DNA of 64,000 nucleotides from Candidatus Frankia nodulisporulans (GTDB lineage Bacteria; Actinomycetota; Actinomycetes; Frankiales; Frankiaceae): positions 1 to 64,000 of the forward strand of contig NZ_CADCWS010000003.1 in the NCBI RefSeq assembly GCF_902806475.1, in the 5' to 3' direction. Numbering within the stretch: the first letter of the stretch is position 1; the number at the start of each line of letters is the position of its first letter. Below the pieces are notes generated by a model. The model saw only the letters and a list, made by a program, of their open reading frames with translations, did not search any database and was not told the origin of the DNA. This document shows positions 1-64,000 of this stretch, piece after piece. Position numbers and translations under genes: made by a program.

Positions 1-1924
1 GTCCAGGTCCAGGTCGACGGTGGGCTCGGCGTCGAGGGCCGCCGCCTGCGCGGCCTGCTCGTAGGCGGTGAGCAGAGCCGCGTAGCGGGGTGAGGTCGCG
101 AGCAGGTGCTCGTGGCTGCCACGGCCGATCACCTGGCCGCCCTCGAGGTGCACCACCTCGTCGGCCAGGGCGATCGTGGAACGGCGTTGGGCGACGACCA
201 CCACCGTGGCCGCGCCGGCGCGAGCCCGCAGATCGGCCAGGATCGCGGCGTCGACCCGCGGGTCGACGCTGGCGGTCGCGTCGTCGAGAACGAGCAGGCG
301 GGGCTCGCGCAGCAGGGCACGGGCCAGGCAGATCCGTTGGCGTTGGCCACCGGACAGGCTGGTGCCGCGTTCGCCGACCATGGTGTCGAGGCCAGCCGGG
401 AGCCTGGCGACGAAGCGGTCGGCCTGCGCCCGACGCAGCGCCGTCCACACCGCGTCGTCGGTGGCGGCCAGGCCCAGGGTGATGTTGGCGCGCACGCTGT
501 CGTCGAACAGGAACGCCTGCTGCGCCACGACGGCCACCGCCCGGCTCACCTCGCCGACGGCGAGGTCCCGCAGGTCGATCCCGTCGACTCGGACCTCGCC
601 GTCGTCCGGGTCGACGAGCCGGGCGAGCAGCCCCACCAGGGTCGACTTGCCCGCGCCGGTGCGTCCGGTGATCGCGACGACGCTGCCGGGTGCCACCTCG
701 ACACCCACGTCGAGCAGGGTCGGCCGGGCGGCCATGGCGTCGGGGGCGCCAACCGGTACGGGCTCGCCGTCGGGTGCGGAGCGCGGGTAGGTGTAGGTGA
801 CCTGGTGCAGGGACAGCGCCGCGGGGCCGGCGGCGCTCAGCGTGCGGGGGCCGTGCTGCTCGTCCGAGCGGGCCTGGGTGACCGCGTCCACCCGCTGGCG
901 GCCGGCGACGGAGCGCGGGAGTTCGCCGAACACCCAGCCGAACACCCAGCCGAACGCGCGCAGCGGGAAGGCCAGCAGCGTGAACAGGTAGGCGACCCGG
1001 ACGAGCTGCCCCACGTCGATCGCCCCGGTGCGGATGCGCACGGCGCCGACGAGCAGCACGACCAGGATGCCGAGGTTGGGCAGTGCCTCCATCAGCGGGT
1101 CGAACATGCCACGTAGCCGACCGGCGCTGATCATCGCGTCCCGGAGCCGTTCGGCCCGGTCGGCGAACCGGGCGGTCTCCTCTTCCTCCCGGCCGAGGGC
1201 CTTCACTACGAGAGCGCCGTCGAACGACTCGTGGGCCACCGCGCTCACCTCACCGCGCAGCTGCTGGGCCTGCGCGTACAACGGCGACGCCCGGCGGGCG
1301 TACCAGATGTTGAGCAGACCGAAGGTCGGGAAGACCGCGAGTCCGATCAGCGCCAGCACCGGATCGGTGAGCACGAGCAGCACCAGCGCGGCCGCCAGCA
1401 TCATCAGGGCCCCGAGGGCGAACGGCAACGGCATCAGCGGAGACCACATCGCCTCGACGTCCGCGTTGGCGTTGGACAGCAGAGCGCCGGTCGAATGGCT
1501 CTGATGGCCAGGACAACGGCAGCCGCAGGTACTGACGGGTGACCTCATGGCGGTAACGGGCCTGGAGCCGGAACACCACCGCGCCGCCGGCGAGCCGGCG
1601 CAGGTACATGCCGAACGCCCGCACGCAGCCGACGGCCACGAACGCCACGCCGACGGCGGCGAGCGCGGACGCGTCCGCGTGGCCATCGTCGATCGCCGGG
1701 ATCACGACCCGGTCCGTCGCCTCACCGAGGACGAGGGAGCTCGCCACCCCGGTGAGGGTGAACAGGCTGCCGCCGAGGGTCGCCAACGCGAACTGCCGTG
1801 GTTCGTGGCGCGCGCCGAGGCGCATCGTCGCCAGGCCACGCGCGATGATCCCCGAACGCCGCCCGCCGCCGGTGCGGTCGCCGGCCCGGTCGTCGGTACA
1901 GTCCCCGGGCTCGGATGCGGTCAT
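1..1924 (-). pseudogene. ABC exporter (fused permease-ATPase), frameshifted and cut by the window edge
   Basis: Type IV ABC exporter half-transporter: N-terminal membrane domain, then a nucleotide-binding domain. In the downstream frame the Walker A motif GRTGAGKST lies at 666-640, the ABC signature LSGGQRQR near 357-334, and the Walker B/D-loop reads LDDATASVD near 294-265. The coding frame is still open at base 1, so the C-terminus is missing. The ATG at 1924 follows the hisF stop closely. After QYLRLPLSW (near 1509) the frame changes. Removing one G of the pair at 1506-1507 restores HQSHSTGALLSNANADVEAM, the conserved exporter continuation, so this is a one-base insertion or a sequence error. 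Asp instead of the usual catalytic Glu after Walker B is typical of a degenerate site in heterodimeric exporters, suggesting a partner beyond the left edge (inference). Confidence 0.85.
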
Positions 1925-1934
1925 CGGCGGCCGA

Positions 1935-2699
1935 TCAGCGGACGGGGACGGCGGCGTCCCGCAGAGCGGTCTTCACCTCGCCGATGCGTAGCTGCCCGAA
2001 GTGGAACACGCTCGCGGCGAGCACGGCGTCGGCGCCCGCGGCCACCGCCGGGGCGAAATGCGCCAGGTCACCGGCGCCGCCGCTGGCGATCACCGGGACG
2101 TCGACCTCGGCCCGCACGGCGGTGAGCATCTCGAGGTCGTAGCCGTCGCGGGTGCCGTCGGCGTCCATGGAGTTCAGCAGGATCTCACCGGAACCGAGTT
2201 CGGTGACCCGCGCCGCCCAGGCGACCGCGTCGATGCCGGTGCCGCGCCGTCCGCCGTGCGTGGTGACCTCGAAGCGGGGGCCGTCCGGGTCGGGGCAGCG
2301 GCGGGCGTCGATCGAGATCACGATGCACTGGTTGCCGAACCGGTGCGCGCACTCGCGGACCAGTTCCGGACGGGCGACCGCCGCGGTGTTGATGCCGACC
2401 TTGTCCGCGCCGGCGCGCAGCAGACGGTCGACGTCCTCGGTGGAACGCACGCCGCCGCCGACGGTGAGCGGGATGAAGACCTGCTCGGCGGTGCGCCGCA
2501 CGATGTCGTAGGTGGTCGCGCGGTCCCCGGAGGACGCGGTGATGTCGAGGAAGGTCAGTTCGTCGGCGCCTTCGGCGTCGTAGAGCCGGGCCATCTCCAC
2601 CGGGTCGCCGGCGTCACGCAGATCGGTGAAGTTGACGCCCTTGACGACCCGGCCGCCGTCGACGTCCAGACAGGGAATGACCCGCACGGCGACGCTCAC
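1935..2699 (-). CDS. hisF: Imidazole glycerol phosphate synthase, cyclase subunit HisF
   Basis: HisF forms the imidazole ring (IGP plus AICAR) from PRFAR, using ammonia channelled from HisH; cytoplasmic, histidine pathway. The 254-residue length is normal. The (beta/alpha)8 barrel begins [17 protein letters not shown] with the first catalytic Asp near residue 12; the second active-site Asp is in VISIDARR near residue 130. Phosphate-binding glycines appear in LTVGGGVRS and IASGGAGD. The GTG start at 2699 overlaps the priA stop by four bases (GTGA), so the two are translationally coupled. It is the last gene of the his operon; the ABC exporter starts 10 bases downstream. Confidence 0.97.
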
Positions 2700-3493
2700 C
2701 GGGCCGCCCCGCCGCCGACCGAACCGGCCGCGTTCTGACCCAGGCCGCCCGTGGCCTGGGTGGGGCTGCCGGCGGCGAGGCTCGCGGTGAGGGCCAGCGC
2801 CTGCGGCAGGGTGAACGCGCCGGCGTAGAGGGCCTTGCCGATGATGGCGCCCTCGACGCCCGCGATCGCGGCGATCTCGGTGAGGTCCTCGAGCGTGGAG
2901 ACGCCGCCGCTGGCCACCACCGGACGGTCCGTCGCGGCGGTCACCGAACGCAGCAGTTCGACGTTCGGGCCGGTCAGCGTCCCGTCCCTGCGGACGTCGG
3001 TGAGCACGTAACGGGCGCAGCCGTCGGCGTCGAGGCGCGCGAGGACGTCGTAGAGCTCCCCGCCCTCGCGTGTCCAGCCGCGGGCGGCGAGGGTGGTGCC
3101 GCGCACGTCCAAGCCGACGGCGATGCGGTCGCCGACCCGGGCGATCGCGCGGCGCACCCAGTCGGGGTTCTCCAGCGCGGCGGTGCCGATGTTCACCCGG
3201 GCCGCCCCGGTCGCCAGCGCCGCGTCGAGCGACTCGTCGTCGCGAATGCCGCCGGAGACCTCCACGGCGACGTCCACCGAACGCACGACCTTGGCGATCA
3301 GTTCACGGTTGGAACCCCGACCGAACGCGGCGTCCAGGTCGACCAGATGAATCCACTCGGCGCCGTCCCGCTGCCAGGTGAGTGCCGCCTCCAACGGGTC
3401 ACCATAGGACGTCTCGGAACCGGCCTCGCCCTGGACGAGACGCACGGCGAGACCGTCGGCCACATCGACGGCGGGCAGCAGAGTCAGAGCCAT
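2696..3493 (-). CDS. priA: PriA-type phosphoribosyl isomerase (HisA; probably also TrpF activity)
   Basis: Catalyses the ProFAR-to-PRFAR isomerisation of histidine synthesis. In most actinobacteria this HisA ortholog (PriA) also does the TrpF step of tryptophan synthesis. 265 residues, with barrel motifs [10 protein letters not shown] (catalytic Asp near residue 9), [25 protein letters not shown] and [16 protein letters not shown] (second Asp). These are the PriA-style forms. About 20 extra residues rich in Gly, Ala and Gln follow the domain at the C-terminus. Dual activity is inferred from lineage and motifs; the window cannot show whether a separate trpF exists. It overlaps hisF by four bases and lies 89 bases after hisH. 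Confidence 0.93.
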
Positions 3494-3582
3494 GCCGACA
3501 CCCTACGGGCTGCCCGACCTGGACGGATCGGTCAGCGGGCCGCCGGTTGTCCGGGCTGTGGGAGCGCAACTCCGACCGGACG

Positions 3583-4191
3583 TCAGGTCAGGGTGGCGAG
3601 CCAGTTGGTGAGCAGGTGGGCGCCGGCGTCGCCGGACTTCTCCGGATGGAACTGGGTGGCGGCCAGCGCGCCGCGTTCGACGGCGGCGGCGAACGGTTCG
3701 CCGTGCTCGCCGACGGTGTCGCCGGCGGACGGGTCGGCCTTCGCCGCGTACGAGTGGACGAAGTAGAACCGGGTGTCACCCGCAAGCCCCGCGAACAGGA
3801 CCGAGTCGGCCGGCGGGCGCACCGTGTTCCAGCCCATGTGCGGCAGGATCGGCGCGGCCAGGCGGCGCACCTCGCCGGCCAGCACTCCGATACCCGGCGT
3901 CCGCACGCCGTGCTCCTCGCCGAGTTCGTACAGCACCTGCATGCCGACGCAGATGCCGAGCACCGGGCGTCCGGCGGCGACCCGCGCGCGCACGACCTCG
4001 CCGGCTCCGAGCGCGTCGATCCCGGCCATGCACGCCGCGTAGGCGCCGACCCCGGGGACGACCAGACCGTCGGCGTCGCGGGCGGCGGCGAGATCGGCGG
4101 TCACGGTGACGTCCGCGCCGACCCGGACTAGGGCCCGCTCGGCCGAACGCAGGTTGCCCGACCCGTAGTCGAGCACGACCACCCGGCTCAC
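3583..4191 (-). CDS. hisH: Imidazole glycerol phosphate synthase, glutaminase subunit HisH
   Basis: Class I glutamine amidotransferase that releases ammonia from glutamine for HisF. 202 residues. The triad is visible: nucleophile Cys81 in [11 protein letters not shown], then His182 and Glu184 in [12 protein letters not shown]. The oxyanion strand motif [10 protein letters not shown] and the FYFVHSYAA segment are also present. The GTG start at 4191 overlaps the hisB stop by four bases (GTGA), so coupling with hisB is expected. Stoichiometric production with HisF is the known need of the complex. Confidence 0.97.
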
Positions 4192-4775
4192 AGCACGCCC
4201 TTGGTGGACGGGATGCCGGCGACCCGGGCGTCGAGTGCGACCGCGTCGCGCAGGGCCCGGGCGACCGCCTTGAACTGGGCCTCGACCACATGGTGGGCGT
4301 TGCGCCCGGACAGCACCCGCACGTGCAGGGCGATCCGGGCCGAGCTGGTGATCGACTCGAAGATGTGCCGGGTGAGGGTCGTGTCGTAGGTGCCGATCAG
4401 ACCGACGAGGTCCGGTTCGACGTGCACGCAGTACGGCCGGCCGGACAGGTCGACGACGGCCTGGGCGAGCGCCTCGTCCAACGGGACGGTGGCATCGCCG
4501 AACCGGCGGATGCCGACCTTGTCGCCGAGGGCCTCGCGCAGCGCCGTGCCGAACGCGATCGAGGTGTCCTCGACCGTGTGGTGGGCGTCGATGTGCAGGT
4601 CACCGCGGGTGCGCACGTTCAGGTCGAAGCCGGCGTGCTTGCCGATCTGGGACAGCATGTGGTCGTAGAACGGCACACCGGTGTCGACGGTGGCCACTCC
4701 CGTGCCGTCGAGGTCGAGCTCGACGAGGACGTCCGACTCCAGGGTCTTGCGGGCGATACGAGCGGTGCGGGCCAT
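4188..4775 (-). CDS. hisB: Imidazoleglycerol-phosphate dehydratase HisB
   Basis: Dehydrates IGP to imidazole acetol phosphate. 195 residues, the monofunctional actinobacterial form without a phosphatase domain. The manganese-binding signatures are FYDHML at residues 36-41, HHTVED at 65-70, and [15 protein letters not shown] near residue 165. The ATG at 4775 opens [14 protein letters not shown], the usual N-terminus. It sits 33 bases after hisC and overlaps hisH by four bases. Confidence 0.97.
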
Positions 4776-4808
4776 CGGGACTGTCCTCGGTGTCTTTCGC
4801 GAAGGTTC

Positions 4809-6035
4809 TCAGCGGGAGGCGAGCGTGATCAGACCGGTCTCGTCGGTGCGCGCGTCGACGAGCACCTGGGAGAGCGCGGCGAGGAAGGCGTCGATCTCGC
4901 CGGGCAGGCCGGCGGTGACCCGCAGCCAGCCGTCGGGGCCGACGTCGCGCACGAGCACTCCGCGTTCCAGCAGGCGACGCCAGACGTTCTGCTCGTCGGC
5001 GAACCGGCCGAAGTACACGAAGTTGGCGTCGCTGGGGGCCAGCGCCAGGCCGAGGCCGGGCAGTTCCCGCACGATCCGGTCCCGCTGCGCCTTGACCGCC
5101 TCGACCGTGCTGAGCAGCTCGTCGGCGTGGGCGAGCGCGGTGCGCGCCACCGCCTGGGTGAAGGTCGACAGGTGGTAGGGCAGCCGGACCAGCGCCAGCG
5201 CGTCGACGACGGCGGGATGGGCGGCGAGGTAGCCGACCCGCGCGCCGGCGAGCGCGAACGCCTTGCTCATCGTGCGGGTGACCACCAGCCGCGGGTTGGC
5301 CGGCAGCAGGGTGACGGCGCTGGGCACCCCGGCGCGGCGGAACTCCGCGTACGCCTCGTCGACGACGACGATCCCGCTGCCAACAGCCGCCATCGCCGCG
5401 GCGGCGGCGGTGATGACCTCCGGTGGCAGCGCGGTGCCGGTCGGGTTGTTCGGCGAGCACAGGAACACCAGCGCCGGGCGGTGCCGTTCGATCGCGGCCG
5501 TCACCTGCTCGGCGGACAGTGTGAAGTCGTCCGCGCGCTGCTCGGCGACCCATTCGGTGGCGGTGGCCAGCGCGATCAGCCGGTGCATCGAGTAGGACGG
5601 TTCGAACCCGATGGCGATCCGGCCCGGGCCGCCGAACGCCTGGCACAGCTGCTGCAGGATCTCGTTGGACCCGTTGGCCGCCCACACCTGGGCGGTGTGC
5701 ACACCGAAGCCGGCGTCGGAGGTCAGGTAGTAGGCGAGGTCGGCGCGCAACGCCTCGGCGTCGCGGTCCGGGTAGCGGTTCGCCTCGGTCGCGGCCAGGG
5801 TCGCGGCCTTGCCGAGCGCGTCCACCAGCCCGATCGACGGCGGATGCGGATTCTCGTTGGTGTTCAGGCGCACCGGGACGTCGAGCTGCGGGGCGCCGTA
5901 CGGGGACATCCCGCGCAGGCTGTCGCGCAGGGGCAGCTCGTCGAGCCCCAGGGGCTGCCAGGGCCGGTCGTCGGAGGCCGAACCGGCCTCGGCGAAGCCG
6001 GCGAACGACGGCTGGCCGGTCGTCGACGGGGTCAT
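4809..6035 (-). CDS. hisC: Histidinol-phosphate aminotransferase HisC
   Basis: PLP-dependent class I/II aminotransferase converting imidazole acetol phosphate to histidinol phosphate. 408 residues; the first ~35 ([13 protein letters not shown] and following) extend beyond the core. Seen: [11 protein letters not shown] substrate arm, ANGSNEIL (PLP phosphate), [15 protein letters not shown], and Schiff-base Lys258 in [11 protein letters not shown]. The ATG at 6035 overlaps the hisD stop by four bases (ATGA). It is the second gene of the operon. Confidence 0.96.
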
Positions 6036-7327
6036 CGGAATCGAACCTCCACGGCGTCACGGTGTGCGGTGAGGTCCTCGGCTCCGGCGAGTGCGCCGAG
6101 ACGCCCGGAGACGGCGTGCAGCGCGTCCCGGGTGCTCTCGACGATGTGGACCTGCCGCTGGAAGGTGGCGACGGACAGGCCCCCGGAGTGGCGCGCGGTC
6201 GCGCCGGTGGGCAGGACGTGGTTGGAGCCGGCCAGGTAGTCACCGAGCGGCACCGGGGCGTACGCCCCGACGAACACCGCCCCGGCGTGGCGGACCCGGG
6301 CGGCCACCGCGGCGGCGTCCGCGGTCTGGATCTCCAGGTGCTCGGCGGCCCAGCCGTCGGCGACGGCGAGCCCGGCGTCGAGGTCGGCGACGAGCGCGAT
6401 CGCCCCCTGGCCGGCGAGGGCCTGCTCGACCCGCTCGCGGTGACGGGTGGCGGGCACCCGCTTGCCGAGTTCGACGTCGACGGCGTCGGCGAGCTCCGCC
6501 GACGTGGTGACGAGCAGGCAGGCGGCCATCGGGTCGTGTTCGGCCTGGGCGATCAGGTCGGCGGCGACGTGCGCCGGGTCGGCCGTGTCGTCGGCGAGGA
6601 TCGCGACCTCGGTCGGACCGGCCTCCGCGTCCACCCCGACGACGCCGCGCACCAGCCGCTTGGCCGCCGTCACGTAGACGTTGCCCGGCCCGGTGATCAC
6701 ATCGACCGGCGGGCAGCTCTCGGTGCCGTAGGCGGCCATCGCGATCGCCTGGGCGCCGCCGGCGGCGTACACCTCGTCGATACCGAGCAGCGCGCACGCG
6801 CCGAGGACGACCGGATGCGGCAGGCCGCCGTTGTCCTTCCGCGGCGGGGAGAACACCGCGAGCGAGCTCACCCCGGCCTCCTGGGCGGGGACGACGTTCA
6901 TGACGACGCTGCTCGGGTAGGCGACCCGCCCGCCCGGCACGTACAGCCCGACCCGTTCGACCGGCACCCAGCGCTCGGTCACCGCGAGGCCCGGGGCGAC
7001 GTCCACGGTCACCGGTGCGCGCCGCTGCGCCCCATGGACCAGCCGGCAGCGCCGGATCGCCTCGGCCAGCGCGTCGCGCACCTCCGGATCGAGGCGTTCG
7101 GCGGCGGCCGCCAGCTGCGCGGCGGACACCCGCAGCTGGGGGGGACGGACCCCGTCGAACCGCTCGGCCGCGTCGAGAACAGCGGCGTCACCACGGTCAC
7201 GGACGTCCGCGCATACCGGCCGCACGGCCTCGACGGCGACGTCCACGTCGAGGGCGGCGCGGGGCAGCAGACGCCGCACCTGCGCCCCGGTGAGGGTCGA
7301 GCCACGCAGATCCAGCCTTCTGAGCAC
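6032..7327 (-). CDS. hisD: Histidinol dehydrogenase HisD
   Basis: NAD-dependent, zinc-requiring enzyme for the last two steps of histidine synthesis (histidinol to histidine). 431 residues from the GTG at 7327, which gives VLRRLDLRG, the conserved HisD N-terminus; a longer frame to 7453 adds non-homologous residues and runs into the divergent gene, so it was rejected. Motifs: [36 protein letters not shown], and EHLEIQT with the metal/base residues. The GGGAGG upstream abuts the GTG, too close for normal use, so weak or leaderless initiation is possible. First gene of the his operon, 70 bases from the divergent gene at 7398. Confidence 0.94.
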
Positions 7328-7397
7328 CTCCCGAGGGTAGCCGCCGAACCCGCGACCGGTGAAATCACGTACCGGCGTGGGGTGACACGCTGGGACG

Positions 7398-9410
7398 GTG
7401 ACCGATCCCCAGCCATCCGCCGCCCCAGCGCACACCGCCCCACCGCACGCCACGCCACCGCAGGTCGCCCGGCCGGACGCCGCGCCGCTGGAGGCCGCGA
7501 CGTCCGATTCGCCGGTGGCCGGGGCGACATCCGACCAGCCGGCGGCCGCGGCGGCGGGTGAGTCGCTGGCGACGTTGCTGCACGGCTACGGGGTGCACGC
7601 GCTGGCGCCGCGCCGGGTGGTGGCGGCGCTGACCGAGCAGCCCCAGACGCTGCGTGGGCTGGTGCAGGGCTCCGGGCTGCCCCGCCGCTCGGTGGAGATC
7701 ATCCTGCGGACACTCGACGGGGACCTGCACACCGCCGCCGACGGCCGGCTGGTGCTGCGCGCCCCGACGGTCGACCGCTACCGCTCCCTGATCCGCTACG
7801 CGGAACTGCGTTCGTCCGCCCCTGTGGACCCGCTGGCCGCCGAGGTCCGCCGGCACAGCGCCCTGATCACCACCATGCACGGCCTGATCGCGGCCGCCCC
7901 CCGCCCCCGCGCCGACCTGGACCATGTCCCGGCCACCGCGGCGACGGTCGTGCGCCGGGCGGTCTGGCTGGCCACGCACTACGACCTGCGCGAGGCCGAG
8001 CTGCTCTGCGTCGGCGACCACGATCTCACCTCGCTGGCCCTGCTCCTGCTCGCCGCCCGCGCCAGCCGATCCGCCCACGGGACGGACAGCCCGTCGTCCG
8101 CCGGGACGGACGGCCGAGCACCGGGTGGGACGGCTGGTGGGTTGCGGGTCACCGTGGTCGACATCGACGAGGAGTTGCTGGCGTTCCTCGACCGTTCCGC
8201 GCACGCACACGGGGTGGCCCTGCGCTGCCTGTACGCGGACCTGCGCCTTGGCCTGCCGCCGTCGGTCGCCGGCCACGCCGACCTGGTGTTCACCGACCCG
8301 CCGTACACCCCGTCCGGTGTGTCGCTGTTCGCCGCCCGGGGCGCGCAGGGCCTCGCCGACCGGGAGCGCGGCCGGGTCCTCGTCGCCTACGGCTACAGCG
8401 AGCGGACGCCCGCGCTCGGTGCCCGGGTCCAGAAGGCCCTGCTGGACCAGGGGTTCGCCTTCGAGGCGATCTGGCCGGGTTTCCACATCTACGACGGTGC
8501 CGAAGCGGTGGGCGCCCGCGCCGACATGTACAGCTGCCAACCGACCGCCGCCACCTGGAAACGCCTCGACCGCTCGGATCGCTCGGGTGGCTCGGGTGGC
8601 GAGTGGGAGTCCGGTGGCTCGTCCACACCGCCGCGTTCCATCTACACCCGGGGGCGGCACGCCGAGGAGAGCCAGGCCGACGAGCTGGCCGCCGGCGCCA
8701 TCACCGCGGCCCAGCGGTTCCTCGCGGCCGTGCCCGGTCGGGGCGTGTTCGTCGGCGATCGGCCGCTGCCCCAGGCCGCCGCGCACACCCGACTGCCCAC
8801 CGTGCTCGATCGCGGCCTGCCGCCGTCCACCACCGGCCCGTCCGGCGGGGACACCCGCAGCGTGGTGGTCGACCTGACCGACGATCCCGGTCCGTGGCTG
8901 CTGCGGCTGCTGCTGGCCGCCAACGCCGACCGGCTCGCCGTCCTGGTCGACGCCGACCATCCTGACCTGCGCTCCGGGCAGCCCTTCGACCTCGTCCGGG
9001 CCAAGTGGACGCGCACACCCGAACACGACGAGACCCCCACCGGCGCCGGACGAACCCGGCTGCTGTCCCTCACCGCGACCGACCAGACCGCCGGGGCCGC
9101 ACCGGAACGTCTCACCCGCTGGCTGCTGGAGCGCGCCCACGGCCGTCTCGGCAACGTCTGGCGCGACGGTCTGATCCGTGTCTCCCGCGACCAGCCCGGT
9201 GCGCCGCTGGCCCAGCGGGCGGCTCTGACCACGGTCCACGCGGCCCTGACCACCGGCCGCGAGGGCGGCCGGGACGCCGGCGCCGACGCGACCGTTATCC
9301 CCGCGGATCCGCTCACCGCCCGCCTGATCGACCTGCCCCGGCACACCCTCGCGGACGTGCTGGACGCCGCGTCCACCAGCGTCGGTCTCCTGCCCACCGC
9401 CACCGCGTAG
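7398..9410 (+). CDS. BpsA-like (branched-polyamine synthase family) protein with long C-terminal extension
   Basis: 670 residues from the GTG at 7398. The first ~45 residues are Ala/Pro rich. A winged-helix-like stretch follows (residues ~55-130), then a Rossmann SAM-type domain: [33 protein letters not shown] and [17 protein letters not shown] (residues ~294-310). This combination matches the N4-bis(aminopropyl)spermidine synthase family (PF01861), whose characterised members transfer aminopropyl groups. About 300 further residues contain no recognised domain; residues ~390-415 look like a Gly/Ser linker. Function here is inferred from family only; a DNA or RNA methyltransferase-like role is the alternative. 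It is divergent from hisD. Confidence 0.65.
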
Positions 9411-9563
9411 GCGGGTAGGCCTGTCACATGTCGGCTGGCAGGCCCGTCCATCTGGGTGGAGGGTCGCCGCGAGGGCGGCTCCCGGGAGCGCCACGGGAGG
9501 CGCTCCCGCCGGCCGGGCCCTGCCGCGGCCGGCCCGGAGACGTTCGACCGAAGGAGGCGCACG

Positions 9564-10007
9564 ATGACACAGCGGATGAACATCGCCGAGGTGGCACCGG
9601 AGGGGTACAAGGCGGTCCTGGGGCTGGAGGCCTACGTCCGGCGGCATGTGGACGCGACCGTGCTGGAGCTGGTGAAGCTGCGCGCGTCGGTGCTCAACGG
9701 CTGCGCGTTCTGCGTGGACATGCACAGCCGGGACGCCCTGGCCGCCGGTGAGTCCGCCCGGCGGCTGTTCGCGGTCGCCGCCTGGCATGACGCGCCGTTC
9801 TTCGACGAGCGGGAACGGGCCGCGCTGGCGCTGACCGACGAGGTGACCCGGCTCAGCCCGGACGGTGTCAGCGACGACACCTGGGCGGCTGTCACCAAGC
9901 ACTGGTCGGAGGAGGAGACCGCCAACCTGATCCTCGCCATCGTCACGATCAACGCCTGGAACCGCATCGCCATCCCGACCCGCGCCCAACCGCCCCTGGA
10001 CGTCTGA
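9564..10007 (+). CDS. AhpD-like carboxymuconolactone decarboxylase family protein
   Basis: 147 residues starting at the ATG at 9564, preceded by AAGGAGG (9551-9557) at a six-base spacing; the longer frame upstream lacks a site. The redox motif NGCAFCVDMHSRD (Cys47, Cys50, His54) is the AhpD-type CxxC-x3-H peroxidase signature. The rest is the all-helical fold, with an IVTINAWNRIAI segment near the end. Members reduce peroxides through the vicinal cysteines, often with dihydrolipoyl partners. It stands alone between the BpsA-like gene and the flavohaemoprotein, so an oxidative or nitrosative stress role fits (inference). Confidence 0.85.
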   Translation: MTQRMNIAEVAPEGYKAVLGLEAYVRRHVDATVLELVKLRASVLNGCAFCVDMHSRDALAAGESARRLFAVAAWHDAPFFDERERAALALTDEVTRLSPDGVSDDTWAAVTKHWSEEETANLILAIVTINAWNRIAIPTRAQPPLDV

Positions 10008-10275
10008 TCCCGTCCGGCGCGGCGCCGCCCCTCGACGCCGTGACGCCGTGACGCCGGCACCCGCGAGCACCGGCACCTGCGAGCGCGGGCAAGGTCACCG
10101 ATGGGTGGTTGACCGGCGGGGTCAGCCGGGGTGCGGGTCCGTGAACGTGCAGGTGGCGGCGATGGGACCGCCCGTGCGAGCGAGCAGGTGCGGCCAGGCG
10201 GGGGCAGGGGCGATCGGGCGTCACTACGGTGAAGCGGTTTGCTACTACGACGTGTAGAAGCGGAGCTGAGGCCGG

Positions 10276-11463
10276 ATGAGCGCCGTCCCGACGGAACAGT
10301 CCGCCGCGGTCCTGCGGGCGACGGCCGGCGTGGTCGCCGAGCATGCCGAACAGATCAGCGCCGTGTTCTACCGGCGACTGCTCTCGACGCATCCGCGGGT
10401 CGCGCCGATGTTCTCCCGCAGCGGTCAGGCCAGCGGCGCCCAGCAGCGGGCGCTGGCCGCCGCACTAGTCGCCTTCACGGAACACCTGCTCGGCGAGCCG
10501 CGAAGCCCGTTCGACGCGGTGGTGCGCCGCATCGCGCATCGGCACGCCTCTCTGGGTGTCGCGCCGGAGCAGTACCCGCTGGTGGGACGGCAGTTGCTGG
10601 CCGCGGTCGCCGAGGTGCTCGGGGACGCGGTCACACCGCGGGTCCATGACGCCTGGGATGAGGCCTACTGGCTGTTCGCCACGGCGCTCGTCGCCGAGGA
10701 GGCACGTGCCTACCAGCGGATGGGCACCGATCCGGCGCGGCCGTGGCGACCCTGGCGGGTCACGGCCCGTACGGTCGCGGCCCCGGAGGTGGTGTCCTTC
10801 GACCTGCTGCCGACCGGGCTCGACCCACTGCCGACCTTCCGACCCGGCCAGTACGTGACGGTCGCGGTGGACCTGCCCGACGGTGGCCGCCAGGCCCGCC
10901 CCTACAGCCTGTCGCGGGCACCGGGTTCGGGCAGTCTGCGGATCACCGTGCGCCGGGTACCCGCGGTCGGCACCGCCCCGCAGGGTGTCGTCTCCGCCTA
11001 TCTGCACGAGCAGGTCAAGGTCGGCGACGTGCTGGACGTCAGCCCGCCGGCCGGCGACGTGACACTGACCCCCGGCACCGACCCGCTCGTGCTGGTCAGC
11101 GCCGGTATCGGCATCACACCGATGATCGCGATGATGGGTCACACCGCTCGGCTGCGCCCGCAGCGCACGGTGGTCGCGGCGCACGCCGACCGCTCCCCCG
11201 AGCACCATCCGCTGCGGGCGGAGATGCTGGAGATCGGCGCCCTGCTGCGGGACTTCCAGCTGCACACCCGTTACGAACCGCACAGCCCGGTCCAGATCGA
11301 CGTCGACGCCCTGCCGCTGCCCGAGGGCGCCCGCGTCTACCTGTGCGGCCCGCTGCCGTTCATGCGGGACGTCCGCGCCGGCCTGCTGCGCCGCGGCCTG
11401 TCCCCCGACCACATCCGCTACGAGATCTTCGGCCCCGACCCGTGGGCGGGCAACCCGACCTGA
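10276..11463 (+). CDS. Flavohaemoprotein (globin-FAD-NAD reductase; probable nitric oxide dioxygenase)
   Basis: 395 residues, the normal flavohaemoglobin length. The globin domain spans residues 1-140, with proximal His90 in HRHASLGVAPEQYPLVGRQLL. The FAD domain has RPYSLSRAPG (residues ~210-220) and the NAD domain has SAGIGITPMIAMM and YLCGPLPFMRD. Such proteins convert NO plus O2 to nitrate with NAD(P)H. In the 268-base upstream gap a CTAC-GACGT-GTAG element lies at 10243-10255, about 20 bases before the ATG, where a regulator or promoter could sit. No redox-sensing regulator gene is adjacent. Confidence 0.92.
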   Translation: MSAVPTEQSAAVLRATAGVVAEHAEQISAVFYRRLLSTHPRVAPMFSRSGQASGAQQRALAAALVAFTEHLLGEPRSPFDAVVRRIAHRHASLGVAPEQYPLVGRQLLAAVAEVLGDAVTPRVHDAWDEAYWLFATALVAEEARAYQRMGTDPARPWRPWRVTARTVAAPEVVSFDLLPTGLDPLPTFRPGQYVTVAVDLPDGGRQARPYSLSRAPGSGSLRITVRRVPAVGTAPQGVVSAYLHEQVKVGDVLDVSPPAGDVTLTPGTDPLVLVSAGIGITPMIAMMGHTARLRPQRTVVAAHADRSPEHHPLRAEMLEIGALLRDFQLHTRYEPHSPVQIDVDALPLPEGARVYLCGPLPFMRDVRAGLLRRGLSPDHIRYEIFGPDPWAGNPT

Positions 11464-11509
11464 GCGCCCGCCGAGGCCACCGCGACCTCGCAGGCACGGG
11501 GCAGCCGGT

Positions 11510-11650
11510 TCATCGCCGCACCGCGTCGCCGACGACCGCACCGTCGATGGCCGCGGCGAACAGCGCCGGCCTACGGCCGACCGCGGCGTAGACGGTCTCC
11601 ACCGACACTCCGGCCACCCCGGGGATCTCCCGAACCCCGGCGCCGACCTC
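11510..11650 (-). pseudogene. TetR-family regulator remnant (HTH region only)
   Basis: Reading the minus strand, about 45 codons spell GVREIPGVAGVSVETVYAAV followed by GRRPALFAAAIDGAVVGDAV and a stop at 11510. This is the recognisable TetR helix-turn-helix plus first helix of the ligand domain (compare the usual IAALAGVSVETVYAAVGSKPALL). The start side runs into the 3' end of the aldo/keto reductase gene, and no ligand-binding domain follows. It looks like a leftover of a deleted regulator gene; a short expressed peptide cannot be excluded. Confidence 0.55.
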
Positions 11651-12707
11651 AGGCGACCGGGAGGTAGGTGCGGAAGGACCTCGCGGCCTCGGCACCACCG
11701 AGCGTGACCGGATGCTGGGAGGCGGAGACGGTGTGGGGCTGGCCGAGGTCGACGCGGCTGACCTCCTCGAGTCGTTGGTACTGCTTGTCCTCCAAGTGCA
11801 CCTCGAGGGCGGCCAGGTAGTCGTCGAGCTGGGCGACCGAACGCGGGCCGATGATCGGGACGAGCGCGGTCGACGAGCGCGCGGCCCGCTCCCGGACCCA
11901 GGCCGTGGCGACCTGCGCCGGCGGGACGGCGAGCTCCGCGGCGACGGCGAGCACGGCGTCGACCACCGCGGTCTTGCGGGGCTCGTCCTCGGTGTGGATC
12001 ACGCGGCCGAGGTCGGTGAGGCGCCCGGCGTTGCTGGTGCGGTACTTGCCGGTGAGCAGGCCGCCGCCCAGCGGTGACCACAGCGCCGCACCCAGGCCCA
12101 GCGCCTCGGCCATCGGCAGGACCTCACGGTCGGCGCTGCGTTCCACCAGGCTGTACTCGAACTGCACGGCCGTGACGGGAGCCAGGCCGCGCAGGTCGGC
12201 CAGGGTGGCCGCGCGGGCGGTACGCCAGGCCGGGAAGTTCGACAGGCCCGCATAGAGGATCTTGCCGGAACGGACCAGATCATCGAGGCCGCGCATGATC
12301 TCCTCCACCGGCGTCACCGGGTCGGGAAAATGCACCCACAGCAGGTCGAGATAGTCGGTGCCGAGCCGGGTGAGGCTGCCCTCGACCGCACCGATCAGCG
12401 CACGCCGCCCGTTGCCGGTGGCGAGCACGCCGGCATCGGGCGCACGGCCCACGCCGAACTTGGTGGCCAGGGTGAAGTGCGCCCGCTGGCCGGTGAGCAG
12501 ATGCCCGAGGATCTGTTCGGACTCGCCGAACTGATAGCTCTCGGCGGTATCGAGAAACGTGCCACCCGCCTCGGCGAAGCGCTCGAGGATGCGCCGGGCC
12601 TCCTCCGGCTCGGCGCCGGCACCCCACCCGGTGCCGAAGTTCGCGGCGCCGAGCGCCAGCTCGCTGACCCGCAGGCCCGTGGCCCGGCCGAACGTCGTGT
12701 GCTTCAT
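11649..12707 (-). CDS. Aldo/keto reductase
   Basis: NADPH-dependent oxidoreductase of the aldo/keto reductase superfamily, 352 residues from the ATG at 12707 with GGGAGGT four bases upstream. Catalytic tetrad residues are visible: Asp and Tyr in FLDTAESYQFGESEQ, Lys in TLATKFG and His in LLWVHFPDP. The cofactor end has VPIIGPRSVAQLDDYL. It is divergent from the TetR gene at 12843, and two TetR-type operators lie in the gap, so it is the likely regulated target. The substrate is unknown. Confidence 0.9.
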   Translation of the reverse strand: MKHTTFGRATGLRVSELALGAANFGTGWGAGAEPEEARRILERFAEAGGTFLDTAESYQFGESEQILGHLLTGQRAHFTLATKFGVGRAPDAGVLATGNGRRALIGAVEGSLTRLGTDYLDLLWVHFPDPVTPVEEIMRGLDDLVRSGKILYAGLSNFPAWRTARAATLADLRGLAPVTAVQFEYSLVERSADREVLPMAEALGLGAALWSPLGGGLLTGKYRTSNAGRLTDLGRVIHTEDEPRKTAVVDAVLAVAAELAVPPAQVATAWVRERAARSSTALVPIIGPRSVAQLDDYLAALEVHLEDKQYQRLEEVSRVDLGQPHTVSASQHPVTLGGAEAARSFRTYLPVA

Positions 12708-12758
12708 CGCTACCTCCCGACAGCAGCCGGCGGCGCCAGCCGGCGCCATCCAGCGCAG

Positions 12759-12774
12759 TAGAACGATCGGTTTA
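12759..12774. promoter_or_regulatory. TetR-type operator, site 1
   Basis: TAGAACGATCGGTTTA is a near-perfect 16-bp dyad in the aldo/keto reductase-tetR gap. It matches the second site at 12816-12831 at 12 of 16 positions, with the shared pattern TA-AACGRTCGGT-TA. It lies nearer the reductase side (52 bases from its start). Confidence 0.6.
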
Positions 12775-12815
12775 CCTCGAGGACGACTTCACCGTAACAC
12801 CGGGCTGGACGCGAG

Positions 12816-12831
12816 TACAACGGTCGGTCTA
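12816..12831. promoter_or_regulatory. TetR-type operator, site 2
   Basis: TACAACGGTCGGTCTA, a 16-bp imperfect dyad ending 11 bases before the tetR start at 12843. It has the same layout as the site at 12759-12774, with 57 bases from start to start. Autoregulation plus control of the divergent reductase is the natural reading. Confidence 0.6.
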
Positions 12832-12842
12832 CTTTCGATGTC

Positions 12843-13655
12843 ATGCCCACCGACGAGGTCGCCCCCCTGCCGGTTCCCGCCGCCGGCCGGCCGGCGGCGC
12901 TCCGGTCCGGCGGTTCCGCGGAACCCCGGGGTTCCGCGGAACCGCCGGTGGACATGCAGGCGGTGAAGGTCCTGGCGCCGTCGTCGGCCACGGCGGCTGG
13001 CGTCGTCCGCGGTGGCGAACGGCGCGGTGGCGAACGGCGCGGTGGGCGTGGCGCGCGGGAGCGCATCCTGCGGGCGGCGGAGCAGCTGTTCTACGCCGAG
13101 GGCATCAACACCACCGGTATGGAGCGCCTCACCGAGGTCGCCCAGGTGTCGAAACGGACCTTCTACCAGCACTTCCCCAGCAAGAACGCGCTGGTGGAGG
13201 AGTATCTGCGCCGGCTCGACACCCAGACCGTCCCCCGGGAACGCGTCCTGCGCCGCGAGGATCTCCCGCCCCGCGCCCGGCTGATCACTCTCTTCTGCGA
13301 GGACCCGGTCGGCGGGGCGGCTGGCGAGTCGGGCGGCGAACCAGACGATCGGGATGGGGCCCGCCGCGTCCGGGCCCGTGGGTGCCCGTTCCACAACGCG
13401 GCGGTGGAGCTGGCGGGCACGGTACCGGCCGTCGAGAAGGCCGTGCTGGACCACAAGGAGGGCTTCACCCAGCTGCTGATCGACACCGCCCGCGCGGCCG
13501 GTGCCACCGACCCCACCTCGCTCGGGCGCCAGCTCACCGTGCTGTTCGAGGGTGCGACCGCCCTGTCGACCACCCTGAACGACGCGGCTCCGATGGCCGA
13601 CGCCCGATCGGTCGCCCTTGTCCTGTTGGAGGCGGCCCTCGGAACCGAGGCATAG
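12843..13655 (+). CDS. TetR/AcrR family transcriptional regulator
   Basis: 270 residues. HTH at residues ~70-120: RERILRAAEQLFYAEGINTT and VAQVSKRTFYQHFPSKNALV. The first ~65 residues are low-complexity and unlike TetR proteins; they contain a 42-bp perfect palindrome and a 15-bp tandem repeat (GERRGGERRGG), so a later start, for example the ATG at 12954, is possible. A second insert rich in Gly, Glu and Arg lies at residues ~155-180. It is divergent from the aldo/keto reductase, with two operators between. Confidence 0.87.
   Translation: MPTDEVAPLPVPAAGRPAALRSGGSAEPRGSAEPPVDMQAVKVLAPSSATAAGVVRGGERRGGERRGGRGARERILRAAEQLFYAEGINTTGMERLTEVAQVSKRTFYQHFPSKNALVEEYLRRLDTQTVPRERVLRREDLPPRARLITLFCEDPVGGAAGESGGEPDDRDGARRVRARGCPFHNAAVELAGTVPAVEKAVLDHKEGFTQLLIDTARAAGATDPTSLGRQLTVLFEGATALSTTLNDAAPMADARSVALVLLEAALGTEA
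12907..12948. repeat. 42-bp perfect palindrome without spacer
   Basis: Two 21-bp arms meet with no loop. The centre is CCCCGGGG and each arm contains GGTTCCGCGGAACC, itself a 14-bp palindrome. It lies within the low-complexity 5' part of the tetR frame, encoding SAEPRGSAEP. It would form a cruciform, or a very stable hairpin in the mRNA. Confidence 0.9.
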
Positions 13656-13674
13656 CGGTGCCGGCCATGCTGTA

Positions 13675-14397
13675 ATGGCGGGCGTGGCGGCACCGGGGAT
13701 CAGAACACGCCACCGGGAACGGCACGGCGCCGGGCGAGCCGGTTGGCTGCGGGCAGCCGTGCTCGGGGCGAACGACGGGCTGGTGTCGACGTCGAGCCTG
13801 ATGGTCGGCGTCGCCGCGAGTGGCGCGTCCAGCGGGGCGCTGCTCACCGCGGGCCTGGCCGGGCTCACCGCCGGGGCACTGTCGATGGCGGCTGGCGAGT
13901 ACGTGTCGGTCAGCGCCCAGGCCGACGTCGAGCGGGCCGACCTGGTGGCGGAGCGGGCCGAGCTGACCAACAGCCCCCGCGCGGAGCTCCACGAACTCGC
14001 CGGCATCTACGAACGCCGGGGCCTGCCCCCGGAACTGGCGCAGCAGGTCGCCGCGACGCTGACCGAGCGGGACGCGCTCGGTGCGCATCTGCGTGACGAA
14101 CTCGGCCACAACGAGCAGAACCAGGCCCGCCCGCTGCAGGCGTGCGCCGCCTCGGCGAGCAGCTTCGCCGCCGGCGCGCTGGTGCCCTTCCTGGGCATGG
14201 CCGCACCCTCCGGATCCGCACGCATCGCGCTGATCGTCGCGGCCACCGTGGTCGGGCTGGCGGTCGCCGGGGCGCTCGGGGCGCGTACCGCCGGCACACC
14301 GCTGGCCCGTCCCACCCTGCGGGTCGTGGTCGGCGGCTGCGTGGCGATGGCGGTGACAGCGCTCGTCGGCGCCCTGGTCAACACCACTGGCGTCTGA
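13675..14397 (+). CDS. VIT1/CCC1 family (ferritin-like/transporter) membrane protein
   Basis: 240 residues from the ATG at 13675. The N-terminal motif AAVLGANDGLVSTSSLMVGV is diagnostic of the VIT1/CCC1 family of iron/manganese transporters. Hydrophobic segments follow at ~45-70 (LLTAGLAGLTAGALSMAAGE), then a cytosolic acidic helix region with ERADLVAERAEL and HLRDELGHNEQ (metal-binding type), then three more membrane segments to the C-terminus (for example FAAGALVPFLGM and VVGLAVAGALGAR). It starts 19 bases after the tetR stop, so it could be co-transcribed. Bacterial members are mostly uncharacterised. Confidence 0.85.
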   Translation: MAGVAAPGIRTRHRERHGAGRAGWLRAAVLGANDGLVSTSSLMVGVAASGASSGALLTAGLAGLTAGALSMAAGEYVSVSAQADVERADLVAERAELTNSPRAELHELAGIYERRGLPPELAQQVAATLTERDALGAHLRDELGHNEQNQARPLQACAASASSFAAGALVPFLGMAAPSGSARIALIVAATVVGLAVAGALGARTAGTPLARPTLRVVVGGCVAMAVTALVGALVNTTGV

Positions 14398-14426
14398 CTC
14401 CGAGCGTGCCCGGACGGCCGCCCGGG

Positions 14427-16112
14427 TCAGGCGTCCCGGGTGAGCAGGAAGGCGCCGCCGGGGGCGCCGCCGCCGGTGGAGACGACCGCGACCTCGGCGC
14501 CGGTGACCTGACGTTCCCCGGCCACACCACGCAGCTGGGTGATCGCCTCGTGCAGGAAGCCGAACCCGTGCAGGCGTCCGGCGGAGAGCTGGCCGCCGTG
14601 CGGGTTCAGCGGCAGGGAGCCGCCGAGACCGATCGTCGTACCGTCACCGATGAAGTCGCTGGCCTCACCGAAGCCGCAGAAGCCGAGCGCCTCGAGCCAC
14701 GACAGGCAGTTGAACGAGAAACCGTCGTAGAGCAAAGCGACATCCACGTCGGACGGCGTGAGGTCGGTGCGGGTCCACAGGTGCGCGGCGGGGCCGAGCA
14801 CCATCGGTTCGTGGGTGAGGGTGCCCTGGTCCCAGGACGGACGCTCGGCGATCTGGGTGCCGACGGCGTTGATCCGCACGACGCCGTTCGGGGCGTCGGC
14901 GGCGGTCTCCGCGGCGGAGACGATGACGGCGACCGAGCCGTCGCAGGGCACGTCACAGTCGTACAGACCGAACGGGGTCGAGATCATCCGGGCGGCGAAG
15001 TAGTCGTCCAGGGTCAGCGGGTCGCGGTAGACCGCGTACGGGTTGCGGGCGGCGCCGGCCCGGGCGTTCACCGCGATCCGGCCGAGCACCTCCCGGTCCG
15101 CCTTGTACCGGTGCAGGTACTGGGAGGCGGCCAGGCCGATCCAGGTGCCGGCGGAGGCGGCGCCGTAGGGCAGCCGCCACTGGATGTCCCCCTCGAGCCG
15201 GCCACCGCCGCCGCCGACCAGGCCACGGCGCTGGTAGTCGGTGTAGGTCGCCTCCCAGACGGTGCGCACGCACAGGACGTGCCGGCACAGCCCGGCGGCG
15301 ACGGCGAGCATCGCGGCGACGATCGCCCCCGACTGGCCGGGCTGGTCGAGCCCGCCGTGGAACCAGGTCGGACGCACCCCGAGGGCTTCCTCCAGTGCCG
15401 CGACGCCACCCTCGGACATCCCGGCGCCCAGCGGACCCGGGTAGGTGGCGATGCCGTCGATGTCGTCGCGGGTGAGCCCGGCGTCGGCGATCGCGGCGAG
15501 GCTCGACTCGACCGCGAGGCTCACCGGTGTGCGCCCGAGTCGCCGCCCGACCGCGGAGATCCCCAGGCCCGACAGCACGCTGCGCCGCTCGAACCGCTCG
15601 TCGCTGACCGGCGCTCGCGGGACGACCCGGGCCTCGCGGACCAGGCCGGGCCGGTCCGGCTCGCCGGACGGGCGGAACACCGGCACCCACACGTCGTCCT
15701 GGTGGTCGAACACGACGGTGACCGCCAAGCCCACCCGGGCCACCGTCGCGATCTCGGCCGGATCGTCCACCAGCAGGTTGGACGTGAGCCGCACGCCCGG
15801 GGCGTCGTCGAGCTCGACGACGACCACGATGTAGGGCGGGGCGATCCCCGGCAGCCACATCTGGTGGTTCACGCTGACGGCGACGACGACACCCGCCGGG
15901 CCGACGGGAGCGTAGGTGAGCTCGGCACCCGGGCAGTCCGGGCAGACCGATTCGCCGGGATGGCGAAACCGCGCGCAGGTGCCGCAGCGGGGCAGCCGCA
16001 GCTCACCGTCCGCGCCGGCTGTCCAGAACGGTGCGACCTGCGGTAGCAGGGCGGGAAGGGGCCGGGTCAAGCCGGTGCTCACGACCGGGGCGGCCTGCGT
16101 GGAACCAGTCAT
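14427..16112 (-). CDS. DUF35 (Zn-ribbon/OB-fold) fused to Ltp2-like thiolase-superfamily domain
   Basis: 561 residues from the ATG at 16112. Residues 1-~150 are a DUF35 acyl-CoA-associated domain with a four-Cys zinc ribbon (LPRCGTCARF and SVCPDCPG). Residues ~165-561 are a thiolase-like domain. At the usual nucleophile position there is no Cys (GGLDQPGQSGAIVAAM), and where thiolases have HDCF this protein has LLYDGFSFN. Tyr in place of His is the pattern I associate with Ltp2-type retro-aldolases of steroid side-chain degradation, which work with separate DUF35 partners; here the two are one chain. It starts one base after the stop of the neighbouring thiolase. Aldolase function is inference. 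Confidence 0.75.
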   Translation of the reverse strand: MTGSTQAAPVVSTGLTRPLPALLPQVAPFWTAGADGELRLPRCGTCARFRHPGESVCPDCPGAELTYAPVGPAGVVVAVSVNHQMWLPGIAPPYIVVVVELDDAPGVRLTSNLLVDDPAEIATVARVGLAVTVVFDHQDDVWVPVFRPSGEPDRPGLVREARVVPRAPVSDERFERRSVLSGLGISAVGRRLGRTPVSLAVESSLAAIADAGLTRDDIDGIATYPGPLGAGMSEGGVAALEEALGVRPTWFHGGLDQPGQSGAIVAAMLAVAAGLCRHVLCVRTVWEATYTDYQRRGLVGGGGGRLEGDIQWRLPYGAASAGTWIGLAASQYLHRYKADREVLGRIAVNARAGAARNPYAVYRDPLTLDDYFAARMISTPFGLYDCDVPCDGSVAVIVSAAETAADAPNGVVRINAVGTQIAERPSWDQGTLTHEPMVLGPAAHLWTRTDLTPSDVDVALLYDGFSFNCLSWLEALGFCGFGEASDFIGDGTTIGLGGSLPLNPHGGQLSAGRLHGFGFLHEAITQLRGVAGERQVTGAEVAVVSTGGGAPGGAFLLTRDA

Positions 16113-16113
16113 C

Positions 16114-17321
16114 TCAGACAGCCGCCTTCTCCAGGATGTGCACGCCACAGGCGCTGCCGAGGCCGATGACGTGGGCGAGCCCGACGCGGGCGCCCTCGAT
16201 CTGGCGGGGACCGGCCTCGCCCCGCAGATGGGTGGCGACCTCCCAGATGTTCGCGATACCGGTCGCGGACACCGGGTGGCCCTTGGATTCCAGTCCGCCG
16301 GAGACGTTCACCGGGGTGCTGCCGTCGCGCCAGGTGGCCCCCGAGTTGAAGAAGTCCACCGCGCCGCCGGGCGGGCACAGCCGCAGGTTGTCGTAGTGGA
16401 CGAGTTCGGCGGTGGCGAAGCAGTCGTGCAGCTCGACGAGGTCCAGGTCGTCGGGGCCGACGCCGGCCTGCTCGTAGGCCTGGTTCGCGGCGGCCCGGGT
16501 GAGTGTGTTGACGTCGGGCAGCACCTGGCAGGCCTCCTGCCAGGGATCGCTGGTCAGCACCGAGGCGCTGATCTTGACGGCCCGGCGCTGCTGCTCGAGC
16601 GAGAGGGTGCGCAGCTTCGACTCGCTGACCACGACCGCCGCGGCGCCACCGTCACAGTTGGCCGAGCACATCGGCCGCGTGTTCGGGTAGGCGACCATGA
16701 CCTCACCTCGTTCATGATCTGCTCGAGGCTGAACCGCTTCTGGTAGGACGCCAGCGGGTTCAACGTCGAGTGGGCATGGTTCTTCTCCGAGATCCGCGCG
16801 AACAGCTCGAAGTCGGCGCCACCGTACCGGTGGCCGTACTCCATGCCGATCTGCGCGAACACGCCGGGCATCGTCTCGGTGCCGATCCGCCCGTCGATCG
16901 GGGCGACCGCGCCGAACCGACCCTGCGGCGACCAGGTGTCCCCCTGCTGCTGGGCGGTTCCGCCGGCGAGCAGCCCCGCCCCGGACAGCTTCTCGACGCC
17001 GACCGCGAGGCCCACGTCGGTCTCGCCGGCCCGAATCGCCATGATCGCCACGCGCAGGGCGGTGGCCCCGGTGGCGCAGGCGTTGGCCACGTTGAACACC
17101 GGGATGCCGGTCTGCCCGATCTGCTTCTGCAGCTGCTGGCCGAAGCTCGCCGCGGCCCGCATCAGGTTGCCCGCCGCCAGCACACCCACGTCGCGCATGT
17201 GCAGGCCCGCATCGCTGAGCGCGCCGCGGGCCGCCTGCGCTCCCAGGTCCACGGTGTCAAGATCCGGGTGCTTGCCGAACTTCGTCATGTGGATGCCGAG
17301 GATCCACACGTTCTCCGCCAT
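16114..17321 (-). pseudogene. SCP-X/lipid-transfer type thiolase split by a 5-bp tandem duplication
   Basis: N-terminal half (17321 to the break) begins MAENVWILGIHMTKFGKHPD and carries the nucleophile Cys in NVANACATGATALRVA. C-terminal half (16698-16114) begins MVAYPNTRPMCSANCDGG and carries the His residues in VELHDCF and ESKGHPVSATG and Cys in LGSACGVHIL. Together these are a complete canonical thiolase active set. At 16700-16709 the coding strand reads GAGGT twice; deleting one copy restores NEVMVAYPN in frame. The duplicated bases also place a Shine-Dalgarno-like GAGGTGAGG just before the ATG of the second half, so separate translation of the two halves is conceivable. Followed directly by the DUF35-thiolase fusion. 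Confidence 0.8.
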
Positions 17322-17409
17322 CGCCCTCTCCCGTCCCCACTGTTCCCACGCCGTCCGATGCCGCGAGCCCCCGGTGCGACCAGCTCCGGCCTGATCAGTC
17401 CCGGTGCCG

Positions 17410-17805
17410 TCAGCCGGCCGGTTCGAAACCGAACCCGACCGCTTCCGTGCCAGCGGCGTCCGTACCGAGCGGAACCGTCGTCAGCCGCAGCTTCATCCCG
17501 ACCCGAACATGCTCCGGATCTGCCGACACGTTCACCACGTTGGCTCGCACGGACGTCCCGCCGCAGTCGACCACCCCGGCCACGAACGGCACCGGGATCC
17601 CCGGTGCCGCGTACGAGACGATCGTGAAGGCTCGAAGTTCACCCTCCGTCGGCACGTCGACGGTGTGGAACGTGTCCGCCTCGCAGGCGGCGCAGGCGTT
17701 GCGGCGGTCGAAGTAGCGGGCGCCGCATGCGGTGCACTCGTGCGCCGTGAGATGCGGTTGTCCGGTCAGGACGAGATAGTCGACGAGCGGGACGGGATCG
17801 CTCAC
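17410..17805 (-). CDS. DUF35 Zn-ribbon/OB-fold protein
   Basis: 131 residues from the GTG at 17805, with GGAGGG three bases upstream; the longer upstream frame (to 18003) adds unrelated sequence. The zinc ribbon is CTACGARYFDRRNACAACEA; an OB-fold follows with ELRAFTIVSYAAPGIPVPFV and LTTVPLGTDAAG. DUF35 proteins bind acyl-CoA and partner with thiolase-like Ltp or acyl-CoA hydratase-like proteins in steroid side-chain degradation. It is the first gene of the minus-strand set DUF35, thiolase, DUF35-thiolase fusion. Confidence 0.85.
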   Translation of the reverse strand: MSDPVPLVDYLVLTGQPHLTAHECTACGARYFDRRNACAACEADTFHTVDVPTEGELRAFTIVSYAAPGIPVPFVAGVVDCGGTSVRANVVNVSADPEHVRVGMKLRLTTVPLGTDAAGTEAVGFGFEPAG

Positions 17806-18252
17806 GGGCCCTCCCTGCAGAGGCGGTGGAATCGGGGCGTGGCCGACATCTGGCGACGGGAACAGCAGACCATCGCGGCCCCCGAACGGCCAGGAAGCCG
17901 GGTCAGCCACGCATCCCGGGCAGGTGCACACTAGCGCACCGTCCACGTCGGCGCCGGTGTTGCCGGCCCTCATGATCCACAGGACGGAGAGGTCGCAGGA
18001 CACCGGAAGCTGGACGGAGTATAGTTTCCTTAATGATCAGTTAAGCCGGTCTGTCACCGCAGCGCCGACCGTCCGACCAGGTCGTTTGTCGGCGACGGTG
18101 GGCTCGCGAGCCGGCAACTGTGACCTTTCCGCGCACAGATGGGCACGTCAGGTATTCGTGAGGATATCTGCCCGTGTCGCCGGACCTGGTCCAGCGCGAT
18201 CCGGGCCACGCCGTGCACAGGCGCCATACCGGAAGTCCCAAGGAGCTCGCGC
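17806..18252. other. Divergent intergenic region, DUF35 to P450
   Basis: About 450 bases without a supported gene. It holds a -10-like TATAGT (18020-18025) and, directly after it, the AT-rich inverted repeat at 18029-18045. A frame of 114 codons upstream of and joined to the P450 was rejected because the P450 has a good start with a ribosome-binding site at 18253. Confidence 0.5.
18029..18045. promoter_or_regulatory. Operator-like inverted repeat upstream of the P450
   Basis: CTTAATGATCAGTTAAG: arms CTTAA/TTAAG around TGATCAG. It is strikingly AT-rich for this genome. It begins four bases after a -10-like TATAGT, so it would overlap the transcription start. Its sequence differs from the TTGAYNTCGA family found further right. 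Confidence 0.5.
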
Positions 18253-19452
18253 ATGTCGGTGACCAGCCCCAGTGATGTCTACTACGACCCGTACGATTCC
18301 GAGATCGACACCGATCCGTACCCGGTGTGGAAGCGGATGCGGGACGAGGCGCCGCTTTACTACAACGAGAAGCACGACTTCTGGGCGCTCACCCGGTACG
18401 AGGACGTGGAGCCCGCGCTCGGCGACTGGAACACCTACCGTTCCGGCGAGGGAACGGTGCTGGAGTTCGTCAAGCAGGGCATCACCTTTCCCCCCGGCGC
18501 GATCCTCTTCGAGGACCCGCCGATTCACGACCTGCACCGCAAGCTCCTCATCCGGGTGTTCTCGCCGCGGGCGATGAACGCGCTCGAGGACAAGGTCCGC
18601 GGGTACTGCGCGCACACGCTCGATCCCCTCATCGGCGCCGACCGCTTCGACTTCATCGAGGATCTCGGCGCCCAGATGCCGATGCGGACCATCGGCTACC
18701 TGCTCGGTATTCCCGAGGAGGACCAGGTGGCGCTGCGCGACCAGATCGACGAGGGCCTGCGACTCAACGCCGACGGCTCGCTCAGCGAGTATCAACGTTC
18801 CGGGGACTTCAGCCCCGAGTCGTTCGGCGACTACGTCGACTGGCGGGCCAAGCACCCCTCGGACGACCTGATGACCCAGCTGCTCAACGCCGAGTTCGAG
18901 GACGAGAACGGCAAGGTGCGCAAGCTGACCCGGGAGCAGGTCGTCACCGTCGCCTTCCTGCTGGCCGGCGCCGGCAACGAGACCACCACCCGGCTGATCG
19001 GCTGGACCGGCAAGGTCCTCGGGGAGAACCCCGACCAGCTGCGCGAGCTGGCCGCGGACCGGTCGCTCATCCCGAACGCCATCGAGGAGCTGCTGCGCTA
19101 CGAGGCGCCGAGCCCCGTGCAGGCCCGCAAACTGTCCCGCGACGTGACCCACCACGGTCAGACCGTCGAAGCCGGCCAGATCATGCTGCTGCTCAACGCC
19201 TCGGCGAACCGCGACGAGCGGCGTTTCCCCGATGCCGACCGGTTCGACATCCACCGCAGCGCGCGCCACCTCAGCTTCGGCTACGGCATCCACCACTGCC
19301 TGGGTGCCGCGCTCGCCCGTCTCGAGGGACGGGTCGCGCTCGACGAGGTTCTCAAGCGCTTCCCGAGCTGGGAGGTCGACTGGGACAACGCCGTTCAGGC
19401 CCGCACCTCGACCGTGCGCGGCTGGGAGAAGCTGCCGGTCTTCATCCGGTAG
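18253..19452 (+). CDS. Cytochrome P450
   Basis: 399 residues from the ATG at 18253 with AGGAG seven bases upstream. P450 landmarks: I-helix LLAGAGNETTTRLIGW, K-helix EELLR (ExxR), the AGQIMLLLNASANRDERRF region, and haem loop SFGYGIHHCLGAALARLEG with axial Cys349. It is a soluble class I bacterial P450 needing ferredoxin and a reductase; neither gene is in the window. Its position beside thiolase/DUF35 genes fits hydroxylation of an alicyclic or side-chain carbon (inference). The CYP family is not assigned. Confidence 0.93.
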   Translation: MSVTSPSDVYYDPYDSEIDTDPYPVWKRMRDEAPLYYNEKHDFWALTRYEDVEPALGDWNTYRSGEGTVLEFVKQGITFPPGAILFEDPPIHDLHRKLLIRVFSPRAMNALEDKVRGYCAHTLDPLIGADRFDFIEDLGAQMPMRTIGYLLGIPEEDQVALRDQIDEGLRLNADGSLSEYQRSGDFSPESFGDYVDWRAKHPSDDLMTQLLNAEFEDENGKVRKLTREQVVTVAFLLAGAGNETTTRLIGWTGKVLGENPDQLRELAADRSLIPNAIEELLRYEAPSPVQARKLSRDVTHHGQTVEAGQIMLLLNASANRDERRFPDADRFDIHRSARHLSFGYGIHHCLGAALARLEGRVALDEVLKRFPSWEVDWDNAVQARTSTVRGWEKLPVFIR

Positions 19453-19800
19453 CGCACACCCGCCGGCACCGACAGGTCGCCCGCTCGCCACGACGGCCCG
19501 CTCCCCTCCGGAGCGGGCCGTTTGTCGTCCACGCGACGACGTAGTGGTGGCGACGACGTAGTGGTGGCTCTGTGTCATTCACCTGGCAAAAGGCCAGGAA
19601 GATGACCGACAATGAGTCGGACGACCAGGCAGCCGGCAGGCCATGGCCGACCACCAGGTGTCGGGTGTCACAGCGGCGACACCGGCCAGCAGCCCGACAC
19701 CGGTACACCATGTCCCCGGACGACGTCCAGCGGGAGAACCCGCGCCGGAGAACATGGCGTGCGCCGGCCCAGCGGTGATACAGCGCCCGAGAGGACCAAG
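19453..19800. other. Intergenic region with terminator and tandem repeat
   Basis: It holds the P450 terminator (19493-19524) and a perfect 17-bp tandem duplication: CGACGACGTAGTGGTGG at 19534-19550 and again at 19551-19567. The remainder up to the tetR start shows no supported gene; the in-frame extension of tetR to 19612 lacks homology and a ribosome site. Confidence 0.6.
19493..19524 (+). terminator. Rho-independent terminator after the P450
   Basis: A 12-bp perfect stem (ACGGCCCGCTCC with GGAGCGGGCCGT) around a 5-base loop CCTCC, followed by a short T run (TTTG). Confidence 0.75.
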
Positions 19801-20487
19801 GTGCCCGAACGTACTGATCGCGGAGCCGCCCTGCCCAACGCGTCCCGCGCCCGGCGCGACGTCGGCGAGCTGAGCAAGCGCCGCGGCACCGGCCGCACCC
19901 GGCGTGGGCGGCAGACCCGCGGCCAGCTGGTCGACGCGGCCCGCACGGTCTTCGAACGCGACGGTTTCCTGCATGCCCGGGTCGCCGACATCTGCGATCT
20001 GGCCGGGCTCTCGCACGGCTCCTTCTACACGTACTTCCACTCGAAGGAGGAGGTCTTCCGGGAGGTCGTCGACTCGGTCGAACTCGATCTGCTCACCCCG
20101 GAACCGGTACCGGCAGGCACCGACGCGATCGCCCGCATCCGCGCGGCGAACCGCCACTACCTCGAGACCTACGCCGCCAACGCCAAGATCATGCGCGTGA
20201 TCCAGCAGGTGTCCACCTTCGACGCGGACGTGCGGCGAATTCGGGTGCAGCGCCACGACGAGTTCGCTCTGGCCATCGAGCGGCGGACCCGATCCCTGCA
20301 GGCCGCCGAACTGGCCGACCAGCGGGTCGACGCCGCCTATGCCGCGCAGGCCCTCGGCGGCATGGTCGCCTACTTCGCCGAGCTGCTGTTCAACTCGGAG
20401 AACACCGTCGGATTCGACCTGGATGCCTCCGTCGACCAGCTCACCCTGCTGTGGCGCAACGCCCTGGGTATCAGCGCCGACGAGTGA
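19801..20487 (+). CDS. TetR family transcriptional regulator
   Basis: 228 residues from the GTG at 19801, six bases after GAGG. A basic N-terminus (LSKRRGTGRTRRGRQTRGQL) precedes the HTH: VDAARTVFERDGFLHARVAD, then DLAGLSHGSFYTYFHSKEEV. The C-terminal ligand domain is typical. It lies between the P450 and a convergent second TetR. Possible targets are the P450 or the catabolic genes on either side; no cognate site could be assigned. Confidence 0.9.
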   Translation: MPERTDRGAALPNASRARRDVGELSKRRGTGRTRRGRQTRGQLVDAARTVFERDGFLHARVADICDLAGLSHGSFYTYFHSKEEVFREVVDSVELDLLTPEPVPAGTDAIARIRAANRHYLETYAANAKIMRVIQQVSTFDADVRRIRVQRHDEFALAIERRTRSLQAAELADQRVDAAYAAQALGGMVAYFAELLFNSENTVGFDLDASVDQLTLLWRNALGISADE

Positions 20488-20525
20488 CCGCCCGGCCTCG
20501 GTTGATCCGCGGCCGCCGTCAGCTG

Positions 20526-21164
20526 TCAACGCACCGCATCAGGAATGTTGCGGGCGCCGACGATTACCAGCGCGGCACGTTGTCGAAGGACGACCGAGAG
20601 CTGGTCCGAGCCATCCTCCGACCACTGCCAGATGGCATCGATGGTGATCGCCTTCAACATGGTCGCCAGCGCCGTGATGCTGACCCGTTCGGGTAGCTGA
20701 CCCGCTTCGAGAGCCGGTTGCAGAAGTGCGAGAAAAGCCTGCTCCAGCCCGAACGACTCGCCTTCGATCGCGGATCCCCGCGGCATGCTCATCTGAGCGT
20801 CCAGAATCCGGCGCAACGCCGCCCGCGGCACCCGTTGCACCCGGCGGCCGAGCCGGTTCATCATCCGGTCGACCGCGGCGTCCAGCTCCCGCCCGGCAGC
20901 GATCTCCGCGAGGGCATCCTCGTAGACCACCCCGGCCGTAATCCAGCCGGTGTGCAGGAGGATGTCCTCCTTACGCGCAAAATGCAGATAGAAGGTCGCC
21001 TTGGAGATGCCGGCCCGGGTCGCGATCTCCTCGGCCGTCGTTCGCTCGAAGCCGTTTTCATAGCCGCGCTGCGCCCACAGCTCCAACGCGGCCCGCAGAA
21101 TCGCACGCCGGGTGTCTCGGGAACGTTCCTGGGCAAGCTGTGAACGCTTGGGAACCGCCCCCAT
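20526..21164 (-). CDS. TetR family transcriptional regulator
   Basis: 212 residues from the ATG at 21164 (MGAVPKRSQLAQERSRDTRR), five bases after the stop of the preceding SnoaL-like gene. HTH: ILRAALELWAQRGYENGFER, then IATRAGISKATFYLHFARKE. Last gene of a minus-strand set ending two SnoaL-like genes, and possibly downstream of the acyl-CoA dehydrogenase pair 22278-24709. It is convergent with the other TetR gene. It is the nearest candidate for control of the adjacent catabolic operon, but its operator is unknown. Confidence 0.9.
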   Translation of the reverse strand: MGAVPKRSQLAQERSRDTRRAILRAALELWAQRGYENGFERTTAEEIATRAGISKATFYLHFARKEDILLHTGWITAGVVYEDALAEIAAGRELDAAVDRMMNRLGRRVQRVPRAALRRILDAQMSMPRGSAIEGESFGLEQAFLALLQPALEAGQLPERVSITALATMLKAITIDAIWQWSEDGSDQLSVVLRQRAALVIVGARNIPDAVR

Positions 21165-21169
21165 CCGCG

Positions 21170-21661
21170 TCAGCGCGCGGGTCGGTCGGACAGCCCGTCC
21201 GCCGTGATGAACTGGCACCGGCACGAGCGGATACGCCAGCCGTCCGGGGTGCGCACAAGTTCGTCGGTGTAGACCGCGTTGCGGGGAACACCATCAGTGC
21301 GGTCGATGAACAACAGGTTGCGGGTGGTGCGGGCGGTGTCCGCGCCGAGTATCTCGATCACCGGCGGGCCGCCGAGGTGCAGGCCGCCGGGGGCGGCCGT
21401 CGCCATCCGGCGCAGACCAGCATGGCCGTCGAAGGTCCGCCCGTACACGTGGTAGACGGCGTCGGGAGTGAACAGGGCGACCCAGCCTTCGGCGTCGTCC
21501 AGGTCGAGGGCCAGGCAGTAGCGGGCCAGCAGCTGGCTGATCGCCACCTGGTCGGCCGGGCCGGGTAGCCGGGCCTCCGCACCGGACAGCGGCGACCTGG
21601 AGCCGTCGAGACCGGGTTCCGATGGGGTGGAAGCCGATGGGGTGGAGGATGCAACGGTCAC
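21170..21661 (-). CDS. SnoaL-like (nuclear transport factor 2 fold) protein
   Basis: 163 residues; the first ~35 are Ser/Pro-rich and probably disordered. The fold signature follows: AISQLLARYCLALDLDDAEG and WVALFTPDAVYHVYG, ending DGWRIRSCRCQFI. Members include ketosteroid-isomerase-like and SnoaL-like dehydratases/isomerases, and many have no known reaction. It is 10 bases downstream of a second SnoaL-like gene and 5 bases upstream of tetR, so the three are likely one transcript. Confidence 0.85.
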   Translation of the reverse strand: MTVASSTPSASTPSEPGLDGSRSPLSGAEARLPGPADQVAISQLLARYCLALDLDDAEGWVALFTPDAVYHVYGRTFDGHAGLRRMATAAPGGLHLGGPPVIEILGADTARTTRNLLFIDRTDGVPRNAVYTDELVRTPDGWRIRSCRCQFITADGLSDRPAR

Positions 21662-21671
21662 GGCGAACTCC

Positions 21672-22067
21672 TCAGGACCTGCTGGCGAGCACGGCGTCGC
21701 GGCGGGCGATCCGCCAGCGGTTTCCGTCCCGGCTCAGGGTGTCGGTGTACCGACCGATCAGACGTGGCTCGGGTGCGGGGCTGCCGAGGCCGAAGTACAG
21801 AAAGTCCGAGACGGCCACGGCGCCGTCGCCGTCGATCTCCACGAGGGTGTTGACGGTGACGTGCCGGCCACGCTGCTCCGCCGTGCCCTGCGACTTCTCG
21901 AAGAACGCGGCGAGTGCGGCCGTGCCCTGGTGCTCCGCGCCGAAGGCGAACACGGCGTCGGGGGTGAACAGCGCGAGCAGTTCGTCCAGCTTCCCGTCGT
22001 CGAGCAGGTGGCAGTAACGGACCAGGGTGTCACGGATGGCGAGCTCGTCGGCCACGGCGTCGGACAT
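21672..22067 (-). CDS. SnoaL-like (nuclear transport factor 2 fold) protein
   Basis: 131 residues, start ATG at 22067. Fold signature: AIRDTLVRYCHLLDDGKLDE and LLALFTPDAVFAFG, ending RDGNRWRIARRDAVLAS. It resembles its neighbour at 21170-21661 over the whole core, suggesting an old tandem duplication or a heteromeric pair. A catalytic role cannot be stated; the family includes isomerases and dehydratases in polycyclic metabolism. Confidence 0.85.
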   Translation of the reverse strand: MSDAVADELAIRDTLVRYCHLLDDGKLDELLALFTPDAVFAFGAEHQGTAALAAFFEKSQGTAEQRGRHVTVNTLVEIDGDGAVAVSDFLYFGLGSPAPEPRLIGRYTDTLSRDGNRWRIARRDAVLASRS

Positions 22068-22277
22068 GTCTTCTCCTCACGATCCCCCGCGGGCAGAGGT
22101 GCCCCGCAGCTGCGGATGCGCCCGGCGCCAGCCGGCTCCGGCACGAGGCCGGCCCGGGCCGGTCGCCGCAGCGCGCCGACGGCGGAGATCCCGCCCGGCG
22201 CAGGGCGACCGGCCCGAGATCGGCCTGGCTTTTCCTTGTTCGTTCTACCGGTCCCGGGCTACCGGCGTGGCACGGTT

Positions 22278-23561
22278 CTACCGACGCGCCCCGGACGAAC
22301 CACCGGACGGCGCGGTGCGCACCTCCCGATAGGGGACGTTTCGGTCAAGTGCCAGTTCCCGGGGCATGCCAAGGACCCGCTCGCTGATGACGTTGCGGGC
22401 GATCTCCGTGGTGCCACCGCCGATCGAACCGGCCTGGCGCAGCAGGTAGCGCATGCCGAGATCGCCGAGCACGTCGTCGTCGACGTCACCGGCGATCGCG
22501 CTCTGCCCGGCGAGCTCGAAGGCGATCGTCGCCAGCTGCGCTCCGGCCACCCCGTGCATGAGCCGGCCGACCGCGGCGAGCTGGTCGGAGCCCTTGCCCG
22601 ACAGGATCAGGGCGTGCAGCCGGCGGTCCAGCTCACTCGTCGCGATCTGCAGGGCGTAGGCCCGACCGATGTCCTCGCGGGCCGCCGGGTCGTCGACCCG
22701 CCCCGCGCTTTCCAGCAGGGTGAGCAGGTTGCCGGCCGGGTCGCCCTGGGCGGAGCCATAGGCGTTGGAACCGGTCGGGTGCAGCGCGTACGGCGAGGAG
22801 CTGAACGACCGCTCGTGCAGCAGCCAGCGGGTGCCCACCGTCCAGCCGTCGTCGATGCCGCCGATGCGGTCGCTGTCGGGCACCCGGACGTCGGTGAGGT
22901 ACTCCTGGCAGAACTCGTTGCTGCCGTCGAGCATCTCGATGCGGGAGATCTCGATGCCGGCCTGGTGGATCGGCACCATGAACACCGTGAGCCCGCGGTG
23001 CTTGGGCACGTCCCAGTTGGTGCGGGCCAGGCACAGGCCCCAGTCGGACCACCAGGCACCGGTCGTCCAGATCTTGGAGCCGTTGAGCAGCCAGTCGTCG
23101 CCGTCGCGGGTCGCGCTGAGCTTGGCGCCGGCGACGTCCGAACCCGAACCCGGCTCGGACAGGAACTGCATCCACAGTTCCTCGCCGCGCAGGATCTTCG
23201 GCAGGTGGGTGCGCTTCTGCTCCTCGGTACCGAACTCGAGGATGACCGTCGCGCACGGCGTCATGTTCGGGACCTGCAGCCGCTCGGGGAAGGAGTAGCC
23301 GGCGAGCTCCTGGTCGAAGGCCTCGGCGTACTCGCGGGCCAGGCCCTGGCCGCCGTACTCCTTCGGGAAACAGATCCCGGCGAACCCGCCGTCGAACAGC
23401 AGCCGCTGGATACGCCGTTCCTCGGCGACCTCGGCGAGCTCCTCGTCGTCCGGGCGGACGAACGACCGGCCACGGTGGTCAGGGCCGATCCGCGGAACGT
23501 TCTCCGCGAGCCACGCGCGGGCCCGCGCCCGGAAGTCCTCGACAGATTCGATCTCGCTCAC
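22278..23561 (-). CDS. Acyl-CoA dehydrogenase, alpha-type partner (pair 1)
   Basis: 427 residues from the GTG at 23561, overlapping the preceding gene by four bases (GTGA). Acyl-CoA dehydrogenase landmarks: FPKEYGGQGL, MQFLSEPGSGSDVAGAKLSA, DDWLLNGSKIWTTGAWWSDW, and a C-terminal GGGTTEIARNVISERVLGMP loop that contacts FAD of the neighbouring subunit. At the usual catalytic-Glu position this subunit lacks the GGIGFT-E motif found in its partner, so a heteromeric enzyme is likely, as for the FadE26/FadE27 type of steroid side-chain enzymes (inference). Confidence 0.9.
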   Translation of the reverse strand: MSEIESVEDFRARARAWLAENVPRIGPDHRGRSFVRPDDEELAEVAEERRIQRLLFDGGFAGICFPKEYGGQGLAREYAEAFDQELAGYSFPERLQVPNMTPCATVILEFGTEEQKRTHLPKILRGEELWMQFLSEPGSGSDVAGAKLSATRDGDDWLLNGSKIWTTGAWWSDWGLCLARTNWDVPKHRGLTVFMVPIHQAGIEISRIEMLDGSNEFCQEYLTDVRVPDSDRIGGIDDGWTVGTRWLLHERSFSSSPYALHPTGSNAYGSAQGDPAGNLLTLLESAGRVDDPAAREDIGRAYALQIATSELDRRLHALILSGKGSDQLAAVGRLMHGVAGAQLATIAFELAGQSAIAGDVDDDVLGDLGMRYLLRQAGSIGGGTTEIARNVISERVLGMPRELALDRNVPYREVRTAPSGGSSGARR

Positions 23562-24709
23562 GCCTCGACCTTTCGCGCGCCCTTGCGGGCTTCCAACAGG
23601 GTGGTGATCCGCAGGCGGTGCTCCCGCGCGGTACCCAGCAGGGCGCTGCCGATGACCACGCGCCGCAGGTACAGGTGCAGGTCGTGCTCGTAGGTGACGC
23701 CGATGCCGCCGTGCAGCTGGACGCAGTCCTGGAGCAGCTCGGGGCCGTACTCGGCCAGGTAGGACTTGGCGACGCTGACCAGCTCACCGGCCTGCGGGTC
23801 GCCGTTCTGCACGGCGACGGCGGCCGCGTCCGCGAGGGCGTGCGAGGTCTCCAGCCACAGCTTCTGGTCGGCGACCCGGTGCTTGAGCGCCTGGTAGGAC
23901 GCCAGCGGCCGGCCGAAGGAGTACCGGTCGGCCAGCCAGCCCAGCGTCAGCTCGAAGGCGCGGTCCATCGCGCCCACCATCTCGGCGGTCTGGATGACCA
24001 GCGCCGCCTGCAGCTGGAGCTCGACGTCGGCCGCCGCCGCACCCGCGACACCCACCAGCGCGGTGGCGGGCAGGCGCACGTCGCGCAGCGCCACCCGGGC
24101 GTACCGGCGCGACACGTCGATCGTGCGCTGCGCGGTGATGGTGACGCCAGGGGTGTCGGTCGGCACCAGCAGCTGGGTCAGGCCGTCCCCGGTGCGGGCG
24201 GTGACCAGCAGGTAGGTGGCCTGCGCCGCGTGCTCCACGGCGACCTTGTCGCCCGAGAGCACCCACTGCCCGTCGGATTCGACGGCGCTCGCCGCCACCT
24301 CACCGAGGCCGCCGTGCGGCACCGGTTCCGCATACGCCCAGGCCCCGACGGCCGTGCCGGAGACGAGCTGCTCCAGCTCCGACTCGAACGCCACGCCATC
24401 GGCCCGCGACAGCGCCCCGGCGACGATGTTCGTTCCCAGCAGCGGGCCTGGAGACGCCTGGCGGCCGAACTCGTAGGCGACCAGGGCCAGGTCCCGCAGG
24501 CCCTCACCGCTGACGCTGCCGCCGCCATGCTCCTCGGCGACCAGCAGCGCCGCCCAGCCCAGCTCCGCGCCGGTCGTCCAGTACTCCGACTCGTAGCCCT
24601 CGGGACGGTTGCGCAACCCGCGCAGAACGTCGCTGGGCACGCTGTCCTGCAGGTACTTGCGGGTAGTGCCGACCAGGAGTTCCTGGTCGGCACTCAGTCC
24701 CACCTTCAT
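23558..24709 (-). CDS. Acyl-CoA dehydrogenase, beta-type partner (pair 1)
   Basis: 383 residues from the ATG at 24709 with GGAGG five bases upstream; an upstream extension to 24862 has no homology. It carries RYSFGRPLASYQALKHRVAD (FAD contact) and QLHGGIGVTYEHDLHLYLRR, which includes the catalytic-base Glu position. It is followed by the alpha-type gene with a four-base overlap, so the two are coupled and probably form one alpha2beta2 enzyme. Confidence 0.9.
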   Translation of the reverse strand: MKVGLSADQELLVGTTRKYLQDSVPSDVLRGLRNRPEGYESEYWTTGAELGWAALLVAEEHGGGSVSGEGLRDLALVAYEFGRQASPGPLLGTNIVAGALSRADGVAFESELEQLVSGTAVGAWAYAEPVPHGGLGEVAASAVESDGQWVLSGDKVAVEHAAQATYLLVTARTGDGLTQLLVPTDTPGVTITAQRTIDVSRRYARVALRDVRLPATALVGVAGAAAADVELQLQAALVIQTAEMVGAMDRAFELTLGWLADRYSFGRPLASYQALKHRVADQKLWLETSHALADAAAVAVQNGDPQAGELVSVAKSYLAEYGPELLQDCVQLHGGIGVTYEHDLHLYLRRVVIGSALLGTAREHRLRITTLLEARKGARKVEA

Positions 24710-25149
24710 CAATGCCTCCGCCTCGCCGGGCTCCGGCGCCGCCGGCCCGGTTCGCCCGCTGTCAACCCGTCCGGTACGGCGATCCCGAACTCTGGCGACG
24801 TACGCAGAACAGCAGCTCGGAGGATCCCTCCAGCAGGGGCGACGGCGCGCCTGTACGGTCACAGTAGACCGGTAGTCTGGACTCGGTCCACATTTGCGGT
24901 GATCATCCGAAGGGACCGGTTCGCAACGCGTTGCCGGTCGTATCCCCCGCCGCTAGGGTCAACAAATATCGAGATCAATATAGATAGTTCCACCGGCGAG
25001 CCGCCACCTGAGCGGGCCGCGTGGTCCGGTGCCGATCCACCCGGATCCAGCCCCCACGGTCCATCCCGGACCGCGCACCCCACCCATGATTTCCATCCAC
25101 CTGCGCAGCGTGTCACCGGCAGCAGCGCATCCACCGGCCGGAGGTCGGC
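24710..25149. other. Divergent intergenic region, acyl-CoA dehydrogenase pair 1 to CoA-transferase
   Basis: 440 bases. It holds a plus-strand promoter candidate (TTGCCG 24931-24936, 17 bases, TAGGGT 24954-24959) with a regulon-type operator just after it, and a TGGAC-TCG-GTCCA inverted repeat at 24878-24890 on the acyl-CoA dehydrogenase side. No gene is supported. Confidence 0.5.
24964..24985. promoter_or_regulatory. Regulon-type operator (TTGATCTCGA core) after a -10 element
   Basis: On the minus strand TTGATCTCGA occupies 24978-24969 within a longer AT-rich stretch ATATTGATCTCGATAT. The plus-strand -10 candidate TAGGGT ends at 24959, so the site would cover the transcription start of the CoA-transferase gene. 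The core matches the sites at 34760, 43428 and 42170. Confidence 0.55.
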
Positions 25150-26364
25150 ATGACGGCAGTGATGAAGGGCGTCCGCATCCTCGAGGTCGCCGAGCACACG
25201 TTCGTACCGGCAGCCTCGGCGCTGCTCGCCGACTGGGGTGCGGAGGTCATCAAGATCGAGCACGTCGAGCGCGGGGACGCGATGCGCGGCCTCGCGCAGA
25301 CCGGCGTCGCGATGGTCGGCGGCCCGGTACACGTGCTCCTCGAGCACTCCAACCGGCACAAGAAGAGCCTGGCGCTCGACCTGAAGACGGACGAGGGTCT
25401 GGAGATCCTCTACAAGCTGGCGGCGACCAGCGACGTGTTCCTGACGAACAAGCTGCCGAGCGTGCGGGCGAAACTCAAGATCGACGTCGAGGACATCCGC
25501 GCCCACAACCCCGCCATCATCTACGCCCGCGGCACCGGCCAGGGCGAGCGCGGGCCGGACGCCGACCGCGGCTCGTACGACTTCCTCTCCTTCTGGGCGC
25601 GTTCCGGCATCGGCAGCGCCATGACGACCAGCGACAGCGAGCGGACCTCGTTCCCCCCCGGCCCCGGTTTCGGCGACTCGATCGGCGGCCTGACCATCGC
25701 CGGCGGCATCATGGGCGCGCTGTTCCACCGGGAGCGCACCGGCGAGGCGACCGTGCTGGACGTGTCGCTGCTCGGCGTCGGCATGTGGGCGCAGGGCCAG
25801 GCCATCGCCATCTCCCAGCAGCACAAGATCCCGCTGCACCAGTCGACCACCGGGCGCACCAACAACCCGCTCGTCGGGATCTACCAGACCGCCGACGGCC
25901 GTTCCCTGGTCTTCTCCTGCCTGCAGGCGGCGCGGTACTGGGCGGAGTTCTGCCAGCTCATCGGCCGCCCCGAGCTCGCCACCGACCCGCGCTTCGTCGA
26001 CCATGCGGCGCTCAGCGCGAACGCCAACGCCGCGGCCGACGAAGTCACCGCTGTCCTCGCCGCGGCCCCGCTCGCCGAGTGGCGCACGAAGCTCGCCACC
26101 TTCAGCGGGCAGTGGGCCGTCGCGCAGACCACCCTCGAGATCGGCGAGGATCCGCAGGCCCTGGAGAACAACTACCTCCAGGACGTCGTCTCCGCGAACG
26201 GCACCGCGTTCAAACTGGTCGGCGCGCCGATCCAGTACGACAGTGAGCCGCCGGTGGCCGGGCGCGCTCCCGAGCTCAACGAGCACGGGGACGGCCTGCT
26301 GCAGGCCCTGGGCCTCGACTGGGACACGATCATCAACCTGAAGATCAAGGGCGTCGTGGCCTGA
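25150..26364 (+). CDS. CaiB/BaiF family (class III) CoA-transferase
   Basis: 404 residues, ATG at 25150. Family features: MKGVRILEVAEHTFVPAAS at the N-terminus, ALLADWGAEVIKIEHVERGD, SLALDLKTDEG, and the acyl-intermediate Asp144 in SYDFLSFWARSG. Later GLTIAGGIMGALFHRERTGE and VDVSLLG-type helices follow. Class III transferases move CoA between acids through an aspartyl anhydride, activating a substrate without ATP. An aldehyde dehydrogenase follows 73 bases downstream on the same strand. The substrate is unknown. Confidence 0.92.
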   Translation: MTAVMKGVRILEVAEHTFVPAASALLADWGAEVIKIEHVERGDAMRGLAQTGVAMVGGPVHVLLEHSNRHKKSLALDLKTDEGLEILYKLAATSDVFLTNKLPSVRAKLKIDVEDIRAHNPAIIYARGTGQGERGPDADRGSYDFLSFWARSGIGSAMTTSDSERTSFPPGPGFGDSIGGLTIAGGIMGALFHRERTGEATVLDVSLLGVGMWAQGQAIAISQQHKIPLHQSTTGRTNNPLVGIYQTADGRSLVFSCLQAARYWAEFCQLIGRPELATDPRFVDHAALSANANAAADEVTAVLAAAPLAEWRTKLATFSGQWAVAQTTLEIGEDPQALENNYLQDVVSANGTAFKLVGAPIQYDSEPPVAGRAPELNEHGDGLLQALGLDWDTIINLKIKGVVA

Positions 26365-26437
26365 GCCAGGTCCCCCTGCCGATGCACCAACCACGCGTGC
26401 GCACGTCACGCCGCGTGATCACTTCAAAGGAGATCCA

Positions 26438-27919
26438 ATGCCGCTGACTGCCGACTCGTGGCATGAGGAACGACTGCTGATCGACGGCGAGCTCGTCAAG
26501 GCCGAGAACGGCGCGGTCTACGAGAACATCAACCCCGCCAACGAGTCGGTCATCGGCTCGGCCGCCGACGCCTCACGCGCCGACACCGAGCGGGCGATCG
26601 CCGCCGCCCGCCGCGCGTTCGACGAGTCCGACTGGGCGCACGACCTAGACCTGCGGGTCCGCGGTCTGCGCCAGCTGCACCAGGCGCTGCTCGACCACCG
26701 CGACCAGCTCGCCGACATCACCGTCGCCGAGGTGGGCGCGCCGCGGATGCTGCTGGGCGGGCCCCAGCTCGACGGCCCGATCGACTTCGTCTCCTACTAC
26801 GCCGACCTCGCCGAGAAGTACTCCTGGACCGAGCAGCTCGGCGTCGCCCAGACGCTGGCGGGCCCGGCGAACCGCTGGGTGGAACGTGAGCCGGTCGGGG
26901 TCGTCGCCGCGATCACCCCGTGGAACTACCCGAACCAGATCAACATCGCCAAGGTGGCTCCGGCGCTGGCCGCCGGAGCCACGGTCGTGCTCAAGCCCGC
27001 CCCCGACACCCCGTGGACGGGCCTGGCCCTGGGCCGGCTCATCGCCGAGCACACCGACATCCCGGCAGGCGTCTTCAACGTCATCACCGCCGCCGACAAG
27101 ACCATCGGCGAGGTGCTCACCACCAGCCGGGACGTCGACATGGTCAGCTTCACCGGCTCGACCGCGGTCGGCCGGCGGATCATGGAGGCCGGCGCGGCCA
27201 CCATCAAGCGGGTCTTCCTGGAGCTCGGCGGCAAGTCGGCGCAGATCGTCCTCGACGACGTGGAGGACATCGCCGCCGCGTCGGCGCTGGCCGTGTTCGG
27301 GATCTGCACCCACGGCGGACAGGGCTGCGCCACCGCCACCCGGCTGCTGCTGCCCCGGTCCCGCTACGAGGAGGGCGTCGAGGCCGCCGCGGCCCTGATC
27401 GGCGCCATCTCCTACGGCGACCCGGAGGACCCGTCGAACATGACCGGTCCGATCGTCAACCGGGCGCAGCTGACCCGCATCGACGGCCTGGTCCGCCGGG
27501 GCATCGAGGAAGGGGCCCGGGTCGTCACCGGTGGCGGCATCGCCACCCAGTTCGACCGGGGTTTCTACTTCCAGCCGACGCTGCTCGCCGACGTCGAGAA
27601 CTCGATGAACATCGCCCAGGAGGAGATCTTCGGGCCGGTTCTCGTCGCGATCCCCTACGACACCGACGACGACGCGATCCGGATCGCCAACGACTCGATC
27701 TTCGGCCTGTCCGGCGGGGTCTCGGGCGCCGACCGGGAGCGGGCACTGCGGATCGCCCGGCGGATCCGCACCGGCACGATGTCGGTCAACGGCGGCATGT
27801 GGTACGGCGCCGACGTTCCCTTCGGCGGCTACAAGCAGTCCGGGATCGGCCGTGAGATGGGCGTCGCCGGCTTCGAGGAGTACCTCGAGCAGAAGGCACT
27901 GGCCGAACCGTCCTCCTGA
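26438..27919 (+). CDS. Aldehyde dehydrogenase (NAD(P)+ dependent)
   Basis: 493 residues, normal length; start ATG at 26438 after AAAGGAGA. Motifs: ITPWNYPNQINIAKVAPALA, VSFTGSTAVGRRIMEAGA, ELGGKSAQIVL with the general-base Glu, GGQGCATATR with catalytic Cys297, EEIFGPVLVAIPYD and FGGYKQSGIGREMG. It oxidises an aldehyde to the acid; with the adjacent CoA-transferase the acid would become a CoA ester (inference). A strong bidirectional terminator follows. Confidence 0.95.
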   Translation: MPLTADSWHEERLLIDGELVKAENGAVYENINPANESVIGSAADASRADTERAIAAARRAFDESDWAHDLDLRVRGLRQLHQALLDHRDQLADITVAEVGAPRMLLGGPQLDGPIDFVSYYADLAEKYSWTEQLGVAQTLAGPANRWVEREPVGVVAAITPWNYPNQINIAKVAPALAAGATVVLKPAPDTPWTGLALGRLIAEHTDIPAGVFNVITAADKTIGEVLTTSRDVDMVSFTGSTAVGRRIMEAGAATIKRVFLELGGKSAQIVLDDVEDIAAASALAVFGICTHGGQGCATATRLLLPRSRYEEGVEAAAALIGAISYGDPEDPSNMTGPIVNRAQLTRIDGLVRRGIEEGARVVTGGGIATQFDRGFYFQPTLLADVENSMNIAQEEIFGPVLVAIPYDTDDDAIRIANDSIFGLSGGVSGADRERALRIARRIRTGTMSVNGGMWYGADVPFGGYKQSGIGREMGVAGFEEYLEQKALAEPSS

Positions 27920-27992
27920 GCGGTCGCGGCGGTGGGGTGAACGGCCTGCCCCACCGCCTCCTCCGCTCGCGTACGACGTGTTCGCGTACGAC

Positions 27993-28022
27993 GAACGGGG
28001 CCGGCGATCGCCGGCCCCGTTC
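27993..28022. terminator. Bidirectional terminator between convergent genes
   Basis: 30-bp perfect palindrome: 13-bp arms GAACGGGGCCGGC/GCCGGCCCCGTTC around GATC. It lies between the aldehyde dehydrogenase (plus) and the amidohydrolase (minus). Confidence 0.75.
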
Positions 28023-28069
28023 TGACGTTCGGTGCTGGCCGCCGAGGAACCGGCGACGGCCAGGCAGGA

Positions 28070-29293
28070 TCAGTCGATCGAGATGTTCAGGACCTCAAGG
28101 GCGTTGGTGCGGGCAACGCGCAGGATGTCGCTCTCGGACAGGCCGGACAGCGACTCGGTGAGGAAGTCGGCCGGCTCCCGGGTGCCCTCGGCGTGCGGCC
28201 AGTCGGAGCCGAGCAGCAGCCGGTCGACCCGCACCCCGTGGGAGACGAGGTGGTCGATGTCGTCCTCCCAGAACGGCGTGATCCACACGTGCTTGCCGAA
28301 GGTGTCGCTCGGCTTCTCCTTGAAGTAGCCCGGGTTGCGGTTGGCCGCGTCGTCGAGACGGTGCAGCAGCTCCGGGGCCCAGGACGCGCCGTTCTCGACA
28401 CTGGCGAAACGCAGCGTCGGGAACCGCTCGAAGACCCGGTGGCAGACCGCGGCGGCGTAGAAGTCACTGACCGCGCGGCTCTTGGTCACGATGCCGCGCA
28501 GCGGCGAACGGAACAGTGACGTCTCCTCGCCGCCGGGCTCCCACATCTTCACCAGGACGTCGTAACCGTCGAGCCCGGCGTGGGTGGCCACCGGGATGCC
28601 CGCCTCGGCCGCGAGACCCCAGAACGCGTCGTACACCGGGTCGAACGGCGAGCGGTGGCCGCCCGGCGTCGGCACCGGGGCGTTACGCATGTTGACGGCC
28701 ACCGCGCCGGCGTCCAGCACCCGGCGCAGTTCCCTCGCGGCGAACTCCGGGTCGAGCATGGGGATGTAGGGGACCGCGAACAGCCGGTTCTCGTACCGGA
28801 AGCCCCAGTCCTCGTCGAGCCACAGGTTGAACGCCCGGAACACCGAGTTGCTGGCCTCCGGGTCGGCACGGATGGCGTCCTCGACGCCGACCCCGAGGGT
28901 GGGGAACAGCAGGGTCGCGGCGAGGCCCTGCTCGTCCATCACCGCGAGACGCGCCTTGCGGTCGCGGTACTCGGGCCGCACCGGCTCGAGCTCCCCGAAG
29001 GCATCTTTGATCAACTGCTGGTGCGGGTTGCCCCGGTACCAGTCGAACAGGGCGCCGGGCTTGGCGACCGGATCGAACACCGGGTTCGCGATGTAGGAGT
29101 TGACCGTTCCGCCCACGAGGAGGCGCCGCCGGCCGTCCACCTCGGCCCACCGCACCCCGCGGTAGCGCAGCGAGCGGTCGGCGTGCCTGGTGAACGCGTC
29201 CTCCGACTCGTAGTAGTGGTTGTCGAAGTCGAAGATCCAAGGCTTCGACGCCTGGTCCGTCTCCGTCACCTGGTCCGTCACGATCCGCCTCAT
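28070..29293 (-). CDS. Amidohydrolase family 2 metal-dependent hydrolase (DNH type)
   Basis: 407 residues. TIM-barrel amidohydrolase with an unusual first metal motif: FDFDNHYYESEDAFTRH instead of HxH. Later ligands are present: His in IPVATHAGLDG, the ENGASWAPELL strand, and Asp in LLLGSDWPHAEGTREP. Close relatives lie at 49008-50186 and 61791-63004. The family hydrolyses or decarboxylates cyclic compounds; no substrate can be assigned. The ATG at 29293 is poor in Shine-Dalgarno sequence; a GTG at 29281 preceded by GAGG is an alternative. It is divergent from acyl-CoA dehydrogenase pair 2, with a regulon-type operator between. Confidence 0.88.
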   Translation of the reverse strand: MRRIVTDQVTETDQASKPWIFDFDNHYYESEDAFTRHADRSLRYRGVRWAEVDGRRRLLVGGTVNSYIANPVFDPVAKPGALFDWYRGNPHQQLIKDAFGELEPVRPEYRDRKARLAVMDEQGLAATLLFPTLGVGVEDAIRADPEASNSVFRAFNLWLDEDWGFRYENRLFAVPYIPMLDPEFAARELRRVLDAGAVAVNMRNAPVPTPGGHRSPFDPVYDAFWGLAAEAGIPVATHAGLDGYDVLVKMWEPGGEETSLFRSPLRGIVTKSRAVSDFYAAAVCHRVFERFPTLRFASVENGASWAPELLHRLDDAANRNPGYFKEKPSDTFGKHVWITPFWEDDIDHLVSHGVRVDRLLLGSDWPHAEGTREPADFLTESLSGLSESDILRVARTNALEVLNISID

Positions 29294-29350
29294 TCCCGAT
29301 CACTGCCCACACGGCTTGACGCCGAACTCGGCGGCGCCGGAGTATTGATC

Positions 29351-29376
29351 CTGACATCGGTGTCAATCGATGTCAG
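29351..29376. promoter_or_regulatory. Regulon-type operator cluster overlapping a start codon
   Basis: CTGACATCG (29351-29359) and CGATGTCAG (29368-29376) form a perfect 9-bp inverted repeat; inside it TCGGTGTCAA and TCGATGTCAG (29357-29376) are adjacent 10-bp near-repeats. The ATG of the plus-strand gene (29370-29372) is inside the right arm. A minus-strand promoter candidate uses TTGACA (29366-29361), 16 bases, TACTCC (29344-29339) for the amidohydrolase. Confidence 0.65.
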
Positions 29377-30578
29377 GAAATACGCAGTCATCCCGACCGC
29401 CCGCCACAGGAGTTGACGCCGACCTGTCCAACACTTCTACTACTGAGATACAACAACTTACCCATTCGGTGCGAGCGGTACTCGGAGAGACGGCCAGACC
29501 AGCGGGCGCCCCGGTGGTCGATCCGTCGTGGCGCGACGGATGGCCGGAGCTGGCCGACATCGGCCTACCTGGCCTGTGTGTTCCCGAGGATCGCGGCGGA
29601 GTGGGACTACGGGTCGACGCCGCCGCGGCCTGCGCCACCGAGTGCGGCGCCGCCCTGCATGGCGGCCCGCTGGCCGGCCTGACAGCCAGCGCCCATGTAC
29701 TTGCCCGCAGCAACGGCGACCCGGTGGTGGACGACCTGCTCGAGGGCATCCTTGTCGGTGAGCGCATCTGCGCCTTCGGCCGCCTCGCCCCTGCCGGTCA
29801 GCCCAGCCCCACCGGTCCGCACAGCACGGACAACGGTGTACGCGGTGCGGTCGGCGGCGAAGACGTCCGGCTCGCCCGTCGGGTCGACGGTGCCCCGCAG
29901 GCCGACGCCTTCCTGCTGCTCGACCCGACGCGCCAGTGCGCCGTCCTGCTCACCGAGCCGGACACCTGGCAGCTCACCACGGGCCCCGACGGCTTCGACG
30001 TCTCCCGAGGATGCGCCGACGTCGCCGTACGGGCCGACGCGCTGGCAACCGGGCACCGGCTCACCGACCTGGGCCAGGCCGTCGACCTGTATGAACTGCT
30101 GCTCGCCGCCGATGCCCTGGGCAGCGTACGGCGCATGCTCGAACGCACCGTCGCCTATGCCGCGACGCGGCACACGTTCGGCCGGCCGATCGGCGCCACC
30201 CAGGCCGTCCAGCACCGCCTGGCCGACCACGCGGTGCGCGCCCGCGGCATGAACCTGGTCGTCGCCGAGGCCGTCCGACGGCTCGGGACGGACGCATCGC
30301 ACGACACGGACGCCGCCGGCGGGACTCCGGGAACCAGCGGGACCTCGGCAGCCGGTGAGCGCAGCCGGTGGGTGGCGCTGGCCGGGGCGTCGGTCAGCTC
30401 CGGCGCGCCGCACCTGCTGCACGACCTCGTGCAGCTCACCGGGGGCATCGGCTTCACCTGGGAGTACGGGCTGCACCTGCACGAGCGACGGGTTCACCAG
30501 GACGCCCGGCTGGCCGCGAACCCACGAGCGGCGCTGCGCTCGCTCGTCCACGGTGCGGGATGGGCCGATGCCCGCTGA
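29370..30578 (+). CDS. Acyl-CoA dehydrogenase, beta-type partner (pair 2)
   Basis: 402 residues. The N-terminal ~22 residues precede the family region IQQLTHSVRAVLGE. Landmarks: DIGLPGLCVPEDRGGVGLRV, RHTFGRPIGATQAVQHRLAD, and QLTGGIGFTWEYGLHLHERR with the catalytic-Glu position. The middle domain is short, and residues ~305-330 carry a low-complexity insert rich in Gly and Thr. The ATG at 29370 is embedded in the operator and has no ribosome site, so translation may be leaderless or may start later. It overlaps the alpha-type partner by 11 bases. Confidence 0.87.
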   Translation: MSGNTQSSRPPATGVDADLSNTSTTEIQQLTHSVRAVLGETARPAGAPVVDPSWRDGWPELADIGLPGLCVPEDRGGVGLRVDAAAACATECGAALHGGPLAGLTASAHVLARSNGDPVVDDLLEGILVGERICAFGRLAPAGQPSPTGPHSTDNGVRGAVGGEDVRLARRVDGAPQADAFLLLDPTRQCAVLLTEPDTWQLTTGPDGFDVSRGCADVAVRADALATGHRLTDLGQAVDLYELLLAADALGSVRRMLERTVAYAATRHTFGRPIGATQAVQHRLADHAVRARGMNLVVAEAVRRLGTDASHDTDAAGGTPGTSGTSAAGERSRWVALAGASVSSGAPHLLHDLVQLTGGIGFTWEYGLHLHERRVHQDARLAANPRAALRSLVHGAGWADAR

Positions 30579-31776
30579 CGTCGACACCGGCCGACAGGCC
30601 GAGGCCCGCGACGAGATCGACGCCTATCGCCGCGAGGTCCGCGCGTTCATCGCCGAGCACGGTGTGCGCATGCCGGCCGAGGGTGTGCGCGTCCCCCGCG
30701 ATGCCGACCACGAGAAGCGGATCCGGGCCTGGCTCGCCGCGCTGTACGCGGCCGGCCATCTCGGTGCCGGCTGGCCGGTGCGATGGGGCGGGCGGGCCGG
30801 GCATCTGCCCGTCCACGACCTGGTGCTGATGGAGGAGCTGATCCGCGGGGACGCCTACCGCCCCATCGACCAGGTGATGCTCGCCGCCCACTCGCTGCTC
30901 GAGTTCGGCAGCGAGGCACAGCGGCGCGAGCTGCTGCCGAAGATCCGCAGTGCCGAGCACGTCTGGTGCCAGCTGTTCAGCGAACCGGAGGCCGGTAGCG
31001 ACCTCGCCGCCCTGCGCACGCGGGCCCGGCCCGCGCCCGACGGCAACGGCTGGCTCGTCTCGGGGCAGAAGATCTGGAGCACCGACGCGCAGTGGGCCGA
31101 CATGGGCACCCTGCTGGCCCGCACCGACCCCGACGTCGCCCGGCACGCCGGCATCACCGCGTTCGTCATCCCGATGACCCTGGCCGGTCTGGACATCCGC
31201 CCCATCCGGGAGATGACCGGGCATGCCGAGTTCTGCGAGGTGTTCCTCGACGAGGTGCGGGTCGGCCCCGAACACGTTCTCGGCGAGGTGGGTGGGGGCT
31301 GGCAGGTCGTCACCTCGGGGCTGGCGTCCGAGCGGGCGTTCGTCGGCGCCAACTCGGTACAGCTCGAGCGCATGTTCACCGACCTGGTCGCGCTCGCCCG
31401 CGCGGCCCGGTTCGCCGACGGCACCGCGGCGATCACCCACGAGGACATCCAGGCGAAGCTCGCCGGGGCGCTGGTCCGCGTCGAGGAGGTCCGCCTGATC
31501 GTCCGCGACGCCGTCGACCGCATCCTCGTCGACGAGGAGCATCCCAGTGACGGCCCGGTCGGCAAGCTGGCCTACACCGAGCTGAACGTCGCGCTGACCG
31601 AACTCGCGATGGAGATCATCGACTCGGCCGTCGTCGTCGACGACATCGCCGCCGATGTCGTCGCCCGTTGGCACCACAACTTCCTGTGGGGCCGGGCCCT
31701 GACCATCTCCGGCGGCGCCTCGGAGATCATCCGGGGCCTGATCGGCCGCCAGCTTCTCGGTCTCCCCCGCGCCTGA
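30568..31776 (+). CDS. Acyl-CoA dehydrogenase, alpha-type partner (pair 2)
   Basis: 402 residues from the ATG at 30568, inside the 3' end of the beta-type gene. Landmarks: GAGWPVRWGGRAGHLPVHDL, CQLFSEPEAGSDLAALRTRA, GWLVSGQKIWSTDAQWADMG, IREMTGHAEFCEVFLDEVRV and C-terminal ISGGASEIIRGLIGRQLLGL. It lacks the GGIGFT-E catalytic motif of its partner. Coupled translation and complementary motifs point to one heteromeric enzyme (inference from the steroid-type family). Confidence 0.9.
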   Translation: MPADVDTGRQAEARDEIDAYRREVRAFIAEHGVRMPAEGVRVPRDADHEKRIRAWLAALYAAGHLGAGWPVRWGGRAGHLPVHDLVLMEELIRGDAYRPIDQVMLAAHSLLEFGSEAQRRELLPKIRSAEHVWCQLFSEPEAGSDLAALRTRARPAPDGNGWLVSGQKIWSTDAQWADMGTLLARTDPDVARHAGITAFVIPMTLAGLDIRPIREMTGHAEFCEVFLDEVRVGPEHVLGEVGGGWQVVTSGLASERAFVGANSVQLERMFTDLVALARAARFADGTAAITHEDIQAKLAGALVRVEEVRLIVRDAVDRILVDEEHPSDGPVGKLAYTELNVALTELAMEIIDSAVVVDDIAADVVARWHHNFLWGRALTISGGASEIIRGLIGRQLLGLPRA

Positions 31777-31813
31777 CTCCGCCGCGAGGCCCGGCAGCGG
31801 ACCGGACCGCCGT

Positions 31814-32914
31814 TCATGACGGCGCCGCCCAGCCCGGGTTCGCCGGCAGGTCACGCACGGTGCTCGGACGGATGTGGCGATAGGCGTCCACCACGGGAAC
31901 GAGTTCGGTGGGGGTGGCGCCGTGCAGGATCACGCCGGTCACACCCAGGTCGAACTGGTCGACGACGGCCTGCGCGCACTGGCTCGGCGAGCCGGTGGCA
32001 CTGGTCGCGAGCCACTGCGCCGGGATGAGGGTGGCGATGTGCTCGAGCTGGGCGGTGGTGGCCTTGCCGTCGATCGCCCCCTGGAACCCCTTGACCAGCG
32101 GATCCTCGCGGAAACGGGTGAGCACCGCCGGGTCCCAGTCGTTGACCCGGACCATCAGGTCGCCGTAGCCACGCAGGTAGGAGGCGAGCCGCCCGACGGT
32201 CTTGCGCAGCCGCAGATCCTCGGGGATCTCGTCGGAGACGGTGGCCAGCACCGACCATACCCGCACACTCGCCGGGTCGCGCCCGGCCGCCTGTGCGCCC
32301 CGGGCGATCGCGGCCAGCGCCCGGCTGACCGCCTCCTCCGAGTAGTAGGTGTGCAGCACCACGGCGTCCATGCAGCGCCCGGCGAGCTCGAGTGACTTCT
32401 CCCCGAGCGCGACGAGCAGCAGCGGGATGTTCTCGTCGAAGTCGCGGTCCTGGGCCAGGTACGGGTAGCGGCCGGCGGGGCCGTCGTGGCGCAGCACCGT
32501 CTCGCCATGCCAGAGCCGGCGGAGCAGCCCGGCGATGTCCTCCAGCTGGGCGGAGGTGATCGGGTCGAGGCCGAGCCCGCGGAACATCGCGTCGAAGCCC
32601 CGGCCGAGGCCGAGCGCGAACCGCCCACCGGTGAGCCGGTGCATGGTGGTGGCCACCGTGGCGGTCACGATCGGGTGGCGGGTGTTGTGGTTCGTCGCCG
32701 CGGTCGCGATGCCGATGGACTCACTCACCGCACCCGCCGCGCCGGAGAGGGTGGCCGCCTCCTTGGTGTTGAACCGCTCGGAGACGAACGCGGCGCCGAG
32801 GCCGATCCGTTCGGCCACGCGTACCTCGTCGACCAGGTCGCGCGGGCTGTCGCTGTGCCCGGCCAGGGTGTAGAAGCCCAGCTCGTTGAGCTGGTGCCTC
32901 GCAGATGTGGTCAC
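31814..32914 (-). CDS. Luciferase-like (LLM) flavin-dependent oxidoreductase
   Basis: 366 residues from the GTG at 32914. Bacterial-luciferase barrel: LGFYTLAGHSDSPRDLVDEV, IGLGAAFVSERFNTKEAATL, ATAATNHNTRHPIVTATVAT and GRFALGLGRGFDAMFRGLGL. Proteins of this group use F420 or FMN; the N-terminal part resembles F420-dependent members (inference). The adenylate-forming ligase reading frame upstream runs into this gene in another frame, but an alternative ligase end would give a GTGA overlap. It is convergent with acyl-CoA dehydrogenase pair 2. Confidence 0.88.
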   Translation of the reverse strand: MTTSARHQLNELGFYTLAGHSDSPRDLVDEVRVAERIGLGAAFVSERFNTKEAATLSGAAGAVSESIGIATAATNHNTRHPIVTATVATTMHRLTGGRFALGLGRGFDAMFRGLGLDPITSAQLEDIAGLLRRLWHGETVLRHDGPAGRYPYLAQDRDFDENIPLLLVALGEKSLELAGRCMDAVVLHTYYSEEAVSRALAAIARGAQAAGRDPASVRVWSVLATVSDEIPEDLRLRKTVGRLASYLRGYGDLMVRVNDWDPAVLTRFREDPLVKGFQGAIDGKATTAQLEHIATLIPAQWLATSATGSPSQCAQAVVDQFDLGVTGVILHGATPTELVPVVDAYRHIRPSTVRDLPANPGWAAPS

Positions 32915-34532
32915 TGGGTGTCTCCTGCTGTGCCCTGCGGCGCCGCGGGCGCCGCAGGCGGTCGAGGTACTCCTGTCGGAGCGGGACCTTGTAGAGCTTG
33001 CCGGTGGGCAGCCGGGGCAGCTGGTCACGGAAGTCGACCACCCGCGGCACCTTCGGTCCGGACAACTGGCGCCGCACATGCGCCCGCAGCTGTTCGGCCA
33101 GCTCCGCGGACGGCCGGGCCTGGTCCGCCACCTGGACGACGGCCTGCACGAACTCGCCCATCTCCGGGTCGGGCAGGCCGAACACCGCCACGTCCGCCAC
33201 GTCCGGATGGGTGATCAGGGCACCCTCGATCTCGGCCGGGTAGATGTTCACCCCACCCGAGATGATCGTGAACGCGGCGCGGTCGGTCAGGTACAGGTAG
33301 CCGTCCTCGTCCAGGTAGCCCAGGTCACCGAGGGACAGCCAGGTGTCGTGGTCGGGATGGCGGGCGTCGCGGGTCTGATCCGGATCGTTGTGGTACTCGA
33401 ACACGGAGGTGTCGCGCTCGAAGTAGATCGAGCCGGTGCGTCCCGCGGGCAGCAACGCGCCGTCCGGGCCGCAGACCCGGATCGTGCCGACGACGGCCCG
33501 ACCGACCGAGCCGGGGTGGGCCAGCCACTCGTCCGAGTCGATGCGGGTCATGCCGATGCCCTCGGTACCCGAGTAGTACTCGGTGACGATCGGCCCGAAC
33601 CAGTCGATGATGTCCCGTTTCACCGCGACCGGGCATGGGGCGCCCGCGTGGATGATCCGCCGCAGGGACGACAGGTCGTAGGCGCCGCGGACCTCCGCCG
33701 GTAGCTTCAGCAGCCGGACGAGCATGGTCGGCACGGCCTGCAGGTGGGTGACCCGCTCGCGCTCGATCAGCTCGAGCACCTCCCGGGCGTCGAACTTCTC
33801 CATGACGACGACGGTGGCACCGATCTCGTGCGCACCACGAACCCAGCCGAGCGGGGCCGCGTGATAAAGCGGGGCCGGGCACAGGTAGACGGAGTTCTCG
33901 TCCATGGCGCCGACGGTGCGGCACAGGGTGGCGCCCGGCGAGTCACCGGGCGCGTCGATCTCGGCGTCGGCCAGCGGCCTTTTGATCCCCTTCGGCCGCC
34001 CGGTCGTCCCCGACGAGTAGAGCAGGATGTCCCCGCGCGGCTGGTGGGCCAACGGCTGCGCCGGACAGGCCGCGATCGCCGGTTCGTACGACTCGAACCC
34101 CGCGGGCCATCCGTTGCCAGGGGTGTCGGGATGCGCCGGGTCGGTCGGCCCCGCGAGGACCAGGCGGGTCGCGCAGCCGGGCGAGTCCGCGACCGCCTCG
34201 GCCGCGACCTCGACCAGCGACGACGTCGTGACGAGTGCACGGGCGTCCGAATCCGTCAGGATGTGGGCGACCTCCGGCGCGGTGCCATAGCGAGTGATCG
34301 CCGTCAGGTACAGGCCGGAGCGCATCGCGGCCCACAGCACCTCGAGGAACCGGGGATGGTTCTCCGCGAGCAGGGCGAGGGCGTCGCCCCGGCGCAGACC
34401 GCGCTCCCGCAGCAGCCGGGCCAGTTGCCGGGAGCGCAGCTCCAGGTCCTGGTACGTGACGACCGTTCGGGAACGGGCCATCACGATCGCTGGCTTGTCG
34501 GGCGTGAGCTCGGCGATACTCCCGGGATACAT
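32721..34532 (-). CDS. Acyl-CoA synthetase (adenylate-forming ligase) with anomalous 3' end
   Basis: Starts at the ATG at 34532 (MYPGSIAELTPDKPAIVMAR) with GGAGG four bases upstream. AMP-binding motifs: ILLYSSGTTGRPKGIK (P-loop), VTEYYSGTEGIGMT, LSLGDLGYLDEDGYLYLTDR, and the C-terminal LPTGKLYKVPLRQEYLDRL with the catalytic Lys. The protein should end shortly after that, but this frame runs another ~80 codons through the start of the LLM gene. With one extra base after EYLD the frame would end at a TGA at 32913-32911, giving the GTGA overlap used elsewhere here. So a one-base deletion near 32950-32970 is suspected. Acid-to-CoA activation is the expected role. Confidence 0.85.
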   Translation of the reverse strand: MYPGSIAELTPDKPAIVMARSRTVVTYQDLELRSRQLARLLRERGLRRGDALALLAENHPRFLEVLWAAMRSGLYLTAITRYGTAPEVAHILTDSDARALVTTSSLVEVAAEAVADSPGCATRLVLAGPTDPAHPDTPGNGWPAGFESYEPAIAACPAQPLAHQPRGDILLYSSGTTGRPKGIKRPLADAEIDAPGDSPGATLCRTVGAMDENSVYLCPAPLYHAAPLGWVRGAHEIGATVVVMEKFDAREVLELIERERVTHLQAVPTMLVRLLKLPAEVRGAYDLSSLRRIIHAGAPCPVAVKRDIIDWFGPIVTEYYSGTEGIGMTRIDSDEWLAHPGSVGRAVVGTIRVCGPDGALLPAGRTGSIYFERDTSVFEYHNDPDQTRDARHPDHDTWLSLGDLGYLDEDGYLYLTDRAAFTIISGGVNIYPAEIEGALITHPDVADVAVFGLPDPEMGEFVQAVVQVADQARPSAELAEQLRAHVRRQLSGPKVPRVVDFRDQLPRLPTGKLYKVPLRQEYLDRLRRPRRRRAQQETPSDHICEAPAQRAGLLHPGRAQRQPARPGRRGTRGRTDRPRRRVRLRAVQHQGGGHPLRRGGCGE

Positions 34533-34838
34533 GCTGCCTCCAGGCGTCGTTTCCGCGGCGTGGCACGCAGGCATCAACCGGTCGCGCAGGGCAGTGGCCG
34601 ACGATGCCGGTTCCGCTCCCCCTCCCCGAACACAGCTGGCCCGGCCCGCGGGCGACACTCTGTGCCACCGGAACCACGTGCCACCGGAGCCATGTGCGGC
34701 CGGTGCGGCGAGCAGTCCGCAGGGTGCGAGGACGGCCGTCAGGTTAGCGCATGTCAATGTTGATGTCGACATCAAGGTTAAATCCAGGCTACTGTGGCCG
34801 CACGGCCGGACCAGCAGCGACGTACGAAGGGCAGCTAG
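34533..34838. other. Divergent promoter region, ligase to small amidohydrolase-fold gene
   Basis: About 306 bases with no supported gene. It holds a 16-bp perfect palindrome and divergent promoter candidates sharing it: minus strand TCGACA (34769-34764), 17 bases, TAACCT (34746-34741); plus strand TCGACA (34766-34771), 18 bases, TACTGT (34790-34795). Confidence 0.5.
34760..34775. promoter_or_regulatory. Regulon-type operator, 16-bp perfect palindrome
   Basis: TTGATGTCGACATCAA, a perfect dyad containing the TTGATGTCGA core on both strands. It overlaps the predicted -35 elements of both divergent promoters, so one bound repressor could block both. A further partial copy (ATGTCAATG) precedes it at 34751-34759. 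Confidence 0.7.
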
Positions 34839-35747
34839 GTGGCTTCCACGTTCTCACCCCCCGCCGCGGGCGGGCGGCCCTGGCCCGCGGATCTAGGCAT
34901 CATCGACACCCTGGTGGGGATTCCGCAGGATCCGGATTCGTTGTACCGGTCGATCCGGGCGGCGGCCCGCGACCGGGAGTCCCGCGAAGAGTTCGTGATG
35001 CCGGCGTCCTACATGTTTCATGACGTTCCGGATGCGCACGGCCAGGATGTCGACCCCATCGCGTTCCTGCTCGACGAGATGGACCGGCACGGCGTCGAGG
35101 TCGGGCTGATCAGCCTGACCGCGAACCCCGAGGTCGCCGAGCGGGCGTTGGCCAAGCATCCCGACCGGTTCGTCGGTTCGATCACCTGCGACCCGAACCG
35201 GGGAATGGAAGGCATCCGAGCCCTGGTCCGGGCGCACGAGCAGTTCGGCGTCCGCGGGGTGAACATCGCCCCGCACCAGTGGGTTCCGCAGGTCGCCATC
35301 GACGCGCCGCTGATGTACCCGATCTACGCCAAGTGCGTGGAGCTCGGCATCCCGGTGTTCGTCACCGTGGGAATCGCCGGCCCCCGGGTACCGTCGAGGG
35401 TGCAGCACGTCGAGCTCGTCGACCAGGTGATGTACGACTTCCCCGAGCTCGTCTTCGTGATGCGCCACGGCGCGGAACCCTGGACCGAACTCGCGGTCAA
35501 GTTGATGATCAAATGGCCGAACCTCTATTATTCGACCAGTGCCTTCGCCCCGAAGCACTACCCGAAGGAAATTCTGGACTACGCCAACTCCCGCGGCGCC
35601 GACAAGATTCTCTACGCCGGCTACTTCCCCATGGGCCTTTCCCTCGACCGCATCATCCGCGAACTCGCGGATCTGCCGCTCAAGGAAAGCGTCTGGCCGA
35701 AGTTCCTGCGCGGGAACGCCGCCCGCATCCTCGGTATCTCCGGATGA
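34839..35747 (+). CDS. Amidohydrolase-2-fold protein lacking most metal ligands
   Basis: 302 residues from the GTG at 34839. The barrel order of the amidohydrolase 2 family is clear: FLLDEMDRHGVEVGLISL, VRGVNIAPHQWVPQVAID, YPIYAKCVELGIPVFVTVGI, YDFPELVFVMRHGAEPWTEL, WPNLYYSTSAFAP and FLRGNAARILGI. The metal positions are changed. The first strand reads LGIIDTLVG with no HxH, the fifth-strand His is absent (FVTVG), and the terminal GSD-P motif is LYAGYFPMG with no Asp. Only the His of MRHG remains. It may be non-hydrolytic, metal-free or a decarboxylase/hydratase-like relative; function unknown. First gene ahead of acyl-CoA dehydrogenase pair 3. Confidence 0.85.
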   Translation: MASTFSPPAAGGRPWPADLGIIDTLVGIPQDPDSLYRSIRAAARDRESREEFVMPASYMFHDVPDAHGQDVDPIAFLLDEMDRHGVEVGLISLTANPEVAERALAKHPDRFVGSITCDPNRGMEGIRALVRAHEQFGVRGVNIAPHQWVPQVAIDAPLMYPIYAKCVELGIPVFVTVGIAGPRVPSRVQHVELVDQVMYDFPELVFVMRHGAEPWTELAVKLMIKWPNLYYSTSAFAPKHYPKEILDYANSRGADKILYAGYFPMGLSLDRIIRELADLPLKESVWPKFLRGNAARILGISG

Positions 35748-35757
35748 GGAAGGTCTC

Positions 35758-36888
35758 GTGAACTTCGCTTTCACCGATGAGCAGAACGAGCTGCGCCGTA
35801 TGGTGCACGACTTCCTCGACGAGACCTCACCGGAGACCGAGGTCCGGCGGCTGGCCGAAACCTCCCTGGGTTACGACCCCGACATCTGGCTGCGGTTCGC
35901 CGGCGAGCTCGGCCTTGCCGGCCTGGCGATCCCGGAGGAGTACGGCGGCGCGGGCTACGGGTTCGTCGAGCTCGGCATCGTGCTGGAGGAGGCCGGGCGC
36001 ACGCTGTTCGGCGCCCCGCTGCTGTCCAGCGTGGTCCTGGCCGCCTCGACCCTGCTCGCGCTCGGCGACAAGTCGGCGAACGCCGACTACCTGCCCGCCA
36101 TCGCGGCCGGCACGACCACCGCCACGCTCGCTTTCGCCCCGCCGTCGGCACGCCTCGTCGACACGGACGCCGTGCGGGTCGACGCAACCCGCGACGCGCG
36201 CGGCTGGACGCTGACCGGCACCACCTCGTACGTCCTGGACGGTCACACCGCCGACCTGCTGCTCGTCGTCGCCCGCACCGGGGCGGGGCTGTCGGTGTTC
36301 GCCGTGGACGGGGCCGCACCCGGGGTGGCGCGCACCCCGCAGCAGACCGTCGACCAGACCCGCCGGCAGGCCACCATCGTCCTTGACGCGGCGGCGGCCC
36401 GGCTGGTCGGCGACGAGGGCGAGGCCTGCGCGGCGCTGGCCGGGGTGTTCGATCTGGCGACCGTCGCCCTCGGCGCCGAGCAGGTCGGCGGGGCGGCCCG
36501 CGTGCTCGAGCAGGCGGTCGAGTACGCGAAGATCCGCGTGCAGTTCGGCCGGCCCATCGGCTCGTTCCAGTCCATCAAGCACAAGCTGGCGGACCTGCAC
36601 CTCACCGTCGAGTCCGCCCGCTCGGCCGCCTACCACGCGCTGTGGGTCGCCGCCGAGAGTCCGGACGAGCTGCCCGAGGCGGCGAGTCTCGTCGGTGGCT
36701 GCTGCGGCGACGCGTTCGTCACCACCGCCCGGGAGAACATCCAGGTGCACGGTGGGATCGGCTTCACCTGGGAGCATCCGGCGCACCTGTACTTCAAGCG
36801 GGCACACAGCTCGCGGCTGCTGTTCGGCACGCCCGCGCAGCACCGCCAGCGCCTCGCCCGCCTGGTCCTGGCCGCGTCGACCGACTGA
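35758..36888 (+). CDS. Acyl-CoA dehydrogenase, beta-type partner (pair 3)
   Basis: 376 residues from the GTG at 35758 (VNFAFTDEQNELRRMVHDFL), 10 bases after the preceding stop, with GGAAGG upstream. Landmarks: LGLAGLAIPEEYGGAGYGFV, RVQFGRPIGSFQSIKHKLAD and QVHGGIGFTWEHPAHLYFKR, which includes the catalytic-Glu position. It is followed after 43 bases by the alpha-type gene. It is the most conventional of the four beta-type proteins. Confidence 0.92.
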   Translation: MNFAFTDEQNELRRMVHDFLDETSPETEVRRLAETSLGYDPDIWLRFAGELGLAGLAIPEEYGGAGYGFVELGIVLEEAGRTLFGAPLLSSVVLAASTLLALGDKSANADYLPAIAAGTTTATLAFAPPSARLVDTDAVRVDATRDARGWTLTGTTSYVLDGHTADLLLVVARTGAGLSVFAVDGAAPGVARTPQQTVDQTRRQATIVLDAAAARLVGDEGEACAALAGVFDLATVALGAEQVGGAARVLEQAVEYAKIRVQFGRPIGSFQSIKHKLADLHLTVESARSAAYHALWVAAESPDELPEAASLVGGCCGDAFVTTARENIQVHGGIGFTWEHPAHLYFKRAHSSRLLFGTPAQHRQRLARLVLAASTD

Positions 36889-36931
36889 CCATTATCTGAC
36901 CGCCAGTACGGCGGGTGGAGGCAGAGACCTG

Positions 36932-38140
36932 ATGTCGATCTCGTCCGCCGCGGGCTCCGAAGCGGGCTCCGAGGACTTCGAGGACCGCGCCACGTTCACC
37001 GCGCGTGTGCGGGCCTGGTTCGAGGCCAACGCGCCCCGGCGCGGTTCGGCCGAGGACTTCTCCGCCGTCCACGTCGTGTCCGGCCAGACCGTCGAGGAGT
37101 TCAACGAGCGCGAGGAACACGCCGTCGAGGTCACCCGGAACTGGCAGCGCAAGCTGTACGAGGCCGGGCTCGCCTCGCCCTCCTGGCCGACCGAGTGTGG
37201 CGGGCAGGGCGCGCCCGAGTGGGCGGACGAGGTCGTCCTGGCCGAACAGTCCCGCTGGGGCGTGTCGACGAAGATGTTCGCCGTCGGCCTGGAGATGGCC
37301 CCGGCCGTGCTGTTCGGGCACGGCAGCGCCGAGCAGCGCGCCCACTACCTGCCGCCGATCGTGCGCGGCGAGCAGACCTGGTGCCAGCTGCTGTCCGAAC
37401 CCGGCGCCGGTTCCGACCTCGCGAACGTCCAGACCAGGGCCACCCCGGTCGAGGGCGGTTGGTCGGTCAGCGGCCAGAAGGTGTGGACCTCGCACGCCGG
37501 CGGCGCCGAGTACGCGCTGCTCATCGCGCGCACCGGCACCCGCGAGGAGGGCCGCAAGGGGCTGTCCTGCTTCGCGCTGCGGATGACGCAGCCCGGCATC
37601 GACATCCGCCCCCTGCGGCAGATGTCCGGTGGATACCACTTCAACGAGGTCTTCATCGACGGCGCGTTCATCCCCGAGATCGGCCTGATCGGTGGCCTCG
37701 GCGACGGCTGGCTGGTGCTGCGCACCATGCTCGCCAGTGAGCGCGCCGCGATCGGCGGCGGCACCGGTGCCCGTTCGTCCACCCAGCTCATCGGTCTGGT
37801 GCGCCGGCTCGGCCTGCAGGACGACGAGGGCGTCCGCGAGATCGTCGCCGCCGCCGTCATCCGGGAGCGCACCCTGGACTTCACCCGTTTCCGGATCGCC
37901 GCCGGTCATCGCGTCGCGGCGGCGGGCTCGGTCACGAAGCTGCTCTACTCCGAGCACGCCCGGCTCAGTTCCGAGGCGGCGATGACCGTCCTGGGTCTGG
38001 CCGGCACCGTGGCCGACGACCCCGAGTCCGCACCCTGGATCGAACGGCTGCTGTTCGCCCCCGGTCTGCGCCTCGGCGGCGGCACCGACGAGATCCAGCG
38101 CAACACGATCGCCGAACGCGGCCTCGGCCTGCCCCGCTGA
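36932..38140 (+). CDS. Acyl-CoA dehydrogenase, alpha-type partner (pair 3)
   Basis: 402 residues from the ATG at 36932. Landmarks: PSWPTECGGQGAPEWADEVV, CQLLSEPGAGSDLANVQTRA, GGWSVSGQKVWTSHAGGAEY, LRQMSGGYHFNEVFIDGAFI and the C-terminal LRLGGGTDEIQRNTIAERGL. It lacks the GGIGFT-E segment of its partner. The last genes of this plus-strand unit end at a strong hairpin at 38214-38243. Confidence 0.92.
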   Translation: MSISSAAGSEAGSEDFEDRATFTARVRAWFEANAPRRGSAEDFSAVHVVSGQTVEEFNEREEHAVEVTRNWQRKLYEAGLASPSWPTECGGQGAPEWADEVVLAEQSRWGVSTKMFAVGLEMAPAVLFGHGSAEQRAHYLPPIVRGEQTWCQLLSEPGAGSDLANVQTRATPVEGGWSVSGQKVWTSHAGGAEYALLIARTGTREEGRKGLSCFALRMTQPGIDIRPLRQMSGGYHFNEVFIDGAFIPEIGLIGGLGDGWLVLRTMLASERAAIGGGTGARSSTQLIGLVRRLGLQDDEGVREIVAAAVIRERTLDFTRFRIAAGHRVAAAGSVTKLLYSEHARLSSEAAMTVLGLAGTVADDPESAPWIERLLFAPGLRLGGGTDEIQRNTIAERGLGLPR

Positions 38141-38213
38141 CTGACCGGCTGACAGACCTGCCCGGCCAACGCTGACCGCCACGGCGTTCACCGGACGGGG
38201 GTGCCGCGGCCAC

Positions 38214-38243
38214 GCCGCCGCGCGACGATCGCCGCGCGGCGGC
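38214..38243. terminator. Hairpin between convergent genes
   Basis: 11-bp perfect stem GCCGCCGCGCG/CGCGCGGCGGC with an 8-base loop, between acyl-CoA dehydrogenase pair 3 (plus) and an LLM gene (minus). No T run follows on either side. Confidence 0.55.
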
Positions 38244-38248
38244 CCAGG

Positions 38249-39133
38249 TCAGCCGCGGGTGAGGCTGGTCAGCTCACCGGCGACCAGGCGGCCGCGGATG
38301 ACGTCGGCGTGCGGCGGCGGGATGAACTGCAGGACGACCTGGTCGGCGCCGGCCTTGAGGTGCGCGCTGACCCGCTCGCCGAGCAGGTCCGGGTCGTCCG
38401 CGACGACGAGGGCGTCCACGAGCGGGTCGCTGACCGCGGTGAAGTCCTCCTCGGTGAAGCCGTAGCGCGCCAGGTTGGCGGTGTAGTTGGGCAGGCTCAG
38501 GCAGAAGCGCAGGTACTGGCGGACCGCGTCCTGGTCGACCGCGCCGTCCGCGTCGGTCAGCGCCACCATCTGGGCGGGGGCGAGAAAACGGCCCGGTCCC
38601 AGTGCCGCGCGGATCGCGGCGGTGTGCGGGACCGGGGCGAAGTAGGTGTGCGCGCCGTCGGCGGCCGTACCGGCGAGCGTCATCATCTTCGGCCCGAGGG
38701 CCCCGAGCACCGTCGGTGGGCGCCGACGCTGCCCGGCCGCGGCGCCCATCGCGGCGAGATACGCCCGCATGGTGGCCAGCGGGGGGCCGAACGTGTGGCC
38801 GCGGGCCTCGACCATGCTGCGGTGGCTCACCCCGAGGCCGAGGATGAACCGGCCGGGGAACGCCTCCTCGAGGGTGCTCGACACGGCCACCATCGCCTCG
38901 GGATCCCGGGCGTAGATCGTGGCGACGCCCAAGGCGACCGTGAGGTGCGTGGTCGCCGACAGGTACAGCGCGGCGCGGACGAACGGGTCGACGCCGCTGT
39001 GCTCGGGCAGCCACAGGCTCGCCACCCCGGCGGCCTCGACCTCCCGCACCGCCTCGACGGCCTGCGCCGCCGGCAGCCGGTCCAGGAACCCGCCCCACAG
39101 TCCGACCGGACCGGGCAGCGCCGCGGGACTCAT
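38249..39133 (-). CDS. LLM class F420-dependent oxidoreductase (MSMEG_4141-like)
   Basis: 294 residues from the ATG at 39133 with GGAGGAG upstream; a longer upstream frame has no homology. Motifs: GPVGLWGGFLDRLPAAQAVE, AAGVASLWLPEHSGVDPFVR, LTVALGVATIYARDPEAMV, GRFILGLGVSHRSMVEARGH and TVLGALGPKMMTLAGTAADG. The GLWGG start and LGVSHRSMVE region are typical of a mycobacterial F420-dependent family. Substrate unknown. In the same minus-strand unit as the frameshifted ligase and another LLM gene. Confidence 0.87.
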   Translation of the reverse strand: MSPAALPGPVGLWGGFLDRLPAAQAVEAVREVEAAGVASLWLPEHSGVDPFVRAALYLSATTHLTVALGVATIYARDPEAMVAVSSTLEEAFPGRFILGLGVSHRSMVEARGHTFGPPLATMRAYLAAMGAAAGQRRRPPTVLGALGPKMMTLAGTAADGAHTYFAPVPHTAAIRAALGPGRFLAPAQMVALTDADGAVDQDAVRQYLRFCLSLPNYTANLARYGFTEEDFTAVSDPLVDALVVADDPDLLGERVSAHLKAGADQVVLQFIPPPHADVIRGRLVAGELTSLTRG

Positions 39134-39183
39134 CTGATCTCCTCCGTCGTTGGGGTGTCGCCGTCGTCGGGGTGGCGCCGTCG

Positions 39184-39276
39184 TCAGGGCCGGACCGCGG
39201 CCCAGGTCTCCTGGTTCGCCGGCACCGACTCCATGATCGGCCGCCACCGCCGCGGAATCCGGTCGATGACCTTCAT
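39184..39276 (-). other. Short unidentified frame between ligase and LLM genes
   Basis: About 30 codons (MKVIDRIPRRWRPIMESVPA onward, ending TWAAVRP) with normal codon use, extendable upstream to 39390 inside the ligase 3' end. There is no ribosome site and no family was recognised. It may be a gene remnant; it is listed because the 240-base gap holds nothing else. Confidence 0.25.
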
Positions 39277-39373
39277 ATCGAGCTCGGGTTTCAGTGTGCG
39301 GGCAACCACCTGCCGGAAGCCAGCAGAAGCCCGCGGACGCCCACGAAGGCCGGGGCCCGAACCCGGCAGGCGG

Positions 39374-41031
39374 TCAGCCGAACAGGGCATCGAGGCGGGC
39401 CCGCTCGGCGGGTTCGAGCGTACGCAGCGCCGCGCCCCGCTCCGGGCGCCACACCACCCCGTCGACCTGCCAGGCCTCCCGCCGCAGCCGCATCTTGTCG
39501 ATCTTCATGCTGGCGAGTTTGGGGAGCTCCGCCGTGACCCGGACGAACGACGGCAGCCACTTGGGCCCCAGGTCGGGCTGCTCGGCGAGGAACGCGTCGA
39601 ACGCGGCGGCGTCGAAGCGGGCGTCGGCGCGCAGTTCGAGGGCGACCATGACCCGGTCGCCCACCGGATCGTCGGGCACGGCGTAGACGGCGACCGAGCG
39701 CACGTCCGCGAACCGTCCGATGATCGCCTCCACCGGGGCGGCGGCGAAGTTCTCCCCGTCGACCCGCAGCCACTCGTTGGACCGGCCGGCGAAGTACAGC
39801 CAGCCGTCGTCGTCGCGGTAGGCGAGGTCCCCCGACCAGTAGGCGCCCGCGCGGAACCGGGCCGAGGTGGCCTCGGAGTTGTTGTAGTAGCCCTCGAAGC
39901 CCTCCGTCGGCGCGGTCTCGACGATCTCGCCGACGGCGACGTCCAGGTTGGTGGGCCGCCCGTCCGGACCGAAGGTGACCCGCGGGCACTCCTGGCCGGT
40001 GGTCGCGTCGAGCACCCGGACGGTCGGGTCGGGCTTGCCGAGCGCGCCGTCGGGCATGGACGCGTCCCGGCGGATGATGATGATGCCCTCGGTGGAGCCG
40101 TAGCTGTCGCGCACGGTGGCGTCGAAGCGGCGGGCGAACTCGCGGATGTCGCGCAGCGACGCCTCGTTACCGACCGCGACCCGCAGCGGGCTGTCCGCGT
40201 CGTCGGGTCGCTCGGGGGTGGCGAGGATGTAGTTGAGTACCTTGCCGGTGTAGGTCATCACCGTGGCGCCGGTGCGGCGCAGGTCCGGCAGGGTGTTCGA
40301 GGCGGAGAACCTCGGCCGCGTCGCGATCGGGACGGCGGCGTTCAGTGCCGAGGACCAGCCGGTGAACAGCGAGCTGGAATGGAAGAACGGCAACGGCGAG
40401 TACACCAGGTCCCGACCACGCCGCAGCTCAGTGACCTTCGCGACGTGCCCGCCGGTGCGGGCGAAGCGGCCGTTGGTGCAGCGCACCGCCTTGGGCAGGC
40501 CGGTCGAACCGGACGTGAAGATCAGCAGGAACAGGTCCTCGGGACCGACCTCGACGGCCGGCAGCGTGGCCGGAGCCGCCTCGAGCAGCGCGGCGTACTC
40601 CGGGGTGTCGACGACGAGGACGCGCTCGGCCGGCACCGCCGTGTCCACCCCCTCGAGCAGCGGCGCGTAACCGGCGGAGGTCACCAGCAGCTGGCAGTCG
40701 GTGTGCCGGACGAGCTGGCCGAGCTGCTCGCCCCGGTAGGTCGCGTTGATGCCCACCACGGTCGCCCCCGACAGCGCGGCCGCGCCCAGCCAGAACACGT
40801 AGTCGGCCACGTTCTCCAGCAGGACACCGATGTGCGGGGGCGCCGCGGATCGCGCACCGACGCGAAGTGGTTCGCCCGGCGGGCGGCCTGCGCGACCAGC
40901 TCGCGGTAGCTCCACCGGTCATCGCCGATGATCAGGCCGGGGCTATCGTCCGCGGCCCGCGCCCGCAGCAGCTGTGCGGCTGTCGTCCCTGTTTGCGCAC
41001 CCTGTGCCAAGGCCGTACTCCCACTTTCCAC
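39374..41031 (-). pseudogene. FadD17-like acyl-CoA synthetase with one-base frameshift
   Basis: The N-terminal part (41031 to ~40841) reads TTAAQLLRARAADDSPGLII and WSYRELVAQAARRANHFASV. The continuation PPHIGVLLENVADYVFWLGA is one frame away. A sixth base in the G5 run at 40836-40840 (C on the coding strand) would join them as RDPRRPPHIGVLLENV, the FadD17-type sequence. After the break all AMP-ligase motifs are intact: LLIFTSGSTGLPKAVR, RDSYGSTEGIIIIRR, YWSGDLAYRDDDGWLYFAGR and LPKLASMKIDKMRLRREAW. FadD17-like enzymes activate steroid or fatty-type acids. Start uncertain: GTG at 41031 or 41073. The homopolymer site makes sequencing error a real possibility. Confidence 0.8.
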
Positions 41032-41131
41032 ATCGACTTCGGATCCGGTCCCACCGTCACGTTGCCTCACCACCAGCCGGCGGCGCCACCAGATACCGGC
41101 GTCTCGACCGTCCGGCCGACCACTGGCGGTC

Positions 41132-42142
41132 TCACCAGATGCCGGCGATGGCCTCCAGCATGGTGTGGTCGGTCGGCTCGACGATCACGGTGCTCAGCGG
41201 GCCGTCCCGCCAGGCGGCGAGCTGGTCGGCGATCCGCGCCGGCGGACCCACCAGGGCCAGGTCGTCGACCAGGTCGTCGGGGACGGCCGCGCACGCCCCG
41301 GCCCGGTCGCCGCCAAGGAACAGGTCCTGGATCCGGTTCGCCTCCTCGACATACCCGTAGCGGGCGACGAGATTGGCATAGAAGTTCTTCGTCTTCGACC
41401 CCATGCCGCCGATGTGCAACGCGATCCGCGGGCGGACCTCGTCGCGGCAGGCCTCGACGTCGTCACCGACGCAGGCGAGCACCGTCGGCGCGATCTGGAA
41501 GCCCGCGGGGGCGGCGGCGAGCGCCTCACCCCAGGCGTTCTTCCAGTGCCGCGGGCTCCACAGGTACGGCAGCAGACCATCGGCCTCGGCGACCGTCATC
41601 GCGACGTTCTTCGGCCCGAGCGCGGCGATGAGAATCGGCGTCTGCGGCGCACCCGGCAGCTGCGAACGCAGCGCCCGCCCCTGGCCGGTGGACCCGGGGC
41701 CGGTGTAGGGCACCTGGTAGACGGATCCCTCGAAGGCGACCTTGGCGGTGCCGGCGAGGGCCTGACGCAGGATGGCCAGGTACTCGCGGGTCATCTGCAC
41801 CGGCGGGCGGTACGGCACGCCATGCCAGCCCTCCACCACCTGCGGCCCGGACGCGCCAAGGCCGAGGATGAGCCGGCCCCCGGACAGCTGCTGCAGGGTG
41901 AGGGCCGTCATCGCGGTGGCGGCCGGGGTCCGGGCCGGCATCTGCGCGATCGCGGTGCCCAGTCGCAGCCGGGTGGTGATGCCGGCGATGAAGGCGAGCG
42001 GTGTGAAGGCGTCGGCACCCCATGCCTCGCCGGTCCACACCGAGTCATAGCCGGCCTGTTCGGCCCGGCGTGCCACCTCGGCGAGCGAGGCGCCCTTACC
42101 GCGGATTCCAGCCAGGCTCAGGCCAAGCGTTACCTCTGTCAC
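41132..42142 (-). CDS. LLM class F420-dependent oxidoreductase
   Basis: 336 residues from the GTG at 42142. Motifs: VTLGLSLAGIRGKGASLAEV, AEQAGYDSVWTGEAWGADAF, LRLGTAIAQMPARTPAATAM, GRLILGLGASGPQVVEGWHG and ILIAALGPKNVAMTVAEADG. Strong similarity in layout to the F420-dependent methylene-H4MPT reductase-like group (inference). A promoter-like TTGACA, 18 bases, TAGCGT ends seven bases before this GTG, so a leaderless transcript is predicted, with a regulon-type site on the -35 element. Confidence 0.88.
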   Translation of the reverse strand: MTEVTLGLSLAGIRGKGASLAEVARRAEQAGYDSVWTGEAWGADAFTPLAFIAGITTRLRLGTAIAQMPARTPAATAMTALTLQQLSGGRLILGLGASGPQVVEGWHGVPYRPPVQMTREYLAILRQALAGTAKVAFEGSVYQVPYTGPGSTGQGRALRSQLPGAPQTPILIAALGPKNVAMTVAEADGLLPYLWSPRHWKNAWGEALAAAPAGFQIAPTVLACVGDDVEACRDEVRPRIALHIGGMGSKTKNFYANLVARYGYVEEANRIQDLFLGGDRAGACAAVPDDLVDDLALVGPPARIADQLAAWRDGPLSTVIVEPTDHTMLEAIAGIW

Positions 42143-42500
42143 GTATTCGACGCTAGCCCGACGCAAAACTCGATGTCAATGTCAACGTCTGGCACCGGAG
42201 CATGCCTGCCCACCTCCGCCGCCCACGAGCGCTGCCCACGAGGACCTGCCGCACCGCGGCCGGCTCGGCGGTGGGCGGGCGCCGTGGCGGCCGGGCGGAC
42301 GCCGCGTCCGTTGTCCCGTCAGGACCGGACCCGTTATGGTCACGCTGTCCATGATGGCCTGGGTTCGCGGCCGGGATTGGACGTCCGCGGTCGCCCCTAC
42401 CGGCGGCTGCCCACAGCAGGCAGGGCATAGGTCCCGATTTCGGGACACGCACGGACGCGGGTTCCCGGCTGGGAACGGCGTCCCTGGGCAGGAGGACACT
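42143..42500. other. Divergent intergenic region, LLM to SDR
   Basis: 358 bases without a supported gene. The LLM promoter and operator occupy the left end. On the SDR side only the ribosome site GGAGG (42491-42495) is clear. Confidence 0.5.
42150..42189 (-). promoter_or_regulatory. Leaderless promoter with regulon-type operator on the -35
   Basis: Minus strand: -35 TTGACA (42179-42174), 18-base spacer, -10 TAGCGT (42155-42150), then seven bases to the GTG at 42142. TTGACATCGA (42179-42170) matches the regulon core and coincides with the -35; a second TTGAC copy lies just upstream (GTTGACATTGAC). Confidence 0.6.
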
Positions 42501-43268
42501 GTGGATCTGACAGGACGTTCGGCGATCGTCACCGGAGGTGCCGGCGGTCTCGGCGCCGCGACCGTGCGGCATCTCGTCGGCCTCGGCGTGAAGACCGTGG
42601 TCTTCGACCTGCACGACGGCGGTACCAAGGAGGTCGCCGACAGCATCGGGCCGGACGCCCTCGCGGTCAGCGGTGACATCAACGACGACGACGTGGTGCG
42701 GTCCGCGATCAGCGCGGCCCAGTCGCTGGGCACCTTCTCGATCGTCGTGAACGTCGCCGGCGGCGGCATCGCCGCCCGCACCCTCAACCGCGACGGAACC
42801 CCGCACGACAAGGACTCGTTCGTCCGCGTCCTGCAGCTCAACGCGGTCGGCACGTTCAACGTCACCCGGCTGTCCGCCGCGGCGATAGCCCACAACACCC
42901 CGACCGAGGACGGCGAGCGGGGCGTGATCGTCAACACCGCCTCCATCGCCGGCCTGGAGGGCCAGGTCGGTCAGCTGGCCTACGCCGCGGCCAAGGCCGC
43001 CATCCTCGGCATGTCGCTGCCGTTGGCCCGTGACCTCGCCCCGTCCGGCATCCGGGTGAACGCGATCGCGCCCGGCACCATGGGCACCCCGATCATGCTC
43101 TCCGCGCCCGAGGGGTTGAAGGAGAAGCTGACCTCGAACATCCAGTTCCCCAAGCGGATGGGCCGGCCGGAGGAGTTCGCCCTTCTGGTCGAGTCGATCG
43201 TGCGCAACCCCTACCTCAACGGCGAGAACATCCGTCTCGACGGCGCGCTGCGCTTCCCCCCGAAGTAG
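42501..43268 (+). CDS. SDR, 3-hydroxyacyl-CoA dehydrogenase type II-like
   Basis: 255 residues from the GTG at 42501 with GGAGG five bases upstream. Short-chain dehydrogenase: cofactor motif VTGGAGGLGAATVRHLVGLG, Asp in VVFDLHD (NAD preference), VNVAGGGIAARTLN, VNTASIAGLEGQVGQLAYAAAKAA with the Ser-Tyr-Lys triad, and VNAIAPGTMGTPIM. This matches the HSD17B10-like group acting on 3-hydroxyacyl-CoA or hydroxysteroid substrates. The thiolase gene follows 256 bases later, with its own regulated promoter, so the two would carry out consecutive beta-oxidation steps. Confidence 0.92.
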   Translation: MDLTGRSAIVTGGAGGLGAATVRHLVGLGVKTVVFDLHDGGTKEVADSIGPDALAVSGDINDDDVVRSAISAAQSLGTFSIVVNVAGGGIAARTLNRDGTPHDKDSFVRVLQLNAVGTFNVTRLSAAAIAHNTPTEDGERGVIVNTASIAGLEGQVGQLAYAAAKAAILGMSLPLARDLAPSGIRVNAIAPGTMGTPIMLSAPEGLKEKLTSNIQFPKRMGRPEEFALLVESIVRNPYLNGENIRLDGALRFPPK

Positions 43269-43425
43269 GACCTCCCCCGGCCCGGGGCCTTCCTCGCTGC
43301 CGCCGGTCTCCCCGTGCAGACATGGAGACCGGCGCGGACGGCCCGGCGACAGCTGGACCTGCGGCGTTACGGGAACGCCCGGGGTCGGCCGCGGGTCGGT
43401 TGCGAGTGGCAGGGGCGCTGGCTAG

Positions 43426-43445
43426 TGTCGATATCAATATCGACA
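43426..43445. promoter_or_regulatory. Regulon-type operator after a thiolase promoter
   Basis: Perfect inverted repeat: TGTCGATAT and ATATCGACA around CA. TTGATATCGA (core) lies on the minus strand at 43437-43428. Plus-strand promoter candidate: TTGCGA (43400-43405), 17 bases, TAGTGT (43423-43428), so the operator covers the end of the -10 and the expected start point. Same layout as at 24964. Confidence 0.7.
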
Positions 43446-43524
43446 TCTGCGCGGATGGGCGGCGTGTCGCGCCGCGGCGGTGCCGTCGGCGGGCGCGCGG
43501 CCGGTTCCCCCAGGGAGGATCCCC

Positions 43525-44697
43525 GTGACCGAAGCAGTGATCGTTTCGACCGGCCGCACGGCCATCGGCCGAACCCGCAAGGGCACCCTCGTCGGCCTCG
43601 ACGCCTTCGACCTCGCCGAGGCGGTCATCCCGGTTGTGCTTGAGCGCAGCGGGATCCCGGCGCAGGACGTCGACGACATCGTCCTCGCCGAGTCGATGCA
43701 GGGCGGCGGGGTGATCGCCCGCAACGTCGCCGTCCGGCTCGGTCTGAACGATGTGCCGGGCCTGGCCGACAACCGACACTGCGCGGCCGGCCTGTCCGCG
43801 GTCTCGATCGCCGCCGGCAGCATCCGCGCCGGGATGGACCAGGTCGTCATCGCCGGCGGCACCGAAAGCCTCACCAACGCCGCTCCCAGCGTGAAGTTCG
43901 ACGCCGAGGGCAACCAGACGCTGTGGCGCCCCCCGTCGCACCCCGAAACCCCCGACGCCCCCGCGTTCGACATGTCCATCACCGTCGGCGAGAACACCGC
44001 CCGCGAGATGGGCCTGACCCGTACCGACGTCGACGAGTGGGCGGTCTACAGCCACGCCCGCGCGATCGCCTCCATCGACGCGGGCGCGTTCACCGAAGAG
44101 ATCATCCCGTTGGACGTCACCCGGCCCGACGGCAGCGTCGTGCGCTTCGACACCGACGAGCACCCGCGGCGTGGCACGACGCTGGAGCGGCTCGCCTCGC
44201 TCAAGCTCATCCACCCGGAACTCGGGGAGGCCGGCACCGTCACCGCGGGCAACGCCGCCGGGCTCAACGACGCCGCCGCGGCCGTCACCGTGACCAGCGA
44301 CGCCTACGCCGCCGCCCACGGCATCACCCCGCTGGCCCGGATCCGCTCGTGGTCGGCCGTCGGCATCGAGCCCGCCCGCACCGGCATGTCCCCCACCCTG
44401 GCCATCCCGAAGGCACTTGACCGGGCCGGTCTCACCCTCGCCGACATCGACCTGTTCGAGATCAACGAGGCGTTCTGCTCGGTGCCGGTCGCGGCGGTGC
44501 GCAAGCTCGGGATCAACCCGGAGATCGTCAACGTCAACGGCAGTGGCGCGAGCCTCGGCCACCCGATCGCCGCCACCGGCGCCCGGATGATCGTCACCAT
44601 GCTCGGCGAGCTACGCCGCCGCGGCGCGACGCTGGGTGTCGTGTCGATGTGCGCCGGCGGCGGCATGGGCGCCGCCATGGTCCTCGAGCTCCTCTGA
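43525..44697 (+). CDS. Acetyl-CoA acyltransferase (thiolase)
   Basis: 390 residues from the GTG at 43525, GGGAGG upstream. Complete canonical active site: nucleophile Cys in ADNRHCAAGLSAVSIAAGSI, INEAFCSVPVAAVRKLG, His in GASLGHPIAATGARM, and Cys in SMCAGGGMGAAMV. N-terminal VIVSTGRTAIGRTRKGTL is typical of the degradative thiolase I family. It catalyses CoA-dependent cleavage of 3-ketoacyl-CoA, the last beta-oxidation step. Preceded by a promoter with an operator at its start point and followed by a strong terminator. Confidence 0.95.
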   Translation: MTEAVIVSTGRTAIGRTRKGTLVGLDAFDLAEAVIPVVLERSGIPAQDVDDIVLAESMQGGGVIARNVAVRLGLNDVPGLADNRHCAAGLSAVSIAAGSIRAGMDQVVIAGGTESLTNAAPSVKFDAEGNQTLWRPPSHPETPDAPAFDMSITVGENTAREMGLTRTDVDEWAVYSHARAIASIDAGAFTEEIIPLDVTRPDGSVVRFDTDEHPRRGTTLERLASLKLIHPELGEAGTVTAGNAAGLNDAAAAVTVTSDAYAAAHGITPLARIRSWSAVGIEPARTGMSPTLAIPKALDRAGLTLADIDLFEINEAFCSVPVAAVRKLGINPEIVNVNGSGASLGHPIAATGARMIVTMLGELRRRGATLGVVSMCAGGGMGAAMVLELL

Positions 44698-44815
44698 TCC
44701 TGGGCCCGCGCCGGCTCCTGTGTGTCGGCGCGGGATCGCCGGTCTTGTTCCGCCGGGGGCGCGATACGCGTTCTGCCTCCGCGGGCAGGCCACACGGGAG
44801 GCCGGCCAGGAACCG

Positions 44816-44850
44816 GAAAGGGCGTCCCGCCCAAGGCGGGACGCCCTTTC
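44816..44850. terminator. Bidirectional terminator between convergent thiolase-type genes
   Basis: 16-bp perfect stem GAAAGGGCGTCCCGCC with its complement around a 3-base loop (CAA); flanking A and T runs belong to the stem. Confidence 0.85.
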
Positions 44851-44870
44851 GCGTCAGGGGGACGTCCCCG

Positions 44871-46016
44871 TCAGGTGGTGAGGATGGAGACGGCGGCGGT
44901 GCCGGGGGCGCCGTAGAGCTGGGCGTAGCCGACCCGGGGGTTGCCGGGGACCTGGCGGTCGCCGGCCTGGCCGCGCAGCTGGCGGACCAGTTCGTGGATC
45001 TGGCGCAGACCGGAGGCGCCGATCGGCTCGCCGTTGGCGATCAGGCCGCCGTCGGTGTTGACCGGCAGCCGGCCGCCGATCTCGGTGGCGCCCTCGGCGA
45101 GCAGCTTCTCCTGCTCACCGTCGGCGCAGAAACCGTTCTCGGCCATGTGGATGATCTCGGCACCGGCGTCGGTGTCCTGCAGCTGGATGACGTCGACGTC
45201 CTGCGGGCCGATCCCGGCGGCCTCGTAGGCGGCCCGGCTGGCGTAGACGGTCGGCGCGACGTCCTCCTCGACCGCGGCCCACGAGCTGTGCACCTCGTAC
45301 GCGCCGTAGCGCCGGGTGCGCAGCGCGGTGGCCCGCAGGTAGATCGGGTTCGAGGTGTAGCGGTGGGCGATGTCGGCCCGGCACAGCACCACGGCCGCCG
45401 CGCCCTCGTCCGGCGAGCAGAACATGTACTGGGTCAGCGGGTAGTTGAGCATCCGCGCCCCGAGGATGGTCGCCTCGTCCAGCGGCTTGCGGCGGAACGC
45501 GTTGGGGTTGAGCACCCCGTTGCGCAGGCTCTTGTTCACGACCTTCGCCAGGGTCGCGTGCGAGATGCCGTGGTCGTGCATGTAACGGTTGATCTTGATG
45601 CCGAAGAACTTGGTGGTGAGGAACTGGCCGGCCTCGCCGTACCAGGACGGCGCGCTGTAGTACTCCGGGTCGGCGGTGAACGCGCCCGGCAGGTGCTTGT
45701 CCATGCCGACGGCGACGCCGAGCTCGTACTTGCCGTAGCGGATCGCGTCGGCGGTGAGCTCGAGGGCGGTGCCGGCGGTGGCGCAGCCGTTGTAGACATC
45801 CATGAACGGGATGCCGGTGAGGCCGAGCAGGCTGATCACCGCGTCCGGGTTGTCCACCTCGTTGCTGCCACCGAACGCGAACTGCACATCCGACCAGCTG
45901 ATTCCGGCATCGGCGCAGGCGGCCCGCACCGCCTGCGCACCCATCTCGATCGCCGACTTCGGCCCGAACCGGCCGAACGGGTGAATGCCCACCCCGACGA
46001 TGGCGACGTCGTGCAT
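44871..46016 (-). CDS. Ltp3/Ltp4-type lipid-transfer/thiolase-superfamily protein
   Basis: 381 residues, ATG at 46016. Thiolase fold: VAIVGVGIHPFGRFGPKSAI and VYNGCATAGTALELTADAIR with the nucleophile Cys. The two other catalytic positions differ: HDCF is LQDTDAGAEIIHM, and GHP is LIANGEPIGASGLRQIHEL. This QDTD/GEP pattern is, to my knowledge, that of the actinobacterial Ltp3/Ltp4 group rather than of working thiolases. A DUF35 gene lies just upstream (46072-46497), so the two probably form a complex, as Ltp-DUF35 partners do in steroid degradation (inference). Confidence 0.85.
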   Translation of the reverse strand: MHDVAIVGVGIHPFGRFGPKSAIEMGAQAVRAACADAGISWSDVQFAFGGSNEVDNPDAVISLLGLTGIPFMDVYNGCATAGTALELTADAIRYGKYELGVAVGMDKHLPGAFTADPEYYSAPSWYGEAGQFLTTKFFGIKINRYMHDHGISHATLAKVVNKSLRNGVLNPNAFRRKPLDEATILGARMLNYPLTQYMFCSPDEGAAAVVLCRADIAHRYTSNPIYLRATALRTRRYGAYEVHSSWAAVEEDVAPTVYASRAAYEAAGIGPQDVDVIQLQDTDAGAEIIHMAENGFCADGEQEKLLAEGATEIGGRLPVNTDGGLIANGEPIGASGLRQIHELVRQLRGQAGDRQVPGNPRVGYAQLYGAPGTAAVSILTT

Positions 46017-46071
46017 GTCAATCTCCTCGATCCAGGGCTGGGACGACTCGTGCGCTGGGACGGTTCTTGGG

Positions 46072-46497
46072 TCAGGACTCGGTCGGCGCGAAGGCGTGGA
46101 TCACGACCTCGGTACCGTCCGCGTCCGTACGGAACGGCACGACCACCAGTTCCAGCTCCATGCCGAAACGCAGCTTCTCCGGGTCGGCCTCGGTCAGCCG
46201 CGTCTCGACCCGAACCTCGTCGCCGAGCTGGACGAGCCCCACCCCGTAGGGACGGAACGTCTCCTCGGTCTCCCCGCCCGCGTACGGCGCCTTGGGCAGG
46301 AAACCCTGGATGGTCCAGGCCACCAGCGTCCCGCGCCGGGGCAGCAGACGCTCGGCCATGTCGGGGTTGCCACAGCGCGGGCACGACGGCTTACGCGGAA
46401 ACGTCACCGCCTGGCAGACCGAGCAGCGGCTGCCGATCAGCTGTGGCTCCTCGGCCGGCCAGGTGAACACGTCGGGGGCGAACGCTACCTTGGTCAC
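46072..46497 (-). CDS. DUF35 Zn-ribbon/OB-fold protein
   Basis: 141 residues. Zinc ribbon SRCSVCQAVTFPRKPSCPRC at residues ~23-42, then an OB-fold with GTLVAWTIQGFLPKAPY, PYGVGLVQLGDEVRVETRL and MELELVVVPFRTDADG. First of two genes with the Ltp3/4-type protein (55 bases between). Partnering is inferred from the recurring DUF35-Ltp arrangement, seen also at 14427-17805. Confidence 0.88.
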   Translation of the reverse strand: MTKVAFAPDVFTWPAEEPQLIGSRCSVCQAVTFPRKPSCPRCGNPDMAERLLPRRGTLVAWTIQGFLPKAPYAGGETEETFRPYGVGLVQLGDEVRVETRLTEADPEKLRFGMELELVVVPFRTDADGTEVVIHAFAPTES

Positions 46498-46556
46498 GCC
46501 ATTCTCTCCTCGCCTCGGCGACCGTCCGGCTCCCGCCGTGGCGCCGTTCGCCTGTC

Positions 46557-47354
46557 CTACAGTTCGGACTTGACCTTGGTCTTCATCTGCTCGAGGTTCA
46601 CCAGGATCGGGTAACCGGAGACGCTGAGCGCGTTGCCGTGGCCGGTCTGGTGGACGTCGAACACCGACTGGATCGCCGCGTAGAAGCCCTGCACGTCCAA
46701 GGTCTGGTTGACCGCACGCTTGGCCTGGCGCAGGCCGAAGGGCGGCATCTTCGCGATGCTGGCGGCCAGCTCCCGGGTCGCGGTGTCCAGCTCGGCGCGG
46801 GGCACGACCCGGTTGACCATGCCGACCTTCTCCGCCTCCTCGGCGGTGATCGCCCGGCCGGTGAACAGGATCTCCTTGGCCTTGCGCGGCCCGAGCTCCC
46901 AGGTGTGCCCGTGGTATTCGACCCCTCCGATGCCCATCGCCACCACCGGGTCGGAGAACTTCGCGTCGTCCGCGGCGATGATGAGGTCACACGGCCAGCA
47001 CAGCAGCAGCCCGCCCGCGATGCAGCGGCCCTGCACGGCCGCGATCGACGGCTTCGGGGTGTTGCGCCAGCGCAGTGTGTACTCCAGGTAGCGGCGCGAC
47101 TCGTACTGGATGATCTCCTCGAGGGTCATCTTCCCGTGCCCGTCCGCGCTGCCCGAGCCCTTGATGTCGTGCCCGGAGGAGAAGTGCTTGCCCTCCCCGC
47201 GCAGAATGATGACGGCGACGTCATCGTCGGCGGCGGCGGCACGCCACGCCTCGTCGAGCTCGTCGAGCAGCTCGGGATTCTGGGCGTTGGCGGCCTCGGG
47301 CCGGTTGAGCGAGATGGTCGCGATCTTGTCGGCGACCTCGTAGCGAATGAACAC
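46557..47354 (-). CDS. Enoyl-CoA hydratase/isomerase family protein
   Basis: 265 residues from the GTG at 47354, with GAGGAG upstream; the frame to 47426 adds unrelated residues. Crotonase motifs: IATISLNRPEAANAQNPELL, KHFSSGHDIKGSG (oxyanion strand), AAVQGRCIAGGLLLCWPCDL and VAMGIGGVEYHGHTWELGPR. Glu in GGVEYH lies at an active-site position but the pattern is not that of a standard hydratase, so the reaction is uncertain (hydration, isomerisation or decarboxylation). It is followed by the DUF35-Ltp pair. Confidence 0.9.
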   Translation of the reverse strand: MFIRYEVADKIATISLNRPEAANAQNPELLDELDEAWRAAAADDDVAVIILRGEGKHFSSGHDIKGSGSADGHGKMTLEEIIQYESRRYLEYTLRWRNTPKPSIAAVQGRCIAGGLLLCWPCDLIIAADDAKFSDPVVAMGIGGVEYHGHTWELGPRKAKEILFTGRAITAEEAEKVGMVNRVVPRAELDTATRELAASIAKMPPFGLRQAKRAVNQTLDVQGFYAAIQSVFDVHQTGHGNALSVSGYPILVNLEQMKTKVKSEL

Positions 47355-47480
47355 CTGCAGCTCCTCAGCCGCGCGTCGGGCCGACCAGCTCGATACCCGC
47401 ATCGCGATGTTGCCCCTGGTAGGCACTGCCCGTAGCGGACGTTGCCCCTTGTGATCTTCTACTGGTCCGTGTCTGTGGCT

Positions 47481-48928
47481 CTACTGTTCTTCATAGCGTG
47501 CCCGTAGCACCCGACGCAGCACCTTCCCGGACGGTAACCGGGGGATCTCGTCGGTGAACATGACGCGGCGGGGCCGCTTGTACGACGCGAGCCGCCCGCC
47601 GACCAGCGCGATCAGCTCGTCCGCGGTGACCGGCGCCCGGGTGCTGACGGCGGCGATGACCGCCTCCCCGTCGGCGGCGTCCGGGATGCCGAACACGGCG
47701 CAGTCGGCCACGGCGGGGTGTCGGTGCAGCACCGCCTCCACCTCGGCCGGCGCCACCTGGAACGCCCGTACCTTGATCATCTCCTTGCGCCGGTCGGTGA
47801 GCCGCACCCAGCCGTCCGCGTCCACCTGGCCGAGGTCGCCGGTGCGGTACCAGCCGTCCACCATGACGTCCGCGGTCGCCGCGGCCGGCAGATAGCCGGC
47901 CATCACCGACGCCGACCGGGCCTGCAGCTCGCCGGTGGCGCCGACGGGCAGCACGACGCCGCTGTCGGGGTCCACCACCCGCAGTTCGACGCCGTCCACC
48001 ACCTGGCCGACGCTGTCCAGCGGCGCGCCGGTGAGCGACGTGCGCCCGGGCGGCGTGCAGGTGAACAGCGGCACCTCGCTGGCCCCGTAGGCCGTCACCC
48101 ACCCAACCCCGGTGCGCGCCGTCACCGACTCGGCGACACTCGGGGTGACCGGGGTGGCGCACCACATGATGTAGCGCAGCGACGACAGGTCGAACGACTC
48201 CAGTGTCGGATGCCCGGCGATCGCCAGGGCGATCGGCGCCACCGCCATCTCGATGGTGACCCGGTCCGCCTCGATGGCGTGCAGGACCCGGTCGAGGTCG
48301 AACCGGCGGTGCAGACGCATCCAGGCACCGGCCGCCCACACCGTGGCGATGTTGAGAATGCCAAGGATGTGCGACGGCGGCGTGGCGATCTGCATCCGGT
48401 CGGCGCCGGTCATTCCCAGCGCACGCCGCCAGTGCCCGACCGCCGCGTCGAAGGACGCGTGGGTGTGCCGCACCGCCTTGGGCAGCCCGGTCGTCCCGGA
48501 GCTGAACACCAGCAGCGCCTCGGCGTCCGGGCGCGGCACCGGCCAACGGGGTGAACCCGTGGCCGACCCCGCCGCCGGCCGACCCGGTGTGACCGCCTCG
48601 ATCGGCTCGTCCAGGTGCAGCATCGGCATGGCGGCGGCGAGCGCGGGGTGGTCGCCCACGGCGTGGCGCGGTTCGGTGAGGGCGAGGGCGTCCTCGCCCT
48701 CACCGAACCGCGCCACGCCGGACTGAACAGCACCGCCGCCGCACCGACCCGCCACAGCGCCCGCACCGCGACGACGAACTCGGGCCGGTTCGACGACATC
48801 AACGCCACCCGGTCACCGGGGCGCACCCCGCGGGCGACCAGCCGACGGGCCAGCCCCTCGGTCAGCGCCTCGAGCTCGGCCCGGCCGTAGCCGCGCTCGC
48901 CGAAGGCAAGGACCACGCGATCTGTCAC
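47481..48928 (-). pseudogene. Acyl-CoA synthetase broken by an inverted-repeat insertion
   Basis: The N-terminal part starts at the GTG at 48928: VTDRVVLAFGERGYGRAELE, then RVALMSSNRPEFVVAVRALW and AAVLFSPAW. The frame then changes within a 62-bp palindrome (48659-48720). It resumes as ALALTEPRHAVGDHPALAAA and continues intact: LLVFSSGTTGLPKAVRHTHA, VGWVTAYGASEVPLFTCTPP, WYRTGDLGQVDADGWVRLTD, and IPRLPSGKVLRRVLRARY with the catalytic Lys. So all catalytic motifs survive and only the segment before ALALTEPRHA is replaced by its own inverted copy. A second-half product from an internal start is possible but would lack part of the N-domain. Confidence 0.8.
48659..48720. repeat. Perfect inverted repeat, 29-bp arms with 4-base loop
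   Basis: Left arm 48659-48687 and right arm 48692-48720 are exact reverse complements, separated by GCGT. On the minus strand the lower-coordinate arm encodes the native ALALTEPRHA; the other is its inverted copy. It lies inside the ligase gene and causes its frameshift. Confidence 0.92.
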
Positions 48929-49007
48929 CAGAGCCCCCTTCGCCTGCGCGCCAGGGCGCCGACCGGGCTGCCCGTCGACCCACCGGGCCGACGGGCTAAC
49001 GGACCGG

Positions 49008-50186
49008 TCAGACCGGGATGAGCCGGGACATGTTCCCGCCGAGGATCTTGGCCTTGACCTCCTCGCTGACGTTGGTCAGCTCGGCGGCGAAGCTCGCGGG
49101 CTCCGCCAGGCCCTCGGGGTGCGGGTAGTCGGAGCCGTAGAGCACCCGGTCCTCGCCCAGGAGATCGACCAGCTTCGACATGTCATCCTCCCAGAACGGG
49201 CTGATGTGGACGTTGCGGCGAAGGACCGTGATCGGGTCCTCCTCGAACATCTGCGGACCCTTCTTGTACACGTTCTTCAGGCTCGCGATCAGCGGCTCGA
49301 CCCAGGAGGCGCCGTTCTCGACGAAGGCGATCTTGAGCTGGGGGAACCGGGTCAGCGTGCCGTGGCAGATCAGCGAGGAGACGGTGTCCTCGATCGGGCG
49401 CCACTGGTTGACCAGGCGGAACGCCTCCGGCTTGAAGGGCAGGTACTCCTTGTTCGCGCCCTCCCAGTCGTCGGTGTAACGGTTGTAGCCGCTGTCCGAC
49501 GAGTGGAACCCGACCAGGATGTCGGCCTCGACGACCTTCTTCCAGAACGGGTCGAACTCGGGCAGACCGAAGGAGCGCGAGTAGCCGTAGGTCGGCACCG
49601 GCGCCGGGCGGATGAGGATGGCGCGGGCTCCACGCTCCACCACCCACTCCAGCTCCTCGATCGCCTTGTCCACGATCGGCAGGGTGATGACCGGGGTGGC
49701 GAAGATCCGGTTCTCGTAGTCGAACGACCAGGTCTCGTGCATCCACTGGTTCAGCGCGTGGATGACGACGTGGGTCAGCTGCGGGTCGTCCCGCATGCGC
49801 TCCTCGAGCAGGCTCGCGAGCGTCGGGAACATCAGGGTGCGCTCGACGCCCTGCTCGTCGAGCAGCTTCAGGCGCGCCTCGGGCTCGCGGAACGCCGGGA
49901 TCGAGCGCATCGGCTTGCCGACGAGCTCCCGGTAGGACTTGCCCTCCGGGTTGCCTCTGCGGAAGTAGTCCTCCTGCGCGCCGGGGCGCGCGACGACGCT
50001 GAACGTCGGGTTCGGAATGTACTCGCTGATCTGACCCTTGATGGCGATCTTGGTGCGGCCGTCGACCTCGACGTAGCGCACCGCGCTGCGGTACTGCTCG
50101 GGCAGGAACTTGGTGAACGCGTCCTCGGTCTCGTACATGTGGTTGTCGGCGTCAAAGATCGGATAGGGCGACGGACTCGACGTCAT
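49008..50186 (-). CDS. Amidohydrolase family 2 metal-dependent hydrolase (DNH type)
   Basis: 392 residues, ATG at 50186. FDADNHMYETEDAFTKFLPE replaces the usual HxH first metal motif; later ligands: His in ILVGFHSSDSGYN, strand FVENGASWVEPLI, NVHISPFWEDDMSKLV, and Asp in VLYGSDYPHPEGLAEP. Paralog of 28070-29293 and 61791-63004, sharing order and motifs throughout. It lies downstream of acyl-CoA dehydrogenase pair 4 on the minus strand (51 bases), likely in the same transcript. Substrate unknown. Confidence 0.88.
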   Translation of the reverse strand: MTSSPSPYPIFDADNHMYETEDAFTKFLPEQYRSAVRYVEVDGRTKIAIKGQISEYIPNPTFSVVARPGAQEDYFRRGNPEGKSYRELVGKPMRSIPAFREPEARLKLLDEQGVERTLMFPTLASLLEERMRDDPQLTHVVIHALNQWMHETWSFDYENRIFATPVITLPIVDKAIEELEWVVERGARAILIRPAPVPTYGYSRSFGLPEFDPFWKKVVEADILVGFHSSDSGYNRYTDDWEGANKEYLPFKPEAFRLVNQWRPIEDTVSSLICHGTLTRFPQLKIAFVENGASWVEPLIASLKNVYKKGPQMFEEDPITVLRRNVHISPFWEDDMSKLVDLLGEDRVLYGSDYPHPEGLAEPASFAAELTNVSEEVKAKILGGNMSRLIPV

Positions 50187-50237
50187 GTGGGCCTCTCCTT
50201 GCTGATCAGATGGTGGACGTGGGAACCGCGGGCGCTG

Positions 50238-51230
50238 TCACGAGCCGGTCTCGGCCAGCAGCGCGCGCACGGATGCACTGGGGTCGGCGCGGGACTCGCG
50301 CCACCACGCGCCGAGCGTGTGGGTCAGCTCCGCGGACGTGCCGAGCAGCGCGTCGAGGGCCAGCACCCGGCTGTGGAAGTGATGGTGGTCGTGCTCGGCG
50401 GTGAATCCGATGCCGCCGAACACCTGCATGGCCCGTTCGCAGATGCGCCGGCCGTTGCGCCCCGCCAGCGCCTTGACGACCTCGTCGTGACGCTGCGGTG
50501 CCGCGGCGTCGAGCGCCACGGCGTCGAGCGCCACGGCGGTCGTCACGACGCTTTCCAGGGCCACGCTGTCGGTCTGTGCCCAGGCCAGCAGATGACGGAC
50601 CGCCTGGAACGTGCCGATCGGCCGGCCGAACTGCTCCCGGGAGGCGGCGTAGGACACGGCGAGCGCGAGGGTCCCCTCGGCGGCGCCGAGGATCTCCAGC
50701 GACGCGCCGATCCGGCCGAGATACACCGCCCGGGCCCGCACCGCCGCGGCCTCGGCCTCGGCTATCGCCGGGGTGAGCGCCGCGTCGTCCACCCGGACCT
50801 CGTGCAGGGTGAGGCGACCGGGCACGGTCACCGGCACGAGCTCGGTCTTCTCGGCGGCGATGACCGACGCGCCCTGACCCGGCCGGTCGACGAGCAGCGT
50901 GCGCCCGGCGACATCACCGACGGCGAGCAGTCGCTCACCACGGGCCGAACGGCGGACGATCACGGCGACGAGGGTGCCGGGTTCCGCCCCGGCCGCCGCC
51001 AGATACGGCTGGGCGATCAGGGCGCCGAGCGCCGCGGTGTCCGCGAGCTCGCGGCCCTGGGCGCGAAACAGCGCCAGGGCGGCCCCGCGGGCGTCGCGGT
51101 CGTCGAACTCGGCCAGCAGATCCCACCAGCCGAGCGCCTCGAGCGGATCCTCACCGGGCCCGGTGCCGCGCAGCGCGGCACCGGCCGCCTCGAGGAACTC
51201 GCGGTCCGGTGACTCCACGACCGACGTCAT
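50238..51230 (-). CDS. Acyl-CoA dehydrogenase, beta-type partner (pair 4, short)
   Basis: 330 residues, ATG at 51230 overlapping the alpha-type stop by four bases (ATGA). The N-terminal domain is shortened compared with other beta-type members (376-402 residues). Present: REQFGRPIGTFQAVRHLLAW (FAD contact) and QVFGGIGFTAEHDHHHFHSR, with the catalytic-Glu position. Gene order alpha-beta is reversed relative to the other three pairs. Expected to work only with its partner. Confidence 0.87.
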   Translation of the reverse strand: MTSVVESPDREFLEAAGAALRGTGPGEDPLEALGWWDLLAEFDDRDARGAALALFRAQGRELADTAALGALIAQPYLAAAGAEPGTLVAVIVRRSARGERLLAVGDVAGRTLLVDRPGQGASVIAAEKTELVPVTVPGRLTLHEVRVDDAALTPAIAEAEAAAVRARAVYLGRIGASLEILGAAEGTLALAVSYAASREQFGRPIGTFQAVRHLLAWAQTDSVALESVVTTAVALDAVALDAAAPQRHDEVVKALAGRNGRRICERAMQVFGGIGFTAEHDHHHFHSRVLALDALLGTSAELTHTLGAWWRESRADPSASVRALLAETGS

Positions 51231-52387
51231 GGCAGCCGCAGAATCTGCTTGGCGATGGTGTCGAGCTGCATCTGCTGCGACCCTCCGTAGACGGTGACGA
51301 TGCGCGAGAACAGATAGTCCTGGCGGTTCACCGCCACATGGTCGTCCTGCACGCCAACAGCAAGATCCGGATCGCTGGCGAGCACCCAGTCGTTCACGGC
51401 CTGCTCGCTGGCGGCCAGCATCAGCTTCACGAACGCGGCCCGAGGACCGAGCACCGTGTCCGCCGCGTGCGCCCGCACACCACCGAAACTGCTGGCGCGG
51501 ACGGCGGCCAGATCAAGCAGAGCGTTGCCCAGCAGCGTATCGCCCGCCGGTCGGCCCAGCGAGAGATTGTCAAGCACCTCCCGCGTCAGGAAGTTGTGTC
51601 GGAACCAGCCGAACGTCCCGCGCTCGTGGGCGAGGATGTGCATCGCCACCCGCCAGCCGCCGCCGATCTCCCCGACCAGGCGCTCCGGGCCGACCAGCAC
51701 CTCGTCGAAGGTCACCTCGGCGAGTTCGTCGGTGCCGTTGGCCTGTTCGATCGCCCGCACCTCGACGCCGGGATCCTGCAGGTCGACGATGAAGGCGGAC
51801 AGCCCGCGGTGGCGTGACTCGGTCGTCCCGGTCCGGGCGAGCACCAGACACCAGCGGGCGTAGCGCGCCCAGCTCGTCCAGATCTTGCGCCCGGTGATGG
51901 CGTACCCACCGCCGTCGCGTTCGACGGCCCGGGTGCGGGCGCTGGCCAGGTCCGAACCCGCCTCGGGTTCGGAGAAGCCCTGGGACCAGACCTGTTCGCC
52001 GCGCAGGAACCGGGGCAGCGCCTCGGCCATGAAGGTCGGGTTACCGAGTGCCACGAGTGTGGGCAGGAGCACCTCGAGATGCTCGTAGAGCGCCATCGCC
52101 GGCAGCCCATGCCGCGCCAGCGCGTCCCACATGACGGCCCGGTGCACGATGTCACCACCGAAGCCGCCCAGCTGCTCGGGCCACCCGTAACGGGCCCAAC
52201 CCTCGTCGTACAGAACACCCATGAGCGCGGAAGTCACGGCTACCCGCTGGTCGTACGCGGCGATCGGACGCGAAGCAGCCTCCAACGCCGCCGGCCGGGT
52301 GGCCAGCCAGTCGTCGAGGGCAGCGGCGTACGAGCACGCATCGTCACGAAGCGGACCGCTTCCACTGCTGGCAGTTATATGCAACAT
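51227..52387 (-). CDS. Acyl-CoA dehydrogenase, alpha-type partner (pair 4)
   Basis: 386 residues from the ATG at 52387 (MLHITASSGSG). Landmarks: ARYGWPEQLGGFGGDIVHRA, WSQGFSEPEAGSDLASARTR, GGGYAITGRKIWTSWARYAR, GTDELAEVTFDEVLVGPERL and C-terminal YGGSQQMQLDTIAKQIL. No ribosome site precedes the ATG. Instead, a -35/-10 pair ends seven bases before it, so the transcript is predicted to be leaderless. The regulon-type palindrome sits between the -10 and the start codon. Confidence 0.88.
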   Translation of the reverse strand: MLHITASSGSGPLRDDACSYAAALDDWLATRPAALEAASRPIAAYDQRVAVTSALMGVLYDEGWARYGWPEQLGGFGGDIVHRAVMWDALARHGLPAMALYEHLEVLLPTLVALGNPTFMAEALPRFLRGEQVWSQGFSEPEAGSDLASARTRAVERDGGGYAITGRKIWTSWARYARWCLVLARTGTTESRHRGLSAFIVDLQDPGVEVRAIEQANGTDELAEVTFDEVLVGPERLVGEIGGGWRVAMHILAHERGTFGWFRHNFLTREVLDNLSLGRPAGDTLLGNALLDLAAVRASSFGGVRAHAADTVLGPRAAFVKLMLAASEQAVNDWVLASDPDLAVGVQDDHVAVNRQDYLFSRIVTVYGGSQQMQLDTIAKQILRLP

Positions 52388-52397
52388 TGACGTCAAT
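52386..52397. promoter_or_regulatory. Regulon-type operator ATTGACGTCAAT
   Basis: 12-bp perfect palindrome overlapping both the start codon of acyl-CoA dehydrogenase pair 4 and the last bases of its -10 element. Core TTGACGTCAA is a symmetric variant of the TTGAYNTCGA sites. Confidence 0.65.
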
Positions 52398-52423
52398 ATA
52401 GGAACCCGCGAACCTCGAAGCAA
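52395..52423 (-). promoter_or_regulatory. Leaderless promoter of acyl-CoA dehydrogenase pair 4
   Basis: Minus strand: -35 TTGCTT (52423-52418), 17-base spacer, -10 TATATT (52400-52395), then seven bases to the ATG at 52387. The spacing fits a transcript starting at or next to the A of ATG. Confidence 0.6.
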
Positions 52424-52458
52424 CGTCGAAGTTCCCGGGTCGTCTTTCAAGGAGTGAC

Positions 52459-53247
52459 GTGGTCGAGCACGAGGAGCCGGAAGCCCCGGTACTCATTGAG
52501 GATCGGGGCCCGGTCCGGGTTGTCACCCTGAACCGTCCCGCCACCCTGAACGCCTCCGACGAGGGGCTGCACACCGCCCTCGCCGAGGTGTGGCCGGCCA
52601 TCGACGCGGCGAGCGAGGTACGGGCCGTCGTCCTCACCGGCGCCGGCAAGGCGTTCTCCGCCGGTGGTGATCTCGCCCTGCTCGACCGGATGGTCGCCGA
52701 CCCCGGGCTGCGCGCCAAGGTGATGGCCGAGGCCGCGGCGATCGTGCGCGGGATGACCTCGGTGCGGGTGCCGATCATCGCCGCCGTCAACGGCCCGGCC
52801 GTGGGCCTGGGCTGCAGCCTGGCCGCGATGAGCGACCTGGTCGTGATCGAGGAGCAGGCGTTCCTCGCCGACCCGCACGTCCTGCTCGGCCTCACCGCGG
52901 CCGACGGCGGCGCCCTGGTCTGGCCGCTGCTGATCAGCCTGCAGCGGGCCAAGGAGTACATCCTGCTCGGCGATCGGATTCCCGCGGCCGAGGCGCTGAA
53001 CCTGGGCCTGGTCAACCGGGTGGTGCCCCGCGGCGAGTCGGTGACCACCGCGGTCGAGCTCGCCAACCGTCTCGCCGCCCTGCCGCCCCAGGCGGTCGTC
53101 GAGTCGAAAAAGCTCATCAACAGCGGCTTGCGCCAAGCAGTGGCATCCTTGTTGTCCGGTGGGCTCGACAGCGAATCGGAGTCCTTCGACGAGCCGGCCT
53201 TCCAGAAGAACCTGGCCCGGATGTTGAGCAGGACGGGAGCGGCCTGA
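52459..53247 (+). CDS. Enoyl-CoA hydratase/isomerase family protein
   Basis: 262 residues from the GTG at 52459 with AAGGAG four bases upstream. Crotonase motifs: VRVVTLNRPATLNASDEGLH, GKAFSAGGDLALLD, AAVNGPAVGLGCSLAAMSDL and HVLLGLTAADGGALVWPLLI. The ADGG segment replaces the second catalytic Glu region of classical hydratases, as in several mycobacterial EchA-type proteins (inference). It is followed after two bases by an acyl-CoA synthetase, so both probably form one operon, divergent from pair 4. Confidence 0.9.
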   Translation: MVEHEEPEAPVLIEDRGPVRVVTLNRPATLNASDEGLHTALAEVWPAIDAASEVRAVVLTGAGKAFSAGGDLALLDRMVADPGLRAKVMAEAAAIVRGMTSVRVPIIAAVNGPAVGLGCSLAAMSDLVVIEEQAFLADPHVLLGLTAADGGALVWPLLISLQRAKEYILLGDRIPAAEALNLGLVNRVVPRGESVTTAVELANRLAALPPQAVVESKKLINSGLRQAVASLLSGGLDSESESFDEPAFQKNLARMLSRTGAA

Positions 53248-53249
53248 TC

Positions 53250-54902
53250 GTGGCGGACGGCAACGACAACGGCCCTGGCGACAGCGCTGGGACGGGCACC
53301 GGCGGCAGTAGCGGTGCCCGCACCGCGCGCTACCCGCGGTTGTCGGGGGTGCGGGCCGAGCTCGGTGAGCGTTACCGGGCCGAGGGCCAGTGGGACGAGC
53401 GCCGCCTCGCCGACGGCATCGAGGCCGCGGCGGCCAGCACTCCGGACGCGCTCGCCGTCGTCGACAACGAGGTGCGCCTGAGCTACGCGCAGCTCGCCGC
53501 CGCGGTCGCCGGCGGGGTGTCCACGCTGGCCGCCCGCGGGGTCCGCCCCGGCGACGCCGCGATCCTGGTCACCGGCAACACCCATCAGGGCGTCATCGCC
53601 TACCAGTCCCTGCTGCGGGCCAGGACGACCGTGGTCGGACTGGACCGGCGCAGCGGTGCGGCGGAGGTGCGCTTCGCGCTGGAGGCACTCCCGACCGATC
53701 CGTGGATCCTCGTGCCCGACCGGGAGGCAGAACGACTCGGCGAGGCCCTGGCCCTGGCGGGGGACCGGGTGCTGTCGCTGGAGCTGTTCGGCGCCGAGAT
53801 CGACCCGTCGGTGCCGGCGGCCACCTGGACCGAACCGAACCGCGACCGTGCCACGATCATCATGTTCAGCTCGGGTACCACCGGCCGACCCAAGGGTGTC
53901 GTCCACTCGCTGAACACCCTCACCGCGGGCCTGTTCAACCTCGAACGCTCCGTCGCCCACGACCACGTGGCGACGTTCCTGGTCAGCCCGCTGACCAGCA
54001 TCACCGGCCTGATGCAGCTGCAGCTCGCGGCCGATCGGCACGGCACCCTGCTGCTGGAGGACCACTTCAGTCCGACGGCCACCCTCGCGCGGATCAACGC
54101 CGAGGAACCGACTCTGCTCGGCGGTGCCCCGGTCATCCCGCAGCGGCTGCTGACCGCCGCGGCCGAGGCCGGGCCGGACGTGCCGGTGCGGCTGCGCCGG
54201 CTCACCCTCGGCGGCTCGATGCTGCCCCGCCCGCTGCTCGAGCTCGCCACCGACCGCTATGGCATCGAGATCGTGCGCATGTACGGCTCGTCCGAGGCAC
54301 CGGTGTTCTCCGGCAGTCTGCCCGACGACCCGCGTGAGCGGCGGCTGGCCGACGACGGCGTGCCCATCCGCGGCGGTGAGGTGCGCATCGGCTCGTCGGA
54401 GCACCCGCAGGAGGGCCTGCTGCGTGGTCCGAACCTGTTCCTGGGCTACCTCGACCCGGCCGATGACAAGGGTGCCTTCGAGGACGACTGGTACCGCACC
54501 GGCGACCAGATCGATGTCACCGACGGCCGGCTGACCGTCGTCGGACGACTCAAGGAGATCGTCAACCGCAACGGGTTGAAGATCTCGCTGAGCGAGCTCG
54601 ACGAGGCGTTGCTCGGACTGCCGGGCTCGACCGAACACGCCACGTTCGGCCTGCCGGACCCGGCCACCGGCGAACGCCTCGTGGTCGCCGTCGCGGTCGC
54701 CGACGGCGCGAACGTCACCCTGCAGGACGCGATCTCGCATCTGCTGGAGCTGGGTATCGCCAAGCGCAAACTGCCCGAGCAGCTGGTGCGCTGGAAGGGT
54801 CCGCTGCCCCGCACCGCCTCAGGCAAGATCGTCCGTTCCCGTCTGGTGATGGACGCCCCGGCGATGGACAGCGATCTGGCCGAACGTCTGCGCGAGGCCT
54901 GA
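53250..54902 (+). CDS. Acyl-CoA synthetase (adenylate-forming ligase)
   Basis: 550 residues from the GTG at 53250. After a ~30-residue Gly/Ser-rich leader: ATIIMFSSGTTGRPKGVVHS (P-loop), VRMYGSSEAPVFSG, DDWYRTGDQIDVTDGRLTVV, GRLKEIVNRNGLKISLSELD, and the C-terminal PLPRTASGKIVRSRLVMD with the catalytic Lys. It is the only intact ligase of the four. It activates a carboxylic acid to its CoA ester; substrate unknown. In an operon with the enoyl-CoA hydratase. Confidence 0.93.
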   Translation: MADGNDNGPGDSAGTGTGGSSGARTARYPRLSGVRAELGERYRAEGQWDERRLADGIEAAAASTPDALAVVDNEVRLSYAQLAAAVAGGVSTLAARGVRPGDAAILVTGNTHQGVIAYQSLLRARTTVVGLDRRSGAAEVRFALEALPTDPWILVPDREAERLGEALALAGDRVLSLELFGAEIDPSVPAATWTEPNRDRATIIMFSSGTTGRPKGVVHSLNTLTAGLFNLERSVAHDHVATFLVSPLTSITGLMQLQLAADRHGTLLLEDHFSPTATLARINAEEPTLLGGAPVIPQRLLTAAAEAGPDVPVRLRRLTLGGSMLPRPLLELATDRYGIEIVRMYGSSEAPVFSGSLPDDPRERRLADDGVPIRGGEVRIGSSEHPQEGLLRGPNLFLGYLDPADDKGAFEDDWYRTGDQIDVTDGRLTVVGRLKEIVNRNGLKISLSELDEALLGLPGSTEHATFGLPDPATGERLVVAVAVADGANVTLQDAISHLLELGIAKRKLPEQLVRWKGPLPRTASGKIVRSRLVMDAPAMDSDLAERLREA

Positions 54903-54951
54903 CCCGCGCGGGAGCCGACCCACCCGTGGCCCGGATCACCGGGGTCACGGG

Positions 54952-56736
54952 TCACATGGGTCTCGGGATCACGGGGTCGCCGTCCGTCATGGCGCCACCA
55001 TGACCGGTCGGCGGCGCGGGCCACAGGGCGGCCCCCGACCCGGTCGCGGGCGCCGCCACCGGGTCGGGGGCCGCTGCTGGGCGGCGGCGCCGGCCGCTCT
55101 TCGCCGCGTACATCGCCCGATCGGCACGCCGCAGCAGCTCCTCCGGACCCTCCAGCGGACCGGCCGCGGCCACCACCGCGAGCCCGACGCTCACGGACAC
55201 CCGACGGTCGTGTCCGTGGACCCGCAGCGGGTTGTACATGGCCTCGCGGACCCGCTGTGCCGTGAGCTCCCCGACCGCCCGCGGGTCGTTTCCGAGATCG
55301 CGCAGCAGCACGGCGAACTCGTCCCCACCGATGCGGGCGGCGAGATCCCCCCGGCGCACCGCGCCCCGTATCCGGCCGGCGACCGCGCGCAGCAGCTCGT
55401 CACCGGCGGCATGGCCCAGGGTGTCGTTGACCGCCTTGAACTCGTCCAGGTCGCAGTACAGCAGCCCCACCGGCGTTCCGTGCGCCCGGTGGTCCTGGAC
55501 CGCGTCGGCGACCTCCGCGTCGAACAGCATCCGGTTTCCCAGTCCCGTCAGCGGGTCGTGCAGCACCTGGTAACGCAGCTCCTGCTGGGCGACGCGCACG
55601 CTGACCAGGAGCCGGGTGTTCTGGGCGACGGTCACCATCTGCCGGATCAGCACGAGCGCCACCAGCGTGATGAACAGGGTCAGGGTGACTCCGCGCAGGG
55701 CGTCGCCCCGTGCCGCGGTCGCCACCACCAGCCCGGCGACGGCGCTCAGTGGCAGGTACGGCAGGTAGACGTGCGCCCACACCGCGAGCTGGTCGCCCCA
55801 TGACCGGCAGGGCGTGCCCGGCGCGGACGTCAGGCCCGGGCCGGGCCGCCTGCGCCCGGGCGGGACCAGCATGGCCAGCCCGAGCAGCGGCGGACCGAGC
55901 GCCAGCCCCACCCAGGCACTCGTGGTCTGGTTGATCTCCACCCGCTGGATCAGCGCCCACTGGACGCTCGCGCCGGTGGCGACCGTGGTGCACAGCGCGC
56001 CGGCCGCGTACAGCGCGACCGCCCGGGGACTGCGGGGACGGCCGAAGGTGAGCAGCAGCAGCAGGGCGAACAGCTCGGCGGCGCTGCCGAGGATGGTCCC
56101 GAGCCCCAGCCAGTACTGGGCGGCGGACAGTCCGCTGCTGTGCAGGTCGCCGAGCACCTCCACCCACAGCAGCAGAAGGACGGACCCGGCGATGAGCAGT
56201 CCGTCGAGGAGCATCAGCAGGTAGCGACCCAGGTCGGGCTTCGCCCGGCACGGGTCGGCCGCGTCGCGCCGGGGCTCTCCCGGCAGCGCCAGCACCGCCA
56301 GGAACGCCAGCCCCACCGGCACCAGGTGCACCGCGTTCAGGCTGGCGTAGTGCACCCGCCGGTCGTGGTCCACGCCGAAGACCACGATCCACTGGATCGC
56401 CCCGACCACGACGAAGACCAGCACTCCGGTCAGCAGCGCCCGCCAGCGCCGCTCCTCCCGGCGTGTGCGCAGCACCGCGACCACGCCCAACAGCAGCGAC
56501 CATCCGCTCAGGACCAGCGGCCCGAAGATCTCGAAGGGACGCCGATTCCCGCCGTCGAGCGCGGCCTGGGGGATGAGGACGGCGGCGACCAGCACCGCGG
56601 TGGCGAACGCGAGCAGGCCGAAGGCCCGACCGCCCAGTGGCGCCGCGGGCAGGAGAGCCGCGGCGACCCCTGACGTGGACGGCGCGCCGGGCGAGGCCCC
56701 CGGGTCGGTCGCGAGCGGAACACCAGCACGACGCAT
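54952..56736 (-). CDS. Membrane-bound diguanylate cyclase (GGDEF domain)
   Basis: 594 residues from the ATG at 56736 (AGGACG upstream; a start at 56775 is possible). About ten hydrophobic segments fill residues ~20-370, for example FGLLAFATAVLVAAVLI, LLTGVLVFVVVGAIQWIVVF and LLMLLDGLLIAGSVLLLLWV. A short linker follows, then a GGDEF domain with HDPLTGLGNRMLFDAEVADA and RIGGDEFAVLLRDLG (residues ~470). The catalytic GGDEF is intact and no EAL domain is present, so c-di-GMP synthesis is expected at the membrane. Low-complexity Ala/Pro tail. It interrupts the catabolic region and has no evident functional link to it. Confidence 0.92.
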   Translation of the reverse strand: MRRAGVPLATDPGASPGAPSTSGVAAALLPAAPLGGRAFGLLAFATAVLVAAVLIPQAALDGGNRRPFEIFGPLVLSGWSLLLGVVAVLRTRREERRWRALLTGVLVFVVVGAIQWIVVFGVDHDRRVHYASLNAVHLVPVGLAFLAVLALPGEPRRDAADPCRAKPDLGRYLLMLLDGLLIAGSVLLLLWVEVLGDLHSSGLSAAQYWLGLGTILGSAAELFALLLLLTFGRPRSPRAVALYAAGALCTTVATGASVQWALIQRVEINQTTSAWVGLALGPPLLGLAMLVPPGRRRPGPGLTSAPGTPCRSWGDQLAVWAHVYLPYLPLSAVAGLVVATAARGDALRGVTLTLFITLVALVLIRQMVTVAQNTRLLVSVRVAQQELRYQVLHDPLTGLGNRMLFDAEVADAVQDHRAHGTPVGLLYCDLDEFKAVNDTLGHAAGDELLRAVAGRIRGAVRRGDLAARIGGDEFAVLLRDLGNDPRAVGELTAQRVREAMYNPLRVHGHDRRVSVSVGLAVVAAAGPLEGPEELLRRADRAMYAAKSGRRRRPAAAPDPVAAPATGSGAALWPAPPTGHGGAMTDGDPVIPRPM

Positions 56737-56875
56737 GGACGGCGTCCTCCCTCCCCGCCCAGCATCACCCGGCACAACGGCCCGCGCATGCCAAAACCCT
56801 GCGATACGCGATCACATGGTGACGCCCTGACGCCAGACGCCCGGCCCACCATCGATGATCAGCCTGGCCGCCCGC

Positions 56876-58207
56876 TCACATCGCCGTCCGATGGTCGCCG
56901 GTACCGGGGCGCACGGGCATCGGCCGGACCATCGCGTCCACCGTGAACGACGCGACTAGCGCCCCGTCCTCGGTGTACACCCGGCACTCGCTGTGGGTCA
57001 TTCCCCCGTTCGCGACAGTCGAGTGATGGTGATAGCGCAGCCACTGGTCGGCGCGGATATCGGCGTGCAGCGACAGTGCGATCGCGTTGATACCGGTGGA
57101 CAGGCTGCGGTGGGCCTGCCACTGGCCGACGCCGGCGTGCGGGCGCATCGCCGCCGAGATCGAGATGTGCCCGGTGAACTGGGCGAGCAGTGCCGCATGC
57201 AGCGGCTGGTCGGCCGGCACCGCGCGAAAGCGCACCCAGGTGTCGATGGTCGGCGGCCCGACCGGTGCCGCCGGATCGTCGTCGTACTCCCCGGCCGGGA
57301 TCCGCAGATCCCGGCCGATGACCGCCATGTCGAGCGGCTCGGACTCGTAGGGCCCCGGGGCCGGCGGTGCCGGCGCCGCGTGGCGGAACACGTCCTCCCC
57401 GGTGACGTCGAGCAGCAGCGTCCCGGACGCGCGCCGCCGGCCACCCTGGTCGACGTGCGCGATGACGGAGGTGAAGCTGCGACCGTTGTTGAGCTCCTCG
57501 AGCTCGAACGCCAACGGCTCGCGGGCGTCGGCGGCCCGGTAGAACACCATGTGCGCCGACACGACGCGGCGGCCCGGCGCATGCCGGCTCGCGGCGACGA
57601 TCGCCTGGCCGAGCATCTGGCTGGCCTCGACCACGGGCCGCCCCGGGCTCGACAGGAACCCGCTGACGTATCGGCGCTCGCCGTCCGGGCGCACGTCCAG
57701 AATGTCGACCAGATCCGCGACGTCACCCCAGATCGGGAACTGCTTGACGGTGACGTCGCGCGGATCGTCCCCGTCGACCCCGTCGACGATCTCGACGAGC
57801 GCCCGGTCATGGTCGAACGTGACCAGCCCCGCGAGCCACTCTAGGCCGGCGGCCGGCTCGGTGAACAGCCACGCCACGTCCTGCCCGTCGACGACCGCGC
57901 CCGGCACCGGCGGCGCGCCCCAGCCGCGCAGCGCCGGCGGCACCTTGCCGTCGATCGACCAGGTCTGGGCGCCGCCCCGGACCGGGCAGGTGGCCGGCGT
58001 CGACGTCGGGGTGAACAGGTCGAGCCGCACATCCTCACGCGGGAAGTACAGCGCGGACGTCCCGTCCGGCTGCCGTCCCCACACCGTCGCGGTCGACTCG
58101 GCGATCAGCTGGTCCCCCCACCAGGCCCGGGCCCGCAACGGGATGGGGACGGCGACGAGGGCCGATGCCTCGGCCGGTTCGGAGGCCGCCTGCTCTGGAG
58201 CTGTCAT
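56876..58207 (-). CDS. DUF427 domain fused to TesB-type acyl-CoA thioesterase
   Basis: 443 residues from the ATG at 58207 (MTAPEQAASEPAEAS). Residues ~20-120: DUF427 fold with RARAWWGDQLIAESTATVWG, YFPREDVRLDLFTP, TCPVRGGAQTWSID. Residues ~185-443: double-hotdog TesB thioesterase with VSGFLSSPGRPVVEASQMLG, SAHMVFYRAADAREPLAFEL, GRSFTSVIAHVDQGGRRRAS and MTHSECRVYTEDGALVASFT. It hydrolyses acyl-CoA, perhaps to release CoA from dead-end intermediates. The DUF427 role is unknown. It lies four bases after the PaaI-type thioesterase gene on the same strand. Confidence 0.83.
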   Translation of the reverse strand: MTAPEQAASEPAEASALVAVPIPLRARAWWGDQLIAESTATVWGRQPDGTSALYFPREDVRLDLFTPTSTPATCPVRGGAQTWSIDGKVPPALRGWGAPPVPGAVVDGQDVAWLFTEPAAGLEWLAGLVTFDHDRALVEIVDGVDGDDPRDVTVKQFPIWGDVADLVDILDVRPDGERRYVSGFLSSPGRPVVEASQMLGQAIVAASRHAPGRRVVSAHMVFYRAADAREPLAFELEELNNGRSFTSVIAHVDQGGRRRASGTLLLDVTGEDVFRHAAPAPPAPGPYESEPLDMAVIGRDLRIPAGEYDDDPAAPVGPPTIDTWVRFRAVPADQPLHAALLAQFTGHISISAAMRPHAGVGQWQAHRSLSTGINAIALSLHADIRADQWLRYHHHSTVANGGMTHSECRVYTEDGALVASFTVDAMVRPMPVRPGTGDHRTAM

Positions 58208-58211
58208 GATC

Positions 58212-59243
58212 TCACTCTCCGTCGACGTGGACAGATGAACCTGCATGAACGGCTGGACCTGCGTGAACGGCAGGGCCGGGGTGGACGGCCGGGTCAGCAG
58301 GAAGAAACGGACTGGTCTCGGAGGAAGGATCGGAGACGCCCCGGGCGGTCGGCGGGTGCGGGCGGGCCGGGAACGTGCGGGCCGTCGCGAGGATGGCCAG
58401 GATGTCGGTGGCCTCGTCCCGCACCTCGATCGTGGCGACCACGCCCCGCGCCACGGCCGACCCGTTCCCGCCGGTCTCTCCCTCGGCCACGTCTCCCCCG
58501 GCCACTACTCCCCCGGCCACCCTGGCCTTCGCGACGGCGGGGCCCCGCCGGACCGGACGCAGGTACCGGATCCCCAACGACGCCAGCGTCGTGCCCGGTG
58601 GGGACACCCGCGGCGGCAACGAGAACAGCGCCTCCTCCATGAGCACCGGCACCAGCCCGCCGTTGAGCGTGCCGGCGGCGTTGGACATGTCCGGCCCCAC
58701 CCGCATCGACACCACACCGGGCACGACCGGCTCGCAGCGCAGTCGGGTGGCGATCGGCTCGCGCAGCCGGCCCCGGAGATGACGCATCGAGTCCAGGGCC
58801 CACCCGCCGGGCGGCATCCGCAGTGCCGGGTCGGGCGCCGGGACGAAGATGCTGCTGCCGATGCCGAGCAGGCGGCCGTCCTCGCCGACGAAGTCGATCG
58901 CGGACACCAGGACCGTCTGGCCCGACTTGACGGTCCGGCCGATTCCCCGCACCGTCTGGCCGCCCGCCGGAATCTCCTGGAACAGGTGCACGTCGAGCGC
59001 GAGGGTGACGGGGACCCGTGGGGCGATCTCGCGCACCCCCAGCAGGCCGAGCACCACGTCCGCGAGGGCGGCCAGCGCCGAGGCCCGCAGCCATGGCGTG
59101 CCCGGCACGGCGAGCTCGGGGACCGCGGGCAGCAGACCGTGCAGCTCGTCGCCGACCTCCTCGACCGTCAGGGCGAGCTCGCCGATGACGTTCGAGGTCC
59201 CCTTGCCGGCGCCTGCCGTGCCCCGGCTCGCCGTCGCACTCAC
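58212..59243 (-). CDS. PaaI-family acyl-CoA thioesterase, double hotdog
   Basis: 343 residues, start at 59243. Two hotdog halves: residues ~20-150 (VTLALDVHLFQEIPAGGQTV, VLVSAIDFVGEDGRLLGIGS) and ~165-290 (MRVGPDMSNAAGTLNGGLVP, LGIRYLRPVRRGPAVAKARV). NAAGTLNGG is the PaaI-type loop with the active-site Asn. The last ~35 residues are a degenerate repeat based on PAVHAG, encoded by a short tandem repeat near 58215-58290, probably not structured. Paired with the TesB-type gene. Confidence 0.85.
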   Translation of the reverse strand: MSATASRGTAGAGKGTSNVIGELALTVEEVGDELHGLLPAVPELAVPGTPWLRASALAALADVVLGLLGVREIAPRVPVTLALDVHLFQEIPAGGQTVRGIGRTVKSGQTVLVSAIDFVGEDGRLLGIGSSIFVPAPDPALRMPPGGWALDSMRHLRGRLREPIATRLRCEPVVPGVVSMRVGPDMSNAAGTLNGGLVPVLMEEALFSLPPRVSPPGTTLASLGIRYLRPVRRGPAVAKARVAGGVVAGGDVAEGETGGNGSAVARGVVATIEVRDEATDILAILATARTFPARPHPPTARGVSDPSSETSPFLPADPAVHPGPAVHAGPAVHAGSSVHVDGE

Positions 59244-60020
59244 CGCTGTGTCGTCACTGTCGGCCGTCCCGTCCCGTCATCGCCATGTCGCCGCCGCTCG
59301 GCGGTCGCCCGCCTGGTCCCCGCCGCGCGGTCGCCGCCGTGTCGTCCTCGTCGGGCCGTCGTCGGATGCGCGCGGCGCGGGCGCACGGCAGGCCGATCCG
59401 ACGGGGCCGAACCCGTTCGACTCTAAGGTCAGCGATGAGGTCGATGTCGAGTTTGCCGCCCGCGGCGGGACCCGGCCAGGTGGCGACCGTGGGTTACCCG
59501 GGCCCCGAAGCGGGGAGCTCTCACGACCACCGGGCGACAGGGTTGTCGCACCGGGCCGGCCCGGCGGGCTGACCATCACGCCGGATCGGCCAGTTCATCG
59601 CGCGGGATCGGCCGACCTCCCCGTCAGCGTTGACATCGCTCGTTGCGGTGCGATGTCATAGGCGCGACGACCGGGGATCATGATTCGGCCGGAGCGACAA
59701 CGTCCAGAACCCGCCGCAGCAGCGGTTGCCGCCCGTCCCTTTCGGCGCCGGAGACCCCCTGTCAGCGGTGGTCCGCGGACAGGCCGCACCGCCCGGGTCG
59801 CGACGAACCGGATATCGCCGCAACGGTTGTCACAGGCATCCGACATCAACGGCACCCGGTGCCACTGGCGCTCGGTGCCGCTGGCACCTAATGTCAGGTG
59901 TCATCCGGACGTCGCCGCATCCGATCTGACTGAAGAGCCGGCCGACGCGTGGCCGGGCCGCGCCGGTCGCTGTGACGACCGACGGTCGCAGCAGGCGTCG
60001 AACGAACTGGAGGGTCTCCC
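59244..60020. other. Long divergent intergenic region, thioesterase to mycofactocin-type SDR
   Basis: 777 bases. Frames here are short and show no family. Contents: an inverted repeat at 59631-59658, a second TGTCA repeat just after a -10-like TAATGT (59889-59894) at 59892-59903, and GGTGCC/GGCACC hairpins near 59868-59888. A regulated leader for the SDR gene is likely. Confidence 0.45.
59631..59658. promoter_or_regulatory. Regulon-type inverted repeat
   Basis: TGACATCGC (59631-59639) and GCGATGTCA (59650-59658) are exact reverse complements separated by 10 bases. TTGACATCGC (59630-59639) fits the regulon core at 9 of 10 positions. Confidence 0.5.
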
Positions 60021-60872
60021 ATGGGCAAGCTTGATGGCAGGGTCGCATTCATCACCGGAGCCGCCCGCGGCCAGGGCCGCAGCCACGCGGTGCGCCTCGC
60101 CCAGGAGGGCGCGGACATCGTCGCGGTCGACATCTGTGAGCAGATCGAGACCGTCAACTACCCGCTGGCCACACCGGAGGACCTCGCCCAGACCGTCAAG
60201 GAGGTGGAGGCCCTCGGGCGCAACATCGTCGCGGTCAAGGCCGACGTCCGCGAGCGCTCGCAGCTGCAGGCCGCCCTGGCCGAGGGGATCGCCCGCTTCG
60301 GCCGGCTCGACATCGTCCTCGCCAACGCCGGCATCTGCCCGTGGAAGGACATCACCCTGGTCAGCGGGTTCGTCGACAGCACCGACGTCGACCTGATCGG
60401 TGCGATGAACACCGTCGCGGTCAGCCTGCCGCACCTGAAGTCCGGTGCGTCGATCGTCATCACCGGCTCCACCGCCGGGATGATGAAGGGGACCACGGAG
60501 AACCTGGGCAACAGCGGTGGCGCCGGGTACGCGTGGGCCAAGCGGATCATCTTCCAGTACACCCAGACCCTCGCGCTGCAGCTTGCGGCCAGCAGCATCC
60601 GGCTCAACGCCGTGCACCCCACCAACACCAACACCCACCTGCTGCAGAACGACGACATCTACAAGGCGTTCCGGCCCGATCTGGAGAACCCGACCCGCGA
60701 GGACGCGGAGCTGGCGTTCCCAGCCATGCAGGCGATGCCGATCCCCCACATCGAGCCGAGCGACGTCAGCGACCTGGTGCTCTTCCTCGTCTCCGACGAG
60801 TCGAAGTACATCACCGGGCAGAACTTCCGCATCGACGCCGGCGCCATGCTCAAGGGCGAGTCGGCGATCTGA
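60021..60872 (+). CDS. Mycofactocin-coupled SDR family oxidoreductase
   Basis: 283 residues, ATG at 60021, GGAGG upstream. N-terminal MGKLDGRVAFITGAARGQGR followed by SHAVRLAQEGADIVAVDICE is the signature of the mycofactocin-associated SDR family (TIGR03971), whose NAD is tightly bound and recycled by mycofactocin. Tyr/Lys are in GGAGYAWAKRIIFQYTQTLA; the C-terminal loop NGAHPT-type segment reads LNAVHPTNTNTHLLQ. It oxidises an alcohol, possibly steroid- or terpenoid-like (inference). No mycofactocin biosynthesis gene is in the window. Followed by another SDR 11 bases later. Confidence 0.9.
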   Translation: MGKLDGRVAFITGAARGQGRSHAVRLAQEGADIVAVDICEQIETVNYPLATPEDLAQTVKEVEALGRNIVAVKADVRERSQLQAALAEGIARFGRLDIVLANAGICPWKDITLVSGFVDSTDVDLIGAMNTVAVSLPHLKSGASIVITGSTAGMMKGTTENLGNSGGAGYAWAKRIIFQYTQTLALQLAASSIRLNAVHPTNTNTHLLQNDDIYKAFRPDLENPTREDAELAFPAMQAMPIPHIEPSDVSDLVLFLVSDESKYITGQNFRIDAGAMLKGESAI

Positions 60873-60883
60873 CCGGGCCAGCC

Positions 60884-61699
60884 ATGACCACACCATCGTT
60901 CACCGGCAGCACGCCCGCGACCGCCAGCCCCACGCCCGCCGTGGAGCTCGACGGCCGGGTCGTGCTGGTCACCGGTGCCGCCCGCGGGCAGGGCCGGGCG
61001 ATCAGCGAGCGGGTGGTGGCGGCCGGGGGCCGTGTCATCGCCGGTGACGTCCTGCCCGACGTGCACGAGCTTGCCGACGCCCTGCCGGACGCGGTTCATG
61101 CCGTCTCCCTCGACGTCACCGACGCGGCGGCCTGGGCGCAGGCCGTCCAGGGCGGCCTGGATCGCTTCGGACGTCTCGACGGTCTGGTCAGCAACGCCGG
61201 TGTGCTGCGCCGCGAGTCCCTGGAGCGGGAGAACCCGGCCGACTTCGAGCGGGTGTGGCGGATCAACTGCCTCGGGCCGTTCCTCGGCCTGCAGGCGGTC
61301 GCCCCGCACCTGCGGGCCGCGGGCGCCGGCGCGATCGTGAACACCGTGTCGGCCGCGGCAGCCACCGCCTGGACGTTGCACAGTGCCTACTCCTCGTCGA
61401 AATGGGCGCTGCGCGGCCTCACCAAGGTCGCGGCCCTCGAGCTCGCCCCGTACGGCATCCGGGTCAACGCCGTGTTCCCCGGGCCGGTGCTGACCCCGAT
61501 GGTCATCGGCGATGGCGACCCGGTGGCCGAGAAGCGGCTGGCCGCCACGCCGCTGGGCCGCGCCGGCCTGCCCACGGACATCGCGGAGCTCGTTGTCTTC
61601 CTGCTCTCCGACAGAGCCGCCTTCATCGCCGGCGCCGAGATCGCCATCGACGGCGGCCAGACCGCGGGAGTCGTCCTCACCCTGCCCGACCAGCAGTAG
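60884..61699 (+). CDS. SDR family oxidoreductase
   Basis: 271 residues from the ATG at 60884. A Thr/Pro-rich leader (~20 residues) precedes VVLVTGAARGQGRAISERVV, Asp in VIAGDVLPDV, LVSNAGVLRRESLERENPAD, VNTVSAAAATAWTLHSAYSSSKWALRG with Ser, Tyr and Lys, and VNAVFPGPVLTPMV. A classical NAD(H)-type SDR acting on a hydroxy/keto compound. Co-transcribed with the mycofactocin-type SDR (11 bases). A terminator hairpin follows. Confidence 0.92.
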   Translation: MTTPSFTGSTPATASPTPAVELDGRVVLVTGAARGQGRAISERVVAAGGRVIAGDVLPDVHELADALPDAVHAVSLDVTDAAAWAQAVQGGLDRFGRLDGLVSNAGVLRRESLERENPADFERVWRINCLGPFLGLQAVAPHLRAAGAGAIVNTVSAAAATAWTLHSAYSSSKWALRGLTKVAALELAPYGIRVNAVFPGPVLTPMVIGDGDPVAEKRLAATPLGRAGLPTDIAELVVFLLSDRAAFIAGAEIAIDGGQTAGVVLTLPDQQ

Positions 61700-61743
61700 G
61701 ACGCTGACCGGCCAGAACACCTGACCGGCCAGAACTGTCCGGA

Positions 61744-61782
61744 CCGGCCGGAGCGCCTGACCACCAGGAGCGCTCCGGCCGG
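61744..61782. terminator. Terminator hairpin between convergent genes
   Basis: 13-bp perfect stem CCGGCCGGAGCGC/GCGCTCCGGCCGG with a 13-base loop. Just before it, CTGACCGGCCAGAAC occurs twice (61704-61718 and 61721-61735). Confidence 0.65.
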
Positions 61783-61790
61783 CTGCTGTG

Positions 61791-63004
61791 TTACCTCGCG
61801 GGCCGGGTGAGCTCGCTGGCGTTGTCGTGCATGATGCGCCGCCGGTCGTGCGCCGAGAAGGAGCCGAGGCCGCCGAGGAAGTCCTTCGGCTCGGCGAGCC
61901 CCTCGGCGTGCGGCCAGTCGGAGCCGAACAGGATCCGTTCGACCGGCAGGTGCACGGCGAGCTCCGCCACGTCGTCCTCGACGAACGGGGCGACCCAGCA
62001 GTGCTCGATGAACTGGTCGACCAGCGAGCCGGTGAACATCCCGGGATTCTGGCCCTGCATCACCCGCAGACCGTGCAGCAGTGGGCCCAGGTGCCGCCGT
62101 TCTCGATGAACGCGATCCGCAGGTCGCCGAACCGCTCGAACAGGCCGTGGGCGACCAGGGCCGCGGCGAAGTCGTGCACGAGCCGGTGCTTCATCAGCAT
62201 CTTCAGGAACGGCACGTCCCGCGTGATCGCGTTCGTGTCGCCGCCGCGACTGGTCTCGTGGTAGCCCCAGCTCCGCGCGATCGCCGCCTCGACCTCCCGG
62301 TAGCCGTCGTCGAACCCGGCGTGCGGGGCGACGACGATCCCGGCCTCCTGGACCCGGGCCCAGAACGGGTCGAACCGCGGATCGGCGGGTGACCGGTAGC
62401 CCTCGGGGGTGAACACCGGCCCGTTGCGGATGCTCACCACCCGCGCGCCCCGCCCGACGCACCACTCCAGTTCGGTGACCGCCCGGTCCAGGTCGGACAG
62501 GGTCAGGAACGGCACGCCGAAGATCCGGTTCTGGTAGGCGAAGCCCCAGTCCTCCTCGAGCCACCGGTTGAACGCCCGCAGCACCTCGATGGACGCCTCG
62601 ATGTCGGGCTGCATCGGACCTTCCACGCACACCGCGTGGGACGGGAACATCCAGACGGCGGCCAGGCCCTGTTCGTCCATGCGGCGCAGTCGGGCGTCCC
62701 GCTGGAACCAGTCGGGATGGTCCGCCGGTGCCTCGCAGGCCAGTTCCGCGCCGACCGAACCCTTGTCGCCGCGTCCACCGAAGTAGTCGTAGAGAGCGCC
62801 GGGACGGGGATGCACGTCGCCCGGCCCGGGCAGGATCGGATGGCCCCGATCACCGAGGAGGTAGCGAATCTCGCCGTCTCGCTCGACGACCCGCAGTCCA
62901 CGGTCGAGAAAAGCCGGATCGCGATGCCGGGTGAAGGCGTCGCTGGACTCCCAGTAGTGGTTGTCGGCGTCGAAAACTGCTGATAATCCAGAAATGTCGG
63001 TCAC
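61791..63004 (-). pseudogene. Amidohydrolase family 2 (DNH type), one-base frameshift
   Basis: The N-terminal 310 residues from the GTG at 63004: FDADNHYWESSDAFTRH, His in IVVAPHAGFDDGYREVEAAI, and FIENGGTWA. The frame then changes near 62087-62092. One more C in the GGGCCCACTG run would give ENGGTWAPLLHGLRVMQ, continuing with WVAPFVEDDVAELAVHLPVE, LFGSDWPHAEGLAEPKDFLG and a stop at 61791. So the full protein would be about 404 residues, the size of its paralogs at 28070 and 49008. The short C run makes a sequence error as likely as a mutation. Substrate unknown. Confidence 0.82.
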
Positions 63005-63067
63005 GTCAAATGCCTTCTGCTGTCTGGTCGAACCGGATCGGTCGGATCTGCCGGATCGGTCGGATGG

Positions 63068-64000
63068 TCATTCGGTGCCGTGCCGCAGCAGCCGACCGGG
63101 AGTGGTCTGCGTGCATTCACCGTCGACAAAGGTGGTCGTGCCGTTCACCACGATCCGGTCATAACCGGTGGCCTTCTGGATGAGCCGCCATTCACCGGCG
63201 GGATAGTCCCAGACCCGTTCGGCGGGAAGGCTGTCCACCGTGTCCGGGTCGTAGACGATGACGTCGGCGGGCGCGTCCTCGGCGAGGAAACCGCGGCCCT
63301 TGAGGCCCGCGGCCTGCGCCGGGTAGGCGGACAGCCGCCAGTGCGCCTGCTCCAGCGACATGATCTCGTGCTCGCGCACCCACAGGCCGAGCAGCTCACT
63401 CGGGTAGCGGGCGGTGGTGACGAACTTGGTGTGCGCGCCGCCGTCGCTGACCCCGGGCAGCGAGACCGACCCGGTGGCGATCTCCTTCATGGCCTGCGGC
63501 GGCGTCCGCAGCAGCGGCGTGGCGAAGCCGACCCGCAGCTCACCGGCGACGGCCAGGTCGAGCATCGCGTCGATCGGGTGCTTGTTCTCCCGCGCGGCGA
63601 TCTCGCCGATGGTGTAGCCCTCGTAGGTGTCCTTGAGCGCGCGGGCGTCCGCGACGTCGCTGGAGATCCAGTGGCACTTGATGTCGGTGAGCACGTAGCC
63701 GGCGCCGAACAGACCACCGCGCTCGGCGTGCACCTGCTTCATCTGCGCCCGGCGCCGCGGGTCGGCGAGCTTCACCCGCTTCTCGGCGATCGTGCCGATC
63801 AGCGCCTCCTTCCAGCAGGGAATCGCATCCGCCAGGTTGTAGTCCTCCAGGGTGAACTCGGAGGCGAAGTTGGTCGTGAGCGCCTGGGCGAAGACCCGCA
63901 GGCCCTCCTGCTCGTTGAGCTCGGTGAGGCGGGTCAGGGCGTCGCGGTGCGACATCTGCTGGCCGCCGTGCTGGTTGAGCGCGCCGTCGGCGAGCAGGGC
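63068..64000 (-). CDS. Amidohydrolase family 3 / N-acyl-D-amino-acid deacylase-like protein, N-terminus beyond the window
   Basis: The last ~310 codons of a longer gene; the frame is open through base 64000 (ALLADGALNQHGGQQMSHRD). C-terminal features: ADGALNQ-type helix, VSDGGAHTKFVTTARYPSEL with the metal Asp, MSLEQAHWRLSAYPAQAAGL, GRGFLAEDAPADVIVYDPDT, and VNGTTTFVDGECTQTTPGRL. This layout is typical of D-aminoacylase-like amidohydrolases that many actinobacteria carry next to DNH-type amidohydrolases. Deacylase activity is inferred only from family. 63 bases upstream of the frameshifted amidohydrolase on the same strand. Confidence 0.87.
   Translation of the reverse strand, partial: ALLADGALNQHGGQQMSHRDALTRLTELNEQEGLRVFAQALTTNFASEFTLEDYNLADAIPCWKEALIGTIAEKRVKLADPRRRAQMKQVHAERGGLFGAGYVLTDIKCHWISSDVADARALKDTYEGYTIGEIAARENKHPIDAMLDLAVAGELRVGFATPLLRTPPQAMKEIATGSVSLPGVSDGGAHTKFVTTARYPSELLGLWVREHEIMSLEQAHWRLSAYPAQAAGLKGRGFLAEDAPADVIVYDPDTVDSLPAERVWDYPAGEWRLIQKATGYDRIVVNGTTTFVDGECTQTTPGRLLRHGTE

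Follow-up and report, generated by a model that had tools for sequence, protein, structure and literature searches.

Perfecting of an inherited quasipalindrome as the probable origin of a 29-nt inverted repeat in a broken acyl-CoA ligase gene of Candidatus Frankia nodulisporulans

Anatomy of the inverted repeat and of the broken gene

In the genome of the root-nodule bacterium Candidatus Frankia nodulisporulans, a gene for an acyl-CoA ligase loses its reading frame at a perfect inverted repeat. This locus raises the question of how such a palindrome arose within coding DNA, and whether it belongs to the living genome or only to the assembly. The window, that is, the whole stretch of DNA analyzed, covers positions 1 to 64,000 of the forward strand of contig NZ_CADCWS010000003.1 (assembly GCF_902806475.1). 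The source assembly is a draft with 4,872,823 bases in 609 contigs, 85.99% completeness, and 0.29% contamination. The contig has 64,418 bases, and the palindrome is located in its interior, far from both ends. The features of the locus are as follows, in window coordinates.

47481–48928, minus strand: gene for an acyl-CoA ligase (AMP-binding enzyme) whose frame is interrupted at the palindrome; recognized by Pfam, the two frames, and intact orthologues in Frankia sp. R82 and Frankia sp. AiPa1
48721–48928, minus strand: N-terminal ligase part, 69 codons, in its own frame until the palindrome; matches the start of Pfam AMP-binding
47484–48686, minus strand: C-terminal ligase part, 401 codons without a stop, in a different frame; matches the rest of Pfam AMP-binding and AMP-binding_C
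48692–48720, minus strand: rewritten arm on the N-terminal side; 2 nt longer than in R82 and AiPa1, with clustered substitutions, and the reverse complement of the other arm
48688–48691, minus strand: 4-nt loop, from the inverted-repeat search and the fold
48659–48687, minus strand: template arm on the C-terminal side, coding for the native ALALTEPRHA
48697–48713 (about), minus strand: shortest patch covering every change common to both comparisons, from the alignment; the switch points would lie around it

The two 29-nt arms are 100% complementary and 4 nt apart. The original prediction of exact 29-bp arms with a 4-base loop inside a ligase gene was borne out by the inverted-repeat search and by the frame change at this place, and translation agreed that ALALTEPRHA is encoded by the arm nearer the C terminus. 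The palindrome ranked first in the window's list of 21 inverted repeats. Among perfect hairpins whose loop did not exceed 20 nt, it was also the longest in the 1,643,722 bases sampled from 81 stretches of the source genome, while the longest arm in five order-5 Markov sequences of the same size was 16 nt. A simple composition estimate put the chance of a 29-nt hairpin at about 7e-10 in the window and 2e-8 in the 1.64-Mb sample.

From 48928, the N-terminal frame can be followed across the palindrome as far as a stop at 48410 (172 aa); the C-terminal frame is uninterrupted between 48755 and 47481. Translation restarting at 48755 would yield a protein lacking the N-terminal part, and the loss of the frame suggests that the ligase activity has been lost. 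The NCBIfam matches of the ligase were mostly acyl-CoA ligases and synthetases, with none above the cut-off among the 25 matches listed. Judging from the identities of the same-strand neighbours (enoyl-CoA hydratase, ChsH2-like OB-fold protein, thiolase-like protein, amidohydrolase, and acyl-CoA dehydrogenase), the neighbourhood looks like a catabolic acyl-CoA cluster. Among the matches listed, the C-terminal part had just one further hit in this genome, at 38% identity, and no close spare copy of the ligase was seen. In the same neighbourhood, a perfect 16-nt hairpin of terminator-like form was observed at 44816–44850, just past the 3' end of the thiolase-like gene (44871–46016, minus strand).

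The C-terminal part remains constrained. Its dN/dS against R82 was 0.22, and of the codon changes on the window branch 3 were nonsynonymous and 11 synonymous. Because this part is constrained and without a stop, the frameshift is either recent or an artefact.

Comparison with relatives

The ligase was aligned with its orthologues in R82, the closest of the relatives compared, and AiPa1. R82 is described as closest to Candidatus Frankia nodulisporulans AgTrS, Ag45/Mut15, and AgPM24 (PMC9670867). In both relatives the ligase gene is intact and in a single frame. The whole-gene alignment to R82 gave 1312 identical bases out of 1422, and both flanks were collinear, with order and strand kept.

The direction of the change can be read from this comparison. 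R82 and AiPa1 share one form of the arm, which can be taken as ancestral: neither has the 2-nt insertion, the two agree at the changed positions, and the window alone deviates. The template arm differed from the relatives by ordinary differences only, and the changes making complementarity were confined to the other arm. Moreover, this new arm complements its own opposite arm in the window, including one base there that neither relative has.

In the R82 orthologue, 24 of the 29 arm positions are already paired, forming a quasipalindrome, while the AiPa1 orthologue is barely one. The same order was found in single-strand DNA folds, with −17.7 kcal/mol (z = 0.1) for AiPa1, −29.5 kcal/mol (z = −5.3) for R82, and −47.2 kcal/mol (z = −13.0) for the window. 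The second arm had originally been described as an inverted copy replacing native residues; it is indeed an exact complement, but the arm that it replaced was largely complementary beforehand.

The best 80 of 185 relatives by protein similarity, including R82 and AiPa1, were used as an orthologue set. Both protein halves share one frame in 80 of the 80 orthologues, and in none of them does a perfect hairpin in the corresponding 180-nt span have arms longer than 8 nt. In-frame palindromes in orthologues, which would have spoken against a break in this lineage and which the original prediction had proposed to look for, were thus not found in this set.

Proposed mechanism

Taken together, these observations suggest that a quasipalindrome inherited from the common ancestor with R82 was very probably perfected by a single template-switch event. 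The ancestor shared with R82 would already have carried an imperfect inverted repeat in the ligase gene. During replication, a nascent strand on which the C-terminal-side arm (48659–48687) had just been copied may have folded back or jumped to the complementary strand, and the N-terminal-side arm (48692–48720) would then have been rewritten with 48659–48687 as the template before the strand went back to its normal template. Such a patch would add 2 nt and several substitutions together, and the resulting frameshift, probably a recent one, would have inactivated the gene. The nascent plus strand of the window would be the one involved in an intramolecular switch, and the nascent minus strand in an intermolecular one.

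Work in E. coli and phage T4 has established this mechanism (PMC7202029). Template switching during replication had been proposed for this locus from the start; alignment, fold, and pairing supported the proposal and sharpened it to the correction of a quasipalindrome that existed before.

Other perfect hairpins of the genome

The comparison was extended to other perfect hairpins of the genome. Both relatives were set against 11 of the 114 hairpins, including 3 of the 13 with arms of at least 20 nt. The 11 compared, given by stretch and start position, were the ligase palindrome, L165:14843, L122:2761, L190:10717, L147:17849, L156:5686, L174:17695, L125:18678, L180:16167, L156:15377, and L166:6740. 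Eight of them were perfect here and imperfect in both relatives (the ligase palindrome, L165:14843, L122:2761, L156:5686, L174:17695, L125:18678, L156:15377, and L166:6740), a count that is biased because the hairpins were picked for their perfection in this genome. The L190:10717 hairpin is conserved in R82, and L147:17849 and L180:16167 aligned poorly to the relatives.

The hairpin at L165:14843–14899 (G000:C23) has perfect 26-nt arms outside clear coding DNA, and R82 and AiPa1 are without several of its right-arm bases; it is likely a second quasipalindrome correction. At L122:2761–2803 (stretch from G000:C1:20001), perfect 21-nt arms flank a 1-nt loop, and the right arm shows three clustered substitutions against both relatives and no indel. 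In two coding hairpins, L174:17695–17737 and L125:18678–18714, changes towards pairing seem to have occurred in both arms, a pattern that a single one-way copy does not explain.

Two further hairpins were observed within the window. One is a perfect 21-nt palindrome without a loop at 12907–12948, with a weak coding signal on one side. The other, at 55028–55074, has perfect 17-nt arms and a 13-nt loop and lies close to where a long open frame on the minus strand (54955–56811) ends.

Perfect hairpins of at least 16 nt numbered 26.8 per Mb here (44 in 1.64 Mb), 16.7 per Mb in R82 (5 in 0.30 Mb), and 12.5 per Mb in the Frankia assembly G006 (5 in 0.40 Mb). Against the pooled relatives, the density in this genome gave p = 0.07 for hairpins of at least 16 nt, 0.07 for at least 18 nt, and 0.80 for at least 13 nt. 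Most of the perfect hairpins counted fall outside clear coding DNA. Coding hairpins of at least 13 nt, selected by a strict filter that excludes the frameshifted ligase by design, numbered 13 here, 2 in R82, and 3 in G006, corresponding to about 8, 7, and 7.5 per Mb, respectively. Because these densities are about equal, the perfecting of hairpins is no more than a background process in this genus, and the counts show no excess that would point to a hypermutator lineage. Two coding hairpins of R82 were also sought in this genome and in AiPa1, with no match in either, and this reverse control was therefore uninformative.

It is conceivable, though on present evidence doubtful, that multi-base changes in high-GC Frankia coding DNA repeatedly stem from quasipalindrome correction, and that uncultured nodule strains, with their smaller genomes, lose some of their genes by this route. 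If so, the ligase would be the gene-breaking case, and L122:2761, L174:17695, L125:18678, and L156:15377 would be changes that were survived.

Alternative explanations

The palindrome may instead have been made by a template switch in library amplification or by an assembly error, with the gene intact in the living organism; this is improbable, yet it is the alternative that survives best. Polymerases can also correct quasipalindromes in vitro, and strong hairpins are difficult to sequence. The draft state of the assembly (609 contigs) and the constrained, stop-free remainder of the gene (dN/dS of 0.22; 3 nonsynonymous against 11 synonymous changes) also fit an artefact. However, a consensus normally reflects many molecules, and the collinear flanks mean that two switches were required, just as a natural event would need. 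Elsewhere in the assembly, comparable perfected hairpins have left the frame undamaged, and perfect coding hairpins reach about the same density in two further Frankia assemblies, of which one is a single contig. The library or assembly fold-back considered in the original prediction is unsupported in its simple form, since both flanks stay collinear with R82 (1312 of 1422 bases identical). A simple fold-back chimera would show one strand switch without a return, or a contig end, whereas here the palindrome is contig-internal.

A stepwise origin, in which separate substitutions and an insertion were kept by chance or by selection for the hairpin, is very unlikely. The quasipalindrome of R82 does indicate that pairing was built up before the last change. 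Against it, the several changes in the ligase are clustered within about 17 nt and all go towards pairing, including the complement of the base private to the window. Independent point changes were simulated at 8% divergence on 0.70 Mb of the relatives' DNA in 20 rounds (14 Mb). New hairpins of at least 16 nt appeared at 1.1 per Mb, but in the 14 Mb no new arm reached 20 nt, the longest being 19 nt, and by this simulation a stepwise gain is improbable. Moreover, a hairpin that disrupts the gene carrying it is an implausible target of selection.

That a functional element (transcription terminator, attenuator, or recombination site) was acquired in the gene is hardly credible, for although a hairpin this stable (−47.2 kcal/mol as DNA) could stall transcription or replication, there is no T run on either side, only 2 nt are extra compared with the relatives, and the 80 orthologues hold no counterpart. 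An intrinsic terminator was rejected, as the hairpin lies within a gene and not after one and the T run is absent on both sides. A mobile element was likewise rejected, and the absence of a mobile-element signature, as originally reported, agrees with the net gain of just 2 nt against both relatives.

Significance and comparison with known systems

With perfecting by one template switch as the preferred reading, the ligase palindrome is apparently a clean natural instance of a long-known type of replication error. It can be regarded as a fossil of that error, in which the template arm, the rewritten arm, the direction, and the outcome are all readable from two relatives. If it is real in the cells, it shows that the mechanism has knocked out a gene in an actinobacterial lineage in nature. 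To our knowledge, Actinobacteria are mostly without MutS/MutL mismatch repair, and the actinobacterial rate of such events is therefore of some interest. The ligase case alters no general view. A literature search on template switching together with inverted repeat, frameshift, and pseudogene in bacterial genomes found no paper, from which no absence from print is claimed.

Arms of 29 nt are probably at the long end of the range of quasipalindrome mutations. The Ripley model, the E. coli thyA hotspot, and the lacZ QP5/QP6 reporters, as presented in PMC7202029, concern quasipalindrome-associated mutation, in which an imperfect repeat is perfected by a patch templated on the other arm, giving a frameshift or substitutions, as at the ligase. 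Those are selected laboratory mutants, whereas the present case is an evolutionary change seen by comparing natural Frankia genomes.

Template-switch footprints between genomes were reportedly described by van Noort et al. in 2003. Such footprints are also reported for yeast coding genes (PMC8604942), rRNA genes (PMC8794818), and great apes (PMC7954356). As these papers describe it, relatives are compared there too, and clustered changes are read as one reverse-complement copy of a nearby stretch. Unlike those surveys, however, the present analysis offers one clear frameshifting case and a small, biased set. Perfect inverted repeats within protein genes are also described in the mitochondria of Nematomorpha (PMC6649704). 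According to that account, the palindromes are numerous, occur in four species, and reach 284 bp, whereas in Frankia the ligase palindrome belongs to one lineage and the frame is lost.
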